Shown here one piece after another: positions 1 through 64,000 of a DNA stretch of 64,000 nt (its first letter is position 1; every line of letters begins with the position of its first letter). The position numbers and the translations under genes are program-made. The notes beneath the pieces are model-generated. The model made no database searches and was not told the DNA's origin. It saw only the letters and a list, made by a program, of their open reading frames with translations. Source of the DNA: Candidatus Epulonipiscium sp. (GTDB taxonomy: Bacteria; Bacillota; Clostridia; Lachnospirales; Defluviitaleaceae). The DNA lies in contig JAAYQR010000007.1 of NCBI GenBank assembly GCA_012519205.1, forward strand, positions 1 through 64,000, read 5' to 3'.

Positions 1-1
1 A

Positions 2-418
2 AAAAACAAAAAAGGAAATCCCCTTTATTCAACGACCATTAGTGTATATGGAGAAAAACATCGCATTATTGGGTTAATCTGTATTAATTTTTATGCAGAT
101 ACGCCTTTTTCGGAAGTATTTCCTGTTTTCAAAATGTTAGATAAAACAGCAGGTTCTATAATGAATGAAAATTTTGCAGTTGATGTAGATACCTTAATTG
201 AAGAAGCCTACTCTGAAGCATTTCATCAGGTGATGTCTGATGAAAGAATATCTAACAATCTTAAAAATAAAGAAATAGTAGGGGTTTTGTATGAACAAGG
301 GATTTTTGGTTTAAAGGATGCTGTAATAAAGGTATCTCAATTAATGGAGGTAAGCAAAAATACGGTATATATGCATTTAAGAGCATTTAAGCAAAAAGAA
401 GATGATGGGTCAAGGTGA
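2..418 (+). CDS. YheO-like PAS/HTH transcriptional regulator, 3' part
   Basis: The frame is open from base 2 to a TGA at 416-418, so the 5' end lies outside the window; 138 residues are visible. The first 45 or so residues include GLICINF, typical of the end of the YheO-type PAS domain. The last 55 hold a helix-turn-helix of the HTH_22 type (VSKNTVYMHLRAF). The family are presumed ligand-sensing DNA-binding regulators. It lies directly upstream of ridA and the purine-degradation cluster and reads the same way, so it is a plausible local regulator (inference). An internal ATG at 134 would give only the C-terminal half and is not the true start. Confidence 0.8.
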   Translation, partial: KNKKGNPLYSTTISVYGEKHRIIGLICINFYADTPFSEVFPVFKMLDKTAGSIMNENFAVDVDTLIEEAYSEAFHQVMSDERISNNLKNKEIVGVLYEQGIFGLKDAVIKVSQLMEVSKNTVYMHLRAFKQKEDDGSR

Positions 419-443
419 AAAGCTTTGACCTAGGATTTATCTA

Positions 444-494
444 AAGAAGGAATATGAATGGACTTTATACAGTCTATCCATAGTCCTTCTTTTT
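444..494 (+). terminator. Rho-independent terminator after the YheO-like gene
   Basis: AAGAAGGA at 444-451 pairs with TCCTTCTT at 484-491, with an inner stem ATGGACT/AGTCTAT containing a G-T pair, followed by a T run. It separates the regulator from the ridA promoter. Confidence 0.75.
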
Positions 495-553
495 AATTGT
501 TTAATAAGTGAATTATAAGAAAATTGACTGAAATATAATAATGTGAACTTGGA

Positions 554-582
554 TTGACTGAAAAATATTTCAGTGATATAAT
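554..582 (+). promoter_or_regulatory. Sigma-A promoter of ridA with palindromic operator in the spacer
   Basis: TTGACT (554-559), a 17-base spacer and TATAAT (577-582) form a near-consensus promoter. An inverted repeat ACTGAAA-AATA-TTTCAGT occupies 557-574, from inside the -35 box through the spacer, so a bound protein would block polymerase. ATTGACTGAAA at 553-563 is repeated exactly 30 bases upstream at 523-533, about three helical turns away. The regulator is not known; the YheO-like protein upstream is one candidate. Confidence 0.7.
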
Positions 583-631
583 CAGTTTGTAACTAAAACA
601 ACAAAATATTATATAAAAAGGGGAATTTATT

Positions 632-1006
632 ATGCAAAAAATCAATACAACAAAGGCTCCGGCTGCTATAGGCCCATACTCACAAGCGATAATAGTAAAT
701 GGAATACTCTATACATCTGGACAAATACCCTTAGACCCTGTAAGTGGTGCCGTAGTAGAAGGTGGAATTAGGGAACAGACACATCAGGTAATGAAAAACT
801 TACATGCTGTTTTAGAAGAGGCCAAGTCCTCCCTTGAAGATGTATTTAAAACCACTTGTTTTTTATCCGATATGGGGAACTTTGCAGCATTTAATGAAGT
901 ATATGCAGAATATTTTACTGGAAAACCGGCTCGTTCCTGCGTGGCAGTGAGGGAACTTCCAAAAGGTGTTTTGGTAGAAGTTGAAGTTATTGCCAAAGCA
1001 GAATAA
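632..1006 (+). CDS. ridA: RidA family reactive-intermediate deaminase
   Basis: A 124-residue protein, the usual length of the Rid/YjgF/UK114 family. It has the N-terminal [11 protein letters not shown] motif and the C-terminal [17 protein letters not shown] strand, including the Arg that binds the substrate carboxylate. RidA hydrolyses reactive enamines such as 2-aminoacrylate to keto acid and ammonia and so protects PLP enzymes. It starts at an ATG after AAAAAGGGGA. Its position at the head of a cluster containing diaminopropionate ammonia-lyase, which produces 2-aminoacrylate, gives it a clear job here (inference). It is a cytosolic trimer in known members. Confidence 0.95.
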
Positions 1007-1106
1007 AAGATAGGACAATTTATAAATAATAACAAATAGCTTTGAATAATAATAGATAAGGAAATAATATTGTCAAAACATAATTATCTATTCTAGGAGG
1101 TTGTAT

Positions 1107-2123
1107 ATGAAAAAAACGATTTTAGCATTTACATTGGTAATTATACTTTTTTTAGGGGGCTGCTTAGCTCCTTCAAAAAAGGGAGAGGTTGAAACCGAAA
1201 ATACTTCATACCCACTCATCATTACAGATCAGTTGGGCAGAGAAGTTACCATCGAAGAGGAACCCGAAAGAATTGTAAGTGGATATTATATATCAACATC
1301 CCTACTCATTGCATTAGATTTACAGGATCAAATAGTTGGAATTGAAAACAAACCGGAAAAACGGCCCATATACAAACTAGCGGCTCCAAGGTTATTGCAA
1401 CGCCCCAATGTAGGGACAATGAAAGAATTAAACATGGAAATGGTTTTGGAACTAGAACCGGATTTGGTTATTCTTCCCGTAAAATTAAAAGATAATATCG
1501 AAGCCTTAGAAGAACTTGGAATTAAGGTTATTGCCGTTAACCCGGAAAATAGTGACCTGATTAATGAAATGATTGCAATTATCTCGAAAGCTACCAATAC
1601 TATAGACCGTGGAGACAGATTGGTTGAAGCAATCGACAGATACACAAAGAAGTTAGGCACCCTCTTAGATGGGATAGATGAAAAAACCGTGTATCTTGGG
1701 GGTAATAGCGAATTTCTAAATACCGCCGGATCTAAGATGTACCAAGATACATTAATAACCTTAGCTAGAGGAAAGAATGTAGCCACTGAGATTGAAGATT
1801 CTTATTGGGTAAATGTATCCTATGAACAATTACTCAAATGGGATCCGGATGTTATTATCCTTGCATCGGAAGCAGAGTATAGCAAGGATGACGTACTAAA
1901 TGATACGGCCATAAGGGATATAAAGGCAGTTAAAAACAAGGCTGTAGAAGTCATACCAAATAATATAGAAGCTTGGGATTCCCCGGTTCCTTCTTCAGTT
2001 TTAGGTTCTTTGTGGATGGCCAGTGTCCTTTATCCCGATAAGTATTCCAATGAGGAATTCAACTTAGATGTGCAGGAATTTTATTCAACATTCTACAATA
2101 TAGAAGTTAATGTCAATGAATAA
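1107..2123 (+). CDS. ABC transporter substrate-binding lipoprotein (FecB/BtuF type)
   Basis: A 338-residue secreted lipoprotein. The signal peptide has a hydrophobic core ending in a LGGC lipobox, followed by a charged linker. The mature part has the periplasmic-binding-protein type III layout (GREVTIEEEPERIV; two lobes joined by a long helix). The family binds iron-siderophores, haem, cobalamin or, in MolBCA systems, molybdate and tungstate. ATG 1107 is preferred because AGGAGG at 1095-1100 lies six bases upstream; the in-frame TTG at 1101 directly abuts it. Permease, ATPase and mocA follow with overlaps, so molybdate/tungstate is a reasonable but unproven substrate. Confidence 0.85.
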   Translation: MKKTILAFTLVIILFLGGCLAPSKKGEVETENTSYPLIITDQLGREVTIEEEPERIVSGYYISTSLLIALDLQDQIVGIENKPEKRPIYKLAAPRLLQRPNVGTMKELNMEMVLELEPDLVILPVKLKDNIEALEELGIKVIAVNPENSDLINEMIAIISKATNTIDRGDRLVEAIDRYTKKLGTLLDGIDEKTVYLGGNSEFLNTAGSKMYQDTLITLARGKNVATEIEDSYWVNVSYEQLLKWDPDVIILASEAEYSKDDVLNDTAIRDIKAVKNKAVEVIPNNIEAWDSPVPSSVLGSLWMASVLYPDKYSNEEFNLDVQEFYSTFYNIEVNVNE

Positions 2124-3105
2124 AGGTCCTCGCAATGGTATTTTCGGATTTTCTGTTCTTTTAGGATTCTTATGTATCATATCCTTTAGGGTTGGAAGAT
2201 ATGAAATGAACACGGGGGATATATTTAGAGTTTTAACCCGAACCGCATCCCCCATGAAAATGAATGTATTTTTTAACCTTAGACTTCCACGTACCATATT
2301 AGTCATGTTAGCAGGATTTACCCTAGCTTATGTGGGGAGCATATTGCAGACGATTTTCAAAAACCCCCTAGCGGCACCGGAAATCATAGGGGTAAGTTCC
2401 GGGGCAAGTGCAGGGGCTGCATTTTCTATTGTAGCTCTTGGTGGTGGATTTTATGTCACTATGGCATCAGCATTTATTGGGGCAATTCTTGCTCTAGGTA
2501 TGTCCCTTTTGATTGCATCTAAATCCAATCAAAAAAGCCTGGCAAGTTTTGTATTAAGCGGTATTGCAGTCAATGCCCTTGCACAATCGGCTATCATGTT
2601 TCTAAAGATGGCAGCGGACCCGGAAAGGCAGCTGGCATCGATTGAGTTTTGGATGATGGGAGGTTTCAATACCATAACTGCCTCTAAGGTTAGGCTGGTT
2701 ATACCAATAACCCTAATAGCACTATTCTTTCTTATATTATACAGACGTCAAATTGAGATATTATCACTAAAAGATGATGAAGCTAGAGCCTTAGGTGTAA
2801 ATATAAAAAGAATTCGCCCCATCATCTTAATGTTATGCAGTATTGCAGTTGCTTCCATTGTCTCGGTTAGTGGCTTAGTTAGTTTTATCGGTTTAATAGG
2901 GCCCCATCTTTCTCGGTTAATCGTAAAACGTAATTCAAGTAGGGTGTGGATGATATCTGGGCTTATAGGAAGCTCTTTGCTGCTGATATCAGATATAATT
3001 GCAAGAAGTATTTCTGCTAGTGAAATTCCAATTAGTATTTGCACAAGCTTCATTGGTGCTCCTGTTTTAATTTATTTAATGATGAGAAAGGAGCATCTTG
3101 TATGA
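2110..3105 (+). CDS. FecCD-type ABC transporter permease
   Basis: A 331-residue integral membrane protein with about ten hydrophobic segments and the FecCD/BtuC signatures RLPRTILVMLAGFTLA near the N-terminus, GVSSGASAGAAF in the middle and GLVSFIGLIGPHLSRL before the last third. The latter two mark type II importer permeases. The start overlaps the binding-protein gene by 14 bases, and a second in-frame ATG lies at 2116; the ribosome site is weak, suggesting translational coupling. It would form a homodimer with the ATPase encoded next. Confidence 0.9.
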   Translation: MSMNKGPRNGIFGFSVLLGFLCIISFRVGRYEMNTGDIFRVLTRTASPMKMNVFFNLRLPRTILVMLAGFTLAYVGSILQTIFKNPLAAPEIIGVSSGASAGAAFSIVALGGGFYVTMASAFIGAILALGMSLLIASKSNQKSLASFVLSGIAVNALAQSAIMFLKMAADPERQLASIEFWMMGGFNTITASKVRLVIPITLIALFFLILYRRQIEILSLKDDEARALGVNIKRIRPIILMLCSIAVASIVSVSGLVSFIGLIGPHLSRLIVKRNSSRVWMISGLIGSSLLLISDIIARSISASEIPISICTSFIGAPVLIYLMMRKEHLV

Positions 3106-3875
3106 GAAATGAGCTTGAAATAAGGAACCTAGATGTATTTTATAAAAAAAGGCATATTGTAAAAAACATAGGCCTAACCATGGGCACAAAAGAATTCAAT
3201 GCCCTCTTAGGAAGGAATGGATGTGGAAAGACAACCCTATTAAAAGGGATTCTTGGACTTATAAAAACAGAAGGAAATATACTGCTTAATGGTGCATCCA
3301 TTCCAACCCTTGGGGTCAAGGAAAAAGCAAAAAGTATTGGATATATCTCACAACGAACGGATGTAACCTATTCTATTGGAGTTAAGGACTTAATACTAAT
3401 GGGATTAAATCCACATCTAGGAACCTTTGAGCAAATTGATAAACACCAAGAATTAAAAGTGATAGATATTGCAAAAGAATTAGGTATAGAAAAATTTTTG
3501 AATAAAGATTATTTGACCTTAAGTGAGGGGCAAAAGCAACTTGTAATCATTGCTAGGGCTATCGTACAAGATGCCAGTCTTTTATTGCTAGATGAACCAG
3601 ATAGCGCAATGGACTTCGTAGTAAGACATATCATCCTTCAAAAACTAAAAGAAATATTAATCCTTCATAATAAGATGGCATTAATAACCATGCATGATCC
3701 TAATTTCGCCCTATCCTATTGTGATAATATCTTTCTAATGAAGGATGGAGGCTTATTAGAAACCATCCGTGTTAAGGAAGATGGTATTAAGGAAATAAAA
3801 AGAAAGCTTAGACTTATTTATGGGGAAATCGACTTAATCGAATATAAAGGAAGTTTTTATATGGTGAAAGCATGA
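3102..3875 (+). CDS. ABC transporter ATP-binding protein, FecE/BtuD type
   Basis: A 257-residue ATPase with Walker A GRNGCGKTT, signature LSEGQKQL, Walker B LLLLDEPDSAMD and switch His in LITMHDPN. The start is ATG 3102, overlapping the permease stop as ATGA and preceded by AAGGAG (3088-3093). It powers the importer formed with the two preceding genes. Its own stop overlaps the mocA start as ATGA, so binding protein, permease, ATPase and mocA look translationally coupled. That coupling is the main reason to link the importer to molybdenum cofactor chemistry. Confidence 0.92.
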   Translation: MRNELEIRNLDVFYKKRHIVKNIGLTMGTKEFNALLGRNGCGKTTLLKGILGLIKTEGNILLNGASIPTLGVKEKAKSIGYISQRTDVTYSIGVKDLILMGLNPHLGTFEQIDKHQELKVIDIAKELGIEKFLNKDYLTLSEGQKQLVIIARAIVQDASLLLLDEPDSAMDFVVRHIILQKLKEILILHNKMALITMHDPNFALSYCDNIFLMKDGGLLETIRVKEDGIKEIKRKLRLIYGEIDLIEYKGSFYMVKA

Positions 3876-4468
3876 AAAAAAACAAACAAGCATTTGATGT
3901 AAGTTGCATTATTATGGCCAGTGGGGCCAGTACTAGGTTCGGCGATAACAAATTATTAGCAGATTTTCATGGAAGAACTCTAGTTGAACGGGTACTAGAT
4001 CAAATTCCCTTTGATTTATTCAAAGAAGTAATACTAGTAACCAGATATATAGAAATTAGGGAACTTGCTAAAAATTATCCTGTTGTTTGTATTTTGCATG
4101 ACTTTCCTAGACAGCGGGATACCATACGAGTAGGTATGGAGCATATTACCAATACCAAGGGGTGTATGCTTGTTACTTGTGACCAGCCCCTAAGAACCAT
4201 AGATTCTTTAAGGAAGATGTACCATATGTTTAATCAGCATCCGACTTCGGTGGTGAGACTTGGGTATCATGACTTGGTTGGCAATCCAGTGTTGTTTCCA
4301 AATCGATATTATGAAGAACTAAAAAATTTAATGCCTGGGCAAAGAGGTTTGGATGTAATCAAAGCCCATAAGGAGAACATAGTTATTGTACAAGCAAATA
4401 ATAAATACGAATTGGCGGATGTGGATACCCCTTACGACTTAATGAATTTATTAAACATCCCTGATTAG
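3872..4468 (+). CDS. mocA: MocA/YgfJ-like molybdenum cofactor cytidylyltransferase
   Basis: A 198-residue nucleotidyltransferase of the MobA-like fold. ASGASTRFGDNKLL forms the nucleotide-binding loop, and VTCDQPLR supplies the metal-binding Asp. MocA converts molybdopterin-Mo to the cytosine dinucleotide form used by xanthine-dehydrogenase-family enzymes. In SDMH clusters this subfamily (YgfJ) accompanies ssnA, ygfK and the selenium-dependent hydroxylase, exactly the genes found downstream. It starts four bases inside the ATPase gene (ATGA). A MobA role (GMP transfer) is less likely given the context. Confidence 0.85.
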   Translation: MKKNKQAFDVSCIIMASGASTRFGDNKLLADFHGRTLVERVLDQIPFDLFKEVILVTRYIEIRELAKNYPVVCILHDFPRQRDTIRVGMEHITNTKGCMLVTCDQPLRTIDSLRKMYHMFNQHPTSVVRLGYHDLVGNPVLFPNRYYEELKNLMPGQRGLDVIKAHKENIVIVQANNKYELADVDTPYDLMNLLNIPD

Positions 4469-4478
4469 AAAGGACATA

Positions 4479-5819
4479 ATGATGTATCTAATAGGAAATG
4501 GAAAAGTATTTACTAGAGATCCCAAGGTGCCCTATATTCCGAGGGGTGGAGTCTTCTTTGAAGGTAATCTAATTAGAGAAGTAGGTACCTTTGAAGCATT
4601 AAAGGAAAAATACCCCCAGGCAAAAATCATAGATGCAAAGAACCAAGTGATTATGCCAGGACTTATAAATGTTCATAATCATATCTATTCCTCATTGGCT
4701 AGAGGATTAAGTATCAAAAATCACAACCCAAAAAATTTTTTAGATATCCTTGAGGGTTTATGGTGGAATTTAGACAATCACCTAACCTTAGAAAATGATA
4801 GAATTAGTGCCCAGGTAACGTTTTTAAATTGTATAGAAAACGGTGTGACTACGGTCTTTGACCACCATGCTAGCTACAAAAAAACAAAAGGCAGCCTAAT
4901 GGAATTGGCCCAAATTGCAAAAGAATACAAAATTCGCGCCTGTCTTTGTTATGAGGTAAGTGATCGAAATGGTCAAGAAGAAATGAAGAAAGCAGTAAAG
5001 GAAAATGTGGATTTCATAAATTATGCAAATAAAGATACCTCTGACATGATAAAAGGTATCATGGGCCTTCATGCCAGCTTTACCCTAAGCGATGAAACCC
5101 TTAGGTATGTGGTAGAACAAAACCCAGAAAATGCAGGATACCATGTGCATATAGCAGAAGGAATGGATGATGTGGAGGATAGTCTTACAAAGTACGGCGT
5201 TCGTACTGTGGAACGGTTAAACTCCATGGGTATCCTTGGACCTAAGACGGTGGCAGGTCATTGTATCTATGTTGAGGATAAAGAGTTAGATATTCTAAAA
5301 GAAACGGACACCATGGTGGTTCATAATCCCGAAAGTAATATGGGAAATGCCGTTGGTGCCCCGGATGTACTGAAGATTTTTGCTAAAGGAGTATCAGTAG
5401 GGCTTGGAACCGATGGGTATACCAACGATATGATAGAAAGCTACAAGGTAGCCAATATCCTTCAAAAGCATCTACACAAAGATCCAAATTGTGCCTGGGG
5501 CGAAATTCCAACCATGTTATTTGAAAATAACGCTAAAATTGCTAATCGTTTCTTTGCAACCCCTTTAGGAAAAATCAAAGAAGGGTACGGGGCAGATATT
5601 ATATTCGTGGATTATGACCCTCTAACTCCGATGGACGAAAACAACCTAAATTCTCATATTTTATTTGGAATGAATGGTTCTTTGGTCACAACTACCATTT
5701 GTAACGGTGAGATTCTTATGAAAGATAGAAAGCTTCTTCATATAAATAAGGAAGAAGTAATGAAGGAAAGCAGAAAACAAGCAAAGGATTTATGGCAAAG
5801 GATTAATGACAAACGATAA
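4479..5819 (+). CDS. ssnA: SsnA, putative aminohydrolase of selenium/purine metabolism
   Basis: A 446-residue amidohydrolase-superfamily protein. It has the HxH metal site in LINVHNHIYSS, a His in YHVHIAEG, GHCIYV, and the catalytic Asp in GLGTDGYTND. Length and order match the SsnA subfamily, a marker of SDMH clusters with a role that is not well established (probably deamination of a purine-like compound). AAAGGA (4469-4474) precedes ATG 4479; a second ATG follows at once. The stop overlaps an ATG of the ygfK frame (TAATG). Confidence 0.88.
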   Translation: MMYLIGNGKVFTRDPKVPYIPRGGVFFEGNLIREVGTFEALKEKYPQAKIIDAKNQVIMPGLINVHNHIYSSLARGLSIKNHNPKNFLDILEGLWWNLDNHLTLENDRISAQVTFLNCIENGVTTVFDHHASYKKTKGSLMELAQIAKEYKIRACLCYEVSDRNGQEEMKKAVKENVDFINYANKDTSDMIKGIMGLHASFTLSDETLRYVVEQNPENAGYHVHIAEGMDDVEDSLTKYGVRTVERLNSMGILGPKTVAGHCIYVEDKELDILKETDTMVVHNPESNMGNAVGAPDVLKIFAKGVSVGLGTDGYTNDMIESYKVANILQKHLHKDPNCAWGEIPTMLFENNAKIANRFFATPLGKIKEGYGADIIFVDYDPLTPMDENNLNSHILFGMNGSLVTTTICNGEILMKDRKLLHINKEEVMKESRKQAKDLWQRINDKR

Positions 5820-5839
5820 TGCTAGAGAGGACTGGGAAA

Positions 5840-7519
5840 ATGAGTGATGTAATGGTACAGATACCTTTTCATAAAATTATGGAAAGAATTATGTTTGAAA
5901 AAGAAAAATACAATACTGTTTTTGGGGTGGGCAATCTTTACACCCATGATGGAAATAGGGAATTAAATTTATTTGGAAACCCATTAGAAAATCCTTTTGG
6001 ACCGGCAGCCGGACCCCACACACAATTGGCTCAAAACTTAGTTGCAGCCTATGTAGGGGGGAGTAGATTCTTCGAACTTAAAACTGTTCAAATATTAGAC
6101 GGCCACGATTTACATGTGGACAAGCCCTGTATCCGTGCAGATGATGAAGCTTATAACGTAGAGTGGTCTACAGAGTTGTATGTATCTCAAGCCATCGAAG
6201 AGTATATCAAAGGTTATTATGCAATTAAACTTATTTCAAAAGAATATGGATTCGGGGATCCTGACAAGTTCATTTTCAATACATCCGTTGGGTACAACTT
6301 AGAAGGAATCAAGTCAAAGAAAATCGATGATTTTATAGAAGGGTTAAAGGATGCTAGGGATACTGAAGCCTGGAGAGAATGTGAAACATGGGCTCTTAAT
6401 AATGTGGATGAATTCAAAAACATTGATGAAGAGTATATTAAATCTATTTCATCAAAGATTTGCAACTCCATTACTTTGTCCACCATGCATGGCTGCCCCA
6501 GTGACGAAATCGAAGGAATCATTACCCATTTATTAATTAGTAAAAAGATTAATACCTATCTAAAATGCAATCCAACCTTGTTAGGTTATGATTTTGTAAG
6601 GAAAACTATGGACGATATGGGCTATGACTACATGATCTTTGAAAAAGGCGGTTTTGAAAGCGATTTACAATACCCAGATGCTGTTATTTTAATTAAAAAA
6701 ATGCAGGAACTTGCTAGGGAAAATGGCTTGACCTTCGGAGTTAAGCTATCTAATACCTTCCATGTAAAGGTGAAAAAGAATGAACTACCTGGGGAAGATA
6801 TGTATATGTCAGGCAAGGCATTGTATCCATTGACCATCAATCTAGCGGCAAAGTTAGCAAAGGATTTCGATGGCAGATTGCCCATGTCCTTTTCCGGAGG
6901 GGCCGATGCTAATAATATTCAAAAAATATTTGATACTGGAATATGGCCAATTACAGTGGCGACTATCTTGTTAAAACCAACCGGATACAATGTGATAAAA
7001 AAGCTTGCAACTCTTTTAGATGCATGTCATTTTCCATTAGATCAAGTAGTTAATGTATCTAAGTTAGAAGAACTTGCAAAAGAAGCAATCTCTGATAAAA
7101 ACTATAGAAAATCAGAAGTGTCCCGCAAGAAAATCTTAGTATCGTTTGACGAAAATAAAAATGTAAGAATGGAATGTAAGGTAACCTGCGGAAGCTGCGT
7201 AAATGTATGCCCAAATCGTGCTAACACTACCTTAATGGTAGAAGGTGTAAAACGTATGCTTCATATTGATGATTATTGTAATGAATGCGGAAATTGTTAT
7301 ATATTCTGCCCGGATAAATGTACACCATATAAAGATAGGCTGACATTGTTTTCAGGAAAAAAAGAATTAAAAGAAAGTACAAATCAGGGCTTTGCGATGA
7401 TAGAAGACTTGGTAGTATATAGGTACAACGGGGAAGTAAAAGAATGTGAACTAAAGGATGCCCCACAGATTATACAAAGTTTTGTACAAGCAATCAAAGA
7501 ACAACAGCCTTACCTGTAA
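5840..7519 (+). CDS. ygfK: YgfK-like iron-sulfur protein, short form without flavin domain
   Basis: A 559-residue protein matching the N-terminal dihydroorotate/dihydropyrimidine-dehydrogenase-like barrel of YgfK (MSDVMVQIPF start; GPAAGPHTQLAQN; ELKTVQIL). It ends in a two-cluster ferredoxin region (CGSCVNVCPNRAN and CNECGNCYIFCPDKC). E. coli YgfK is about 1,030 residues and carries a GltD-like FAD/NAD(P)H domain; that whole domain is absent here although both flanking parts are intact. An upstream ATG at 5819 exists, but ATG 5840 has AGAGAGG at 5824-5830 and matches the family N-terminus. It is probably an electron-transfer partner of the Mo-hydroxylase. Confidence 0.87.
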   Translation: MSDVMVQIPFHKIMERIMFEKEKYNTVFGVGNLYTHDGNRELNLFGNPLENPFGPAAGPHTQLAQNLVAAYVGGSRFFELKTVQILDGHDLHVDKPCIRADDEAYNVEWSTELYVSQAIEEYIKGYYAIKLISKEYGFGDPDKFIFNTSVGYNLEGIKSKKIDDFIEGLKDARDTEAWRECETWALNNVDEFKNIDEEYIKSISSKICNSITLSTMHGCPSDEIEGIITHLLISKKINTYLKCNPTLLGYDFVRKTMDDMGYDYMIFEKGGFESDLQYPDAVILIKKMQELARENGLTFGVKLSNTFHVKVKKNELPGEDMYMSGKALYPLTINLAAKLAKDFDGRLPMSFSGGADANNIQKIFDTGIWPITVATILLKPTGYNVIKKLATLLDACHFPLDQVVNVSKLEELAKEAISDKNYRKSEVSRKKILVSFDENKNVRMECKVTCGSCVNVCPNRANTTLMVEGVKRMLHIDDYCNECGNCYIFCPDKCTPYKDRLTLFSGKKELKESTNQGFAMIEDLVVYRYNGEVKECELKDAPQIIQSFVQAIKEQQPYL

Positions 7520-7619
7520 ACAACGCATCTTATATTTTATATTAGGTGGGCTATTGGCAACTTAGTATTTTGTAGTGTTTTATCTACAGATTTTTGCAAG
7601 AATTGGGAGGATGATAGGC

Positions 7620-8975
7620 TTGAAGATAATAAAAAATGGTATCTTAGTAAGTCCTGAGGGGACATATAAGGCAGATATCGCCATAGAAGATAATAAAATC
7701 AAAGAGATTGCACCCTCCATCAAGACAACTAAGAATGATGAAGTCTACGATGCTACCGACTGCTTGGTTTTTCCGGGATTCATAGATGGACATACTCATT
7801 TTGATATGTATACCGGAGTCATCAATACAGCAGATGATTTTGTTAGTGGTACAAAGGCAGCGGTAATCGGTGGTACTACAACCATTGTAGACTTTGCTAC
7901 TCAAGAAAAAAATCAAACTTTAAAAGAAGCCTATGACATTTGGATGCTTAAAGCCAAAGATAAAAGCTCCTGTAACTTTAGGTTCCATATGGCAATCACC
8001 GATTGGAATGATAAAGTGAAAGAAGAAATGAATACTATGCCGAACTTGGGGGTTACTTCCTTTAAAATGTATATGGCATATGATAATCTACTTTCCAATG
8101 ATAGTGAAATCTTGGAGTGTCTAAAAAAAGTAAAAGAAATTGGCGGAGTGTTGGGAGTGCATTGTGAAAATGGTGCCTTAATCAATGCATTGACTAAAGA
8201 TAGAATAGAAGCTGGTGAGATGACACCAAGCGCTCACCCCAAATCTAGGCCGGACTATGTAGAAGCAGAGGCAATCAATCGTTTAGTTTATATAAGTTCT
8301 CTGGTGGATTATCCGGTTAATATTGTTCATTTAAGCTCCCGACTTGGGCTTAATGAAATAAGGAATGCTAGAAAAAGAAACCAAGAAATAACCGTGGAAA
8401 CCTGTCCACAATACTTGTTTTTAGAGGATAAGCATTATGAATTGGAAAATTTCGAGGGGGCAAAGTATGTCATTTCACCACCCCTAAGAAAAGAAAAGGA
8501 TAATCAGGCATTAATCGATGCCATTATCGATGGAGAAATTAATACCATAGCAACAGACCACTGCAGTTTTAATTTCAAGGAAAACAAAGAATTAGGCAGC
8601 TCAGACTTTCGTAAGATTCCTAACGGAGCTCCAGGGGTGGAACATAGGCCGCAGCTTATTTACACACATCTGGTGGATAAGGGTCTTATAGATGTTTCAA
8701 GAATGTGTGAACTCCTATCCACTAATCCCGCTAAACTTTATGGAATGTATCCTAAAAAGGGGATTCTTGAAGTGGGTAGCGATGCCGATATCGTCATTTT
8801 TTCTCCCTATTATGAAGGGATAATCACTGCCGATAATCAGCTCCAAAATGTGGATTACACCCCATATGAGGGTTTTAAGGTAAAGGGTCAGGCAAAAACT
8901 GTATTTGTTAATGGGACATTGGTTGTTAGGGGAGGTACTATTGTAAAAGAGAGACAAGGTAGATATATATACTAA
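7620..8975 (+). CDS. Dihydropyrimidinase/D-hydantoinase family amidohydrolase
   Basis: A 451-residue cyclic amidohydrolase. It has the HxH metal pair in DGHTHFDMYTG, the carboxylated Lys in TSFKMYMAYD, metal His residues in VHCEN and VHLSS, and the catalytic Asp in TDHCSF. It hydrolyses hydantoins or dihydropyrimidine-type rings. In E. coli ygeZ sits in the equivalent cluster. TTG 7620 is chosen: GGGAGG at 7605-7610 lies nine bases away and translation begins MKIIKNGILV, as in the family. ATG 7611 abuts the ribosome site with no spacer. Confidence 0.9.
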   Translation: MKIIKNGILVSPEGTYKADIAIEDNKIKEIAPSIKTTKNDEVYDATDCLVFPGFIDGHTHFDMYTGVINTADDFVSGTKAAVIGGTTTIVDFATQEKNQTLKEAYDIWMLKAKDKSSCNFRFHMAITDWNDKVKEEMNTMPNLGVTSFKMYMAYDNLLSNDSEILECLKKVKEIGGVLGVHCENGALINALTKDRIEAGEMTPSAHPKSRPDYVEAEAINRLVYISSLVDYPVNIVHLSSRLGLNEIRNARKRNQEITVETCPQYLFLEDKHYELENFEGAKYVISPPLRKEKDNQALIDAIIDGEINTIATDHCSFNFKENKELGSSDFRKIPNGAPGVEHRPQLIYTHLVDKGLIDVSRMCELLSTNPAKLYGMYPKKGILEVGSDADIVIFSPYYEGIITADNQLQNVDYTPYEGFKVKGQAKTVFVNGTLVVRGGTIVKERQGRYIY

Positions 8976-8994
8976 CTAAGGGGGACGACATAAA

Positions 8995-11544
8995 ATGTAT
9001 AACATCAAAGTAAACGGCAAGGAGTATCAAAGGGAAGAGGACAAAAAACTGTTGGATTTTTTACGCTATGACTTAGGATTAACCTCAGCAAAAGATGGGT
9101 GTAGTGAGGGGGCCTGTGGTACTTGTACGGTTATCGTAGATGGTAAAAAGGCAAAGGCTTGCATTTTTACCTTATCCAAACTGGATGGTAAATCTGTTAC
9201 AACTGTAGAAGGATTAAATGATAGGGAAAAAAACGTATATGCCTATGCTTTTGGAGATACCGGGGCTGTACAATGCGGATTTTGTATTCCGGGGATGGTA
9301 ATCTCTGCTAAGGCTTTATTAGATACCAATTTAGAACCTACAAAAGAAGATGTTAAAAAGGCTATTATAGGTAATATCTGCCGCTGCACGGGCTATACAA
9401 AAATCGAAGATGCTATTCTTTTATCGGCTAAGATGTTTAGAGAAAACTTGCCCATACCTGAAGAAAGGGGAAACGGTAAAGTAGGTGAACATCTAGGAAG
9501 AATTGACGCAAAGGAAAAGGTGCTGGGGACAGGAAAATATGTGGATGATATTACAGTGGAAGGCATGATTTATGCTAAGGCTCTCCGTAGCCGATACCCT
9601 AGGGCAATTGTTAAGGACATTAGACTGGATAAGGCCCTAGCCCATCAGGATTGCGTTCGCATTTTAACAGCACAGGATGTTCCATTTAATAAAACTGGTC
9701 ATATAGTTCCCGACTGGGACGTGCTCATTGCCAAGGGAGATACCACGAGATATATTGGAGACGCAATTGTTTTAGTAGCCTCCACTAAAAGAGAAACCCT
9801 GGATGAAATTTTAGCCTTGGTTGAAGTGGATTATGAGGAATTAATCCCCCTGACTAATCCTCAAGAAGCAATGAAAGAAGATGCTCCAAGACTGCATTCC
9901 AAAGGTAATATTCTTGCTAAAGAAAGGATTACTAGAGGTAATGCAGAAGAAGTAATCAAAAACTCAAAATATGTTGTTACCAATCACTACTCTGTGCCAA
10001 TGACAGACCATGCATTCATGGAGCCAGAATGTGCCATTGGAATTCCAGATGGAGATGGTGTGCTCATGTACACAGCTTCTCAATCTGTATACGACGAGCA
10101 AAGGGAAATTGCCAGAATGCTAAACATTGCTCCGGAACTAGTTCGCTGTCAAACCAAATTGGTTGGGGGTGGATTTGGTGGTAAGGAGGATATGAGCGTA
10201 CAACACCATGCCGCATTAATGGCTTACATCACTAAGAAACCTGTAAAAGTTAAATTCTCAAGACAAGAAAGCCTTAATATCCATACGAAACGACATGCTA
10301 TGGAGATAGATATTACCACTGCCTGTGACGAAAATGGGATTATTACAGCAACTAAAGCAACTATCATTTCAGATTGCGGTGCCTATGCCAGTTTAGGCGG
10401 TCCTGTATTACAAAGAGCCTGTACTCATCTTGGAGGTCCATATAACTTCCAAAATCTAGAGGTGAATGGAATTTGTGTGTATACCAATAATGTTCCCGGT
10501 GGGGCTTTTAGAGGATTTGGCGTAACCCAAAGTTGTTTTGCCCAGGAACAAAATATCAATGAGTTAGCTGAAAAGGTAGGTATATCCCCTTGGGAATTTA
10601 GATACAAAAATGCAATCCGTCCAGGGCACGAATTACCTAATGGACAAATTGCAGGGGAAGATACAGCCTTTGTGGAGTGTTTAGAAGATGTAAAAGATGT
10701 TTTTGAATCTAATCCTTATGCAGGTATAGCAGGGGCTATGAAAAATGCGGGACTTGGAGTAGGGGTTCCGGATGTAGGGCGCAGTAATTTGAAAATAGAG
10801 AACGGAAAAGTGCATATTCTCACATCTGCAGCTTGTATCGGTCAGGGAATTGGTAATGTTATGCTTGCTATGGTTTGCGAAAGTACAGGACTAGATCCAT
10901 CTCTTATCGTTCATGAACTAGCCGACACCTTAACTACCCCCAACTCAGGCACCACCACCGCTTCTCGTCAAACCTTGTTTGCAGGGGAAGCTACAAAAAG
11001 AGCTGCAAAGAAGTTAGCCGAGGTTCTAAAGACAAAGACTTTAGAGGAGCTAGAAGGTCAATTATTCGAAGGAGAATATATTGGTGTAACAGATAAAATG
11101 GGCTCTGATAAGAAAAACCCAATTAGCCATGTAGCCTATAGCTATGCTGTCCATGTAGCGATTATGGACGAAAATAAAAAAGTAATCAAAGTAGTTGCAG
11201 CCCACGATGTTGGCCGTGTAATCAATCCAAAGGCCTGCCAAGGACAAATCGAGGGTGGTGTTGTCATGGGGCTTGGATATGGTGTGAGCGAAAACTTTAT
11301 TATGGAGGATGGATACGTTAAAACAAAATATGGAACCCTGGGACTTCTAAGGGCAACCCAGGCACCAGAAATAGAAGTGATTATGATTGAGAAAAACAAT
11401 CCTAAGGGGCTTGCATATGGTGCAAAGGGAATCGGTGAAATCAGTTCTATTCCTACTGCTCCAGCTACAGCTCATGCGGCATACCGTGTGGATGGGCAAA
11501 GAAGATTTTCCCTACCTATTAATAAAACGGCATATAAAAAATAA
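8995..11544 (+). CDS. xdh: Selenium-dependent xanthine dehydrogenase, fused [2Fe-2S] and Mo subunits
   Basis: An 849-residue fusion. Residues 1-150 are the double [2Fe-2S] domain: C36, C41, C44 and C56, then CGFC and CRC. Residues 160-849 are the molybdopterin-binding aldehyde-oxidase/xanthine-dehydrogenase part (GGGFGGKED, AFRGFG, GAKGIGE). No FAD domain is present. The architecture matches the family called selenium-dependent xanthine dehydrogenase, where selenium is a labile Mo ligand; no in-frame TGA occurs, so no selenocysteine is implied. It probably oxidises hypoxanthine/xanthine or a related purine. AAGGGGG precedes the ATG. Confidence 0.92.
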   Translation: MYNIKVNGKEYQREEDKKLLDFLRYDLGLTSAKDGCSEGACGTCTVIVDGKKAKACIFTLSKLDGKSVTTVEGLNDREKNVYAYAFGDTGAVQCGFCIPGMVISAKALLDTNLEPTKEDVKKAIIGNICRCTGYTKIEDAILLSAKMFRENLPIPEERGNGKVGEHLGRIDAKEKVLGTGKYVDDITVEGMIYAKALRSRYPRAIVKDIRLDKALAHQDCVRILTAQDVPFNKTGHIVPDWDVLIAKGDTTRYIGDAIVLVASTKRETLDEILALVEVDYEELIPLTNPQEAMKEDAPRLHSKGNILAKERITRGNAEEVIKNSKYVVTNHYSVPMTDHAFMEPECAIGIPDGDGVLMYTASQSVYDEQREIARMLNIAPELVRCQTKLVGGGFGGKEDMSVQHHAALMAYITKKPVKVKFSRQESLNIHTKRHAMEIDITTACDENGIITATKATIISDCGAYASLGGPVLQRACTHLGGPYNFQNLEVNGICVYTNNVPGGAFRGFGVTQSCFAQEQNINELAEKVGISPWEFRYKNAIRPGHELPNGQIAGEDTAFVECLEDVKDVFESNPYAGIAGAMKNAGLGVGVPDVGRSNLKIENGKVHILTSAACIGQGIGNVMLAMVCESTGLDPSLIVHELADTLTTPNSGTTTASRQTLFAGEATKRAAKKLAEVLKTKTLEELEGQLFEGEYIGVTDKMGSDKKNPISHVAYSYAVHVAIMDENKKVIKVVAAHDVGRVINPKACQGQIEGGVVMGLGYGVSENFIMEDGYVKTKYGTLGLLRATQAPEIEVIMIEKNNPKGLAYGAKGIGEISSIPTAPATAHAAYRVDGQRRFSLPINKTAYKK

Positions 11545-11646
11545 ATTATATCTCTTGTCATCCCGAAAGGGAGAAGGTTTTTGTTTCACTCGTGATGACT
11601 GATGGGGATACTTAATATAGATGGTACTAACAACAGGGGGTGCAGG

Positions 11647-12924
11647 ATGATAAGCGATGTAAAAAAGGTAGGGATAGGACAGGCAGTTCCATTAGCTCTA
11701 CAACATGTGGTGGCCATGGTTGTTGGATGTGTAACAGTTCCAACAATCCTTGGAACTGTGGGGGAAATCGGTAGTGACGATTTAGTTATTATGATGCAGG
11801 CCTCACTTTTATGTGCGGCCATAGCAATTCTTATTCATGCCTATGGCAGATTTGGGATTGGTTCTAATCTTCCAGTCATTATAGGGAGTGGGTTTGCATT
11901 TATTCCTACTCTTACAAGTATAGTAAAGGCAGAGGGAATATCAGGAGTATTAGGGGCACAGTTAGTAGGGGCCTTAGTTGGTATCTTGGTTGGGTTTGGG
12001 TTTAAAAAGATAAGGTTTTTATTCCCACCCATCGTGACAGCTTCCGTTGTGCTGACCGTAGGGATATCCCTATATGGTACAGCGGTCAAATATATGTCAG
12101 GGGGAGAAAACAGTGAATTTTATGGAACTCCTAAAGCATGGATTGTCGCTCTTATTACCCTGGGTTCTGTCTTGTTTTTTTCACAATTTTGCAAGGGTAT
12201 TATGAAAGTATCATCTACCCTACTGGGGTTGATTGTCGGATATATTTTAGCCTTTGCCTTAGGGATGGTAGATTTTACAAGGGTAGCCAATGCAGCCTTT
12301 ATTGCTCTACCTAGACCCTTTCACTTTGGTATGAGCTTTTCATTAGGCGGCATTGTATCCATGATAATCATCTTTGTGATTAACTCCATCCAAGATATCG
12401 GTCAATTTGAAGCAACTACTGCAGGAGCCTTTAACCGTAAGGCAACAGATAAAGAATTATCAGGGGGTATCATAGGAAACAATATCTCCAGTGCCCTGGG
12501 GGCAATCTTTGGGGGAACTCCCAATGCGACTTGTGGACAAAATGTAGGTATTGTAGTAACGACCAATGTAACAGAAAAAATTGTATTTACAGTGGCGGCA
12601 GTAATAATTATGGTAACTGCTCTGATACCAAAGCTGGCAGGAATATTTTTAACCATACCCCTCCCAGTCCTTGGAGGTGCTACAATTACAGTATTTGGAA
12701 GTATAGCCATGACAGGAGTTAGAATGCTCTCTAATGCTGGACTAACTCAAAGAAATCTATCCATAGCAGGGCTTTCTGTTGCTCTGGCAGTTGGATTATC
12801 TAGAACCCCAGGAGCATTCGAAATGTGTCCCGAAGTGATAAAAATAATCTTTGGGGGAAGCGAAATAGTTATCGTGGCATTGATGGCAATCATATTAAAC
12901 CTTATTTTACCAAAAGATAAATAA
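11647..12924 (+). CDS. NCS2 family uracil-xanthine/purine permease
   Basis: A 425-residue membrane protein with about 12-14 hydrophobic segments. Family signatures are ALQHVVAM in the first segment, QDIGQFEATT in the re-entrant substrate region and GTPNATCGQNVGI. NCS2 carriers import xanthine, uric acid or uracil with protons. ATG 11647 has AGGGGG at 11635-11640; an ATG at 11602 lacks a ribosome site. Its place between xdh and the ammonia-lyase suggests it brings in the purine degraded by the cluster (inference). Confidence 0.9.
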   Translation: MISDVKKVGIGQAVPLALQHVVAMVVGCVTVPTILGTVGEIGSDDLVIMMQASLLCAAIAILIHAYGRFGIGSNLPVIIGSGFAFIPTLTSIVKAEGISGVLGAQLVGALVGILVGFGFKKIRFLFPPIVTASVVLTVGISLYGTAVKYMSGGENSEFYGTPKAWIVALITLGSVLFFSQFCKGIMKVSSTLLGLIVGYILAFALGMVDFTRVANAAFIALPRPFHFGMSFSLGGIVSMIIIFVINSIQDIGQFEATTAGAFNRKATDKELSGGIIGNNISSALGAIFGGTPNATCGQNVGIVVTTNVTEKIVFTVAAVIIMVTALIPKLAGIFLTIPLPVLGGATITVFGSIAMTGVRMLSNAGLTQRNLSIAGLSVALAVGLSRTPGAFEMCPEVIKIIFGGSEIVIVALMAIILNLILPKDK

Positions 12925-12968
12925 TGATATAAGAATCTAATTAATAATATATAGAAAAGAGGAGAATC

Positions 12969-14186
12969 ATGAAAGAAACATTTAAAAGCATATTTTACCC
13001 AAGAAAGAACAATGAAAAATTCAACATCGATTTTTTAAACCTTGATGAGGCAAAAAAGGTTCATACGTTCCATGCAAGTTTTCCTGTATATGCTGAAACT
13101 CCCTTGGTTGAGCTAAAAAACCTAGCTAAACAAATAGGTGTATCTAATATACATGTAAAAGATGAATCCTTCCGTTTTGGTTTAAATGCATTCAAGGTAT
13201 TAGGAGGTTCCTATGCCATCGGGCGGCTAATTGCAGACAAAATCGGGGAAGATATAAAAAACCTATCAGCGACAAAAATGGTTTCAAAAGAAGTAAAAGA
13301 TAAAACAGGAGATATGGTATTTGTTACAGCCACCGATGGCAATCATGGCCGTGGGGTTGCCTGGACTGCAAACCAATTAAGTCAAAAATCCGTAGTCTAC
13401 ATGCCAAAAGGTTCCGCCATAGAAAGATTAAATAATATCCTATTAGAGGGCTCCGATGCCAGTATTATGGATATGAACTACGATGAAGCCGTTCGTCTTG
13501 CAGACAAAAATGCTAAAGAAAAAGGCTGGATTGTAATTCAGGATACAGCATGGGAAGGGTATACCGATATCCCTACATGGATTATGCAAGGGTATATGAC
13601 CTTAGGATATGAAATTGTAAAACAATTAGAAGAAACTAAAAAGGAAGCGCCTACCCATATTTTCTTACAAGCTGGTGTGGGCTCCATGGCGGGTGCAATT
13701 TGTGGATTTTTTGCAAACTACTACAAGGGCACTCAGCCAAAAATCATAATCATAGAACCCAATAAGGCAGATTGCATTTATCGTACGGCGGAAGCTTGTG
13801 ACGACAAACTCCATTTTGGGACAGGTCATATGGATACTATTATGGCAGGACTTGCTTGTGGAGAACCTAATATTATCGGTTGGAATGTACTAAAAGATTA
13901 TGCGGATGCATTCATTTCTTGCCCAGATTATATAGCAGCGGACGGGATGCGTGTCATGGCAAGCCCCTTAGATGGAGATGAAAAAGTAGTATCCGGGGAA
14001 AGCGGTGCAGCTACCTTAGGATGCATATACAATGTTTTAACAGATGATTCTCTTGTAGATATTAAAGGAAAGCTAGGACTTAATGAAGACTCAAGTTTAC
14101 TCTTTATATCTACAGAAGGGGATACGGATAAAGAAAATTACCAAAATGTTATATGGAATGGAAAGTCTACCCGTTATGAAAGATAA
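12969..14186 (+). CDS. dpaL: Diaminopropionate ammonia-lyase
   Basis: A 405-residue fold-type II PLP enzyme matching YgeX/DpaL. The Schiff-base lysine is K76 in RFGLNAFKVLGGS, the asparagine-rich cofactor loop is TDGNHGRG, and the phosphate loop is QAGVGSMAG. The enzyme converts 2,3-diaminopropionate to pyruvate and two ammonia via 2-aminoacrylate. It is a regular neighbour of ygeY and the purine genes in SDMH islands. AGAGGAG precedes the ATG, and 18 bases separate it from ygeY. Confidence 0.93.
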   Translation: MKETFKSIFYPRKNNEKFNIDFLNLDEAKKVHTFHASFPVYAETPLVELKNLAKQIGVSNIHVKDESFRFGLNAFKVLGGSYAIGRLIADKIGEDIKNLSATKMVSKEVKDKTGDMVFVTATDGNHGRGVAWTANQLSQKSVVYMPKGSAIERLNNILLEGSDASIMDMNYDEAVRLADKNAKEKGWIVIQDTAWEGYTDIPTWIMQGYMTLGYEIVKQLEETKKEAPTHIFLQAGVGSMAGAICGFFANYYKGTQPKIIIIEPNKADCIYRTAEACDDKLHFGTGHMDTIMAGLACGEPNIIGWNVLKDYADAFISCPDYIAADGMRVMASPLDGDEKVVSGESGAATLGCIYNVLTDDSLVDIKGKLGLNEDSSLLFISTEGDTDKENYQNVIWNGKSTRYER

Positions 14187-14204
14187 ATTTTAGGAGGAAT
14201 TAAG

Positions 14205-15389
14205 ATGCTTAATATAGATAGGGAAAAAGAACTCATCGAATTAACTAAGAAAATGATACAGGCAAAGAGCTATTCAGGAGAAGAAGGGCAGGCAGCCCAA
14301 ACCATCGGTGAATTTTGCAAAACCAATGGATTTGACGAAGTAACTTATGATAGATATGGTAATGTTATCGGGGTCATCAGGGGAAATCGTCCAGGGCCTA
14401 AGGTATTATTTGATGGACATATTGATACAGTTCCCGTATCCGATCCAAGTAAATGGAAATATGATCCATTCAAAGGTGAAATAGTAGAGGGTAAACTCTA
14501 TGGCCGTGGTACTTCTGACATGAAGGGAGCAGTTTCAGCCTTTACGGCAGCGGCAAAATATTTTGCAGAAGATACAAGACGGGACTTTGGTGGAGAAATT
14601 CTGATTGCGGGAGTTGTCCATGAAGAATGTTTCGAAGGGGTAGCAGCTAGAGAAATCTCTAAGAATTTTAAACCAGACTATGTCATCATCGGGGAAGCAA
14701 GTCAACTCAATGTAAAAATTGGTCAAAGAGGCCGCGGTGAAATTGTAGTTGAAACTTTTGGCAAACCAGCACACTCTGCAAATCCTGAAAAAGGTATAAA
14801 TGCCGTTTATAAAATGAATAAAGTTATTGATGCCATAAGAACCCTAGTACCAACAGAACATCCTGTATTAGGAAAAGGGATTTTAGAGCTTACAGATATT
14901 AAATCCGCCCCATATCCCGGCGCCTCCGTGGTTCCCGAATACTGCCGTGCAACCTATGATCGCCGTTTATTAGTCGGGGAAACCAAAGAATCCGTACTTA
15001 AGCCTATAAAAGAGTTATTAGACAAATTAATGGCGGAGGATAAAGCATTAAAAGTAAAAGTATCCTATGCGGTGGGAGAAGAAATCTGTTATACAGGAAA
15101 CAAAATAGAAGGAGAGCGTTTCTTCCCAGGATGGCTATATGATAAGGATGAACCATGGGTTCAAGCAGTGCTAACAAAATTAAAGAATGCAGGATTTAAT
15201 CCTGAGATTACCCAGTACAATTTCTGTACCAACGGCTCCCATTATGCAGGAGAAGCTGGTATTAAGACATTAGGTATTGGACCTTCCTTAGAAAGTCTAG
15301 CCCATACTGTAGATGAATATATAGAAATAGAACAGCTTACAAAAGTTTGTCAGTGCTACTACGGCGTTATGAAGGCATTATTAATCTAA
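14205..15389 (+). CDS. ygeY: YgeY family selenium-metabolism-linked M20 hydrolase
   Basis: A 394-residue M20/ArgE-DapE-type metallohydrolase. FDGHIDTVPV supplies the first metal His/Asp, GRGTSDMKGA the bridging Asp, and HEECFEG the general base and metal Glu. YgeY is conserved beside dpaL in this type of island; its substrate is not established, probably an N-acylated or carbamoylated amino acid. AGGAGG sits seven bases before the ATG. A dimerisation domain typical of M20 enzymes spans roughly residues 180-290. Confidence 0.9.
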   Translation: MLNIDREKELIELTKKMIQAKSYSGEEGQAAQTIGEFCKTNGFDEVTYDRYGNVIGVIRGNRPGPKVLFDGHIDTVPVSDPSKWKYDPFKGEIVEGKLYGRGTSDMKGAVSAFTAAAKYFAEDTRRDFGGEILIAGVVHEECFEGVAAREISKNFKPDYVIIGEASQLNVKIGQRGRGEIVVETFGKPAHSANPEKGINAVYKMNKVIDAIRTLVPTEHPVLGKGILELTDIKSAPYPGASVVPEYCRATYDRRLLVGETKESVLKPIKELLDKLMAEDKALKVKVSYAVGEEICYTGNKIEGERFFPGWLYDKDEPWVQAVLTKLKNAGFNPEITQYNFCTNGSHYAGEAGIKTLGIGPSLESLAHTVDEYIEIEQLTKVCQCYYGVMKALLI

Positions 15390-15424
15390 CCAGGGATATT
15401 TCCTTTGATTGAAAGAGGGATTGT

Positions 15425-17017
15425 ATGAAAACTTTAATTAAAAATGGAATTATTGTTGATGGAAGCGGACAGCCATCATATACTGCAGACTTATTAATAA
15501 AAGATGATAAAATAGAAAAAATCGGATTCATCAATGATATAAATGCAGATAGGGTGATTAATGCCCAGGGCCTTGTAATAGCCCCGGGATTCATTGACAC
15601 CCATTCCCACAGTGACTTAGATGTAATACTCCGTCCAAAGGTCATGCCGAAAATAATGCAGGGCATCACCACAGAATTTTTAGGACAAGATGGGGTCTCT
15701 ATGGCACCTCTCCCCCTAAAATATATTTCAGACTGGCGTAAAAATATTGCAGGACTTGATGGAGTTAGTGATGAAATCGATTGGACCTATGGGACAACCG
15801 ATAACTATCTAAAGATGATAGAAAAAGCTCAACCAGGGGTTAATCAATGCTATCTGGTTCCCCATGGAAATATCCGTATGGAAGCCATGGGTCTAGATAA
15901 TCGCCAGCCCACCGATGGAGAAATCGAAAGAATGAGAAAAATAACCCATAGAGAGATGGAAGCTGGGGCCTTTGGATTGTCCACAGGACTTATCTATATT
16001 CCCTGTGCCTATTCAGAGAGCAAAGAAATCATAGAAATGTGTAAAATTGTTGCTGAGTACGATGGCGTATTCGTTATTCATCAAAGAAGCGAAGCAGATA
16101 CCATTGTTGATTCTATGAAGGAAGTCATCGAGATAGGCAGGAAGTCGGGAGTAAGAGTCCACTGGTCCCACTTTAAAGTAGCTGGAAAGAAGAATTGGGG
16201 TAAAATAGAAGTTGTATTAGAACTTCTAGAACAAGCCAAGTCGGAAGGCATCACCGTAAGCTTTGACCAATACCCCTACGTTGCAGGTAGCACTATGCTA
16301 GGGGCAATCCTTCCTCCATGGGTTCATGATGGAGGTACCAATAAAGTCATCCAACGGCTAAGAGATCCCGAAATGCGTAAAAAAATGCGCTATGACATGG
16401 AGAACGGTATCCATGGCTGGGATAATTTCGTAGACTTTGCGGGGTTTGAAAATATCTTTGTTACTAGCGTTATCACAGAAAAGAACAAAGATGCCGTTGG
16501 CTTAAGTATTACCCAGTTGGCAGAACTTCGCAACCTAGACCCTTATACCGCAGTATTCGACCTTTTGATGGAAGAAGAAAATGCAGTCGGCATGGTGGAT
16601 TTCTACGGATTAGAAGACCATGTAAAATTATTTATGGCTCGTCCAGAAATGAATGCCTGCACCGATGGGCTATTAGCTCCTGGCAAGCCCCATCCAAGAC
16701 TTTACGGTAGCTTCCCAAGAATATTAGGAAAATATGTACGTGAAGAAAAAGTAATCACCCTAGAAGAGGCAGTTAAAAAGCTTACATTTAAGGCAGCTGA
16801 TGCTATGAACCTGAAAGATAGGGGCCTGTTAAAGAAAGGATACTTCGCAGATATCACAATATTTAACCCAGACACAATCAACGATAAGGGTACCTTTATC
16901 AATCCGATACAATATCCAGTAGGCATAGAATATGTTCTTGTAAATGGAAAAGTAGCAGTAGAATATGGAAAACATACAGAAATCCTAAACGGCAAAGTAA
17001 TCCGAAATAAAAAATAA
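15425..17017 (+). CDS. N-acyl-D-amino-acid deacylase (D-aminoacylase) family amidohydrolase
   Basis: A 530-residue amidohydrolase with an N-terminal beta-sandwich (TLIKNGIIVDGSG), HxH metal motif DTHSHSD and D-aminoacylase-like blocks TEFLGQDGVSMAP and STGLIYIPC. The C-terminal strand returns to the sandwich (VEYVLVNGKVAVE). Family members release the D-amino acid from N-acyl-D-amino acids; some act on carbamoylated or other amides, so the substrate is uncertain. GAAAGAGGGA lies before the ATG. It closes the catabolic cluster, with a strong terminator 25 bases later. Confidence 0.85.
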   Translation: MKTLIKNGIIVDGSGQPSYTADLLIKDDKIEKIGFINDINADRVINAQGLVIAPGFIDTHSHSDLDVILRPKVMPKIMQGITTEFLGQDGVSMAPLPLKYISDWRKNIAGLDGVSDEIDWTYGTTDNYLKMIEKAQPGVNQCYLVPHGNIRMEAMGLDNRQPTDGEIERMRKITHREMEAGAFGLSTGLIYIPCAYSESKEIIEMCKIVAEYDGVFVIHQRSEADTIVDSMKEVIEIGRKSGVRVHWSHFKVAGKKNWGKIEVVLELLEQAKSEGITVSFDQYPYVAGSTMLGAILPPWVHDGGTNKVIQRLRDPEMRKKMRYDMENGIHGWDNFVDFAGFENIFVTSVITEKNKDAVGLSITQLAELRNLDPYTAVFDLLMEEENAVGMVDFYGLEDHVKLFMARPEMNACTDGLLAPGKPHPRLYGSFPRILGKYVREEKVITLEEAVKKLTFKAADAMNLKDRGLLKKGYFADITIFNPDTINDKGTFINPIQYPVGIEYVLVNGKVAVEYGKHTEILNGKVIRNKK

Positions 17018-17041
17018 AGGTACCAGGCAATGCAATTGTAC

Positions 17042-17073
17042 AAAAAAAGAATGGTTTTAACCATTCTTTTTTT
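17042..17073 (+). terminator. Terminator of the purine catabolic cluster
   Basis: AAAGAATGG and CCATTCTTT form a tight hairpin with A tracts on the left and T tracts on the right. It can work on both strands and may also serve the convergent minus-strand gene ending at 17203. Confidence 0.85.
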
Positions 17074-17202
17074 ATTTCTTCATTTCAATATTTCTTAGGG
17101 TTTTCACTTTTTAAAAGTAGGGATTTAATTTAGTTGGGGATAGATTGGCCACTGCCTTATAAGAAAAAATCCCAAATTAGTTTCAAGACATAAGCAGCCT
17201 TT

Positions 17203-18222
17203 TTATATAATCTTATCTTTGTTCCTAGGTTTATAGAAAAGTCGAATAGCAGATGTTATAATTGTTCCAATTAAGGAAAAAAATAAAAGTCCTAACTTGA
17301 GCATAACTTGGGCAAAATTAACAGATGGAACCTTAGTCAAAAATATGGATATTAATAGTAAAACAAAAAATAAATAATCAAGGGTTTTGATAAAAACAAA
17401 TGTTTTACTTTTGATTTTTGTCTTTTTGCTTTCCATTGTATAATCGAAAGAAGTACTTTTCTTTTTGGACTTTCTGGATAAATTGTATGCCTGATACTTG
17501 AGGGAGGCTTTAATAGCTCCAGAATAGGTAAAAGAATAATAATTTTCTTCAGAATTATAATAAAGCAGATTATTCTTTACCCAAAAATCATAGGACATTT
17601 TAGAGGCTTCCCTGGTAGATTCTTGTATGCTTTTTGAATAATCGGAGTCATCCAAATACTTGGTTTGCATCATTTCCTTAACTTTAGTAATATGTTCTTC
17701 TATTAAATGCTCTATATCATTTATATCTTCACAGATAAAAATAGTAGTATTTTCATAAGGGAATAGCATGGGCTCATTTTGAGTTTTTGAAAGCACTCTT
17801 GTGTTATCTGTAAATTTTGTTAATATATCAAAAGAATATTTTTCAGTTTTTGTTGCTATTTCCTTGTTTTGAATCTGTTGAGTGCTTGTGGCATATGAAT
17901 AGTAAATATTAGCAAAAGCACATACTTCTTTATTGATGAACCTTCTAAAATAAATTATTTGATTTTGATTTTTAATAGTTGCTTTGTAATCGTTTTCAAA
18001 TACAAAGCCTTTGGAATGAAGTTTAATTTCTATAGCCTTAATTAAATTTTGATTAATTTCTGGTACTAAGTTAAAATCATGGGGTTCTACCTCGTTAGAG
18101 ATATAAAATTTTTGTTTTTTAATATTAGATATAATTATAAACTGTACTAATACAAAGGCAAATGCAATAACACAAACAACCATACTAATTATTTTTAAAA
18201 ATAAACAAGAAACAACTGGCAT
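17203..18222 (-). CDS. Orphan membrane protein of unknown function
   Basis: A 339-residue protein not recognised. A hydrophobic segment at residues 8-32 (IISMVVCVIAFAFVLVQF) is followed by about 220 polar residues rich in Lys, Asn and Tyr. Two closely spaced membrane segments lie at about 275-325 (DYLFFVLLLISIFL; LLFFSLIGTIITS), with a basic tail. This predicts a membrane-anchored soluble domain. On the minus strand TAGGAGTG lies before the ATG, supporting expression. It is the only minus-strand gene in this half of the window and diverges from the EamA gene. Confidence 0.6.
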   Translation of the reverse strand: MPVVSCLFLKIISMVVCVIAFAFVLVQFIIISNIKKQKFYISNEVEPHDFNLVPEINQNLIKAIEIKLHSKGFVFENDYKATIKNQNQIIYFRRFINKEVCAFANIYYSYATSTQQIQNKEIATKTEKYSFDILTKFTDNTRVLSKTQNEPMLFPYENTTIFICEDINDIEHLIEEHITKVKEMMQTKYLDDSDYSKSIQESTREASKMSYDFWVKNNLLYYNSEENYYSFTYSGAIKASLKYQAYNLSRKSKKKSTSFDYTMESKKTKIKSKTFVFIKTLDYLFFVLLLISIFLTKVPSVNFAQVMLKLGLLFFSLIGTIITSAIRLFYKPRNKDKII

Positions 18223-18348
18223 ATAATCACTCCTAAATGTTTTTTATAAAAAATTATTATTCTATTAACATAATTATAACTAAAACTAGACAATTTTCAA
18301 TGTTTAATATAGTGTGATAAGTATATAAACTTATAAGGAGGAAAAATT

Positions 18349-18762
18349 ATGTGGTTTATATTTGCATTATTATCAGCAGTGTTTGCTGCCCTTACATCCA
18401 TACTAGCTAAAATAGGGATTGAAGATATAAATTCCAATTTAGCAACTGCAATACGGACAGTAGTTGTTCTAGTTATGGCATGGGGTATGGTATTTATTAC
18501 AGGAGTACAGAATCAAATAGTTAATATTAGCCAAAAGAGTTGGATGTTTTTGACACTATCAGGAGTTGCTACAGGGTTATCTTGGCTTTTTTATTATAAA
18601 GCACTCCAAATAGGAGAAGCCTCGAAGGTCGTACCGGTGGATAAATTTAGTGTTGTTATTACAATGATACTTGCATTTATAATATTAAAGGAACCAGCTA
18701 CTACGAAAACAATTCTTGGAGGTATCTTTATTGCAATCGGAACATTTGTAATGATTTTATAA
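18349..18762 (+). CDS. Half-size EamA/DMT family transporter
   Basis: A 137-residue protein with five predicted membrane helices, one EamA unit, where most drug/metabolite transporters have two (about 300 residues). Motifs include GLSWLFYYKALQIGEASKV and the closing ILKEP segment. Half-size members work as dimers. The ribosome site is AAGGAGG. The substrate is unknown and neighbouring genes do not help. The end of the protein is intact, so it is a natural small member and not a truncation. Confidence 0.8.
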   Translation: MWFIFALLSAVFAALTSILAKIGIEDINSNLATAIRTVVVLVMAWGMVFITGVQNQIVNISQKSWMFLTLSGVATGLSWLFYYKALQIGEASKVVPVDKFSVVITMILAFIILKEPATTKTILGGIFIAIGTFVMIL

Positions 18763-18843
18763 TTATGGTATATAATAAGGGATATCCGATGAAAAGGCTA
18801 GAATGATAAAGATATCAAAGCAATAGAAGTACTATTTTTACTA

Positions 18844-18872
18844 TTGTCACATACCCCTCGGGGGTATATAAT
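18844..18872 (+). promoter_or_regulatory. Promoter with CsoR/CstR-type operator in its spacer
   Basis: TTGTCA (18844-18849), 17 bases, then TATAAT (18867-18872). The spacer is filled by ATACCCC-TCG-GGGGTAT at 18851-18867, the A/T-flanked C-tract/G-tract palindrome bound by CsoR-family repressors, including the persulfide sensor CstR. The downstream genes handle sulfane sulfur, so a CstR-like response is likely (inference). A CsoR-family protein is encoded at 28096. Confidence 0.75.
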
Positions 18873-18915
18873 ATATAAGATACTATGAATTATTGAGGCG
18901 GTAAAATCCTTATGA

Positions 18916-18957
18916 TTTGTATAAACTTATTAGATTTTAATGATGAATTTATACAAA
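18916..18957 (+). promoter_or_regulatory. Leader inverted repeat before the CoA-disulfide reductase
   Basis: TTTGTATAAA at 18916-18925 is exactly complementary to TTTATACAAA at 18948-18957, with a 22-base loop. It lies in the untranslated leader between the operator-promoter and the start at 18989, and could be a second operator or an RNA hairpin. No T run follows, so it is not an ordinary terminator. Confidence 0.4.
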
Positions 18958-18988
18958 AAATAATACTAAATCAAGAGGAGGGCATATT

Positions 18989-20686
18989 ATGGGAAAAAAA
19001 ATATTGATTGTCGGTGGAGTAGCCGGTGGAGCTTCGGTTGCTGCAAGAGTTAGAAGAATTGACGAATCCGCACAGGTTATTATGTTTGAAAAGGGCCCAG
19101 ATGTTTCATTTTCTAACTGCTCTTTACCATTTTATCTCAGTGGAATGATAGAAAAAAGTGAAAGTTTGGTACTAATGCGTCCTGAACAATTTAAAAAACA
19201 GTATAATATTGAGGCTCGGGTCAATAGTGAAGTGGTAAAAATAAATCGTCAAGACAAAAAAATAGTAGTAAAAAATTTAGTAACTGGGGAAGAGTATGAA
19301 GAATTCTACGATAAATTGGTACTATCTCCCGGAGCTAGTCCTATACGTCCTAGAACTATCGAAGGTATATATTCTCCCCATGTATTTACCGTAAGAAATG
19401 TGGTAGACATTAAAAAGCTCAAGGATTATTTGACCGTTAATAATATACAAGATATTGCTATTATTGGTGGTGGATTCATAGGGGTAGAGGTGGCAGAAAA
19501 TTTACGACTAGCAGGGAAAAATATTAGCTTAATAGAAGCACAAGCACAAATAATGAATCCATTTGATTATGATATGGTTCAAATACTTCATAAGGAAATG
19601 ATGGATCAAGGAGTGCAGCTCATATTAAATGATGGAGTTCGGAAAATCAATTCAGATTCAGTAGAACTAAATTCTGGAAAGGAAGTAGGGGCAAAGGCTG
19701 TAGTACTGGCAATTGGGGTTGCTCCCGAAGTTGGATTGGCAAAAGATGCAGGACTTGAAATAGGTGAAACCGGGGGAATTAAGGTAGACCATAATTATCT
19801 GACTAATGATAAAGATATATATGCTGTAGGAGATGCTATAGAGGTCTACAACCGTTTGACCCATAGGAAAACAAGACTTACTCTTGCAGGCCCTGCCCAA
19901 AGACAAGCTAGGGCAGCGGCTGACCATATGTATAATATTCCCCATAGGAACAACGGAGTAATAGGATCTTCTGTAGTTCAAGTATTTGATTTAAAAGCAG
20001 CATCTACAGGACTAAATGAAAAGACCGCTAAGGAAGCAGGAATAGCTTATGATTTCGTATATATCATGCCAAGTGATAAGGTAGGGCTAATGCCTGCTAG
20101 CAGCCCAATGCATTTTAAGTTGATTTACGAGTACCCAACGGGTAAAATCCTTGGGGCCCAAGCTATAGGAAAGGGTAATGTGGACAAGAGAATAGATGTC
20201 ATTGCAACCATGATTTTAATGGGTGGTACCTTAGAAGATTTGAAAGAATTAGAGCTGGCATATGCCCCGTTATTTGGTACTGCTAAAGATGTAATCAATT
20301 ATGCAGCTTTAGTAGGATTAAATGTATTAAATGAACAATTTAGGCAAGTACCAGTAACTAAGGTTAGGGAACTAGTAAAAAATGATGCCTTTATAATAGA
20401 TGTAAGGGAAAAAGGGGAATTTGAAAGAGGGCACATTAGGAATGCGATTAATATTCCTTTAAGCGAAATAAGAGATAGAGTAGATGAAATTCCAAAGGAG
20501 AAGCCGGTATATCTTCATTGCCGTTCTTCCCAAAGGAGCTATAATGCAATAATGGCCTTACAAAGCATGGGGTATGATAACTTATACAACATATCCGGTT
20601 CTTATCTGGGAATCTGCCATTATGAGTATTTTCAAGACAAAGTAACAGGGAGAGAAAAAATAGTTACAGAATACAATTTTAAATAA
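18989..20686 (+). CDS. cdr: FAD-dependent CoA-disulfide/persulfide reductase with C-terminal rhodanese domain
   Basis: A 565-residue CoADR-RHD protein. The FAD-binding loop is GGVAGGASVAARVRR at 9-23, the single redox Cys is C44 in SFSNCSLPF, the NAD(P)H loop is GGGFIGVE near 160 and the FAD motif is YAVGDA near 277. The rhodanese domain covers about 455-550 with loop Cys near 511 (HCRSSQRS). Known members reduce CoA persulfide, polysulfide or CoA disulfide with NAD(P)H. Ribosome site AGAGGAGGG. The CsoR/CstR-type operator upstream and the second rhodanese downstream support a sulfane-sulfur detoxification or respiration role. Confidence 0.9.
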   Translation: MGKKILIVGGVAGGASVAARVRRIDESAQVIMFEKGPDVSFSNCSLPFYLSGMIEKSESLVLMRPEQFKKQYNIEARVNSEVVKINRQDKKIVVKNLVTGEEYEEFYDKLVLSPGASPIRPRTIEGIYSPHVFTVRNVVDIKKLKDYLTVNNIQDIAIIGGGFIGVEVAENLRLAGKNISLIEAQAQIMNPFDYDMVQILHKEMMDQGVQLILNDGVRKINSDSVELNSGKEVGAKAVVLAIGVAPEVGLAKDAGLEIGETGGIKVDHNYLTNDKDIYAVGDAIEVYNRLTHRKTRLTLAGPAQRQARAAADHMYNIPHRNNGVIGSSVVQVFDLKAASTGLNEKTAKEAGIAYDFVYIMPSDKVGLMPASSPMHFKLIYEYPTGKILGAQAIGKGNVDKRIDVIATMILMGGTLEDLKELELAYAPLFGTAKDVINYAALVGLNVLNEQFRQVPVTKVRELVKNDAFIIDVREKGEFERGHIRNAINIPLSEIRDRVDEIPKEKPVYLHCRSSQRSYNAIMALQSMGYDNLYNISGSYLGICHYEYFQDKVTGREKIVTEYNFK

Positions 20687-20712
20687 GGTAGAGGTATTTG
20701 GGAGGTGACATA

Positions 20713-21030
20713 ATGTTTGATTTTTTCAATAGAGAGGTAACACCTTCTATAAATGTAAACGATATAAATAATTTGAAAGAGAAAATCAACTTGATAGATA
20801 TTAGGGAATCCTATGAATATCAAAGTGGTCATCTGCCAAAGGCTAAAAATATACCTATGGGTGCATTATTGGCAGAAGTAGAAAAATACTTTGATAAGTC
20901 ACAGAAATATTATATCATTTGTCAGACCGGCGGGAGAAGCTTAAGAACCTGCCAAACTTTGAAGAAAAAAGGTTTTGATGTGATTAATGTCCTTGGGGGT
21001 ACTGGCGGATACAAAGAAAAATTAAAATAA
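20713..21030 (+). CDS. Single-domain rhodanese-like sulfurtransferase
   Basis: A 105-residue single rhodanese domain: LIDIRESYEYQSGHL near the start and the active-site loop CQTGGRS. It transfers sulfane sulfur between carriers. ATG 20713 is used because GGGAGGTG lies just upstream, while the in-frame TTG 20698 precedes that site. It follows the CoADR-rhodanese gene by 26 bases and is probably co-transcribed, giving a two-gene sulfane-sulfur operon. Confidence 0.88.
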   Translation: MFDFFNREVTPSINVNDINNLKEKINLIDIRESYEYQSGHLPKAKNIPMGALLAEVEKYFDKSQKYYIICQTGGRSLRTCQTLKKKGFDVINVLGGTGGYKEKLK

Positions 21031-21080
21031 ATAGTATACGATACGTCCCAATTATTCATAGTTTAATATAGCAAGGGTTA

Positions 21081-21114
21081 CCGGTTAGTATAGTTTATCC
21101 TAGCCGGATTTTTT
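21081..21114 (+). terminator. Terminator after the rhodanese operon
   Basis: CCGGTTAG (21081-21088) pairs with CTAGCCGG (21100-21107), with one G-T pair, followed by ATTTTTT. Confidence 0.8.
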
Positions 21115-21192
21115 ATATGGATTTTAAGATAGGATAAGGATTTATCAGAATAAAATCATATACAGTAAAAGGTTTGAGATAAATATTAAGTC

Positions 21193-21221
21193 TTGACAAA
21201 ATAGATGGAGATATTTATAAT
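21193..21221 (+). promoter_or_regulatory. Consensus sigma-A promoter
   Basis: TTGACA (21193-21198), a 17-base spacer and TATAAT (21216-21221) match the consensus perfectly. Transcription should start near 21228, inside the palindrome listed next. Confidence 0.8.
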
Positions 21222-21226
21222 TTAAC

Positions 21227-21248
21227 TAGTAAATTAGTAAATTACTAA
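21227..21248 (+). promoter_or_regulatory. Operator-like palindrome at the transcription start
   Basis: TTAGTAA-A-TTACTAA (21234-21248) is a 15-bp inverted repeat, preceded by another TAGTAA at 21227-21232 in direct orientation. Placed at +1 of a consensus promoter, it is well located for repression. The binding protein is unknown; the size is compatible with a MarR- or ArsR-like dimer. Confidence 0.5.
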
Positions 21249-21268
21249 ATTAAAACGGAGGTAATAAA

Positions 21269-21748
21269 ATGAAAATACCGACTACATTAAAACATAAACC
21301 TGTTATTGTATCTGAAAATTATGGAAATGTCGATGGTAGATATGCTTATAAAACTGATGCCAAGGGACTTTCTCTGGGCCTAGCTCAATGGAACGATAGA
21401 GGAAAGGTAGATATTTCAGCTAAAGTGTGGAGGCATACTGGAGGAAAGTGGTCAAGGCAATCGGAAGAAATGCCCCTTCATAGGGTCCTCGATCTAGCAA
21501 TACTTGTTTGCAGAACACAACTGTATTTTAAGGAAGCATATAGATACGAGAAATTATATAATCCCGAAAGTCCTACAATAGATAGGGTAGGTTTACAGGG
21601 GGATGCCATGAATGTGGATGTATGTACGGATAATGAAAAAATAGATGAAGATATAAAATTGTTTAGTCAAGTACTTAGTGATGATGGGGAACTCATTGGG
21701 GAACGACTAAGAACCCTATCAAGAATACTAAAGGAAATGGGATACTGA
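21269..21748 (+). CDS. Conserved protein of unknown function (possibly DUF6530)
   Basis: A 159-residue soluble protein with no signal peptide or membrane segment. It has a tryptophan-containing central part (LGLAQWNDRG, SAKVWRHTG, KWSRQSEEMPLHRVLDL) and an acidic C-terminal half. I recall similar proteins under the label DUF6530 but cannot confirm that here. ACGGAGGT gives a strong ribosome site. It has its own perfect promoter with an operator-like palindrome, suggesting strong but repressible expression. The YbaK-like gene follows after 54 bases. Confidence 0.6.
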   Translation: MKIPTTLKHKPVIVSENYGNVDGRYAYKTDAKGLSLGLAQWNDRGKVDISAKVWRHTGGKWSRQSEEMPLHRVLDLAILVCRTQLYFKEAYRYEKLYNPESPTIDRVGLQGDAMNVDVCTDNEKIDEDIKLFSQVLSDDGELIGERLRTLSRILKEMGY

Positions 21749-21802
21749 TTACAGGGTTAGTATTTTTTAAAGCATAAGGGTTTTATATATGGAGGGATAG
21801 TA

Positions 21803-22279
21803 ATGGCAATAAAAAAGGTGAAAGAATACTTTAAACAATGGAATATGGAAAGCCGAATACTTGAATTCGATGTTTCTAGTGCAACAGTTGAATTGGCTTC
21901 AAAAGCAGTAGGTTGTGAACCCAAAAGGATTGCAAAAACATTATCTTTTATGGTAGATGGAAAGCCTATTTTAATTGTAGTAGCAGGAGATGCCAAAATT
22001 GATAATCCTAAATATAAGATTCAGTTTAAATCAAAAGCAAAAATGCTATCAATAGATGAAGTAGCTGACTTAGTCGGGCATCAAGTAGGTGGAGTATGTC
22101 CTTTTTGTATAAATGAGGGGGTAGCCGTTTATTTGGATAAATCCCTAAAACGGTTTGATACAGTGTTTCCTGCCTGCGGAAGTAGCAATAGTGCAATAAA
22201 ATTAACAATCGAAGAACTTGAAAAGCATTCAGGTTACTCTTCATGGATTGATGTTTGCAAGGGTTGGGAAATTAACTAG
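21803..22279 (+). CDS. YbaK/EbsC-type aminoacyl-tRNA deacylase
   Basis: A 158-residue single editing domain of the YbaK/ProX family. Recognisable parts are CEPKRIAKTLSF, with the conserved Lys near the substrate, the GGVCPFC loop and the GSSNSAIKLTIEEL end. Family members hydrolyse mischarged tRNAs, such as Cys-tRNA(Pro) or Ala-tRNA(Pro), in trans; which one cannot be decided from sequence. TGGAGGGA precedes the ATG. It may be co-transcribed with the preceding unknown gene. Confidence 0.85.
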   Translation: MAIKKVKEYFKQWNMESRILEFDVSSATVELASKAVGCEPKRIAKTLSFMVDGKPILIVVAGDAKIDNPKYKIQFKSKAKMLSIDEVADLVGHQVGGVCPFCINEGVAVYLDKSLKRFDTVFPACGSSNSAIKLTIEELEKHSGYSSWIDVCKGWEIN

Positions 22280-22326
22280 CCTAATTATTAGCTGTTTTAA
22301 TGACGAAAGAGGAATAAAATTCTCCC

Positions 22327-22361
22327 CAAGGTATCATACTTTCTATAGATTGGATACCTTG
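22327..22361 (+). promoter_or_regulatory. Leader inverted repeat upstream of the LysM protein gene
   Basis: CAAGGTATC (22327-22335) and GATACCTTG (22353-22361) are perfectly complementary across a 17-base loop. It ends 28 bases before the start codon. It could be an operator or an RNA hairpin; no T tract follows. Confidence 0.4.
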
Positions 22362-22389
22362 CAAGAGATTATACTAAAGGAGAATTTTA

Positions 22390-23799
22390 ATGAATACTTT
22401 TATTCGGCATCGATTGATTAAGGATGGTTCAGGATATATATTAGCCTTATATTTAGATCCAAATTTAACTGAGTTTTCCCAGGAATTTAATTACTTAGAG
22501 GATATCGCAAAAGATAAAAATTTCTGTAACAGTATAGAGGCATATATCAATCAAAACTTTAAAAATATTAGAATTAACACCGTCAAAATTATAGTTGGTA
22601 CGATATTAATTACTACGATTCCTTTTAGTACTTCCACAATTGATGTTACTGCTGCTCCTAGGGAGACACAAACTTCCCAGGTTTCTGAAAAGGTTTCAAT
22701 TTTAATTAACGACCAAGAATACAACTTTTCACATCCCCCTGTTATTCGTAATGGGACAACCTATGTCCCAATAAGAGATGTTACTAAGACATTAGGTGGA
22801 GATGTTTGGTGGAATGCTCAATCTAAAACCGTGGGCATCAATAAAGGTAATACTAAGATTTCATTTATTATAGGATCTAACAAGGCACGTATTAATGATA
22901 AATTAGTTGATATGCAGCCCTCATATATAGATAATGGTACTACCATGGTTCCCCTTCGATTTGTTAGTGAAATTCTTGGGATGGATGTGGGGTGGAATCA
23001 AGATTCAAAGACTGTATCTATTATTTCCCCTGCCACTGTATACCAGGTAAAGACTGGAGATACATTATGGAAGATTGCAAACCAATTAAATACTACAGTT
23101 GGAGAGCTAAAAGAATTAAATGGGATTTATGGAGATATGATTTATGTAGGACAGGAGCTAAAAATAAATCCAAATTGGCAAAATCAAGGCTCTACACCTT
23201 CTAATAATAGTATTTCTTATAATTCTTATAAGATTAGGGCAGGGGATACTATGTGGAATCTGAGCATTGAACATGGAATACCTATGACTGAATTATTAAA
23301 AGTAAATAATATGACAGAAAATAGCTCTTTATCCATAGGTCAAATAATAACGATACCAGTTCATCATATAGCTCTTAAAGATAAGGTCAGTGAAAAGCAC
23401 GGAGAATATTTGGATTGGTGGTCAGAAGCACAATACCTTTTTTCTATAGGAAAAATTGCTACCGTAACAGATTTTCAAACCGGTAAGAGCTTTCAAATAA
23501 AGAGGAGTACTGGGGCATTTCATGCAGATTGCGAACCACTAACTTCAAAAGATGCAGAAGTCATCAAAGAAATATGGGGAGGAGAGTATTCATGGAAGGA
23601 AAGAGCAGTCATTGTCCAAGTAGGCGAAAGGAAGATTGCCGCTTCTATGGCTTCAATGCCCCATGATGTTCAAAGTATTACAGATAATAATTTTGAAGGG
23701 CATTTCGATATTCATTTTAGAAACAGCACCCGACATAAAGACGGATTAATTTCAACGGCCCATCAAAATCAAATTCAGATAGCCGCAGGACTAAAATAA
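22390..23799 (+). CDS. Membrane-anchored LysM wall protein with copper-amine-oxidase-like domain
   Basis: A 469-residue protein. Residues 1-60 are a short cytosolic-looking region; about 61-83 form a hydrophobic segment serving as anchor or internal signal. A copper-amine-oxidase N-terminal-like stalk domain covers about 100-215 (NGTTYVPIRDV; NGTTMVPLRFV). Two LysM repeats lie at about 217-261 (YQVKTGDTLWKIA) and 278-322 (YKIRAGDTMWNLS). Residues 330-469 form a conserved C-terminal domain of unknown function (GHFDIHFRNSTRHKDG). LysM binds peptidoglycan, so it acts at the wall, possibly in the cortex or envelope of a spore former. AAAGGAG precedes the ATG. Confidence 0.82.
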   Translation: MNTFIRHRLIKDGSGYILALYLDPNLTEFSQEFNYLEDIAKDKNFCNSIEAYINQNFKNIRINTVKIIVGTILITTIPFSTSTIDVTAAPRETQTSQVSEKVSILINDQEYNFSHPPVIRNGTTYVPIRDVTKTLGGDVWWNAQSKTVGINKGNTKISFIIGSNKARINDKLVDMQPSYIDNGTTMVPLRFVSEILGMDVGWNQDSKTVSIISPATVYQVKTGDTLWKIANQLNTTVGELKELNGIYGDMIYVGQELKINPNWQNQGSTPSNNSISYNSYKIRAGDTMWNLSIEHGIPMTELLKVNNMTENSSLSIGQIITIPVHHIALKDKVSEKHGEYLDWWSEAQYLFSIGKIATVTDFQTGKSFQIKRSTGAFHADCEPLTSKDAEVIKEIWGGEYSWKERAVIVQVGERKIAASMASMPHDVQSITDNNFEGHFDIHFRNSTRHKDGLISTAHQNQIQIAAGLK

Positions 23800-23858
23800 T
23801 CATTGTAATCATTGGAATCATTGGGGACGGTTCTTTTTGATTACTTTTTGTATCAGAA

Positions 23859-23896
23859 ATAATACCTCCTGTCAATAATTTAACAGGAGGTATTAT
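23859..23896 (+). repeat. Perfect 14-bp inverted repeat (bidirectional terminator-like hairpin)
   Basis: ATAATACCTCCTGT (23859-23872) and ACAGGAGGTATTAT (23883-23896) pair perfectly around a ten-base loop. The right side lacks a pure T run, so termination is possible but unproven. It lies between the LysM gene and a degraded gene. Confidence 0.6.
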
Positions 23897-23913
23897 ATAA
23901 TAACTGATGGACC

Positions 23914-23945
23914 TGGTTCATCAGTTATTTGGTTCATCAGTTATT
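23914..23945 (+). repeat. Tandem 16-bp direct repeat with an inverted copy
   Basis: TGGTTCATCAGTTATT occurs twice back to back (23914-23929, 23930-23945). Directly upstream ATAACTGATGGACC (23900-23913) is its reverse complement with one mismatch. The second copy ends at the point where the degraded reading frame at 23948 begins, as expected of a recombination or excision junction. Confidence 0.7.
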
Positions 23946-23947
23946 AG

Positions 23948-24262
23948 AAGATTTTCTTTGATTCTATTAAATTCAATAAGCAAAACAATAGCATTGATGG
24001 TTATGTTCCAAAGTTACCCCAAGGGTTTTGGTGGCAATTAGGTGGATTAGCACTATATGACCCTAAATATGATGTTCCATTAAATATGGAAACTATTAAT
24101 TTAGATAGCTTAAAGCAAGGAAAGAACTTTTCGATTAAATTGAAACAAGGTAATTGGAGTAAAGCTATAGGTGGGGGAATAGCAGCAAGATTATGCTCTG
24201 AAGGTGGGGCTAAAGCAGAAATAATTCTTCAATACCCTTCAATGACATTTAAAGAAAGATAA
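23948..24262 (+). pseudogene. 5'-truncated remnant of an unknown protein gene
   Basis: From just after a TAG at 23945-23947 the frame is open for 104 residues to TAA 24260-24262, with protein-like composition (for example LPQGFWWQLGGLALYDPKY) but no start codon or ribosome site at its head. The first in-frame ATG, 24086, falls inside and lacks a site. The gene's 5' part therefore seems lost at the tandem repeat. The family is not recognised. With the flanking repeats it fills most of the gap between the LysM gene and the secreted protein. Confidence 0.6.
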
Positions 24263-24341
24263 AATAATAAATGCAGTAAAGAGTTGAATAAATCAGCTCT
24301 TTACTTTTATGGACAATCAAAAAGTTAAAGGGGGCTTGAAT

Positions 24342-25166
24342 GTGAGAAAGATTAAAAAGTTATTGGGCTGTCTTTTATCAACCATATTAATTTTGCAATG
24401 CTTTGACATTCCAATGATGGTTTATGCAGACACGTTGAAAGAAGTAAAATTTAATGAAGTAGTAAATATTAAAAACACTACATTGCAAACTCAAGGTGAG
24501 AATATCGGTTCACAATCTATTTCTTCTCATTGCGATATGTGGCGACATTCAGGAGGATATTGGAGATATACAGACGATGGAACAACTATTACTATCACGG
24601 ATGAAGAAGCTAGTAGTGTTATTTTTGGGGGAACGCTTAACAAAACAGTCCCCTTTGCAAGAGAACTTCCTCAGAAAGTTAAGGATTTCTTAGCCGCTGA
24701 CCCTAACAATATTAACAAACTGCAAATTAAAATTACTTCAAAAGACAAAGACCCTGCCAATATTTATAACTCAGCTCAATGGAAAATCGAAAATGGAAAA
24801 ATGTTTATACAAATAAGCCCTAAATTTAATTTCCTGTCAAGTCAGACTATTACTCAAAGATTCAATAATAGAGGAATGTCTGTAGCAATCCCAGTTGTAG
24901 ACCCTAATTTCGGCTCAAACATCTACTCAATGTATTCAAAAACAGGTGGAACAAATTACGGAGCGGCTAAAAAGCTAGAAAGCATATTAAAAGACAGTAA
25001 CGGAAACTTAGAACCCTATAACCCCGTAACAATCATAGCAGGAGCTTACGCAGGGAAGCCTGCTCTCAATTCCCAAGATGTAAAGTCGGTCAAGGGACAT
25101 TTAGTAGTGGGGGAGCATGTCACAAATATAATCTATAACTCTATTGAGAGTGTTAAGAATATTTGA
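24342..25166 (+). CDS. Secreted protein of unknown function
   Basis: A 274-residue protein with a signal peptide (RKIKK, hydrophobic core LLGCLLSTILILQ, likely cleavage after VYA near residue 31). GTG 24342 is taken as start: AAAGGGGG (24327-24334) lies seven bases upstream, while ATG 24309 and TTG 24336 are badly placed. The mature part is rich in Asn, Ser and Lys with short motifs CDMWRHSGGYWRYTDDG and FGSNIYSMYSKTGG, and no recognised domain or anchor. It lies between a degraded gene and an ABC exporter with no obvious partner; a horizontally gained secreted effector or enzyme is possible but unsupported. Confidence 0.6.
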   Translation: MRKIKKLLGCLLSTILILQCFDIPMMVYADTLKEVKFNEVVNIKNTTLQTQGENIGSQSISSHCDMWRHSGGYWRYTDDGTTITITDEEASSVIFGGTLNKTVPFARELPQKVKDFLAADPNNINKLQIKITSKDKDPANIYNSAQWKIENGKMFIQISPKFNFLSSQTITQRFNNRGMSVAIPVVDPNFGSNIYSMYSKTGGTNYGAAKKLESILKDSNGNLEPYNPVTIIAGAYAGKPALNSQDVKSVKGHLVVGEHVTNIIYNSIESVKNI

Positions 25167-25237
25167 TATTATATAGAAATAATACATATTTATTCTAAGT
25201 AAGTAGATTGAACAAATTTTATAAAAGAGGTGCAATA

Positions 25238-26029
25238 ATGATAGAAAGCAATAATTTATCTAAATCATTTATCAGGGTTGTAAAAGATGAAAAGACTAAA
25301 AAAAAGAATAAAAGATTTAAAACAAAAAAGGAAGAATTTTTGGCAGTGGATAACATAAGTTTTAAAGTAGAAAAGGGAGAAATCTATGGAATTCTAGGGC
25401 CCAATGGAGCAGGAAAAACTACTTTACTTAGGATGCTAGGAGGAATATTAACCCCGACCTCGGGTAATATATTTGTTGCTGGACATAATTATGAAAAGGA
25501 TAGAAATAATGCAAAAAAGAAGATAGGTTATTTATCAGGCAATACAAAGCTTTATGGAAGGATTTCCCCTAGGGAACTTTTAAATATATTTGGAAGACTC
25601 TATGAAATGAGTAAAGATGAAATTGAAGAAATGACTGAAAAAATCATAGATATTATGGATATGAGAAGTTTTATAGACAATCGTATAGAACATCTTTCTA
25701 CAGGACAGACCCAGAGGACTTCTATAGCTAGATGCCTTATTCATTCTCCAGAAGTTTATATATTTGATGAACCTACCCTAGGGCTTGACGTACTGAGCAG
25801 TCATGCCATTATTGAATTTATGAAGAGCGAAAGGGAAAGGGGAAAAACAGTACTTTATTCCACACATTATATGGAAGAAGCAGAAACCCTATGTGATAAA
25901 ATTATGATGATTCATCATGGGGAAGTGATTGCTAAGGGAACAACAGAAAGTTTAAAAGCAGAAACCAAAGAAAAGAATCTAAGGGATGTATTCGTTAAAG
26001 CAGTTAAACAAAGGGGGGATTGGGCATGA
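25238..26029 (+). CDS. natA: NatA-like ABC exporter ATP-binding protein
   Basis: A 263-residue ABC-2-type ATPase: Walker A GPNGAGKTT, signature LSTGQTQRTSIARC, Walker B VYIFDEPTLGLD and switch His in STHYMEEAE. A basic stretch near residues 20-35 (DEKTKKKNKRFKTKK) precedes the core and is unusual. ATG 25238 follows AAGAGGTG; an in-frame TTG at 25208 lies upstream of that site. It overlaps the permease gene by ATGA. NatAB pairs export Na+ in Bacillus; here the substrate may be sodium or a peptide. Confidence 0.88.
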   Translation: MIESNNLSKSFIRVVKDEKTKKKNKRFKTKKEEFLAVDNISFKVEKGEIYGILGPNGAGKTTLLRMLGGILTPTSGNIFVAGHNYEKDRNNAKKKIGYLSGNTKLYGRISPRELLNIFGRLYEMSKDEIEEMTEKIIDIMDMRSFIDNRIEHLSTGQTQRTSIARCLIHSPEVYIFDEPTLGLDVLSSHAIIEFMKSERERGKTVLYSTHYMEEAETLCDKIMMIHHGEVIAKGTTESLKAETKEKNLRDVFVKAVKQRGDWA

Positions 26030-28038
26030 GAAAATCCATTGTGTTATCTATATTTAAGAAAGAAATGATAGACATATTAAGGGATAAAAAAACCCTATTT
26101 ATGGCGATTATTTTGCCTATTATTATGTATCCTATACTTATTATTTTAGTAAGTCAGATAATGATGATATCACTTAATAAGATGCAGCAAAAGGAACTAC
26201 CTATAGCTTTTAACAAATCCCCTAATAAAGCTATTATGGAAAAAATCCTTGAAGGAAAAGAAAATGAAGGCAAGCTAAAAATAATTAATGTTAAAGATTA
26301 TAGGGAAGCTTTAGAACAAAGGGAGATTACTGCATATATAGAAATTGGCGAAGAAAAAGAACAAACATCTTATAAAATTTATATGAATTCTTCTGTTGAA
26401 GACTCTAATACATCTTCCATAAGAATTAAGAACTTATTAAGGGATTATAAAAATGAACTTACCAAAGAAAAAATTGAAGCAATGGGATTAGACAGTGAAA
26501 TTATATTAGAACCCATTATTTATGAAACAATCAATATAGCTAAGAACGAGGAAATGGCAGGATATTTGATAGGACAAATCCTCCCCTTTATTCTTATAAT
26601 TGGAGTACTGATGGGGGCTATATATCCTGCAATCGACGTTATGGCAGGGGAAAAAGAAAGGGGAACATTAGAAACACTTTTAACCTTACCCATATCCAAT
26701 GGTGAACTTATAATGGGAAAATATTTAGCGGTATCTATCAGTGCTATAACTTCAGCTATTCTCAGTGTATTATCGATTGCACTATCTATGGGATTTTTGT
26801 TGGCAAGTTTTGGGGAAACAGGGCTTATTGGAATGGAGGGTATAAAATTTAATGAGCTTATTTTTCCACTTATAGTTACTTTGATTTGCATATGTCTTTT
26901 TGCCATGGTGGTATCTGCCGTTAGTATGAGCGTGTGTTCCTTAGCTAAAAATTTTAAAGAGGCACAAAATTACATAACTCCAATAATGTTCATTGTGATG
27001 ATTCCCTCATATGCTTCTATAATACCGAGCATGGAGCTTAATGGACTTAATGCAACCATACCAGTTGTGAATATATCTCTTCTCATAAAAGGTGTTTTAT
27101 CTTTTAGATATGATATAGCTTTGATTGCAATTGTGCTGGTTACCAATATAGCTTTTGTATTACTTTCAGGTTTTATACTTTCAAAAATGTTCGATTCCGA
27201 GGAAGTTTTATTTGGAGGCTCTAGGGAATTCTCCTTCCTTGAAAGTCGTTCTAATATAAAAAAACATACCTTTCCTACAATAAGTGATGGATTAGTTTTA
27301 TATGCGGCATTACTGCTTGTACTTGTTTATCTAGGAAGCTTCTTACAAATCAAATATAAGCTTGTTGGTATAGCTTTGACGCAAATTATAATTATTTTAG
27401 TTCCATTATTATTTGGATATTATATTAAGACTGATTTTAGAAAGACTTTTTCAATTAAGATTCCAAAATTCAAGCATATTTTAGGAGGAATGAGCATTTG
27501 GACGGGAGGATTTATTGCTTCTTTATTGATTGCTCAGTTCATATTGTATTTATTTCCTCAGAATATGGAAGTGGCCAAGAATCTTTCGGAAATTATATTA
27601 GGAGAGCATAATTTTATTGTAGCTTTATTAGTCTTTGCACTACTGCCAGCTATATGTGAAGAGATATTTTTCAGGGGACTACTTATGACAGCATTTAGGA
27701 AAAAAGCCACTGGTCTAAGGGCAATTATATTAAGTAGTGTACTATTTGGAATAACTCATATTGATTTTATTAGAATGGTTCCTACTGCAATACTTGGACT
27801 TACCCTTGGATATGCTGTTTATAATACAGGCTCTATCTTTATTCCCATGCTTATGCATTTTTTAAACAATGGCATTGCCATCGTTTCTGCTTACTATCCT
27901 GAAAGTGTAGTTGGGAGAATATATTCATACCTAGAAATGGACTTTTCCAATTTTAGTTCTATGCACCTTATTTTACTTATTGTGATTAGTATAGTGCTAA
28001 TTTTTATGGGGCTTTTACTCCTTAAAAAACAAAAATAA
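26026..28038 (+). CDS. natB: NatB-like ABC permease fused to a CPBP intramembrane protease domain
   Basis: A 670-residue membrane protein. Residues 1-395 are an ABC-2 permease with a large extracellular loop between TM1 and TM2 and a GEKERGTLETLLTLPIS motif. Residues about 410-670 form a second multi-helix module with CPBP (CAAX-protease-like) motifs: the glutamates and Arg in CEEIFFRG, the His in FGITH and the final HFLNN. CPBP members are membrane metalloproteases; the fusion occurs in other Firmicutes and archaea. ATG 26026 overlaps the ATPase stop. The complex may process and export a substrate (inference). Confidence 0.87.
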   Translation: MRKSIVLSIFKKEMIDILRDKKTLFMAIILPIIMYPILIILVSQIMMISLNKMQQKELPIAFNKSPNKAIMEKILEGKENEGKLKIINVKDYREALEQREITAYIEIGEEKEQTSYKIYMNSSVEDSNTSSIRIKNLLRDYKNELTKEKIEAMGLDSEIILEPIIYETINIAKNEEMAGYLIGQILPFILIIGVLMGAIYPAIDVMAGEKERGTLETLLTLPISNGELIMGKYLAVSISAITSAILSVLSIALSMGFLLASFGETGLIGMEGIKFNELIFPLIVTLICICLFAMVVSAVSMSVCSLAKNFKEAQNYITPIMFIVMIPSYASIIPSMELNGLNATIPVVNISLLIKGVLSFRYDIALIAIVLVTNIAFVLLSGFILSKMFDSEEVLFGGSREFSFLESRSNIKKHTFPTISDGLVLYAALLLVLVYLGSFLQIKYKLVGIALTQIIIILVPLLFGYYIKTDFRKTFSIKIPKFKHILGGMSIWTGGFIASLLIAQFILYLFPQNMEVAKNLSEIILGEHNFIVALLVFALLPAICEEIFFRGLLMTAFRKKATGLRAIILSSVLFGITHIDFIRMVPTAILGLTLGYAVYNTGSIFIPMLMHFLNNGIAIVSAYYPESVVGRIYSYLEMDFSNFSSMHLILLIVISIVLIFMGLLLLKKQK

Positions 28039-28095
28039 GCTGGTACTTGGTATTGCAGTTATACAGTTAAGAATCAAAAGGCGGAGGGGAAATTT

Positions 28096-28368
28096 ATGAA
28101 AAAAAATTCTGAGGATAAAACTAAGGGGATTACGAATAGATTATCTAGAATAATAGGGCAAATTCAAGGGGTCAAGCGGATGATAGAAGAAGGAAAGGGT
28201 TGTAGCGATGTACTGACCCAGATATCGGCGGCAAGGGCTGCCCTTGATAGTACTGCAAAAATGATTTTACAAGAACATATAGATTCCTGTATAAAAAGCG
28301 CCATAGAAAATAATGATAAAAATGCAATAGAAGATCTTAATAGTATTTTGGGGAAGTTTATCCGTTAG
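28096..28368 (+). CDS. CsoR/FrmR family metal- or persulfide-sensing repressor
   Basis: A 90-residue all-helical repressor of the CsoR/RcnR/FrmR family. The ligand set C36, H61 and C65 matches copper-sensing CsoR; the persulfide sensor CstR keeps the two Cys but usually not this His. The second-shell Tyr before the first Cys is Gly here, so Cu(I) sensing is not certain. It follows natB by 57 bases with GGCGGAGGGG as ribosome site. No copper ATPase lies nearby, while a CsoR-type operator lies 9 kb upstream at the persulfide operon. Confidence 0.88.
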   Translation: MKKNSEDKTKGITNRLSRIIGQIQGVKRMIEEGKGCSDVLTQISAARAALDSTAKMILQEHIDSCIKSAIENNDKNAIEDLNSILGKFIR

Positions 28369-28442
28369 AAACATGGGAAGTTTATGAGATTCATGGTATT
28401 TAGAAAAATTTCCTTGCTATGATATGGGAATAATTAACCCCA

Positions 28443-28471
28443 TTGACATGAATTATTAATGATGTTATATT
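28443..28471 (+). promoter_or_regulatory. Promoter of the riboflavin operon
   Basis: TTGACA (28443-28448), 17 bases, TATATT (28466-28471), some 20 bases before the FMN riboswitch. Confidence 0.75.
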
Positions 28472-28491
28472 TATCTTAATAAAAATCAAAT

Positions 28492-28600
28492 AAGTCTTCA
28501 GGGCAGGGTGTAATTCCCTACCGGCGGTAAAGCCCGCGAGCCGTAAGGCAGATTCGGTTAGATTCCGAAGCCGACAGTAAAGTCTGGATGAAAGAAGACA
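28492..28600 (+). ncRNA. FMN riboswitch (RFN element)
   Basis: The outer stem GTCTTC/GAAGAC closes the element (28494-28499 with 28594-28599). Inside are the conserved blocks AGGGCAGGGTG, CCTACCGGCGGTAAAGCCCG, CGAGCC and GCCGACAGTAAAGTCTGGATG, in the usual order. It binds FMN and, through the terminator downstream, reduces transcription of ribD-ribE-ribBA-ribH. Confidence 0.97.
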
Positions 28601-28659
28601 AGTTATAGTTTTAGCTATCATTTATTTTATAGAGAAGAAAGCTATATACTTATTTATTT

Positions 28660-28687
28660 AAAAGGCCCTGAATATTCAGGGCCTTTT
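28660..28687 (+). terminator. Riboswitch-controlled terminator before ribD
   Basis: AAAGGCCCTGAA and TTCAGGGCCTTTTT form a strong stem with a T run, 60 bases past the aptamer. FMN binding should favour this hairpin over an antiterminator. Confidence 0.9.
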
Positions 28688-28737
28688 TGCTGTCTAATTT
28701 ATAATTTCTTGGTAGAAAGTGTTTGGAGGTGTTTTAA

Positions 28738-29838
28738 CTGGATATAAGGTATATGAAAAGAGCATTAGAATTAGCCCGAAGGGGTATTGGATACACAAAT
28801 CCTAATCCTCTAGTAGGGGCTGTTATTGTAAAAGGTGGAAGGATTATTGGTGAGGGTTATCATAGGGCTTATGGGAAAGAACATGCAGAAGTAAATGCAA
28901 TTAGAAATTCCATTGAAGATGTTCAAGGTGCAGTTATGTACATTACATTAGAACCCTGTTCCCATTATGGGAAAACCTCACCCTGTGCAAAATTAATATT
29001 GGATAAAGGAATAAAAAAGGTAGTTATAGCACTTAAGGATCCAAATCCAAAAATAAATGGAGAGGGAATAAAATTTTTAAAAAATAATGATATCGAAGTA
29101 GTAACTGGCGTTCTAGGAGAAGAAAGCCGGAAACTTAACGAGATATTTATAAAGTATATATCAACAGATATTCCTTTTTGTATACTAAAAACAGCCATGA
29201 CGCTAGATGGCAAAATAGCTACAAAAACAGGGGATTCCAAATGGGTAACCAGTAGGGAATCTAGAAAATACGTTCATAGCTTAAGGCATAGGGTTTCGGC
29301 AATAATGGTCGGAATAGGCACAATACTCCAAGATAATCCTTATTTAAATACAAGATTAAAAGGAATAAAAGGAAAAAACCCTATAAGAGTTGTTGTTGAT
29401 ACTTATGGCAGAATGCCCTTAGAGGCAAATGTACTTAATATTAATTCAGATACTAAAACTATTATTGCCTCGACGAAATTAGCATCAGAAGATAAGCTTA
29501 AAAACTTTAGACTTAAGGGAGCAGAGATAATAATAACACCTTTAAAAGACAATCAAGTTGATTTAAATTACTTAATGAAAATCCTGGGCAAGAAAAATTT
29601 AGATAGTGTTCTAATAGAAGGGGGAAGTGAATTAAATTATTCAGCTGTGGAATCGGGGATTGTTGATAAAGTAAATATATTTATAGCTCCAAAGTTGATA
29701 GGAGGGAGGAATGCCAAAACCCCCTTAGGAGGCTTTGGAAAAAGTTTCATGGAGGAAGCAATCTTACTTAGAAACTTGCAAATCAATAGATTTGGAAATG
29801 ACATAATGCTAGAAGGTTATTTGAAGGGAGGGGGATAA
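28738..29838 (+). CDS. ribD: Riboflavin biosynthesis deaminase/reductase RibD, probable CTG start
   Basis: A 366-residue bifunctional enzyme. The deaminase domain has HAEVNAI and the zinc Cys pair in PCSHYGKTSPC; the reductase domain begins near residue 150 (ILKTAMTLDGKIA). It carries out the second and third steps of riboflavin synthesis from GTP. The start appears to be CTG 28738: it follows an in-frame TAA, has GGAGG at 28725-28729 eight bases upstream, and gives MDIRYMKRALELA, which lines up with the B. subtilis N-terminus (MEEYYMKLALDLA). ATG 28753 is 23 bases from the ribosome site and would remove five conserved residues. Confidence 0.93.
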   Translation: MDIRYMKRALELARRGIGYTNPNPLVGAVIVKGGRIIGEGYHRAYGKEHAEVNAIRNSIEDVQGAVMYITLEPCSHYGKTSPCAKLILDKGIKKVVIALKDPNPKINGEGIKFLKNNDIEVVTGVLGEESRKLNEIFIKYISTDIPFCILKTAMTLDGKIATKTGDSKWVTSRESRKYVHSLRHRVSAIMVGIGTILQDNPYLNTRLKGIKGKNPIRVVVDTYGRMPLEANVLNINSDTKTIIASTKLASEDKLKNFRLKGAEIIITPLKDNQVDLNYLMKILGKKNLDSVLIEGGSELNYSAVESGIVDKVNIFIAPKLIGGRNAKTPLGGFGKSFMEEAILLRNLQINRFGNDIMLEGYLKGGG

Positions 29839-29843
29839 AATTT

Positions 29844-30494
29844 ATGTTCACCGGGCTAATAGAAGAGTTGGGAAAAGTTAAACAGATAGAAAAGGGCTTA
29901 AAATCTGCAAGAATAATAATTCAAGCCAAAAAAATCTTAGATGGAACAAGGGTTGGGGACAGTATAAATACAAATGGGGTATGTCTTACAGTTACAGGGA
30001 TTTCTACAAGAAGCTTTAGTGTTGATGTTATGCCAGAAACTATGAAAAGAAGTAATTTGCATATTCTATCATCAGGAGATGAAATTAACCTTGAAAGGGC
30101 CCTAAAGGTTAATGATAGGCTGGGGGGGCATTTAGTCACTGGTCATATAGATGGTATGGGGACCATTGTGAATTTCAAAAATGAAGAGAATGCAGTATGG
30201 ATAACAATAGCTGCCGCTCCAAAGATGTTACTGTATATAGTCCAAAAGGGATCTATTGCAATAGATGGAGTAAGTCTTACAGTTACATATGTTGATGATT
30301 ATGTTTTCAAGGTTTCAATTATTCCCCATACTAAGAAGACTACGACTTTGGTTAAGAAAAAAATTGGGGGGATTGTGAATTTAGAATGCGATGTAGTTAG
30401 TAAATATATTGAAAAAATAATTTTGTCTAAACAAGAAAAATTAGTAGAAAAAAAGATAGATATGAACTTTCTAACTGAACATGGGTTTATATAA
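29844..30494 (+). CDS. ribE: Riboflavin synthase alpha subunit
   Basis: A 216-residue protein with two lumazine-binding repeats (MFTGLIEELG; second repeat from about residue 98, GHLVTGHIDGMG). It dismutates two 6,7-dimethyl-8-ribityllumazine molecules to riboflavin. It follows ribD by five bases, with its ribosome site (GGGAGGGGG) inside the ribD end, so translational coupling is likely. Length and motif spacing are normal. Confidence 0.95.
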   Translation: MFTGLIEELGKVKQIEKGLKSARIIIQAKKILDGTRVGDSINTNGVCLTVTGISTRSFSVDVMPETMKRSNLHILSSGDEINLERALKVNDRLGGHLVTGHIDGMGTIVNFKNEENAVWITIAAAPKMLLYIVQKGSIAIDGVSLTVTYVDDYVFKVSIIPHTKKTTTLVKKKIGGIVNLECDVVSKYIEKIILSKQEKLVEKKIDMNFLTEHGFI

Positions 30495-30512
30495 TCCTAA
30501 GGAGGCAAAAAT

Positions 30513-31709
30513 ATGCATAGTTTTAATTCCATAGAAGAAGTTTTAGAAGACATTAGAAATGGGAAAATGATAATAGTTGTTGATGATGAAGATAGGGAAA
30601 ATGAAGGGGATTTATTAATTGCTGCACAAAAAGCTACCCCTGAAGCAATAAATTTTATGGCAAAGCACGCAAGAGGTTTAATCTGCATGCCTATTATAGA
30701 AAAAAGACTTAAGGAACTTAAAATAGACTATATGGTTGATAGGAATACAGATACTTATCAAACCGCTTTTACAGTATCAGTTGATGCATTAGACACCACT
30801 ACAGGGATATCTGCTTATGAAAGGGCATTTACCATTAAACAAATCATTAATCCCAAGGCTACAGCCGAAGATTTTAAAAGGCCAGGGCATATCTTTCCCT
30901 TGGCTGCAAGGGAAGGAGGAGTATTAAAAAGGGCAGGTCATACAGAGGCTGCAGTTGATTTGGCAATCTTAGCAGGGCTTTATCCAGCGGGGGTAATTTG
31001 TGAAATAATGAATGAAGATGGCACTATGGCTAGGATGCCACAGCTTATAAAATATTCAAAAAAGCATAACCTAAAGATAATAAATATTGCTAGTATCATA
31101 GATTATCTTGAAAGACAAAAAGTATATATACAAAGAGTGGCAGAATCAAAAATGCCAACAAAATATGGAGAATTTAAGATGATTGGCTATGAAAACAAAT
31201 TAACCAATGAACATCATATAGCTTTAGTTAAAGGAAACATTTCTGATGAGCCAGTACTTGTTAGGCTACATTCGGAATGTCTTACAGGGGATACATTTGG
31301 TTCATTAAGATGCGACTGTGGGGAACAATGTGCCGTAGCTATGAGAAAAATAGAAGAGGAAGGGAAGGGAATTTTACTATATATGCGCCAGGAAGGTAGG
31401 GGGATTGGACTTATTAATAAAATAAAAGCGTATTCACTTCAGGATAAAGGCATGGATACAGTAGAAGCAAATCTAGCCTTGGGATTTCCAGAGGATATGA
31501 GGGATTATGGAATAGGAGCGCAAATTTTATTGGACTTAGGGGCAAGAAAAATAAAGCTTATGACTAATAATCCTAAGAAAATAAAAGGCCTATCTGGATA
31601 CGGAATAGAAATTATAGATAGAATCCCAATTCAGATAGATTGTAATAAAAAAAATGAGTACTATCTAAGAACTAAAAAGCAAAAACTTGGACATATGTTA
31701 AATTTTTAG
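30513..31709 (+). CDS. ribBA: RibBA: DHBP synthase / GTP cyclohydrolase II
   Basis: A 398-residue bifunctional enzyme. Residues 1-200 are 3,4-dihydroxy-2-butanone-4-phosphate synthase, with [11 protein letters not shown] and GHTEAAVDL. Residues 205-398 are GTP cyclohydrolase II, with [20 protein letters not shown] holding the zinc cysteines and RQEGRGIGL. It supplies both precursors of riboflavin. AAGGAGG precedes the ATG. All key motifs are present in both halves. Confidence 0.96.
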
Positions 31710-31721
31710 GAGGAAAATATA

Positions 31722-32210
31722 ATGAAGATGATAGAAGGAAAGCTAGTTGCCCAGGAATTAAGATTTGGAATAGTTATAGGAAGATTTAATGAATTCATAG
31801 GGGGAAGGCTTAAAGAGGGGGCTATAGATGCTTTGAAAAGACATGGAGTTCAAGAAAGTCACATAGACTTGGTATGGGCACCTGGTGCATTTGAAATACC
31901 TTTGATTGCTAAAAAAATGGCTAAGACACAAAAGTATGATAGTGTAATATGCCTAGGAGCTGTTATAAGAGGCTCTACACCCCACTTTGATTATGTATCT
32001 AATGAGGTCTCAAAGGGTATTGCCAGTGTATCCCTAGAAACTGAGATACCTGTTATATTTGGTGTTTTGACAACGGATACAATTGAACAGGCCATAGAAA
32101 GAGCTGGTACAAAAGCTGGGAATAAGGGCTATGATGCTGCAGTTACTGCTATAGAAATGGCAAATTTGCTAAAGCAATTTTATGGAGGGTCATTTATAAA
32201 TACGATGTAA
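31722..32210 (+). CDS. ribH: 6,7-dimethyl-8-ribityllumazine synthase
   Basis: A 162-residue lumazine synthase with the substrate motifs [20 protein letters not shown] and [14 protein letters not shown]. It condenses the RibBA and RibD products and assembles as a 60-mer or pentamer in known members. AGGAGG lies before the ATG. The stop at 32208-32210 overlaps a second short reading frame that continues downstream. Confidence 0.95.
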
Positions 32211-32371
32211 TCCTAGAATACTTTGAAAAGGCAGATAAACTAGTTAATGCCGGGTTGGTATCAACCGAAACTGATATAGACAGAAAAGAAGTAGATAAAG
32301 TAATGAAAAAGCTTAAAGGAGAGGAGAAGATAGTATCCCCCAAAGCTTGTTATTGGGAAATAAAAAAATAA
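32192..32371 (+). pseudogene. Remnant or non-standard-start small winged-helix ORF overlapping ribH
   Basis: In the frame ending at TAA 32369-32371 the codons give a 59-residue sequence from 32192 with coding character: YFEKADKLVNAGLVS, then DIDRKEVDKVMKKLK and EEKIVSPKACYWEIKK. This is the layout of a small helix-turn-helix/winged-helix protein. No ATG, GTG or TTG lies in a good place; GGAGGG (32184-32189) sits two bases before an ATT at 32192. It may be a decayed gene or start unusually. It overlaps the ribH end by 19 bases. Confidence 0.45.
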
Positions 32372-32381
32372 CCTATAAAAT

Positions 32382-32423
32382 AAAAGCCGGTTAGATTAGT
32401 TGAATTAATCTTAGCCGGCTTTT
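32382..32423 (+). terminator. Terminator of the riboflavin operon
   Basis: AAAAGCCGG (32382-32390) pairs with CCGGCTTTT (32415-32423), with an inner TTAGATTA/TAATCTTA stem. The remaining 160 bases up to the next gene start show no further feature I can support. Confidence 0.8.
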
Positions 32424-32586
32424 GCCATTTGAATAACTATAGGTATCATTGATATTAGGGAAGTTTATTGGTATCATAATATGAGAAGATAGGATATTTG
32501 TAAGAATGAAATTATAAAGCTTTTAATTAGGAATCCATAGAATGCATCATTTAAAATCGGACGTAAAGATAAAGGATTTGAGGTAT

Positions 32587-35253
32587 ATGACAAATAAACT
32601 AACAATTGGTATATTAGCAAATGTAGATGCCGGCAAAACAACGTTATCCGAAAGTATGCTATATTTAAGCGGAAAAATTGGTAAAATAGGTAGGGTGGAT
32701 AACCAGGATGCTTATTTAGATACAGATGACATTGAAAAAGCTAGGGGTATTACTATTTTTTCTAGCCAAGCAAATTTTGAAATCTGTTCAACCCAAATTA
32801 CCCTTTTAGATACACCGGGACATACTGATTTTTCTGTAGAAATGGAACGTACACTGCAGGTTTTGGATTATGCTATATTAGTAATCAGCGGTGCCGATGG
32901 AGTGCAAAGCCATACAAAGACCCTTTGGACCCTTTTGGAAATGTATGGTATTCCAGTATTTTTATTTATTAATAAAATGGATCAAAAAGGAATTGATAAA
33001 ATCAGGCTAATGAAATCCCTAAAAGAACGGTTAGGCGATGGATGCATCTCTTTTGAAAAGGACACAGGGAATGGATTTTATGAAGAAATTGCCATGGGTG
33101 GGGAGACTTTATTGGAAGAATATTTGGACACCGGGCGTGTAGAAACGGAAAGTATAAAAAGTGCTATTAAATCCCGTAAGATATTTCCCTGTTTTTTTGG
33201 TTCAGCCCTCAAATTAGAAGGCATTGATTTTTTTATGGAAAAGATGATTCAATATTCTAAAGGGCCCTTATATCCCGAAGCATTTGGTGCTAGAATTTTT
33301 AAGATATCTAGGGATGAACAAGGCAATAGGCTAACTCATATGAAACTTACCGGTGGTAGTCTAAGGGTAAGAGATATTTTAACAGGAGATAATTGGGAGG
33401 AAAAAGTCAACCAAATTCGCATTTATTCTGGCAAGGATTTTGAAGCTGTTAGTGAGGTACAAAGGGGGATGATTTGTGCTGTAACAGGGCTAACGCAAAC
33501 AAAACCTGGGGAGGGATTAGGGACAGAAAAAAGTTTTCTAAAATCTATTCTTGAACCAGTATTATCTTATCAGATTAAATTGCCTAAGGATTGTTCCCCG
33601 AGAGAGATTATGCCAAAGCTTCGAGAGATAGAAGAAGAGAATCCGGAACTTCATATTGTTTGGAATGAAACACTTCAAGAAATCCAGGTGCAAATCATGG
33701 GTGAGGTCCAAACTGAAATATTGCAAAGTCTTGTAAAAAAAAGGTTTAATGTAGATATATCTTTTGATGAAGGTCATATAGTCTACAAAGAGACCATTAC
33801 AAATACTGTGGAAGGAGTTGGGCATTTTGAGCCCCTTCGGCATTATGCAGAGGTTCATTTATTACTGGAGCCCGGGGAACGGGGTAGCGGTTTGCAATTT
33901 GAAACAGTCTGCAGTGAAGATGTCTTATCAAAAAATTGGCAGCGGCTTGTTTTGACCCATTTAGAAGAAAAGACCCATAAGGGTGTATTAACAGGCTCTG
34001 CAATTACGGATATGAAAATAACCCTAGTATCCGGTCGTGCCCATAATAAGCATACAGAGGGCGGGGATTTTAGAGAGGCAACTTACCGTGCCGTACGGCA
34101 AGGACTAAAAGAATCCCAATCTATACTGCTTGAACCCTATTACAGTTTTCAATTAGAAGTACCTAGAAATATGGTAGGAAGGGCTATGACTGATATTGAA
34201 AAAATGTATGGCACCAGTGAAATATTACAGACCGATGATGAAATGACAACCCTAATAGGAAGCTCCCCAGTCGTCACTATGCGGAACTATCAAAAAGAGT
34301 TAATGGCCTATACAAGAGGATTTGGCAGATTGTTTTGCACCTTTAAAGGATATGACTATTGCCATAATGAAGAGGAAGTTGTTAAGCAAGTGGGTTACGA
34401 TTCCGAAAGAGATATAGAAAATCCCACGGGCTCGGTATTTTGTTCCCAAGGAACAGGGTTTTTAGTTAGCTGGGATGAAGTAAAAGATTATATGCACATT
34501 GAAGGCTATCTTCAACCCAAACGAGATAATTTAGAAGAACAGTTTCATAATAAAATATCTTCTGATAGTAAATGGATAAGCTTAGAGGAAATCGATCAAA
34601 TTTTAGACAAAACGGTATCAAATCAAGGGAAGAAGTCTCCGTGGAAAAAAACGAAATCATCTGTGGAACGCTACTACAAATCAATGGGCCCCACCGGTGA
34701 ATTTAAGTCTAAAGAAATGGAACAAAAGAAGGAAAATTATCTTCTTGTAGATGGCTATAATATAATTTTTGCTTGGCCTGAGCTTAAGGAACTTGCAGAG
34801 AATAATCTAGATAGTGCAAGGGCCAAACTATTGGATATATTAAGTAATTATAAGGCAATTAAAGAGTATAAAATTATTGTAGTTTTTGATGCCTATAGAG
34901 TAAAAGGGCATAAAGAAGAAATGATTGATTACCAGGATATCTATGTTGTATATACGAAGGAAGCACAGACCGCAGATCAATACATTGAAAAATTTTCCTA
35001 TGAGCATAATAAAGAATACAATATTATAGTGGCTACATCGGATGGGCTTCAACAAATCATCGTAAGAGGTGCCGGTAGCGCACTTTTGTCTGCTAGGGAA
35101 CTTAAATTAGAAATTGAAGATGCCAATAAAAACCATCTAGAAGGCTATATGACTTTACAACAAGATGTTCAGAATCCTTTATTCGATTCGATACCTTCAG
35201 AAGTAAAATCACAAATGGAAATTATAAAAACCACTAATCCTTTTAAAAAATAG
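32587..35253 (+). CDS. TetM/EF-G-like ribosomal GTPase fused to a Rae1/YacP-type NYN nuclease domain
   Basis: An 888-residue fusion. Residues 1-650 resemble TetM-type ribosomal protection factors: G1 NVDAGKTT, RGITIF, G3 DTPGHTDF, G4 NKMD, then EF-G domains II-V. The domain IV tip around residue 486 reads AHNKHTEGGDFR, where TetM has its YSP loop. Residues 717-888 match Rae1/YacP, with LLVDGYN, VVFDAY, TADQYIEK and VATSD supplying the acidic nuclease residues. Rae1 cuts mRNA in the ribosomal A site in B. subtilis. ATG 32587 fits the TetM-type N-terminus; an ATG at 32542 would add 15 residues. It is probably a ribosome-rescue or regulatory factor. Confidence 0.9.
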   Translation: MTNKLTIGILANVDAGKTTLSESMLYLSGKIGKIGRVDNQDAYLDTDDIEKARGITIFSSQANFEICSTQITLLDTPGHTDFSVEMERTLQVLDYAILVISGADGVQSHTKTLWTLLEMYGIPVFLFINKMDQKGIDKIRLMKSLKERLGDGCISFEKDTGNGFYEEIAMGGETLLEEYLDTGRVETESIKSAIKSRKIFPCFFGSALKLEGIDFFMEKMIQYSKGPLYPEAFGARIFKISRDEQGNRLTHMKLTGGSLRVRDILTGDNWEEKVNQIRIYSGKDFEAVSEVQRGMICAVTGLTQTKPGEGLGTEKSFLKSILEPVLSYQIKLPKDCSPREIMPKLREIEEENPELHIVWNETLQEIQVQIMGEVQTEILQSLVKKRFNVDISFDEGHIVYKETITNTVEGVGHFEPLRHYAEVHLLLEPGERGSGLQFETVCSEDVLSKNWQRLVLTHLEEKTHKGVLTGSAITDMKITLVSGRAHNKHTEGGDFREATYRAVRQGLKESQSILLEPYYSFQLEVPRNMVGRAMTDIEKMYGTSEILQTDDEMTTLIGSSPVVTMRNYQKELMAYTRGFGRLFCTFKGYDYCHNEEEVVKQVGYDSERDIENPTGSVFCSQGTGFLVSWDEVKDYMHIEGYLQPKRDNLEEQFHNKISSDSKWISLEEIDQILDKTVSNQGKKSPWKKTKSSVERYYKSMGPTGEFKSKEMEQKKENYLLVDGYNIIFAWPELKELAENNLDSARAKLLDILSNYKAIKEYKIIVVFDAYRVKGHKEEMIDYQDIYVVYTKEAQTADQYIEKFSYEHNKEYNIIVATSDGLQQIIVRGAGSALLSARELKLEIEDANKNHLEGYMTLQQDVQNPLFDSIPSEVKSQMEIIKTTNPFKK

Positions 35254-35290
35254 CCTTTAATTCATTAAAAAACTGAGAAGAGGTTGGTTT

Positions 35291-36214
35291 ATGAACTTAT
35301 CACATTTAAGGTATGCATTAGAGGTGGAAAAAACCCGTTCCATTAGTAAAGCGGCTGAGAATTTATTAATGGGCCAGCCCAACCTTAGCCGAGCTATTAA
35401 AGAACTAGAAGAATCCCTCGGGATTACCCTTTTTAATCGTACATCAAAAGGGATATCTATAACGGTCCAAGGAGAAGAATTTTTAATGTATGCTAGGAAA
35501 ATCCTTATGCAGGTGGACGAGGTTAAATCCATTTACGAAAATAAGAAAAATGCCAAACAACAATTTTCTATTTCCGTACCCCGTGCAAGTTACATTGGTA
35601 CGGCATTTACAAATTTCATACAAAGAATAAATAGTACTGATGAAGCCAAAATTTTTTACAAAGAAACTAATTCGATGAAGGCAATAGACAATATATTAAA
35701 AGATGATTATAAGTTGGCAATTATCCGTTATCAGATAAATTTTGAGAAATATTATCATAGGATGTTATACAAGCACAATTTATCATCAGAGACAATCATG
35801 CAGTTTTCTAATTTTTTGCTAATGTCAAAGGACAATTCCCTTGCAAAGAAAGAAAATATAGAGGCTTCAGATTTAAGTCAGTGCATTGAAATAGCCCATT
35901 CAGATCCCTATATCCCATCCCTCTCTCCGATAGATGCAAGGAAGTCAGAACATTTTAGTTGTAGTAATAAGCGAATTTTTATTTTTGAGAGGGCTATCCA
36001 ATTTGATTTATTAAGCAATATAAAAAATAGCTTTATGTGGGCTACCCCTATACCGGAGCATATTCTAAAACTACATCATTTGGTGCAAAAATCATGCAAT
36101 TTTAACAAGAAGAAATATAAAGATGTACTAATTTATAGGAATGATTATCATCTTACTGAATTGGACAAAAGTTTTATTGATGAAATTAATAAAATAAAAA
36201 AGAGGATATTATGA
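35291..36214 (+). CDS. LysR family transcriptional regulator
   Basis: A 307-residue regulator. Residues 1-60 form the LysR winged helix-turn-helix (SISKAAENLLMGQPNLSRAIKELEESLG, shown here only as landmarks SISKAAENL and QPNLSRAIKELE). A linker helix follows and residues 90-300 form the effector-binding domain. AGAAGAGG precedes the ATG. It follows the GTPase-nuclease gene by 37 bases and is separated from adhE by a terminator, so either gene could be its target. The effector is unknown; the domain carries no extra fused part. Confidence 0.9.
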   Translation: MNLSHLRYALEVEKTRSISKAAENLLMGQPNLSRAIKELEESLGITLFNRTSKGISITVQGEEFLMYARKILMQVDEVKSIYENKKNAKQQFSISVPRASYIGTAFTNFIQRINSTDEAKIFYKETNSMKAIDNILKDDYKLAIIRYQINFEKYYHRMLYKHNLSSETIMQFSNFLLMSKDNSLAKKENIEASDLSQCIEIAHSDPYIPSLSPIDARKSEHFSCSNKRIFIFERAIQFDLLSNIKNSFMWATPIPEHILKLHHLVQKSCNFNKKKYKDVLIYRNDYHLTELDKSFIDEINKIKKRIL

Positions 36215-36232
36215 TTTTATTGTAGAATAATG

Positions 36233-36270
36233 TAGGCATATCAAAAATGATATGTCTATATTCCTTTTTT
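36233..36270 (+). terminator. Terminator after the LysR gene
   Basis: TAGGCATATC (36233-36242) pairs with GATATGTCTA (36249-36258), with one G-T pair, followed by TTCCTTTTTT. Confidence 0.8.
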
Positions 36271-36293
36271 ACATTATACCAAATGCAAAAGGA

Positions 36294-36311
36294 ATGTTAA
36301 AATATTAACAT
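36294..36311 (+). promoter_or_regulatory. Rex-type operator upstream of adhE
   Basis: ATGTTAA-AATA-TTAACAT is an 18-bp palindrome matching the clostridial Rex site TTGTTAANNNNTTAACAA except at the outermost base pair. It overlaps TGTTAAAAT (36295-36303), an extended -10-like element. Rex is an NADH/NAD+-sensing repressor that commonly controls adhE, so this operon is probably derepressed at high NADH. It lies 65 bases before the adhE start. Confidence 0.75.
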
Positions 36312-36375
36312 AAAGAGAGTTAAACTTTTTATATTGCTTATAAAATATAAATATAAAAAATAAGGAGTGAATCAG

Positions 36376-38985
36376 ATGGATATGAAAAAGACTTATACAG
36401 TTATTGATAGTGTCGAGGAACTAGATAAAGCTCTGAAAAATGTTAGGGAAGCACAAAGTATATTTGCAACCTACACTCAAAAGCAGGTGGATGCTATTTT
36501 CTTGGCAGCTGCGACAGCAGCAAATAAGGAAAGAATTAAACTGGCAAAAATGACTGTTGAAGAAACGGGCATGGGGGTAGTAGAAGATAAAGTTATTAAA
36601 AATCACTATGCAGCAGAATATATTTATAATGCATACAAAAATACAAAGACATGTGGCATAATTGAGGAAGATAAGGAGTTTGGTATTAAAAAGATTGCAG
36701 AGCCGATTGGTGTTGTTGCAGCTGTTATTCCAACAACCAATCCAACTTCAACAGCAATATTTAAAACCCTTTTGGCATTAAAGACTAGGAATGGTATTAT
36801 TATTAGCCCTCATCCTAGGGCAAAAGACAGTACCATAGCTGCTGCAAAAGTTGTACTTGAAGCTGCAGTCAAATCTGGTGCCCCAGAAGGAATTATTGAT
36901 TGGATTGATGTGCCATCATTAGAAATGACTAATTTTGTTATGAAAGAATCTGATATTATCCTTGCTACCGGTGGCCCTGGTATGGTAAAGGCTGCGTATT
37001 CAAGCGGTAAACCGGCTATTGGAGTTGGAGCTGGTAATACTCCAGCGATTATAGATGATTCAGCAGATATCCTCCTTGCAGTCAATTCAATAATTCATTC
37101 AAAAACATTTGATAATGGTATGATTTGTGCTTCTGAACAATCAGTTATTGTTTTAGATAGCGTATACAATAAAGTTAAGAAAGAATTTTTCACTAGGGGT
37201 TGTTATTTTCTTAACGATGTCGAAACAGAAAAGGTTAGAAAAACTATCATTATTAATGGGGCTCTAAATGCTAAAATTGTCGGACAATCAGCATATACCA
37301 TTGCAAAATTGGCAGGGGTAGATGTTCCTGAAAATACTAAAATCCTAATTGGGGAAGTAGAAAGTGTTGAACTAAGTGAAGAATTTGCCCATGAAAAGCT
37401 TTCTCCTGTTCTAGCTATGTATAGAGCAAAAGACTTTTCTGATGCCCTTAATAAGGCGGAGCAACTTATTGCAGATGGGGGTTATGGACATACATCTTCC
37501 CTGTATGTTGATGTAGTTAATAAAAAAGATAAAATAGACGAATTTGCATCTCGAATGAAAACTTGTCGTATTCTTATCAATACACCTTCTTCTCAGGGGG
37601 GGATAGGAGACCTTTATAACTTTAAGCTAGCACCATCCTTGACTCTAGGATGCGGTTCTTGGGGTGGAAACTCTGTTTCTGAGAACGTTGGAGTAAAACA
37701 TTTGGTAAATATCAAAACTATTGCTGAAAGGAGGGAAAACATGCTTTGGTTTAGAACACCCGAAAAAGTGTATATAAAGAAAGGATGTCTTCCTGTAGCT
37801 CTTGATGAATTAAAAAACGTAATGAATAAGGAAAAAGTATTCATCGTTACAGACAATTTTCTTTACAACAATGGATATACAAAGTCCATAACAAATAAGT
37901 TGGACGAAATGGGCATTAAGCATACTACATTTTATGATGTTGCTCCTGACCCATCCCTTGCTTGTGCTCAAGAGGGGGCTAAGCAGATGAGAGCGTTTGA
38001 ACCCGATTGTATTATTGCTGTTGGGGGAGGCTCTGCAATGGATGCTGCTAAAATTATGTGGGTAATGTACGAACATCCAGAAGTTGACTTTATGGATATG
38101 GCGATGCGATTTGTTGATATCCGTAAAAGGGTATACACATTCCCTAAGATGGGTGAAAAAGCATATTTTATTGCGGTGCCAACAACAGCTGGAACAGGTT
38201 CTGAAGTAACTCCATTTGCTGTAATAACAGATGAAAAAACGGGTGTAAAATACCCACTGGCAGATTACGAGCTTATGCCAAACATGGCCATAGTAGATGC
38301 AGATATGATGATGAATGCACCAAAAGGATTAACAGCGGCATCAGGGATAGATGCAGTAACCCATGCTCTTGAAGCATTAGCTTCCATGCTTGCTACGGAT
38401 TATACAGATAGTTTAGCCTTAAGGTCTCTTAAAATGGTATTTGAGTATTTACCAAAGGCTTATGAGAACGGTCCTAATGACCCAATTGCAAGGGAAAAAA
38501 TGGCTGATGCGGCAACTATGGCGGGTATGGCATTTGCCAATGCATTCCTTGGGGTTTGCCACTCTATGGCCCATAAATTAGGGGCTTTCCATGACTTACC
38601 CCATGGTATTGCCAATGGGCTTATGATTGAGGAAGTTTTACGTTTTAACGCAGAAGAAGCACCCGTTAAGATGGGTACATTTCCACAATATGATCATCCA
38701 TGCATGCTAGAAAAATATGCAGAAATTACAGACTACCTTAAACTTGGTGGAAAGACTAATGAAGAAAAGTTAGAAAACTTAATAAAGGCTATCAACAACC
38801 TTAAAGAAAAAGTAGGTATCAAAAAGACAATCAAGGATTATGGAGTTGACGAAAAAGATTTTCTAGATCGCCTAGAAGATATGACTGAGCAAGCATTTGA
38901 TGACCAATGTACAGGAGCAAATCCAAGATATCCATTAATGAGCGAAATTAAGCAAATGTATTTAAACGCTTACTATGGTAAATAA
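36376..38985 (+). CDS. adhE: Bifunctional acetaldehyde-CoA/alcohol dehydrogenase
   Basis: An 869-residue AdhE. Residues 1-440 are the CoA-acylating aldehyde dehydrogenase, with catalytic Cys in GMICASEQ; residues 450-869 are the iron-dependent alcohol dehydrogenase, with GGGSAMDAAK and the iron ligands in DAVTHALEA, HSMAHKLGA and FHDLPHG. It reduces acetyl-CoA to ethanol with two NADH and forms spirosomes in known members. ATG 36376 lies eight bases after AAGGAG (36362-36367); an in-frame GTG at 36367 overlaps that site. A Rex-type box lies upstream. Five redox or signalling genes follow closely, suggesting one transcript. Confidence 0.96.
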   Translation: MDMKKTYTVIDSVEELDKALKNVREAQSIFATYTQKQVDAIFLAAATAANKERIKLAKMTVEETGMGVVEDKVIKNHYAAEYIYNAYKNTKTCGIIEEDKEFGIKKIAEPIGVVAAVIPTTNPTSTAIFKTLLALKTRNGIIISPHPRAKDSTIAAAKVVLEAAVKSGAPEGIIDWIDVPSLEMTNFVMKESDIILATGGPGMVKAAYSSGKPAIGVGAGNTPAIIDDSADILLAVNSIIHSKTFDNGMICASEQSVIVLDSVYNKVKKEFFTRGCYFLNDVETEKVRKTIIINGALNAKIVGQSAYTIAKLAGVDVPENTKILIGEVESVELSEEFAHEKLSPVLAMYRAKDFSDALNKAEQLIADGGYGHTSSLYVDVVNKKDKIDEFASRMKTCRILINTPSSQGGIGDLYNFKLAPSLTLGCGSWGGNSVSENVGVKHLVNIKTIAERRENMLWFRTPEKVYIKKGCLPVALDELKNVMNKEKVFIVTDNFLYNNGYTKSITNKLDEMGIKHTTFYDVAPDPSLACAQEGAKQMRAFEPDCIIAVGGGSAMDAAKIMWVMYEHPEVDFMDMAMRFVDIRKRVYTFPKMGEKAYFIAVPTTAGTGSEVTPFAVITDEKTGVKYPLADYELMPNMAIVDADMMMNAPKGLTAASGIDAVTHALEALASMLATDYTDSLALRSLKMVFEYLPKAYENGPNDPIAREKMADAATMAGMAFANAFLGVCHSMAHKLGAFHDLPHGIANGLMIEEVLRFNAEEAPVKMGTFPQYDHPCMLEKYAEITDYLKLGGKTNEEKLENLIKAINNLKEKVGIKKTIKDYGVDEKDFLDRLEDMTEQAFDDQCTGANPRYPLMSEIKQMYLNAYYGK

Positions 38986-38997
38986 GGGGGAAGAAAA

Positions 38998-39747
38998 ATG
39001 AATCTTGATAGAATTATAGCTGTTAGAACATCCAAGACCATTTATCGTGATAATGATAAAGCAATAAAGGTCTTTGATAAAGACTTTTCAAAATCAGACA
39101 TTCTTAATGAGGCTTTGAATCAAGCAAGAATAGAGGAAACTGGCTTAAACATCCCTAGAATTATAGAAGTTACTACTATTGATGGCAAATGGGCAATTGT
39201 ATCTGACTATATTCAGGGTAAAACTCTTGAACAGATTATGAAAGAAGATCCCGATAAGCTTGAAACATATTTAGAAATGTTCGTAGATTTACAAATAAAG
39301 GTGCATTCTAAAAAATCTATCCTACTAAACAAATTAAAGGACAAAATGTCCCGCAAAATTTCTCAAGCAGATTTAGATGCCACAACTCGTTATGATTTGC
39401 AAACCAGGCTTGAAGGCATGCCACAGCATCATAAGGTATGCCATGGGGATTTTAATCCAAGTAATATTATTATTAAGGAAGATGGAACCCCATTTATCCT
39501 TGACTGGTCCCATGCAACCCAGGGTAATGCCTCTGCAGACGTTGCGAGAACTTATTTATTGTTTTGGCTTGAAGGGGAAATTAAAACCGCAGAAAAATAT
39601 ATAGATTTATTCTGTAAAAAAACAAATACCGCTAAAAAATATGTACAGCAATGGCTGCCGATTGTTGCTGCTTCACAATTGGTCAAAGGTAAAGCAGAAG
39701 AACGGGAGTTTTTAAAACAATGGGCCAATGTAGTTGAGTATGAATAA
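38998..39747 (+). CDS. APH-fold (aminoglycoside phosphotransferase-like) small-molecule kinase
   Basis: A 249-residue kinase-like protein with a beta-rich N-lobe (ATP Lys in KAIKVFD), catalytic loop CHGDFNPSN near residue 145 and metal-binding Asp in FILDWSH. The fold covers choline, fructosamine, homoserine and antibiotic kinases; the substrate here is not known. AAGGGGG lies before the ATG, 12 bases after adhE, and the hydrogenase-sensor genes follow, so its partner is likely metabolic or regulatory. An antibiotic-resistance role is unlikely in this setting (inference). Confidence 0.85.
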   Translation: MNLDRIIAVRTSKTIYRDNDKAIKVFDKDFSKSDILNEALNQARIEETGLNIPRIIEVTTIDGKWAIVSDYIQGKTLEQIMKEDPDKLETYLEMFVDLQIKVHSKKSILLNKLKDKMSRKISQADLDATTRYDLQTRLEGMPQHHKVCHGDFNPSNIIIKEDGTPFILDWSHATQGNASADVARTYLLFWLEGEIKTAEKYIDLFCKKTNTAKKYVQQWLPIVAASQLVKGKAEEREFLKQWANVVEYE

Positions 39748-39763
39748 GACAGGGGGTATAAAA

Positions 39764-40003
39764 ATGACTATTACAATATGTATAGGGAGCTCTTGTCACT
39801 TAAAGGGCTCCAGGCAAGTAGTGGAAGAATTACAATACCTGATTTCACAAAACGATTTAAAGGATAAGATTGATTTAAAAGGAACCTTTTGTATGAATAA
39901 TTGTCAAAATGGTGTATGTGTGACAGTTGATGATACCCCTTATTCGTTAACACCAGAAAATACAAATGAATTTTTTGAAAATGAGGTATTAAAAAGAATT
40001 TAA
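39764..40003 (+). CDS. hfsA: Thioredoxin-like [2Fe-2S] ferredoxin, HfsA/NuoE-like
   Basis: A 79-residue protein matching the cluster-binding half of NuoE/HndA subunits. Cluster cysteines occur as CIGSSCHLKGS near the N-terminus and FCMNNCQNG in the middle. It probably passes electrons to or from the hydrogenase-like proteins next to it. ATG 39764 follows AGGGGG; an upstream ATG at 39734 overlaps the kinase gene end. Comparable small ferredoxins begin hfs operons of saccharolytic Clostridia, hence the symbol, given with caution. Confidence 0.78.
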   Translation: MTITICIGSSCHLKGSRQVVEELQYLISQNDLKDKIDLKGTFCMNNCQNGVCVTVDDTPYSLTPENTNEFFENEVLKRI

Positions 40004-40030
40004 CTGTGTGTTAAAAGGAGTGTCAAGTTA

Positions 40031-41707
40031 ATGACGGAATTTTTAAAGCTCAAAAAATCAAATTGCAAAAACTGTTATAAATGTATCCGTCACTGTCCTG
40101 TTAAGTCTATTCGTTTTTCAGGCAACCAAGCCCATGTAGTTAGCGATGAGTGTATATTATGTGGTCAATGTTTTGTAATTTGCCCACAAAATGCAAAAGA
40201 AATAGCCGATGGAACCGAAAAAGCTAAGGTACTCCTTGCAGGGAATGAAAAGGTTATTGCAAGTATTGCCCCTTCATTCGTTGCAAACTACGATGGGATT
40301 GGGATTTCCTCCATGAAAACAGCATTAAAGAAACTAGGTTTTTATACAGCAGAGGAGACAGCTATCGGAGCTACAATCGTGAAAAAAGAATATGAAGAAA
40401 TAATTAAAGATGGGAAAAGTGATATTATTATATCTTCCTGTTGTCATTCTGTTAATTTACTAATTCAAAAGCACTATCCTGAGGCTTTGAAATATTTAGC
40501 AAATGTAATGTCACCGATGGAGGCGCATGCACTAGATATTAAGAAGCGTTATCCGGATGCTAAAGTTATCTTTATTGGGCCTTGCCTTTCTAAGAAAGAT
40601 GAAGCTGAAAAATCCCCAGAGCTTGTTGATTGTGTACTTACCTTTGAAGAATTGACTAGGTGGTTTAATGAACAAAAGATTGCATTAACCCCAGAAAAAG
40701 ATTCCCTAGAAAATAGTAGGGCAAGGTTTTTTCCGATAACAGGGGGAATCTTAAAGACAATGGATTGTGATAGCGACAAGTATGACTATATTGCCATAGA
40801 TGGCATAGAAAATTGTATTCATGTTCTTGAAGACATTATAAGGGGAAATGCCTCCCATTGTTTTATAGAGATGTCTGCCTGTGTAGGAAGTTGTATCAAT
40901 GGTCCAATTATGGAAAAGTTTCATCACTCACCAATCCATGATTATCAACAAGTGTCATCCTATGCAGGTGAAAAAGACTTTATAGTAAATTCTTTAAATA
41001 GAGAAGAAATCAAAAAGTATCACATCTATAAAGGTATTAATAAAAAAATTCCAAATGAAAATGAAATTAAATCCATACTAAAGCAGATGGGAAAAACGAA
41101 TTTGGAGCATGAGTTAAATTGTGGTACCTGTGGCTATGATACCTGTCGTGAAAAGGCAATTGCCGTATATCAGGGTAAAGCAAATCTTTCTATGTGCTTG
41201 CCATTTTTGAAAGAAAAGGCAGAAAGTTTTTCCGATAATATTATTAGTAATACAACAAACGGTATTATCGTTTTAAATGAAGATTTAGAGGTACAACAAA
41301 TCAATAATGCAGCTTGTAGATTAATGAGAATTGCAAATGAAGCAGATGTAATGGGAGAACAAGTTATACGTATCTTAGATCCTAAAATATTTATTGATGT
41401 TATGGAAACTGGGGAAAATATCTGTAATCGTAGGACATATTTGGCAGAGTATAAAAGATATGTAGAACAAAATGTTTTTTATGATAAGGAATACCATATT
41501 GTAATATGTATAATGCGAGATGTAACTGAGGAAGAAAAACAGAAAGAAAAGAAAGAATATATAAGTAGAAATACTGTTGATATTGCGGATAAAGTGGTTG
41601 ATAAACAAATGCGTATTGTTCAGGAGATTGCATCGCTATTAGGAGAGACGGCGGCAGAGACGAAGATTGCTTTAACAAAGTTAAAGGAGTCGATTTTAGA
41701 TGAATAG
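40031..41707 (+). CDS. hfsB: Sensory-type [FeFe]-hydrogenase-like protein with PAS domain (HfsB-like)
   Basis: A 558-residue multidomain protein. Residues 10-55 form a two-cluster ferredoxin (CKNCYKCIRHCP, CILCGQCFVICP). Residues 70-320 are a hydrogenase-like domain with altered H-cluster loops SSCCHSV, GPCLSKKDE and SACVGSC. Residues about 355-395 hold a further four-Cys cluster motif (CGTCGYDTC...C). Residues about 400-490 are a PAS domain, with a helical tail after it. This is the group thought to sense H2 or redox state and not to catalyse bulk turnover. It overlaps the phosphatase gene by eight bases. Confidence 0.87.
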   Translation: MTEFLKLKKSNCKNCYKCIRHCPVKSIRFSGNQAHVVSDECILCGQCFVICPQNAKEIADGTEKAKVLLAGNEKVIASIAPSFVANYDGIGISSMKTALKKLGFYTAEETAIGATIVKKEYEEIIKDGKSDIIISSCCHSVNLLIQKHYPEALKYLANVMSPMEAHALDIKKRYPDAKVIFIGPCLSKKDEAEKSPELVDCVLTFEELTRWFNEQKIALTPEKDSLENSRARFFPITGGILKTMDCDSDKYDYIAIDGIENCIHVLEDIIRGNASHCFIEMSACVGSCINGPIMEKFHHSPIHDYQQVSSYAGEKDFIVNSLNREEIKKYHIYKGINKKIPNENEIKSILKQMGKTNLEHELNCGTCGYDTCREKAIAVYQGKANLSMCLPFLKEKAESFSDNIISNTTNGIIVLNEDLEVQQINNAACRLMRIANEADVMGEQVIRILDPKIFIDVMETGENICNRRTYLAEYKRYVEQNVFYDKEYHIVICIMRDVTEEEKQKEKKEYISRNTVDIADKVVDKQMRIVQEIASLLGETAAETKIALTKLKESILDE

Positions 41708-42872
41708 ACTTTGTGCTGATATTGGTTATCAAAGCCTGAATAAAAGTGGAGAACAGCTTTGTGGCGACCGAGTAGATATTGCTCCCCAGGGAGAAAATTC
41801 TACAGTAATTGTACTAGCTGACGGCCTAGGCAGCGGTGTTAAAGCAAGTATTTTGTCAACCTTAACTTCCAAAATTATTTCTACTATGATATCAAATGGA
41901 ATGGATATTGAAGATTGTGTTTTAACTATAGCTGCAACCCTACCGGTTTGTTCCGTAAGGGAAGTTGCCTATTCCACTTTCACTATAATACATATTATAG
42001 ATAATAAGGAAGCTGAGATTATACAATATGATAATCCAAATGTGATTCTGCTGCGGGACGGTGAAAATCTTGAGCTTCCTGTTACTATTATGGAAGTGGG
42101 GGGCAAAATAATTTATCGCTCTAGGATAATGCTCCAAAAAAATGATCTTTTTATTTCTATGAGTGATGGGGTAATCCATGCAGGAATTGGAAAATCCCTA
42201 AATTTCGGATGGCAGCGAAAAGATGTTATTAGCTTTATGGAAACATTGTATGATGTCGGATTTAGTGCTAAGACCTTGACCACTATTTTAATCAATGAAT
42301 GCAACAATCTTTACGGAGGAGAACCAGGGGATGATGCAACGGTTTGTACCATTCGTATACGTAAAAGAGAACCTATGAATTTAGTTATAGGTCCCCCTGT
42401 TAACCGTAATGATTGTTCTAAGATGATGTCTTTGTTTTTTGCAAAGGAAGGTAAACATATCGTATGTGGAGGAACAACATCGACGATTGCAGCCGATTTT
42501 TTAGAAAAATCCTTGATACCGAATTTGGATTTTTATGATCCAGAAATTCCCCCAACGGCTGAAATAGAGGGAGTGGACTTGGTTACGGAGGGTGTTATAA
42601 CTATCAACAAAGTTTTGAGCTATGCACAAGATTATTTAGAAGACAACAGTTCATATACCCAGTGGTGCTATAAACAGGACGGAGCCTCTAAGATTGCAAG
42701 ATTGCTTTTTGAAGAAGCCACAGATATAAACTTCTATGTTGGAAAAGCTGTTAACCCTGCCCATCAAAATCCGAATTTGCCTATAAATTTTAACATCAAA
42801 ATGCGCCTTATTGATGAACTATCCGAATGTCTTAAAAAAATGGGAAAGCGCATTAAGGTGAGTTATTTTTAA
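41700..42872 (+). CDS. hfsC: SpoIIE-type PP2C serine phosphatase
   Basis: A 390-residue protein with a PP2C/SpoIIE domain at about 1-225. Metal-binding motifs are LADGLGSG, MSDGV and GDDATVC. The C-terminal 165 residues form a conserved partner domain (GGTTSTIAADFLEK) found in phosphatases of hydrogenase operons; its role is not known. It overlaps the PAS-hydrogenase gene by eight bases, implying tight coupling, so the PAS protein's signal may be relayed by dephosphorylating an unknown target. No kinase of the HPK/SpoIIAB type is in the operon, only the APH-fold kinase. Confidence 0.85.
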   Translation: MNRLCADIGYQSLNKSGEQLCGDRVDIAPQGENSTVIVLADGLGSGVKASILSTLTSKIISTMISNGMDIEDCVLTIAATLPVCSVREVAYSTFTIIHIIDNKEAEIIQYDNPNVILLRDGENLELPVTIMEVGGKIIYRSRIMLQKNDLFISMSDGVIHAGIGKSLNFGWQRKDVISFMETLYDVGFSAKTLTTILINECNNLYGGEPGDDATVCTIRIRKREPMNLVIGPPVNRNDCSKMMSLFFAKEGKHIVCGGTTSTIAADFLEKSLIPNLDFYDPEIPPTAEIEGVDLVTEGVITINKVLSYAQDYLEDNSSYTQWCYKQDGASKIARLLFEEATDINFYVGKAVNPAHQNPNLPINFNIKMRLIDELSECLKKMGKRIKVSYF

Positions 42873-42884
42873 GGGGGAATAGCA

Positions 42885-44312
42885 ATGAAAAAATTTGATA
42901 CAAATGTTCAGTATCTAAAGTATAAAGTACTAAAGGAAGTAGCGCGTCAAGCTTGGAATGACAGATTGCTAGAAACTATTACAGATATACCTAAAGTTAT
43001 TATTCCTGGAAAAGACCCTTCTATGCGGTGTTGTATTTATAAAGAAAGAGCCATCGTCTCTGAACGGGTCAAGCTAGCCATGGGGGGTAATAAAAGTAAT
43101 ACCAATGTAATTGAAGTGATAGAGGCTGCCTGTGATGAATGTCCCATCGGAGGTTATGAGGTGACTAATGCCTGTCGGGGATGTATTGCTCAGCGCTGTG
43201 AGGATGTTTGCAAACGGGGGGCCATTCAATTTGATCATAATCAAAAGGCCCATATCGATAAATCAAAATGCGTTGAATGTGGACTATGTGCAAAGGTATG
43301 CCCATATAGTGCCATTACCAATCATGCCCGACCTTGTGAAAATTCGTGTAAAGTAAAGGCTATTTCTATGGATGAAAACAAGGTTGCTTCCATAGATAAC
43401 GATAAATGTATTTCATGTGGTGCCTGTGTCTATCAATGCCCTTTTGGAGCTATTATGGATAAATCATATATATTAAATGTTATTGATTTGATAAAAAAGA
43501 GTAAGTCTAATGAAGAATATAAGGTATATGCAATTGTGGCACCTTCAATATCAAGTCAGTTTACCTATGCAAAATTAGGGCAGGTAATAAGTGGTATCAA
43601 AGAGTTAGGGTTTTACCATGTTGTAGAGGCGGCATTAGGGGCAGATATGGTTGCTTTTTCCGAATCAAAAGAATTAGTTGAAAAGGGATTTTTAACAAGT
43701 TCATGTTGCCCGGGATTTGTTAAATATATAAACAAACATTTCCCAGAGCTATCAGAACATATATCTCATAATCTTTCTCCTGCAGCAGTAATATCTCAAT
43801 ATATTAAGGGGAATATGAATAATGCAAAGATAGTATTTATCGGTCCTTGTACTGCTAAAAAAATGGAGTTTCAACAAAAAGAAGTGAAAGAATATATAGA
43901 TAGCGTTATTACATTTGAAGAATTACAGGCATTGTTCGATAGCCGAGATTTGGATATTACCACCCTTGATGAGGATGTATTGGATAATGCATCTTATTAT
44001 GGAAGGATTTTAGCAAGGAGTGGAGGACTCTCTGATGCTGTTAGACAGGGATTGAAAGAACAAGAAATAATTGATTTTGATTTTAATCCCATGGTTTGTG
44101 ATGGTATCGAAGAATGCCGTAAGGCATTGCTTAAAGTATCTAAGGGAATTCCGGTTGGTAATTTCATAGAAGGAATGGCATGTATAGGGGGATGTATTGG
44201 TGGCGCCGGTTGCCTTACCCACGAAAAAAAAGATAAGGCTGAGGTTGATAAATATGGTATGGAAGCCTATGAGAAGACTATAAAAGATGCAATTAGTCTT
44301 TTAGTACTTTAG
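42885..44312 (+). CDS. hfsD: [FeFe]-hydrogenase large-subunit-type protein (HfsD-like)
   Basis: A 475-residue iron-sulfur protein. The N-terminal 190 residues carry several ferredoxin-type clusters (CRGCIAQRCEDVCKRG, CVECGLCAKVCP, CISCGACVYQCP). Residues 200-475 are the H-cluster domain with L1 TSSCCPGF, L2 GPCTAKKME and L3 MACIGGCIGG. These are near the catalytic consensus (TSCCPxW, MPCxxKxxE, MACPGGC) but the Pro after ACx and the Trp in L1 are changed, so activity may be low or sensory. GGGGGA precedes the ATG. It ends the adhE-hfs transcript, with a terminator 30 bases on. Confidence 0.87.
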   Translation: MKKFDTNVQYLKYKVLKEVARQAWNDRLLETITDIPKVIIPGKDPSMRCCIYKERAIVSERVKLAMGGNKSNTNVIEVIEAACDECPIGGYEVTNACRGCIAQRCEDVCKRGAIQFDHNQKAHIDKSKCVECGLCAKVCPYSAITNHARPCENSCKVKAISMDENKVASIDNDKCISCGACVYQCPFGAIMDKSYILNVIDLIKKSKSNEEYKVYAIVAPSISSQFTYAKLGQVISGIKELGFYHVVEAALGADMVAFSESKELVEKGFLTSSCCPGFVKYINKHFPELSEHISHNLSPAAVISQYIKGNMNNAKIVFIGPCTAKKMEFQQKEVKEYIDSVITFEELQALFDSRDLDITTLDEDVLDNASYYGRILARSGGLSDAVRQGLKEQEIIDFDFNPMVCDGIEECRKALLKVSKGIPVGNFIEGMACIGGCIGGAGCLTHEKKDKAEVDKYGMEAYEKTIKDAISLLVL

Positions 44313-44342
44313 TAAATTCATTATTTGGAAATAAAGACTAAA

Positions 44343-44375
44343 AGAGCTTGCGGCAAATTATCGCAAGCTTTTTTA
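44343..44375 (+). terminator. Terminator of the adhE-hfs operon
   Basis: AGCTTGCG (44345-44352) pairs with CGCAAGCT (44362-44369), followed by TTTTTTA. It also lies directly at the 3' end of the convergent comM gene. Confidence 0.85.
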
Positions 44376-45905
44376 TCATGCCCAGTATTTCCTATCCAAA
44401 CTCCTATACTGTATAGCCTCACTTAAATGTTGCAGTCCGATATTTTCTTCTCCATCTAAATCTGCAATGGTCCTTGATACCTTTAGTATCCTATGATATG
44501 CCCTGGCACTTAGGTTTAATTTTTCGAAGGCAGTCTTAAGTAAATCTCTTTCTCCTTGTCCAAGGGTACAATATTTTTCAATCTGAGCTGCACCTAGTTG
44601 TGCATTAAAGAAAAAGGCTTCATTTTTATACCGTTCTTGCTGAACCTTTTGTGCTTTTAATACCCTTTCTTTAATGCTAGCAGAGGATTCGCTTTTTTCT
44701 CTTATGTCTAAGTCGGAATATTTAACAGGAGATGCCTCTACGTGGATGTCCAATCTATCAAGCAGGGGTCCGGATATTTTGGATAAATACCTTTTAATTT
44801 GTTCTGGTTGACAGTGGCATTTTTCTGCATCCCCTAGATATCCGCAGGGGCAAGGGTTCATAGAGCATATGAGCATGAAACTTGCCGGATAAGTTAGGGT
44901 TGCATTAACCCGTGATATGGTTACTTCTCTATCTTCTAAGGGTTGTCTTAACACCTCTAAGACATTCTTATTAAATTCAGGCAATTCATCCAAGAATAAA
45001 ACGCCATAATGGGACAAACTGACCTCTCCTGGCCTGGGAATTCGTCCCCCACCGACAAGGGCAGAATTTGATACAGTGTGGTGAGGAGAACGAAAAGGCC
45101 TTGAATTGACTAAAGAATTTTTGTTGGGAAGAAGTCCAGTTATACTATATATCTTAGTGATTTCTATGCTTTCTTCAAAGGATAAATCGGGGAGGATAGC
45201 GGGAAGTCTTCTCGCCATCATAGTTTTACCCGAACCAGGGGGGCCTATCATTAAGACATTATGAGATCCGGCAGCAGATATTTCTAGGGCCCTTTTTACA
45301 TGGGTTTGTCCCTTAACATCTGAAAAATCTAGGTTGCTATTACTGGGATTAACCATAATTGAATGGATATCTACTGTAGTCTGAGGGATGGGCTTTATAT
45401 TTTGCAAATGGTTTAAGGCATCTCTTAAAGTGTGGACCCCTATGACTTTCATATCTTCTACTATGGCTCCTTCTGCGGCATTTTCAAAAGGGACAATACA
45501 CTGAGTAATGCCATTTTTAAGGGCAGAATAAACCATGGGCAAAATGCCATTAATCGGCTTAACACTTCCATCCAGGGAGAGTTCCCCTACTATCATAGTT
45601 TTATTTAAGATATCCTCAGGTATTGTTTCATTACAACTAGTAATGCCTATAGCAATAGGAAGGTCGAATGCGGAGCCTTCTTTTTTAGTATCTGCAGGGG
45701 CTAGATTAACCGTGATTCGTTTTATAGGAAATAGGAATTCCGAATTTTTTATGGCAGCCCTGACCCTTTCTTTGGATTCACGGATAGAGGAATCGGGAAG
45801 CCCAACAAGATCAAACCCAGGAAGTCCTTCGCTTAAATCTACCTCAACATCCACCAGATATCCATTTATACCATAAAGAGAACAGCTTTTAACTTTACTA
45901 ATCAT
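44376..45905 (-). CDS. comM: YifB/ComM family Mg-chelatase-like AAA+ ATPase
   Basis: A 509-residue protein. The N-terminal Lon-protease-like fold domain (residues 1-165; GLPGFDLVGLPDSSI) is followed by an AAA+ core with Walker A GPPGSGKTM, DELPEF in Walker B, a zinc-like CGYLGDAEKCHC loop and a C-terminal helical domain. ComM acts as a branch-migration helicase during natural transformation in Gram-negative bacteria. Start ATG 45905 has GGAAGGAG on the minus strand; an upstream in-frame start at 45941 lies beyond that site. It diverges from dprA, another DNA-uptake gene. Confidence 0.93.
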   Translation of the reverse strand: MISKVKSCSLYGINGYLVDVEVDLSEGLPGFDLVGLPDSSIRESKERVRAAIKNSEFLFPIKRITVNLAPADTKKEGSAFDLPIAIGITSCNETIPEDILNKTMIVGELSLDGSVKPINGILPMVYSALKNGITQCIVPFENAAEGAIVEDMKVIGVHTLRDALNHLQNIKPIPQTTVDIHSIMVNPSNSNLDFSDVKGQTHVKRALEISAAGSHNVLMIGPPGSGKTMMARRLPAILPDLSFEESIEITKIYSITGLLPNKNSLVNSRPFRSPHHTVSNSALVGGGRIPRPGEVSLSHYGVLFLDELPEFNKNVLEVLRQPLEDREVTISRVNATLTYPASFMLICSMNPCPCGYLGDAEKCHCQPEQIKRYLSKISGPLLDRLDIHVEASPVKYSDLDIREKSESSASIKERVLKAQKVQQERYKNEAFFFNAQLGAAQIEKYCTLGQGERDLLKTAFEKLNLSARAYHRILKVSRTIADLDGEENIGLQHLSEAIQYRSLDRKYWA

Positions 45906-45967
45906 TTGTTTCTCCTTCCAAAATACAAGTATGCCAAGCAATAGTATTATTCCACATTTTTACAGGC

Positions 45968-45984
45968 TATAAACCAAGTTTATA
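45968..45984. promoter_or_regulatory. Palindrome between divergent comM and dprA
   Basis: TATAAAC-CAA-GTTTATA is a 17-bp inverted repeat, 63 bases upstream of comM and 147 upstream of dprA. It may be an operator shared by the two DNA-processing genes. No known consensus is matched; the rest of the 225-base intergenic stretch shows nothing firm. Confidence 0.35.
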
Positions 45985-46130
45985 AATAATTTGTATTGGA
46001 ACATAAAAAAGAAGGTAAGAATATATAAGAAGTGTTAATAATATTAAACTCTAGGGAAATTTATTTATTAAGTTCAAATTGGTTTTTATAATACATAAAG
46101 AACGATTATAAAATACAGGTAGGTGATTCG

Positions 46131-47243
46131 ATGGAATGTATTACAAAGGATTCTTTTTATTGGGCGTGGATAACTACTATAAGGGGTATTAAAAAGGATA
46201 AAATGATACAACTGATTAATTATTTCAAATCCCCTGAGGAACTCTGGCATAAGTCTAAAAAAGAATTAAAAGATTTGTCCAACCTCTCTGAAGAAGAATT
46301 AAATATATTAGATAAATCAAAAAATCCCAATCAGATAAAAAAATGGCTTTATAACTTGCAACAAAAGAATATTTCCTACCTCACAATTAACGACAAAAAA
46401 TACCCCTCCTTATTGAAAACTATCCCCGATGCTCCATTAGGGATATATACAAAGGGGGAATTGCCTACTTTTGAAAAGGGTTTTCTTGCCGTAGTTGGTC
46501 CAAGGAAATGTTCTGAATATGGTATAAGGGTCACAAGAAAACTGGTTTACGATTTGGTTTCTAAAGGCTTTGGGATTATCAGTGGGTTGGCTCAAGGAAT
46601 TGATACAGAGGCCCATAAAGCTACCATAGAGGCAGATGGAATTCTAGTATCCATTGTTGCCAATGGGGTTGATATATGCTATCCTGCATTTAACAAAAAA
46701 CTAATGGAATCCATAGAAAAAAGAGGAACAATTATTTCAGAATATCCTCCCGGTACCAAACCCATGCCTTGGTTTTTCCCTGCAAGAAATAGAATCATCA
46801 GCGGCCTTAGTCAGGGAATTATCGTTATTGAGGCAGAGGAAAAAAGTGGTGCACTTATTACGGCTGATTTAGCCCTGGAACAAGGAAAAGAAGTATATGC
46901 AGTTCCTGGTAGTATTTTTAATAGCACAAGCAAAGGCACTAATAAATTAATACAACAAGGGGCAAAATTAGTTATGAATGTGGAGGATATATTAGAAGAA
47001 ATAAGTATAAAGCCTATGGATAAAAGAGAAAATACATCGCAATATAAAGATAAAACAATCGGTACACTTGCAATGGAAGAAAATTTGGTATATGATTGTA
47101 TAAGTTTTGAACCTTCCCATATTGATGTATTGTCTGTTAGTATAAAATATCCTATAAATAGGCTTCAAAGTATACTTACATTGTTAGAACTTAAAGGATT
47201 AATAAAGCAGTTGCCGGGTAAAAGATTTATCCGAAACCAGTAA
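46131..47243 (+). CDS. dprA: DNA-processing protein DprA (Smf)
   Basis: A 370-residue protein: N-terminal helix-hairpin region (1-80), Rossmann-like DprA core (85-290; AVVGPRKCSEYG, ISGLAQGIDTEAH, FFPARNRIISGLS) and a C-terminal winged-helix domain (310-370). It loads RecA onto incoming single-stranded DNA. The start follows AGGTGAT. topA follows after 12 bases, an arrangement widespread in Firmicutes, suggesting co-transcription. Confidence 0.95.
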   Translation: MECITKDSFYWAWITTIRGIKKDKMIQLINYFKSPEELWHKSKKELKDLSNLSEEELNILDKSKNPNQIKKWLYNLQQKNISYLTINDKKYPSLLKTIPDAPLGIYTKGELPTFEKGFLAVVGPRKCSEYGIRVTRKLVYDLVSKGFGIISGLAQGIDTEAHKATIEADGILVSIVANGVDICYPAFNKKLMESIEKRGTIISEYPPGTKPMPWFFPARNRIISGLSQGIIVIEAEEKSGALITADLALEQGKEVYAVPGSIFNSTSKGTNKLIQQGAKLVMNVEDILEEISIKPMDKRENTSQYKDKTIGTLAMEENLVYDCISFEPSHIDVLSVSIKYPINRLQSILTLLELKGLIKQLPGKRFIRNQ

Positions 47244-47255
47244 TGGAGGGGTATT

Positions 47256-49319
47256 ATGGCAAACTACTTAGTTATTGTAGAGTCACCAGCTAAAGCAAAA
47301 ACCATAAAGAAATTTTTAGGAAGATCATATAAGGTAGAGGCATCAATGGGACATGTAAGGGATTTGCCCAAAAGCCAACTAGGAATAAATGTAGAGGAAG
47401 ATTTCGAACCTAAATATATAACTATCCGTGGGAAGGGCGAACTTCTTAAAAAACTAAGAAAAGAAGCAAAGGCTGCCGATAAAGTATATTTAGCGACTGA
47501 CCCTGATAGGGAAGGGGAGGCAATATCATGGCATTTGATTCATGCCCTCAAATTAGACGAAAAAAAGATAAGCAGAATTACCTTTAATGAAATAACTAAA
47601 AATGCAGTGAAAAATTCTATTAAAGAAGCTAGAAGTATAGATATGAATGTAGTTGATGCACAACAGGCAAGAAGAGCCTTAGATAGGATTGTAGGGTATA
47701 AAATCAGCCCACTTCTTTGGAGAAAAATAAGAAAGGGTCTTAGTGCAGGAAGAGTTCAATCGGTTGCCTTAAGACTCATTTGTGATAGGGAAGAAGAAAT
47801 AGAAAACTTTGTTCCTGAAGAATATTGGACCATAGATGCTGAATTTTCTAATGAAGATAATAACAAGGTTTTAGGATTTAAATTTTATGGTCTAAAAGAT
47901 AAAAAGCTTGAGATTAGTACCAAAGAAGAAACAGATAAAATTATTAAAGAGGTAAAAAAACAAAAGTATAAAATAGAAGAGATAAAAAGGGGAGAGCGTA
48001 AAAGAAATCCAATACCCCCCTTTACTACTAGTACCCTTCAGCAGGAAGCTTCTAAATATCTAGGTTTTTCCACCCAAAAAACTATGCGAATAGCCCAACA
48101 GTTATATGAAGGTATTGATTTGCAAGGGGAAGGTACAGTAGGTCTTATAACATATATTCGTACAGATTCTGTAAGAATTTCAGAAGAAGCAAAGGCACAG
48201 GCAAAGGAATATATTGAAGAAACTTTTGGCAAAGAATATTTAAACCCAAAGGGTGCGGAATATAAAAGCAAGGGAAAGAGTCAAGATGCCCATGAGGCTA
48301 TTAGGCCATCCTATATAGATAAGGCCCCAAAAAATATCCAAAAATCTTTATCTAAGGACCAATATAAATTATATGAATTAATTTGGCAGAGATTTTTAGC
48401 CAGTCAGATGGCCCCTGCCGAATACAACACATTTTCTATTAGAATAAGCGCAGGAAAATATATTTTCACAAATTCCGGTTCCTCCATTAAATTCGATGGG
48501 TTTCTTATTGTATATAATAAAGAAAAGGATAAGGACGAAACCCCTAAGTTTGATATCGATGAAAACGAGGCTATGGTGCTACAAAAAATAGAAGGAAAAC
48601 AACATTTTACCCAACCACCTCCAAGGTTTTCTGAAGCCACCTTAGTTAAAACCTTAGAAGAAAATGGGGTAGGGCGCCCTAGCACCTATGCGCCTACAAT
48701 TACTACCATTTTGGCTAGGGGCTATGTAGCAAAAGAAAATAAGGTTTTATACACAACTGAATTAGGTGAAATAGTAAATGACATTTTAAAAACATATTTT
48801 AAAAATATCGTTGACGTAGATTTTACTGCCCATATGGAAGAACAATTAGATGGAGTAGAAAATGGAGATGTTCCTTGGAAAAAGATAATTAAGGAGTTTT
48901 ACCCTGAATTTAGTGAAACTCTAAAAATCGCCGAGGAGGAAATAGGAAATATAGATTTAGAAGAAGTCTCCGATGTAATCTGCGAAAATTGCGGAAGGAA
49001 TATGGTAGTTAAATACGGAAGATATGGTAAATTTTTAGCATGTCCCGGTTTCCCTGACTGTAGAAACACCAAGCCATTATATGAAGAAGCAGGGGTAGAT
49101 TGCCCCAATTGTGGTGGAAAAGTAATTATTAAAAAGACTAAAAAGGGACGAAAATATTACGGTTGTGAAAATAATAATGAATGTGAGTTTATGTCTTGGA
49201 ATAAGCCAACAGGGGAAAAATGCCCTAAATGCGGGGAATTTTTAGTGGAAAAAGGAAGGAATAAGGTAAGGGTAGTATGTAGTAATACAGACTGCAATTA
49301 TAGTCATACTAAAGAGTAA
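47256..49319 (+). CDS. topA: DNA topoisomerase I
   Basis: A 687-residue type IA topoisomerase. The Toprim domain carries IVESPAKAKTIKKF and DPDREGEAISWH; the catalytic Tyr lies in TYIRTDS. Three C-terminal four-Cys zinc ribbons follow (CENCGRNM, CPNCGGK, CPKCGEF). It relaxes negative supercoils. GGAGGGG precedes the ATG. Normal length for the Firmicute enzyme. Confidence 0.97.
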   Translation: MANYLVIVESPAKAKTIKKFLGRSYKVEASMGHVRDLPKSQLGINVEEDFEPKYITIRGKGELLKKLRKEAKAADKVYLATDPDREGEAISWHLIHALKLDEKKISRITFNEITKNAVKNSIKEARSIDMNVVDAQQARRALDRIVGYKISPLLWRKIRKGLSAGRVQSVALRLICDREEEIENFVPEEYWTIDAEFSNEDNNKVLGFKFYGLKDKKLEISTKEETDKIIKEVKKQKYKIEEIKRGERKRNPIPPFTTSTLQQEASKYLGFSTQKTMRIAQQLYEGIDLQGEGTVGLITYIRTDSVRISEEAKAQAKEYIEETFGKEYLNPKGAEYKSKGKSQDAHEAIRPSYIDKAPKNIQKSLSKDQYKLYELIWQRFLASQMAPAEYNTFSIRISAGKYIFTNSGSSIKFDGFLIVYNKEKDKDETPKFDIDENEAMVLQKIEGKQHFTQPPPRFSEATLVKTLEENGVGRPSTYAPTITTILARGYVAKENKVLYTTELGEIVNDILKTYFKNIVDVDFTAHMEEQLDGVENGDVPWKKIIKEFYPEFSETLKIAEEEIGNIDLEEVSDVICENCGRNMVVKYGRYGKFLACPGFPDCRNTKPLYEEAGVDCPNCGGKVIIKKTKKGRKYYGCENNNECEFMSWNKPTGEKCPKCGEFLVEKGRNKVRVVCSNTDCNYSHTKE

Positions 49320-49491
49320 AAATAATATCTTAATATGAATGAAGTATACTTTAAATTTATTTCTAAGTTTACAGATAAGAAAAGTAAGTTTTTTAGTAAG
49401 TTATTTAAAACATATTGTTTTTTGAAACAATTAATGATAAGATATATATGTATATTGAAAGAAAAAAACAATTATTTAGAAGAATTTGACA

Positions 49492-49522
49492 ACAAAGTTG
49501 ACCCTGTCAGCTTTGTTTTTTT
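49492..49522 (+). terminator. Terminator of the dprA-topA unit
   Basis: ACAAAGTTGAC (49492-49502) and GTCAGCTTTGT (49506-49516) pair with one G-T, followed by seven T residues. It runs through an otherwise open 76-codon frame (49335-49565), arguing that the frame is not a gene. The 320-base gap between topA and codY holds nothing else I can support. Confidence 0.85.
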
Positions 49523-49639
49523 GAGGATTAAAGATTGGAGTGAAACTTCCAAAAAAACATTTTAAATTGTATAAAGTGAGAATCTTTTGAACAGAATACT
49601 AAACAGATGGAACAATGATAATATTAAGGAGGAAATAAT

Positions 49640-50416
49640 ATGTCAGTAGAATTATTGGGAAAAACAAGAAAGGTTAATCAATTACTACAGCGTTCAGGTT
49701 CTGAACCAGTTATTTTTAATGATATATGTAAGGTGCTCAGTGATGTTTTATCATCTAATGTTTTAGCTATAAACACAAAAGGAAAGGTTTTAGGGGTGAA
49801 TTATACAAATCCTTCAAACAACATCTTGAAGTCTAAAGATGAAGCTGCGGGGAACTTTATAGATTCAGAAGTTAGCGAATTCCTACTAAAAGTAATAGAA
49901 ACCAGAGAAAATGTCCCATTATCAGAATACCGTTTTAAGAACATAGACGATATTATACAAAAATACAATAGCACTGTAATCCCTATTGCTGCCGGAGGAG
50001 AAAGATTAGGAAATCTTTTATTCTATAAAGATAGTGGGCAATATACCATCGAAGATTTAATTTTAGGAGAATATGGAGCAACAATCATTGGACTTGAAAT
50101 ACTACGTTCAAAAACTAGGGAGTCAGCCGAAGAAGATAGAAAGGCTAATATTGTAAAATCTGCCATAAGTACTTTATCATATTCCGAATTAGAAGCGATA
50201 CTTCATATATTTGAGGAATTAAATGGTACTGAAGGTCTTTTAGTGGCTAGTAAGATTGCGGATAGAGTAGGTATTACTAGATCAGTTATTGTCAATGCCC
50301 TAAGAAAATTCGAAAGCGCCGGAGTAATTGAATCCCGTTCTTTAGGAATGAAAGGAACCTATATTAAGGTTTTAAATAATATCCTGATAGAAGAATTAAA
50401 CAAACTTAGAAGATAA
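49640..50416 (+). CDS. codY: GTP- and branched-chain amino acid-sensing repressor CodY
   Basis: A 258-residue CodY: the N-terminal GAF domain (1-155) binds isoleucine/valine, and the C-terminal winged helix (200-258) has the strongly conserved ASKIADRVGITRSVIVNALR recognition region. It represses starvation, motility and nitrogen-catabolic genes when GTP and branched-chain amino acids are abundant. TAAGGAGG precedes the ATG. It is the gene directly before the flagellar operon, as in B. subtilis, but here with its own terminator. Confidence 0.97.
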   Translation: MSVELLGKTRKVNQLLQRSGSEPVIFNDICKVLSDVLSSNVLAINTKGKVLGVNYTNPSNNILKSKDEAAGNFIDSEVSEFLLKVIETRENVPLSEYRFKNIDDIIQKYNSTVIPIAAGGERLGNLLFYKDSGQYTIEDLILGEYGATIIGLEILRSKTRESAEEDRKANIVKSAISTLSYSELEAILHIFEELNGTEGLLVASKIADRVGITRSVIVNALRKFESAGVIESRSLGMKGTYIKVLNNILIEELNKLRR

Positions 50417-50440
50417 AAAGCGACGGAAGTCGCTTTTTTA
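50416..50440 (+). terminator. Terminator after codY
   Basis: AAAGCGAC (50417-50424) and GTCGCTTT (50429-50436) form a hairpin with a GGAA tetraloop and a T run. Confidence 0.85.
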
Positions 50441-50484
50441 TTTTTGTAGTATTGGTGTGGGTCAAAATTCTTACAATAATTTTA

Positions 50485-50513
50485 TTGATTCTTTGTATTG
50501 AAATGTATATAAT
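50485..50513 (+). promoter_or_regulatory. Probable sigma-A promoter of the flagellar operon
   Basis: TTGATT (50485-50490), 17 bases, TATAAT (50508-50513). It implies a leader of about 165 bases before flgB. A further TTGACA at 50563 has no good -10 partner. No sigma-D motif was found here. Confidence 0.65.
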
Positions 50514-50593
50514 GAAAACAAAGTCGAATTTCTATGAAATATTTAAATATGGAAATTAATAGTTGACATGGATATCAATTGGTGTAAAACTAA

Positions 50594-50615
50594 TTAAAGC
50601 TAAATTTAGCTTTAA
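50594..50615 (+). promoter_or_regulatory. 22-bp perfect palindrome in the flagellar leader
   Basis: TTAAAGCTAAA followed at once by its reverse complement TTTAGCTTTAA, with no spacer. A loopless palindrome is more like a protein operator than an RNA hairpin. It lies 69 bases before the flgB start and does not match the CodY box. Confidence 0.55.
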
Positions 50616-50668
50616 ATCTTGATTTACACAAACACAATAATCTAGTAAGATTATATTATCTAAAAGAT

Positions 50669-50677
50669 GGGGGGGGG
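50669..50677 (+). repeat. G9 homopolymer at the flgB ribosome-binding site
   Basis: Nine consecutive G residues, followed by AGAAAG and the flgB ATG at 50684. The tract overlaps the ribosome site, so a change in its length by slippage could alter spacing and translation. Confidence 0.7.
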
Positions 50678-50683
50678 AGAAAG

Positions 50684-51061
50684 ATGTTGTTCAACCGTTT
50701 ATATTCTAACACAAACATATTAGAAAAAGCGTTGGATGCGTCATGGCTTAGAAATGATACCATCGCAGACAATATAGCTAATGTGGATACACCGGGATAT
50801 AAAAGAAAAGAAGTTGAGTTCGAGAAGTATTTAGAAAAATCTATGGCATTTAATAAGTCGCCAAGCAAGGTGAATATTGAAAACATCCAACCTAGGATGG
50901 TAATGGCAAACGATAAATTACAAACGAGGATGGATGAAAACAATGTAGATATAGATGTTGAAATGACAGAAATGGCAAAAAACAGTATCAGGTATAATAC
51001 TTTAATTTCCCAAGTTTCTGCAGAATTTAAACGAATAAATATTGTATTAAATAGTAGATAG
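50684..51061 (+). CDS. flgB: Flagellar basal-body rod protein FlgB
   Basis: A 125-residue proximal rod protein. The N-terminal helix contains the rod/hook signature DNIANVDTPGYKRKEVEFE, and the C-terminal helix pairs with it (SIRYNTLISQVSAEF). It is the first gene of a long flagellar operon; flgC follows after 14 bases. Its ribosome site is embedded in the G9 tract. Confidence 0.95.
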   Translation: MLFNRLYSNTNILEKALDASWLRNDTIADNIANVDTPGYKRKEVEFEKYLEKSMAFNKSPSKVNIENIQPRMVMANDKLQTRMDENNVDIDVEMTEMAKNSIRYNTLISQVSAEFKRINIVLNSR

Positions 51062-51075
51062 GAGGGGGAATATAT

Positions 51076-51516
51076 ATGTCTTTTTTTAATGCGATGGACA
51101 CAAGTGCTAGTGGTTTAACAGCCCAAAGGCTTAGGATGGATATCATATCCCAGAATATTGCCAATGTTAATACGACACGGACAGAAAATGGACAGCCATA
51201 TAAGAGAAAAACTGTGTTATTTGAAGAAAGAAGTAATAAGGCATCTTTTAGTACCGTGCTTAAGAATAATATAGAGCAGTATAGTACTTCCGGTGTAAGA
51301 GTAGCGGGCGTTGTTGAGGATAATAAGGATCTTAAATTGGTATATGAGCCGGAACACCCTGATGCAGATGAAAATGGATATGTTAGAATGCCTAATGTAA
51401 ATATCATTGAAGAAATGGTGAATATGATATCAGCAAACAGATCCTTTGAGGCCAATGTAACAGCAATGAATACTAATAAAAGTATGGCATTAAAGGCATT
51501 GGAGATAGGACGCTAA
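51076..51516 (+). CDS. flgC: Flagellar basal-body rod protein FlgC
   Basis: A 146-residue rod protein with the N-terminal signature ISQNIANVNTTRTENGQPYKR and the C-terminal NMISANRSFEANVTAMNT helix typical of FlgC. It joins FlgB in the proximal rod. AGGAGGGGG precedes the ATG. fliE follows 28 bases on. Confidence 0.96.
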   Translation: MSFFNAMDTSASGLTAQRLRMDIISQNIANVNTTRTENGQPYKRKTVLFEERSNKASFSTVLKNNIEQYSTSGVRVAGVVEDNKDLKLVYEPEHPDADENGYVRMPNVNIIEEMVNMISANRSFEANVTAMNTNKSMALKALEIGR

Positions 51517-51544
51517 GTCATTCATATAAATTAGGGGGATGGAC

Positions 51545-51853
51545 ATGAAAGTAGAATCTACAGGCGGGTCTAATCTCATAGGTAATGCTATAGATCCTAG
51601 CCGAAACCAAATAGAAAAAAAGGGAAAAGTCTTTGAGGAATTTTATAAAGCTGCAATTGGATTAATAGAACAAACCGATAAGGCTCAAAAAGAAGCCGAA
51701 AAGCTTGGATTAGACTTTGTAATGGGCAAAACAGACAATATTCATAATGTTATGATTGCTCAGGAAAAAGCAAACATCGCACTTCAATTTACTGTGCAAG
51801 TTCATAGTAAAGTATTAGAGGCCTATAAAGAAATTATGAGGATTACACTATAA
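51545..51853 (+). CDS. fliE: Flagellar hook-basal body complex protein FliE
   Basis: A 102-residue protein with the FliE C-terminal pattern (DFVMGKTDNIHNVMIAQEKA, then VQVHSKVLEAYKEIM). It links the MS ring to the rod. ATG 51545 is preferred over ATG 51539, since AGGGGG (51533-51538) directly abuts the latter and lies six bases from the former. Confidence 0.93.
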   Translation: MKVESTGGSNLIGNAIDPSRNQIEKKGKVFEEFYKAAIGLIEQTDKAQKEAEKLGLDFVMGKTDNIHNVMIAQEKANIALQFTVQVHSKVLEAYKEIMRITL

Positions 51854-51919
51854 TTATAGGAAGATAATACAAAGTCTATGATAAACAATACAATATTTGC
51901 ACAGGAATGAGGTGAATTA

Positions 51920-53563
51920 ATGCAGGAAACAATTTCTCGGATGTCCGAACAAATTACAGAGTACTGGAACCGTTTTGATAAAAGTCAAAAAATAAGAATT
52001 GGTATTATAACTGTTTTAGTCATATTAACATTAGGAATTGCTATCTTTCTTACAACCAGACCTCAATTGGTCAGGTTATTTAACGAGGAATTAACTAATG
52101 CGCAGGCTGCAGATGTTAAAGAGGCATTAGACGGGGCCCAAATCTATAATATAACCAATCAAGAAGGAACGGTAATAGAAGTTAAAAAGACAGATTATGC
52201 TAGGGCTAAGATGGCCTTAGCTAAGGAACAAATCCCCAATAAGGGATTTACTTTTAAAGATGCCTTAGAAAATAGCACCATGGGAACTACAGAAACAGAG
52301 AAAAAAGCTATGGATAGGGAAGTCAAACAACAAGAACTTGCTAGTGATATTGCCTCAATTGAAGGGATAAAATCAGCGGATGTTCATTTAGTTATTCCCA
52401 ATGAAGATAATTTTTTCTTAGCATCTACCCAGGAGGCAACAGCCAGTGTAAAGCTTGATTTAAAAAATGAATTAACAAGTAAACAAATTCTCGGTATTGC
52501 CCATTATGTAGCCGGAAGCGTTAAGAATTTAGATGTCAGAAATGTAAGGGTTATAGATAATAAAGGAAATATACTTTATCTAGGTGAAGAAAATGGTCCG
52601 GGGATTAATATGGGTGAACAGCAAGAACGTAAATCAGCAGCCGAAAAAGATATTGAAAAAAAGGTTATTTCTATTTTAGGTCCCTTATTTGATGAGGTGA
52701 GGGTAACCCCTAATCTAGTTTTGAATTTTGACCAATATAAAGAAAAACAAGAAACTGTAAGCTCTCCTATTGAAGGCGAAAAAAAGGGAATTATATCCTA
52801 TGAAAACAAATCCACAAGAAAAGCCAGTGGAGGGGCTGAAGGAGAAGAACCGGGACTAACAGCAAATGGTGGTGATATTCCAGAATACCAAATGGGGAGT
52901 CAAAACAATTATGAGGCTAAGGAAGATCACAGTGAAGTTAAATATGAATTAGATAAAAAATATACTGAGATAGAAAAAAGTATAGGAAGCATAGTAACAG
53001 ATTTATCTAATTTATCAGTAGTCGTGTTAAGAGATAAGATTTATAATCAAGAACAAAAAGAAAAGACCCAGGGAAATGGGGAAACAGATTCGCTCCTTGA
53101 AGGAGAAACCTGGGATGAATACAAATACCGTATCAAAACAAAACCAGCCATGATTAATATTGATGGGGAGTATCCCGAATTAGAAAGGTTGGTTGCTAAC
53201 GCAGCAGGAATTAATTTGAACAATGTAGAGATTGTGGGATATGAAGTACCTGTGTTCGTTGATAAACAAATAAAAGCAAGGCCTTACAATGAATATATAG
53301 CTATGGGCATTTTGTTTGCTTTAATTGCTCTTTTAGCTTTTGCATTAATAAAGAAGACAGAACCTCACGAGATAACTGAAATAGAACCTGAATTATCGGT
53401 AGAGGAAATGTTAGAAAGTTCACAAGTTAAACCGGAAGAAGTAGATCCAATTGAGTACAATGAAGAATCTGAAATCAAGAGACAAATTGATAAGTTCGTA
53501 GAGGAAAAACCCGAAGCAGTGGCAAGTCTATTGCGCAACTGGCTAAGCGAGGAATGGGAGTGA
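51920..53563 (+). CDS. fliF: Flagellar MS-ring protein FliF
   Basis: A 547-residue membrane protein with one transmembrane helix near residue 25-46 (IGIITVLVILTLG) and one near 455-475 (MGILFALIALLAF). Between them lie ring-building motifs (FKDALENSTMGTTE, VHLVIPNEDNFF) and an acidic, Gly-rich loop. The cytosolic C-terminus (VASLLRNWLSEEWE) binds FliG. AATGAGGTG precedes the ATG. fliG follows after six bases. Confidence 0.96.
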   Translation: MQETISRMSEQITEYWNRFDKSQKIRIGIITVLVILTLGIAIFLTTRPQLVRLFNEELTNAQAADVKEALDGAQIYNITNQEGTVIEVKKTDYARAKMALAKEQIPNKGFTFKDALENSTMGTTETEKKAMDREVKQQELASDIASIEGIKSADVHLVIPNEDNFFLASTQEATASVKLDLKNELTSKQILGIAHYVAGSVKNLDVRNVRVIDNKGNILYLGEENGPGINMGEQQERKSAAEKDIEKKVISILGPLFDEVRVTPNLVLNFDQYKEKQETVSSPIEGEKKGIISYENKSTRKASGGAEGEEPGLTANGGDIPEYQMGSQNNYEAKEDHSEVKYELDKKYTEIEKSIGSIVTDLSNLSVVVLRDKIYNQEQKEKTQGNGETDSLLEGETWDEYKYRIKTKPAMINIDGEYPELERLVANAAGINLNNVEIVGYEVPVFVDKQIKARPYNEYIAMGILFALIALLAFALIKKTEPHEITEIEPELSVEEMLESSQVKPEEVDPIEYNEESEIKRQIDKFVEEKPEAVASLLRNWLSEEWE

Positions 53564-53569
53564 ACATAG

Positions 53570-54583
53570 ATGGCAGTTGTGAGAGAAGAATACTCAGGGA
53601 AAGAAAAAGCAGCAATATTACTTATTGCATTGGGACCTGAAAAATCCGCACGGATTTTTAAACATTTAAAGGAAGAGGAGATAGAGCAGCTCACCCTAGA
53701 AATTGCTAATATCCGAACGGTATCCCCTCAAATAAAGGAAAAGGTGCTGGATGATTTCTATCAAATTTGTTTGGCACAGCAATATATCGCTGAAGGTGGT
53801 ATTTCATATGCAAAACAAGTTTTAGAAAAAGCTTTGGGAAGTGAAAAGGCTTTAGAAGTAATCAATAGGCTTACAGTTTCATTGCAGGTTCGCCCCTTTG
53901 ACTTTGTAAGAAAAACAGATGCTTCCCAACTGCTTAACTTCATCCAAAATGAACATCCACAAGCAATTGCTCTTATTCTCTCATACCTAAAGCCCAGTCA
54001 AGCATCTATAGTTTTGGCATCCCTGCCCCAAGAGAAGCAGGCCGATGTTGCAAGGAGAATTGCCTTAATGGATAGAACTTCTCCTGATATCATTAAAGAA
54101 GTTGAAAGGGTACTTGAGAAAAAACTTTCAGCATTAGTGACAGAGGATTATACTGCTGTTGGTGGTGTAGATGCAATCGTAGAAATTATTAACTCCGTTG
54201 ATAGGGGTACTGAAAAACACATTATGGAAACCTTGGAAGTTGAAGATACAGAACTTGCAGAAGAAATTAAGAAGAAAATGTTTGTATTTGAAGATATCAT
54301 CACACTGGATAATCGTTCAATCCAAAGAATTCTCAGGGAAGTTGATAATAACGATTTAGCTATTGCCCTAAAAGGTTCTGGAGAAGAAGTGCAAAATGTT
54401 ATATTTTCCAACCTTTCAAAACGTCTAGTCAGTATGATAAAAGAAGATATGGATTATATGGGTCCTGTTAGATTACGGGATGTCGAGGATTCACAACAAA
54501 AAATTGTTAATGTTATAAGGAAACTCGAAGATGTGGGTGAAATCGTTATTTCCAGAGGTGGAGGTGACGAAATAATTGTCTAA
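53570..54583 (+). CDS. fliG: Flagellar motor switch protein FliG
   Basis: A 337-residue rotor protein, usual length. It shows the N-terminal FliF-binding domain (GKEKAAILLIALGPEKSARIF), the EHPQAIALILSYL motif of the middle domain and the C-terminal torque helix with alternating charges (LDNRSIQRILREVDNNDLA). It engages MotA. Its end overlaps fliH by eight bases. Confidence 0.97.
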   Translation: MAVVREEYSGKEKAAILLIALGPEKSARIFKHLKEEEIEQLTLEIANIRTVSPQIKEKVLDDFYQICLAQQYIAEGGISYAKQVLEKALGSEKALEVINRLTVSLQVRPFDFVRKTDASQLLNFIQNEHPQAIALILSYLKPSQASIVLASLPQEKQADVARRIALMDRTSPDIIKEVERVLEKKLSALVTEDYTAVGGVDAIVEIINSVDRGTEKHIMETLEVEDTELAEEIKKKMFVFEDIITLDNRSIQRILREVDNNDLAIALKGSGEEVQNVIFSNLSKRLVSMIKEDMDYMGPVRLRDVEDSQQKIVNVIRKLEDVGEIVISRGGGDEIIV

Positions 54584-55307
54584 TGTAATCAAGGGACCTG
54601 CCATAAAATATAACTCTGATGAGGCTGTACCCATAGAGATAAGTGAAGAGATACAAAATGAAATTTTAAAGGTTGACGAAAATACGGCAGGTGTTATGAA
54701 AGAAAATATCATCTTAAAGGCCAAGCAGGATGCCAATAAAATGATTGAGGAAGCAAGAGAGAAGTCTGAGCAGATTTTAAACCAGGCAAAAAAAGATGCA
54801 TTACTTGCGAAAATGAAAATCGAAGAAGAGGGAAGACAAAGAGGGTATCAAGAGGGCTTTCATAAAGGTTCTGAGGAAAGCAAAAGGCTACTTATCCAAG
54901 CAAAGACCGAATTAGACAATGCTCTAAAAGAAAAGGAAAAGATTATAAATGGTATTGAGCCTAAGATGGTTGATTTAATTGTTGATATCTGCGAAAAAGT
55001 CTTGAAAAATGCTGTAAAGGTAAATAAGGAATCCATTTTATATATTATAAAAAAAGGATTCTCAGAAGCAAGGGATAATGGGGGAGAATTTACCATTAAA
55101 ATATCAGAGGGGGATTACCCGATTGTTTTAGAATCAAAAAAAGCCCTCAGTGAGGAAACAGGCTTTAATGGAAAAATTACCATTATAAAAGATACAACAT
55201 TAAAATTAGGAGATTGTATTATAGAAACGGAACTTGGTAGTATTAATTGCGGTTTAGATGCACAACTACAAGGTTTAAAACAAGATTTACTTCTTATTTT
55301 GGGGTAG
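54576..55307 (+). CDS. fliH: Flagellar export ATPase regulator FliH
   Basis: A 243-residue protein of the FliH/V-ATPase-E type. A long charged helical region (residues 45-130, with Ala/Glu/Lys heptads and GYQEGFHKGSEESKR) precedes a C-terminal FliI-binding domain. The start is TTG 54576, overlapping the fliG stop, with GGAGGTGA (54560-54567) eight bases upstream; no ATG or GTG is available in the region. Confidence 0.9.
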   Translation: MSNVIKGPAIKYNSDEAVPIEISEEIQNEILKVDENTAGVMKENIILKAKQDANKMIEEAREKSEQILNQAKKDALLAKMKIEEEGRQRGYQEGFHKGSEESKRLLIQAKTELDNALKEKEKIINGIEPKMVDLIVDICEKVLKNAVKVNKESILYIIKKGFSEARDNGGEFTIKISEGDYPIVLESKKALSEETGFNGKITIIKDTTLKLGDCIIETELGSINCGLDAQLQGLKQDLLLILG

Positions 55308-55329
55308 GATGGCATAGTATCTTTATAGA

Positions 55330-56667
55330 ATGGGTGAGGACTTGGACAAAATTAACATCGAAAAATATAAAGTTGTATTAGATAAAAATTATAACATATA
55401 TAGAGGAAAGGTATCCCAGGTAGTTGGGTTGACCATAGAATCCATAGGACCCATTTGTAATCTTGGAGATATGTGCCTTATACAATCACAAAACCAAGAG
55501 AATCCTGTAAAGGCAGAAGTGGTAGGTTTTAGAGATAATAAGATATTATTAATGCCCCTAGGGGATATGACAGGAATCGGGCCTGGAAGCATAGTAGAGG
55601 CTTCTAATGCTGCTTTAAGTGTTGGTGTAGGAGAGCATTTATTTGGAAGGGTACTAGATGGGTTAGGATATCCAATTGATGAGGAAAAGACAATCCTTTC
55701 CGATACACAATATCCTCTTTTAAACCATTCCCCAGACCCTTTAAAAAGAAATCGTATTAAAGAGGTTTTACCCCTAGGGGTTAAAGCTATAGATGGACTT
55801 TTGACCATAGGAAAGGGTCAAAGGGTAGGGATTTTTGCAGGGAGTGGCGTCGGCAAAAGCACATTATTAGGGATGATTGCAAGAAATGCAAAGTCAGATT
55901 TAAATGTGGTTGCCTTAATTGGAGAACGGGGAAGAGAAGTAAGAGAGTTCATTGAAAAAGATCTCCAAGAAGAAGGACTAAAACGTTCAATTATTGTTGT
56001 AGCAACCTCTGACCAGCCGGCATTAGTCCGTTTAAAAGCGGCACAAACAGCAACCGCAATTGCAGAATACTTTAGGGACAAAGGCAAGAATGTTTTACTT
56101 TTGATGGATTCCCTTACACGGTTTGCCATGGCCCAAAGAGAAGTAGGTCTAGCTATCGGAGAACCCCCTGTAACACGAGGATATACGCCATCTGTATTTG
56201 CTGTTATGCCGAAACTTTTAGAAAGGGCAGGTAATTCGGATAAGGGATCTATTACCGGTCTATACACAGTTTTAGTCGATGGGGATGATATGACAGAACC
56301 TGTTACAGATACAGCTAGGGGTATACTAGATGGGCATATAGTTTTATCTAGAAAAATAGCCAATAGAAACCAATACCCAGCGATAGATATTCTTCAAAGC
56401 ATATCAAGGGTAATGACCGATATTATTGATGATGAACATAAGGAACTTTCCCATATAATTAAAAAATTATTAGCAGTATATACTGAGGCTGAGGACTTAA
56501 TAAATATAGGGGCTTATGTTCGGGGAAGCAATGAAGAAATCGATGAAGCTGTTTCAAAAATAAAAGCCATTATTTCCTTTTTAACACAAAAAATAAATGA
56601 AAAATATGATTTGAAGGATGTTTTAAAGGAAATGAAGCAAATTGTCACTAATGAAAACTCCAATTAA
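55330..56667 (+). CDS. fliI: Flagellum-specific ATPase FliI
   Basis: A 445-residue F1-beta-like ATPase with Walker A GSGVGKST, VVALIGERGREVREF, Walker B LLMDSLTRFA and VLVDGDDMTEPVTD. It energises unfolding of export substrates. ATG 55330 is used although its ribosome site is weak; TTG 55342 downstream is an alternative with GGTGAGGA close by. Motifs are unaffected by the choice. Confidence 0.96.
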   Translation: MGEDLDKINIEKYKVVLDKNYNIYRGKVSQVVGLTIESIGPICNLGDMCLIQSQNQENPVKAEVVGFRDNKILLMPLGDMTGIGPGSIVEASNAALSVGVGEHLFGRVLDGLGYPIDEEKTILSDTQYPLLNHSPDPLKRNRIKEVLPLGVKAIDGLLTIGKGQRVGIFAGSGVGKSTLLGMIARNAKSDLNVVALIGERGREVREFIEKDLQEEGLKRSIIVVATSDQPALVRLKAAQTATAIAEYFRDKGKNVLLLMDSLTRFAMAQREVGLAIGEPPVTRGYTPSVFAVMPKLLERAGNSDKGSITGLYTVLVDGDDMTEPVTDTARGILDGHIVLSRKIANRNQYPAIDILQSISRVMTDIIDDEHKELSHIIKKLLAVYTEAEDLINIGAYVRGSNEEIDEAVSKIKAIISFLTQKINEKYDLKDVLKEMKQIVTNENSN

Positions 56668-56678
56668 AGGAGCATATT

Positions 56679-57146
56679 ATGGGCCGATTTCAATTTAGAT
56701 TAGATAATATTTTGAACATAAGAGAAAAATTAGAAGATAAAAAGAAACAGGAATACGGAGAGGCTTCTACAAGCTTTCAAAACGAAAAGGAAATAAAGCA
56801 TCAACTAATAAATAAAACAGACAATATATTCTGTGGGATGCGGGATATGCTAGAAAATAAAATTACTCCACGGGAAGTCCTTTATTATAATCAGTATATT
56901 GGTTTCTTAAAGGAAAGGATAATTGAACAAAACAAAAAAGTGGAGGATGCCGCAAGGCATATGGAAAATAAGCGCTGCGAACTATTGGAAGTGGTAAAGC
57001 AAAGGAAAATGCTTGAATCATTAAAAGAAAAGCAGAAGGCTGCATTTCTAGAAGAAGTAAATAAAAGTGAACAAAAAATCATTGATGAAATCATAAGTTT
57101 TAAATCACAAAACCGCCTAAGGGATAGGGGGAAAACTAGTGGCTGA
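56679..57146 (+). CDS. fliJ: Flagellar export chaperone FliJ
   Basis: A 155-residue, almost wholly helical, highly charged coiled-coil protein beginning GRFQFRLDNILNIREKLED, the family start. It acts as the central stalk-like partner of FliI. AAAGGAG precedes the ATG. It overlaps the next gene by eight bases. Confidence 0.9.
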   Translation: MGRFQFRLDNILNIREKLEDKKKQEYGEASTSFQNEKEIKHQLINKTDNIFCGMRDMLENKITPREVLYYNQYIGFLKERIIEQNKKVEDAARHMENKRCELLEVVKQRKMLESLKEKQKAAFLEEVNKSEQKIIDEIISFKSQNRLRDRGKTSG

Positions 57147-57852
57147 AATAGTTAAAGAACATAATATAAATAAAAAAAGCAAGGCTCCTTTTATTATTGT
57201 AACCGTAAGTTTCCTTATTATACTTATTGCTGTAGGAATTATCATACGTTTTAATATTGGCAATGTAACAGAAAAATATTTAAGGAACACTTTAGAAAAA
57301 GTTCCTATTGTCAACAATCTTCTTCCCCCTAAAAACGAAGAAGGGGATAAATATGCTAATATTTCTAAGGAACAACTGGTTAAGGAATCTAAAGAACTCC
57401 AAAAAAAAATAGAGGACAAGGAGCAATTTATCAACATATATAAAGACAATATCGAAAAATTAGAAGCAGAGATAACCAGGCTAAAGGAAATAGAAAATCA
57501 GCAAATTCAATATAAAGAAGATGAGAGAAAGTTCAGCGAAATGGTTGCTTTAGAAGATCCCAAAGGTTTTATTGAATTTTTTAAAAACACCCATCCCGAT
57601 ACCGCCGCCGAAATATATGAAAGATTAATTGGTGAGGAAATAGAGATACAAAAGATTAAGAAATATGCACAGCCGTTTCAGACCATGGATCCTTCCGATG
57701 CAGCAAAGGTTTTAGAAGAGATGGTTGGCACCGATATGGATTTGGTTGTTCTTCTTTTAAATAATATAGATAGTGAACAACAAGCTGCAATACTTGGGGA
57801 GATGAACCCACAAAAGGCAGCTAGAGTAGTCAAGAGCATGGCTCCAAATTAA
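57139..57852 (+). CDS. ylxF: YlxF/MotE-type protein with MgtE N-terminal-like domain
   Basis: A 237-residue protein: transmembrane helix at about 16-37 (FIIVTVSFLIILIAVGI), a coiled coil at about 75-130 and a C-terminal MgtE-N-like helical repeat domain (DPSDAAKVLEEM; ILGEMNPQKAARVVKSM). Its position between fliJ and fliK matches B. subtilis ylxF; such proteins are thought to support motor or export assembly. The start is GTG 57139 within the fliJ end, after GATAGGGGG. Confidence 0.85.
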   Translation: MAEIVKEHNINKKSKAPFIIVTVSFLIILIAVGIIIRFNIGNVTEKYLRNTLEKVPIVNNLLPPKNEEGDKYANISKEQLVKESKELQKKIEDKEQFINIYKDNIEKLEAEITRLKEIENQQIQYKEDERKFSEMVALEDPKGFIEFFKNTHPDTAAEIYERLIGEEIEIQKIKKYAQPFQTMDPSDAAKVLEEMVGTDMDLVVLLLNNIDSEQQAAILGEMNPQKAARVVKSMAPN

Positions 57853-57870
57853 AAGAAGGGGGGGAAAGAT

Positions 57871-59244
57871 ATGGATGCAGGATTTCAAGTTTTAAGTTTT
57901 GCCTCTAAGGGGGTCAATGGTAACCTAGGTAATTTTACCAGAGAAAATACTCCAAAAAAAGAAGGTAATTTTGATATTGTTCTAAAAAATACCCAGCAGC
58001 AAAATATAACGCAATCTAGAAAAAATGATGGGGTACAATCTACATCATCTACCCACTTAGTTCAAAATTCAAGAAATGTTCAAAGTTCAGAAACGCCAAA
58101 ATCAAAAGACTCACTAAATCAAGAAGTGCCTAATGAAAAAGAGCTGATATCAGAGATTGAAGAAAAAACAGGGATATCAGAAGAAAAGATTCAAGAGGCC
58201 CTAAACCAAATGGGTATTTCGGTATATGAACTGCTTTTACCTGAAAACCTACAAAAATTTATACAACTAATCACAAATGCGACAGATCCTATTGAGTTAT
58301 TATCAATTCCAAATATTAATCAGGTGTACAAGGAAATTGCAAATATCTTTAGCCAACTACAAGAAACATTTCCTATTTTAGAAGATGGAATTACCCAGGA
58401 TTTAATGAATCAAATGCCTAAAGAACAAAGTGAAGAGGACTTAGTAGAAACTTTAATAGGAAAAAATAATAGGATGGAAGAACAAGATTCTAGAAATACA
58501 GAAACTCTACAGCAGGGAACTGTACCGGAAGATGAAGTTGTACTAGACCAAAATTCTATGGAAGACCAATTTCAGGACGGGGGGACAAATAAGGAACAAC
58601 CCTTTATTGAAATTGACAAGGATAATCTTAAGGATTTTGGAAGAGTAAATAATTCTAAGGAACAGGTTAATGATATCGGCTTAGAAAATAGCGATAATGA
58701 GGAAGTTGGAGATACACCCATAAACAACAATTTGTTTGTCCAACAAAACACTAGGACCGAAACTCTAAAAACCGATGGTTTATCAGCACAATCTAGAACG
58801 ATTTCAATTGAACCAGAGCAACTTATAAGTCAAATGGTAGAACATATAAAAATAAACGCAAAAGAAGAATCCTCAGAGATAAGCCTGCAACTTAAACCAG
58901 ATCATTTGGGGAAATTGTCCTTAAAAATCGTGACTGAAAGAGGAATTCTAACTGCACAATTTATGGCAGAAAGTCAAATGGTAAAAGAGATTATTGAATC
59001 AAACTTTAACCAATTAAAAGATGTTCTTCAGGAACAAGGCTTAAAGATACAAAACCTAGAGGTATCCGTTAAGCAAGAATCAGCGAAACAAGATTCAAAC
59101 TTAATGAATGGGAAAACTGGTAAATCGGATAAAAGAATAAGTCAGATTATCCTAAATTCCATGGAAGATTCAGTAGAAGGCTATGAAGGAAATTACAATA
59201 ATCCATACAAACGTTCAGAAGGGGAAGTTGATTTTTCCGCATAG
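57871..59244 (+). CDS. fliK: Flagellar hook-length control protein FliK
   Basis: A 457-residue protein with a long, low-complexity, Gln/Asn/Glu-rich N-terminal part, consistent with a molecular ruler, and a C-terminal FliK domain (residues 330-405: SLQLKPDHLGKLSLKIV, IIESNFNQLKDVLQEQGL). GGGGGGGAAAG precedes the ATG. The N-terminal region has no sequence signature, so the call rests on the C-terminal domain and position. Confidence 0.88.
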   Translation: MDAGFQVLSFASKGVNGNLGNFTRENTPKKEGNFDIVLKNTQQQNITQSRKNDGVQSTSSTHLVQNSRNVQSSETPKSKDSLNQEVPNEKELISEIEEKTGISEEKIQEALNQMGISVYELLLPENLQKFIQLITNATDPIELLSIPNINQVYKEIANIFSQLQETFPILEDGITQDLMNQMPKEQSEEDLVETLIGKNNRMEEQDSRNTETLQQGTVPEDEVVLDQNSMEDQFQDGGTNKEQPFIEIDKDNLKDFGRVNNSKEQVNDIGLENSDNEEVGDTPINNNLFVQQNTRTETLKTDGLSAQSRTISIEPEQLISQMVEHIKINAKEESSEISLQLKPDHLGKLSLKIVTERGILTAQFMAESQMVKEIIESNFNQLKDVLQEQGLKIQNLEVSVKQESAKQDSNLMNGKTGKSDKRISQIILNSMEDSVEGYEGNYNNPYKRSEGEVDFSA

Positions 59245-59271
59245 CAAGAATATACAATAGGGGGTGAAACC

Positions 59272-60081
59272 ATGGCCGATTTAACAAATGTAAATTATAT
59301 AAACTCTAATGATTCAAAGATACAATATAAGAAGGAAGATACCGCACCCAAGAATGAAATTAGTAAGGATGCCTTTTTGCATTTATTGGTTACTCAATTA
59401 AGATATCAAGACCCACTTAACCCAACCAATGACAAGGAATTCCTAGCTCAAATGGCACAATTTACTACCTTAGAGCAAATGCAAAACATGAACCAAAATT
59501 TTGAAGCCACTAAGGCATTTTCATTAATTGGCAAGGAAATACAAGCCACCATCATTAATGAGCAAACCTCAGATTATGAGGTGATTCAAGGGAAAGTAGA
59601 ATTTGTAAAGATGAGAAATGGTAAGCCATATTTACTTGTCGGCAATAAAGAAGTACCGGCAGAAAAGGTAGAAATCGTAACAGATTCTAGTATCTTAGGC
59701 ATTACCAATGAACCTACAAATGCTTTTGAACTCATTGGAAAAGTTGTACAGGTACAAGTAAAAAATCCTGATACTAAGAAAGTTGAATACGTTGAAGGAA
59801 AAGTAATGCATATCAACATGAAAAAAGGCGTTCCCTATGTGGTAATTGGTTCTGGGGAGTCAGCTATAGAAGCATCGCTAGCTGATTTGGTAAGTGTTGT
59901 AGAAAAAGAATCCTTAACAGGAAAAAGGATAAAAGGCACTATCTTTAATAGTGAAACCACACAAAATGAAGCCATAGAAGGCATAGTAGAATATATTCTT
60001 ATTAGAGATAACTTAATGTATGCAGTAGTGGATGGTAAAGAACTTTCGATTAAAGATGTTGTACAAGTTTTTGAGGAATAG
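59272..60081 (+). CDS. flgD: Flagellar hook-capping protein FlgD with repeat-type C-terminus
   Basis: A 269-residue protein. Residues 25-80 are the conserved FlgD cap region (FLHLLVTQLRYQDPLNP, FLAQMAQFTTLEQM). Residues 85-267 consist of three diverged repeats starting at L85 (LIGKEIQ), L154 (LIGKVVQ) and L215 (LTGKRIK), each followed by a EG/QGxV strand and a glycine or loop residue before a short strand. This differs from the usual single FlgD C-terminal module. It caps the growing hook. GGGGTG precedes the ATG. Confidence 0.92.
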   Translation: MADLTNVNYINSNDSKIQYKKEDTAPKNEISKDAFLHLLVTQLRYQDPLNPTNDKEFLAQMAQFTTLEQMQNMNQNFEATKAFSLIGKEIQATIINEQTSDYEVIQGKVEFVKMRNGKPYLLVGNKEVPAEKVEIVTDSSILGITNEPTNAFELIGKVVQVQVKNPDTKKVEYVEGKVMHINMKKGVPYVVIGSGESAIEASLADLVSVVEKESLTGKRIKGTIFNSETTQNEAIEGIVEYILIRDNLMYAVVDGKELSIKDVVQVFEE

Positions 60082-60096
60082 TTAGGTGGTGATTTT

Positions 60097-60474
60097 ATGA
60101 GAATAATCCAAAATCCAGTTAAAATTACACCTGTTGCCCCTTTAAACCCTAGTAAAATAGAAGCTACCAATCCTATTAATTCCTTTGAACAGGTATTAAT
60201 AGATAAAATATCTTCAAATGGACAAATAAAGTTTTCAAAACATGCTTCTATGAGGCTAAATTCAAGAAACATTTGCTTCACCAATGAGCAACTTAAAAAA
60301 CTTGAAAAAGGTATAAAAAAGGCAGAAGAAAAAGGAATTAAAGATTCTTTAGTCCTCATGGATAAGGTTGCCCTAGTGGTAAATATTAAAAAACGTACTG
60401 TGGTAACTGCAATGGATTCTAGTCAAACAAATGAAACAGTTTTTACTAATATCGATGGTGCTGTGATTGTATAG
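60097..60474 (+). CDS. TIGR02530-family flagellar operon protein
   Basis: A 125-residue protein with the family features: a proline-rich start and the block KFSKHASMRLNSRNI, followed by a charged helix (ELKKLEKGI type) and a beta-rich end (ALVVNIKKRTVVTAMD). The family is found between flgD and flgE in Firmicutes; its role is not settled. TTAGGTGGTG precedes the ATG. It lies 15 bases after flgD. Confidence 0.85.
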   Translation: MRIIQNPVKITPVAPLNPSKIEATNPINSFEQVLIDKISSNGQIKFSKHASMRLNSRNICFTNEQLKKLEKGIKKAEEKGIKDSLVLMDKVALVVNIKKRTVVTAMDSSQTNETVFTNIDGAVIV

Positions 60475-60568
60475 GCTGGACCTCTAAGAGGAGGCTTTTA
60501 TCTCGGAATGGATGAAGAGATGGTTTACAGCATAAATATATGAATTATTCGTTGGGAGGTCATTAATT

Positions 60569-61909
60569 ATGATGAGGTCAATGTTCTCCGGTATTTCCGG
60601 ATTAAGGATTCATCAGACAAAAATGGATGTTATAGGTAACAATATTGCCAATGTAAATACCACAGCATTCAAATCAAGCCGTGTTACATTTAATGAAGTA
60701 TTTAGTCAAACTCTTCAAGGGGCTAGTGGAGCTAGCCAGCAAACAGGAAGGGGAGGACGAAACCCTATGCAAGTAGGTTTAGGAGCCAATATTTCTTCTA
60801 TAGATACTTTAATGAATATAGGAGCTGCCCAAAGGACAGATAACCCCTTTGACCTTATGATTGAAGGAGACGGTTTTTTTGTAGTGGGAGATGAAAGTGG
60901 AACTTATTTCACAAGAGCAGGGGTATTTCGTAAAGACGACGATGGGAACTTAGTTATTCCCAATGGAATGAAGGTAAAGGGTTGGCCCGCTGTTGATAAT
61001 GGTACAAGAATTCAAAGAGGTAATGTGGAAGATTTAAAGTTAGACAAACCGGAAAATTTAACTGCTTCACCAGAAGCTACCACCAATCTCCGTATTCAAG
61101 GAAATCTTAATATAGAAGACGGCAAATCTAATGGGGGGGTACCGGTACAATTAAAATTTTATGATAGCTTGGGAAATCTTTACACAGCAAATTTAAATAT
61201 GGAATACAAATCGGATGAAAAGGCATGGGATTTAGATATTCCATCCCCCCTTATAATAAGTGATTCAAAGGGAAATAAATTTGAATTAGGGGAAGTATCT
61301 TCCGATGATAACCCCGTTAAAGTTGTATTTGATGAAAATGGGGAACTTAAAATAGGGGATGCAGATGCGTCAACAGGCAACGGAGTATTTACAATAACCT
61401 CTTCAGATAACGAAGGGAAGTTTGATTTAACTGAATCCGTAGGGATAAAGGCTACCTTAGGCCCACTAACAATAGACTTTACCGGACTTACCCAGTACAA
61501 TCAAAAAACAAATATAGATCCCTTAATGGGGAATGAAATCGGTATGGGGTCTGGACGGGAGCCGGGAGAATTAACAGGCTATGACATTGGGGCAGATGGA
61601 ATTATCACGGCTCAATATAGCAATGGACAACAAAAAATGTTAGGTCAGATCGTTATAGCCAATTTTAGAAACCCAGCAGGACTTCAAAAAGCAGGAAGTA
61701 ACTTATTTACTACTACTCCAAACTCAGGGGATTTTGATGGTATCGGCAATGAACCTAACCTTCAGGGGGGCGTTCTTGAAATGTCTAATGTCGATCTTGC
61801 CAAGGAATTTACAGAGATGATTACAACTCAAAGAGGATTCCAAGCTAATTCGAGGATTATTACTTCATCTGATGAAATGCTTCAAGAGTTAGTTAATCTA
61901 AAACGTTAG
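60569..61909 (+). CDS. flgE: Flagellar hook protein FlgE
   Basis: A 446-residue hook protein. The N-terminal rod/hook helix is SGLRIHQTKMDVIGNNIANVN, given here only as landmarks SGLRIHQTKMD and GNNIANVNT. The C-terminal helix contains MSNVDLAKEFTEMITTQRGF. A large surface-exposed middle region and the DPLMGNEIGMGSG loop lie between. TGGGAGG precedes the ATG. It starts with two Met codons. Confidence 0.96.
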   Translation: MMRSMFSGISGLRIHQTKMDVIGNNIANVNTTAFKSSRVTFNEVFSQTLQGASGASQQTGRGGRNPMQVGLGANISSIDTLMNIGAAQRTDNPFDLMIEGDGFFVVGDESGTYFTRAGVFRKDDDGNLVIPNGMKVKGWPAVDNGTRIQRGNVEDLKLDKPENLTASPEATTNLRIQGNLNIEDGKSNGGVPVQLKFYDSLGNLYTANLNMEYKSDEKAWDLDIPSPLIISDSKGNKFELGEVSSDDNPVKVVFDENGELKIGDADASTGNGVFTITSSDNEGKFDLTESVGIKATLGPLTIDFTGLTQYNQKTNIDPLMGNEIGMGSGREPGELTGYDIGADGIITAQYSNGQQKMLGQIVIANFRNPAGLQKAGSNLFTTTPNSGDFDGIGNEPNLQGGVLEMSNVDLAKEFTEMITTQRGFQANSRIITSSDEMLQELVNLKR

Positions 61910-61918
61910 TATAGAATT

Positions 61919-61957
61919 CCCGCACTTTGAGTTTAACAAGTATTCTTAAGGTGCGGG
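61919..61957 (+). promoter_or_regulatory. Hairpin between flgE and flbD
   Basis: CCCGCACTTTGAG (61919-61931) and CTTAAGGTGCGGG (61945-61957) pair along 13 positions including two wobbles, with a 13-base loop. It is followed by AAAATTTG, not a T run, so it may be an mRNA-processing or partial termination element that lowers expression of downstream motor genes relative to the hook. Confidence 0.55.
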
Positions 61958-61987
61958 AAAATTTGCTGTTCAAAATGAGGGATGGGT

Positions 61988-62179
61988 ATGATTAAGGTAA
62001 CAAGATTAAACGATTCGGAGATTATAATTAATGCGGAATTGATTGAATTAATTGAGGCAACCCCCGATACGGTTATTACGATGACAACAGGTAGAAAAAT
62101 TGTAGTAAAGGAAACAGTTGATGATATTATCGACATAGTGGTACAATATAAACAAAAAATTTTAATAAGAATGGATTAG
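61988..62179 (+). CDS. flbD: FlbD/SwrD family flagellar protein
   Basis: A 63-residue protein starting MIKVTRLND, as in FlbD/SwrD proteins, with the GRKIVVKETVDDI strand-helix near the end. SwrD in B. subtilis raises motor power by keeping stator levels up. ATG 61988 lies six bases after GAGGG; ATG 61982 is too close. The stator genes follow directly. Confidence 0.88.
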   Translation: MIKVTRLNDSEIIINAELIELIEATPDTVITMTTGRKIVVKETVDDIIDIVVQYKQKILIRMD

Positions 62180-62202
62180 CACTCAGAGTGAGGTGGGGAT
62201 AA

Positions 62203-63000
62203 TTGGATATTTCAACCATTATAGGACTTATAAGTGGTGTAGTATTTGTAGTAGTATCAATTTTGCTAGGGGGGAGATTAAACTTATTCTTTGACCTTCC
62301 TTCCGTAATGATTACCATTGGGGGAACATTTGCTTCAGTACTGATTTCATATCCTTTAAATAAATTTATTAATTCCCTCAAAACAATACGTCTGATTTTT
62401 CATAACAAAGAGATGAATACAGGTAATCTCATCCAAAAGATAATTGATCTAGCTAATATTGCTAGAAAGGAAGGATTACTTGCCTTGGAAGAAGCAGCCC
62501 AGTCTATGGAAGATAAATTTTTACAAAAAGGGGTCCTTTTAATTGTAGATGGTACCGACCCTGAATTGGTAAGAAATATATTGGAAACCGAATTGGCATT
62601 CATCGAAGGAAGACATAAGGAAGTTCAAGGGTTTTGGGAAACTATTGCTAGTTTGGGTCCCGCTTGGGGGATGATAGGAACTTTAATTGGTCTTATTAAT
62701 ATGCTAGACCAGCTCAATGACCCAGCATCTATAGGGCCGGCGATGGCAGTTGCATTAATAACTACATTTTATGGTTCTATATTAGCAAACTTTTTAGCTA
62801 ATCCAACCGCCAATAAATTAAAATTAAAAAGTAATGAAGAAATACTCTTAAAAGAGGTTATGATAGAGGGTCTTCTTTCAATTCAGGCTGGGGAAAATCC
62901 AAGAATAATTGAAGAAAAATTAAAGGCATTCTTATCACCAACACTTCGTGAAACGATGAAAGAAGATGGAACTGAAGAGGAAGTAAGGGCAGGTGAATAA
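62203..63000 (+). CDS. motA: Flagellar motor stator protein MotA
   Basis: A 265-residue protein with four transmembrane segments: two near the N-terminus (IIGLISGVVFVVVSIL; VMITIGGTFASVLISY) and two after the cytosolic loop (GPAWGMIGTLIGLINML; VALITTFYGSILANFL), including the conserved Pro residues. Start TTG 62203 follows GAGGTGGGG. It pairs with MotB, whose gene begins two bases after the stop. Confidence 0.95.
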   Translation: MDISTIIGLISGVVFVVVSILLGGRLNLFFDLPSVMITIGGTFASVLISYPLNKFINSLKTIRLIFHNKEMNTGNLIQKIIDLANIARKEGLLALEEAAQSMEDKFLQKGVLLIVDGTDPELVRNILETELAFIEGRHKEVQGFWETIASLGPAWGMIGTLIGLINMLDQLNDPASIGPAMAVALITTFYGSILANFLANPTANKLKLKSNEEILLKEVMIEGLLSIQAGENPRIIEEKLKAFLSPTLRETMKEDGTEEEVRAGE

Positions 63001-63002
63001 AG

Positions 63003-63788
63003 ATGGCTAGGAAAAGAACTGAGGATGAAGTAAAGGCAGGGGCACCGGAGTGGATGAATACCTATGGTGACATGGTTACTTTGCTATTAACTTTTTTTAT
63101 TCTTCTTTTTTCGATGTCAACAGTAGATATAGCAAAGTTCAGGGCTTTTATTAACTCTATGGAAGGTTCGATTGGGATATTAGCAGGTGGTTCCACCATA
63201 GGAGATGGTAGCGAGGTTGGCAATGGAATTAATCAATTACCGGATCTTGAAAAATTCCTAGAAGAAACCACGAAACAAGTAGAAATGCAAAGCATAGAGG
63301 AATTAAAAAAAATGCATGCTGATTTTAAGACCTATATAAAGGAAAATAATTTAGAGGGAAAAATTGCTGCCCAATTAAGTGATTATTATGTCACATTAAC
63401 CTTTGATGATGGCGTTCTCTTTGATAGTGGACAAGCTAATCTTAAGCCCAGTGCTGTGGATATATTAGATAAACTAGGAGTGCAGCTATCTAAATACCCT
63501 AATAATAGAATTAGATTTGAAGGACATACGGATAATCGCCCAATCAATACTGCTCAATTTCCAAGTAATTGGGAATTATCCGCTGCTAGAGCTATAGCAG
63601 TAGCAAAATATTATATCAATGAATTAAAATTTAATCCAAAACAATTTTCAACAGAGGGATTTGGAGAATATGTACCCATAGCTAATAATGCTACCCCGGA
63701 AGGTAGAGCAAAAAATAGAAGAGTTGAGATAAAAATACTAAGTGAATATGCTTCATATTCAGGAATCAATGAACCATTGATTCAATAA
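63003..63788 (+). CDS. motB: Flagellar motor stator protein MotB
   Basis: A 261-residue protein: one transmembrane helix near residue 20-40 with the ion-binding Asp just before it (GDMVTLLLTFFILLFSM), a plug/linker region, and a C-terminal OmpA-like peptidoglycan-binding domain (GHTDNRPI, RAKNRRVEIKI). It anchors the stator to the wall. GCAGGTGA ahead of the ATG, inside the motA end, serves as ribosome site. Confidence 0.95.
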   Translation: MARKRTEDEVKAGAPEWMNTYGDMVTLLLTFFILLFSMSTVDIAKFRAFINSMEGSIGILAGGSTIGDGSEVGNGINQLPDLEKFLEETTKQVEMQSIEELKKMHADFKTYIKENNLEGKIAAQLSDYYVTLTFDDGVLFDSGQANLKPSAVDILDKLGVQLSKYPNNRIRFEGHTDNRPINTAQFPSNWELSAARAIAVAKYYINELKFNPKQFSTEGFGEYVPIANNATPEGRAKNRRVEIKILSEYASYSGINEPLIQ

Positions 63789-63801
63789 GGAGTGACACAT
63801 T

Positions 63802-64000
63802 ATGGAAAAAAGTAAAACGCTCGTATTTATAATTATCGGCATCTTGTTTACAACTGTAATCGCAGTCACAGTTGCATTGGTCTTTACCTTTAGTTCCTTA
63901 AAATCTATTACCAATGGTAATGGGCAGGAGGTTTTGGCACAAGAAGCCCATAGGCAGGATGACATAGAAATTTTTTCTATCACAGAACCCATAACGGCAA
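63802..64000 (+). CDS. fliL: Flagellar basal-body-associated protein FliL, 5' part
   Basis: The window ends after 66 codons. A charged start (MEKSKT) is followed by a single transmembrane helix (LVFIIIGILFTTVIAVTV) and a short linker leading into FSITEPITA, where the FliL periplasmic domain begins. AAGGAG lies before the ATG at 63802. Its position after motB, ahead of the expected fliM, supports the call. Confidence 0.8.
   Translation, partial: MEKSKTLVFIIIGILFTTVIAVTVALVFTFSSLKSITNGNGQEVLAQEAHRQDDIEIFSITEPITA

Follow-up and report, generated by a model that had tools for sequence, protein, structure and literature searches.

A translational GTPase with a tethered Rae1/YacP nuclease that probably serves as Rae1 in many Clostridia

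The window analyzed here is a 64,000-nucleotide stretch of a Candidatus Epulonipiscium sp. contig (JAAYQR010000007.1, positions 1 to 64,000), in which positions 32587-35253 (plus strand) encode a single 888-amino-acid protein made up of an EF-G/TetM-type GTPase, a tether, and a C-terminal NYN domain. The reading frame is open already at 32542 (32542-35253, plus strand); the ATG at 32587 was chosen as the start codon because the starts of the homologues align there and a GAGG ribosome-binding site lies upstream. The Pfam layout of these 888 residues agrees with the preliminary description of the locus, which had seen a translational GTPase and a C-terminal Rae1/YacP domain in one frame. The features of the locus are as follows.

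32385..32425, plus strand: inverted repeat and T-run 3' of the upstream gene, a probable terminator (read from the sequence; not listed by the automatic scan)
32587..35253, plus strand: fusion gene, 888 amino acids (frame open from 32542; start set by homologue starts)
32599..33255, plus strand: GTPase (G) domain, residues 5-223 (Pfam GTP_EFTU; P-loop K17, T56, DTPGH with H79, NKMD)
33286..33765, plus strand: EF-G-like domains II and III, residues 234-393 (Pfam, II at 234-308 and III at 323-393, scoring at the cut-off or slightly under it; modeled with confidence)
33775..34116, plus strand: EF-G domain IV, residues 397-510 (Pfam EFG_IV)
34042..34074, plus strand: domain IV tip loop HNKHTEGGDFR, residues 486-496, with YSPVSTPADFR as the Tet counterpart (alignment)
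34126..34371, plus strand: EF-G domain V, residues 514-595 (Pfam EFG_C)
34360..34506, plus strand: family-specific C-terminal extension, residues 592-640, with C592, Y604, C619, G622, W629, and H637 (alignment; pLDDT >90)
34525..34722, plus strand: disordered tether, residues 647-712, containing a single short predicted helix at 666-677 (mostly pLDDT <50)
34741..35226, plus strand: NYN_YacP/Rae1 endoribonuclease domain, residues 719-880, with D722, N725, D768, D797, and D819 (Pfam; solved YacP)

Because a probable terminator lies upstream, the fusion gene is probably transcribed alone, and it behaves as a single-gene unit. Across ~98 loci no informative gene family recurs within a few kilobases of the fusion; membrane/signalling and other broad families do recur near it, at scattered distances. 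PADLOC gave no match to a defence system. An ordinary FMN riboswitch (window 28490-28603) lies upstream of the riboflavin synthesis genes, which in turn precede the fusion gene. A conserved internal start that would yield a free nuclease was considered at the ATG of residue 706 and rejected, the methionine being absent in relatives. An assembly artefact was likewise dismissed, as ~98 full-length fusions come from independent assemblies, with some of the genomes in one contig.

The C-terminal domain was assigned to NYN_YacP (PF05991, residues 719-880) with a Pfam E value of 1.3e-50 and 172 bits, against a cut-off of 24.6, and this part of the protein also matches the solved Bacillus subtilis YacP structures 5mq8 and 5mq9 (E 1e-24). 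Both matches support the initial assignment to Rae1/YacP, which had been made from the motifs LLVDGYN, VVFDAY, TADQYIEK, and VATSD. D722, N725, D768, D797, and D819 are invariant in 98 of 98 fusions. The active site of NYN nucleases consists of three conserved aspartates (PMC11346440), to which D722, D797, and D819 would correspond, residue by residue, judging from the order of the motifs. For B. subtilis Rae1 the activity described is endonucleolytic cleavage of mRNA in the ribosomal A site (Leroy 2017, as cited in PMC6613710 and PMC8266666), and the swarming defect that an efp mutation causes is suppressed when rae1 is lost (PMC6613710). The fusion shares with the B. subtilis protein the nuclease domain, its motifs, and its acidic residues, and likewise takes the place of the genome's single YacP copy; unlike that protein, the nuclease is here the C-terminal domain of an 888-residue translational GTPase and is encoded away from rlmB-sigH.

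The N-terminal part has the features of an EF-G-type translational GTPase, that is, the GTPase motifs together with domains II to V as seen by Pfam, in the alignment, and in the model. K17, T56, D75, K130, and D132 are present in 98 of 98 fusions, H79 in 97, and N129 in 93. With catalytic residues kept in ~98 fusions, both halves of the protein look active. Tet(M), Tet(O), TetB(P), and their kin share the EF-G-like five-domain GTPase with the fusion, the identity to Tet(M), Tet(O), Tet(W), and Tet(S) is ~30%, and the solved sequence nearest to the GTPase half is TetM. Unlike the Tet proteins, the fusion has another tip and another C-terminal extension, belongs to a separate clade, scores under the curated cut-off, and has a nuclease attached.

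At the tip of domain IV the protein reads AHNKHTEGGDFR (residues 485-496). The fusions have the pattern HxKHTEGGDFR, common to their unfused relatives, while TetM, TetO, TetS, TetW, TetQ, Tet36, and TetB(P) have [YF]SP[VA]STPADFR; residue 486 is His in 94 of 98 fusions versus Tyr or Phe in all eight Tet proteins, and residue 488 is Lys in 96 of 98 versus Pro in all eight. The earlier remark that the tip lacks the Tyr-Ser-Pro loop of TetM is therefore correct: HNKH stands at this position, and [YF]SP in every Tet protein compared. Domain V is followed by a private extension, CHN..EEV...Y.......SVFC..G.G..V.W....MH, found in the fusions and the unfused relatives and missing from the Tet proteins, in which C619, G622, W629, and H637 fall on gap positions and position 592 is not Cys. 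The conserved C592, C619, and H637 of this extension might be metal ligands. The GTPase tree places the Tet proteins in one clade (support 100) and the fusions, together with the unfused relatives, in a separate one (support 99). The curated tet_protect model (cut-off of 775 bits) gave 421 bits for the window protein and 389 for the Agathobacter fusion, while the positive controls TetM and TetB(P) scored 880 and 959. The window protein is also below the cut-off of the EF-G model (290 versus 659 bits), and the window's genome encodes two separate EF-G-type proteins besides the fusion. Family membership as a TETRACYCLINE-protection protein was thus rejected, with tip, extension, tree, and tet_protect score all against it. 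The label "TetM/EF-G-like" given in the preliminary description holds for the fold, but the protein is not a TetM and, from the tree, is best read as a member of a separate sister clade. The fusion of Agathobacter rectalis (L163 3980-6781, WP_306784676.1) is annotated as a TetM/TetW/TetO/TetS family protein, a tetracycline-resistance label that is probably a misannotation and could inflate resistome counts.

An AlphaFold2 model built from 104 homologues reached a mean pLDDT of 89 and a pTM of 0.74, an earlier model from 19 sequences having had a pLDDT of 68. Confidence in this model is high for domains I to V, for the extension as far as about residue 640, and for the nuclease (717-882), while residues 647-712 are predicted to be mostly disordered, a tether of ~66 residues. 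A structural comparison aligned residues 1-634 with EF-G and TetM in their ribosome-bound forms, with archaeal EF-2, and with further proteins of this fold. The distance between W629 and the NYN domain ranges from 73 to 157 residues across fusions, so a rigid geometry is not conserved.

Other GTPase-NYN fusions, which the preliminary description had proposed searching for, number ~98 at full length, and stand-alone yacP is gone almost throughout from the genomes that have them. Named carriers include Anaerovorax odorimutans, Fusibacter sp. 3D3, Ruminococcus flavefaciens, Intestinimonas butyriciproducens, Butyrivibrio, A. rectalis, and Monoglobus pectinilyticus. In the window's own genome (2.13 Mb, 98.75% complete) the fusion is the sole NYN_YacP protein. 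Of the 57 relatives, an intact fusion is found in 20 and a disrupted one in 1; another 26 have a stand-alone yacP, 10 have neither, and none has two full copies. Frames were listed for 148 genomes of the class sample (76 with one fusion, 1 with two, 62 stand-alone, 8 unclear, and 1 with both forms), and the phylum sample had 10 fused, 74 stand-alone, 1 unclear, and none with both. Both forms thus occur together in 1 genome among >200 clearly typed, a count to be read in the knowledge that the three samples overlap in some genomes and that related genomes are non-independent draws. That genome (G379; L206 and L207) is the only one sampled that has an intact rlmB-yacP-sigH locus plus a fusion. 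In another genome (G044, L057) a G domain is encoded at 2400-2795, and a second frame, 3417-4931, joins residues 131-393 directly to residues 655-856; this is a decayed or variant fusion that is missing domains IV and V and the extension and has retained the nuclease.

Stand-alone yacP sits between rlmB and sigH in six genomes (G001, G010, G014, G033, G260, and G379), a location that is a genomic habit and not a defining feature of the NYN_YacP domain family. A single contig of the window's genome carries both rlmB and sigH, and the 152 bp that separate them hold no remnant of yacP. G041 has 180 bp between the two genes and G012 has 5 bp; in G032, G003, G006, and G008 sigH does not directly follow rlmB. 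Because rlmB and sigH are contiguous, a second yacP missed in an assembly gap was rejected at the ancestral site. Two genomes, G054 and G028, encode intact fusions (883 and 878 residues) and have a broken yacP in the rlmB-sigH gap. The G054 remnant still reads LLVDGYN..., TTDQYIEE..., and RVATSDATEQVII, with stops in between, while the G028 remnant holds the first 26 positions only. Decayed copies of this kind would be the expected leftover of an old gene displaced by the fusion.

The NYN tree splits fused from stand-alone domains at one branch (97/94; recovered in 98% of bootstrap trees), and one fusion event is therefore the simplest reading; in the GTPase tree a single origin of the fusion is weakly supported (54). 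A single event, in an ancestor within Clostridia, is the probable origin. G001, of the window's own family, has kept stand-alone yacP and has an unfused GTPase with an apparent frameshift (L171 4743-5471 and 5354-6709); its gene content, together with the recent yacP pseudogenes, suggests that the fusion has moved between lineages.

The closest proteins without a nuclease are unfused "translation factor GTPase family" members of Clostridia, of the Ligilactobacillus salivarius plasmid pMP118, and of Paenibacillus cellulosilyticus. They belong to the same subfamily as the fusion, with a KHTxGGDFR-type tip, the CHN...SVFC..G extension, and ~41-49% identity; unlike the fusion, they are ~650 residues long and have neither tether nor nuclease. 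On the pMP118 megaplasmid the unfused gene (L165 4511-6902) adjoins rpsN (S14) and a "metal homeostasis" ORF, and one genome (G173) has two unfused copies (L176 and L177). Unfused GTPases occur alongside stand-alone yacP in ~12 of 54 genomes and without any YacP in 3 of 29, counts that do not support an obligate partnership between the unfused GTPase and free YacP. Since the unfused GTPase occurs both with and without YacP, it serves a purpose of its own, and its joining to the nuclease may merely couple two independent activities.

As free yacP is lost where the fusion is present, the fusion very probably is the Rae1 of its host, that is, does the Rae1 job. We also favor, with less assurance, the whole statement that the fusion is the host's Rae1 and is delivered to A-site mRNA by its GTPase. 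Rae1 would have been joined once, at the C-terminal end of a dedicated EF-G-like GTPase, and the joined form would then have displaced the stand-alone rae1. By analogy with the EF-G/TetM fold, the GTP-bound GTPase would dock in the factor site of a ribosome with an empty or unproductively occupied A site, and the family-specific tip of domain IV would probe the decoding center. GTP hydrolysis would then move or withdraw domain IV, and the nuclease on its flexible tether of ~66 residues, as modeled, would enter the vacated A site and cut the mRNA as Rae1 does; the resulting nonstop complex may be rescued by tmRNA, which is present in the window's genome. Domain IV and the nuclease cannot share the A site, so delivery would have to be sequential, or the mRNA be reached otherwise; a hand-over after GTP hydrolysis is feasible because the tether is flexible and ~66 residues long. 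Much more tentatively, the system may be one of GTP-driven delivery, in which an EF-G-like factor senses a particular stalled state and, on hydrolyzing GTP, cedes the A site to the endonuclease tethered to it, an energy-gated single-protein quality control in much of Lachnospiraceae and Oscillospiraceae.

The main alternative is that the halves were joined for convenience, the nuclease being a Rae1 that finds the A site unaided and the GTPase having an unrelated job in translation (e.g., back-translocation or the clearing of stalled complexes), so that fusion only co-localizes or co-regulates them. Unfused forms of each half exist and need not co-occur, the tether in the model is long and disordered, and B. 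subtilis Rae1 acts without a fused GTPase (Leroy 2017, via PMC6613710 and PMC8266666); but free yacP has been displaced by fused copies, the halves are almost never re-separated, and both address one ribosomal site, and we regard this reading as unlikely. An improbable one, which goes back to Atkinson 2015 and to automatic annotation, is that of a protection protein against tetracycline or another A-site antibiotic to which an RNase has been added. The EF-G/TetM fold, the nearest solved sequence (TetM), and the family name given to the A. rectalis protein speak for it, but the fusions lie outside the Tet clade, are without the YSP/FSP tip, score about half the curated tet_protect cut-off, have no recurrent resistance-type neighbor among ~98 loci, and are the sole Rae1 throughout whole chromosomal lineages. 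That the protein matures rRNA or tRNA, the GTPase recognizing a ribosome assembly state and the NYN domain trimming RNA, appears very improbable: such a role was an early prediction for NYN domains (quoted in PMC4342817), and stand-alone yacP adjoins the rRNA methyltransferase gene rlmB, but PMC6613710 and PMC8266666 describe the one close relative that has been characterized, Rae1 of B. subtilis, as an endonuclease that cuts mRNA in the ribosomal A site.

The architecture has been described before. According to Atkinson 2015 (PMC4342817), a YacP-like NYN domain has been gained by Tet proteins in ten Clostridiales; the authors placed the NYN-fused proteins inside Tet and proposed testing their ability to act as an rRNA RNase and their role in resistance. 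These proteins have the same architecture as the fusion and, likened here by description and not by sequence, are almost certainly of the same family. The preliminary description had called the idea little described; descriptions are indeed few, but one had thus already appeared. That text, in the portion available, contains no report of a replacement of stand-alone yacP, unlike the present analysis. We found no other mention of the architecture in the open full-text literature, a body of work that does not include Leroy 2017, and no experiments on any member of the fusion family in the literature searched. As far as our tools show, what is new is the separation from the Tet clade with a diagnostic tip and extension, the breadth of the family, the tree support for one fusion event, and the displacement of stand-alone rae1, which has left remnants at its former site.

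The decayed yacP at the ancestral site makes the claim of functional replacement concrete and testable by simple complementation. If the proposed reading is true, Rae1-type mRNA cleavage in a large part of gut-type Clostridia would be done by a nuclease with a built-in translational GTPase, a natural case in which sensing and cutting at the A site are combined in one factor. It would also provide a handle on how Rae1 is recruited to stalled ribosomes generally and a reason to drop these genes from tetracycline-resistance counts in microbiome surveys.
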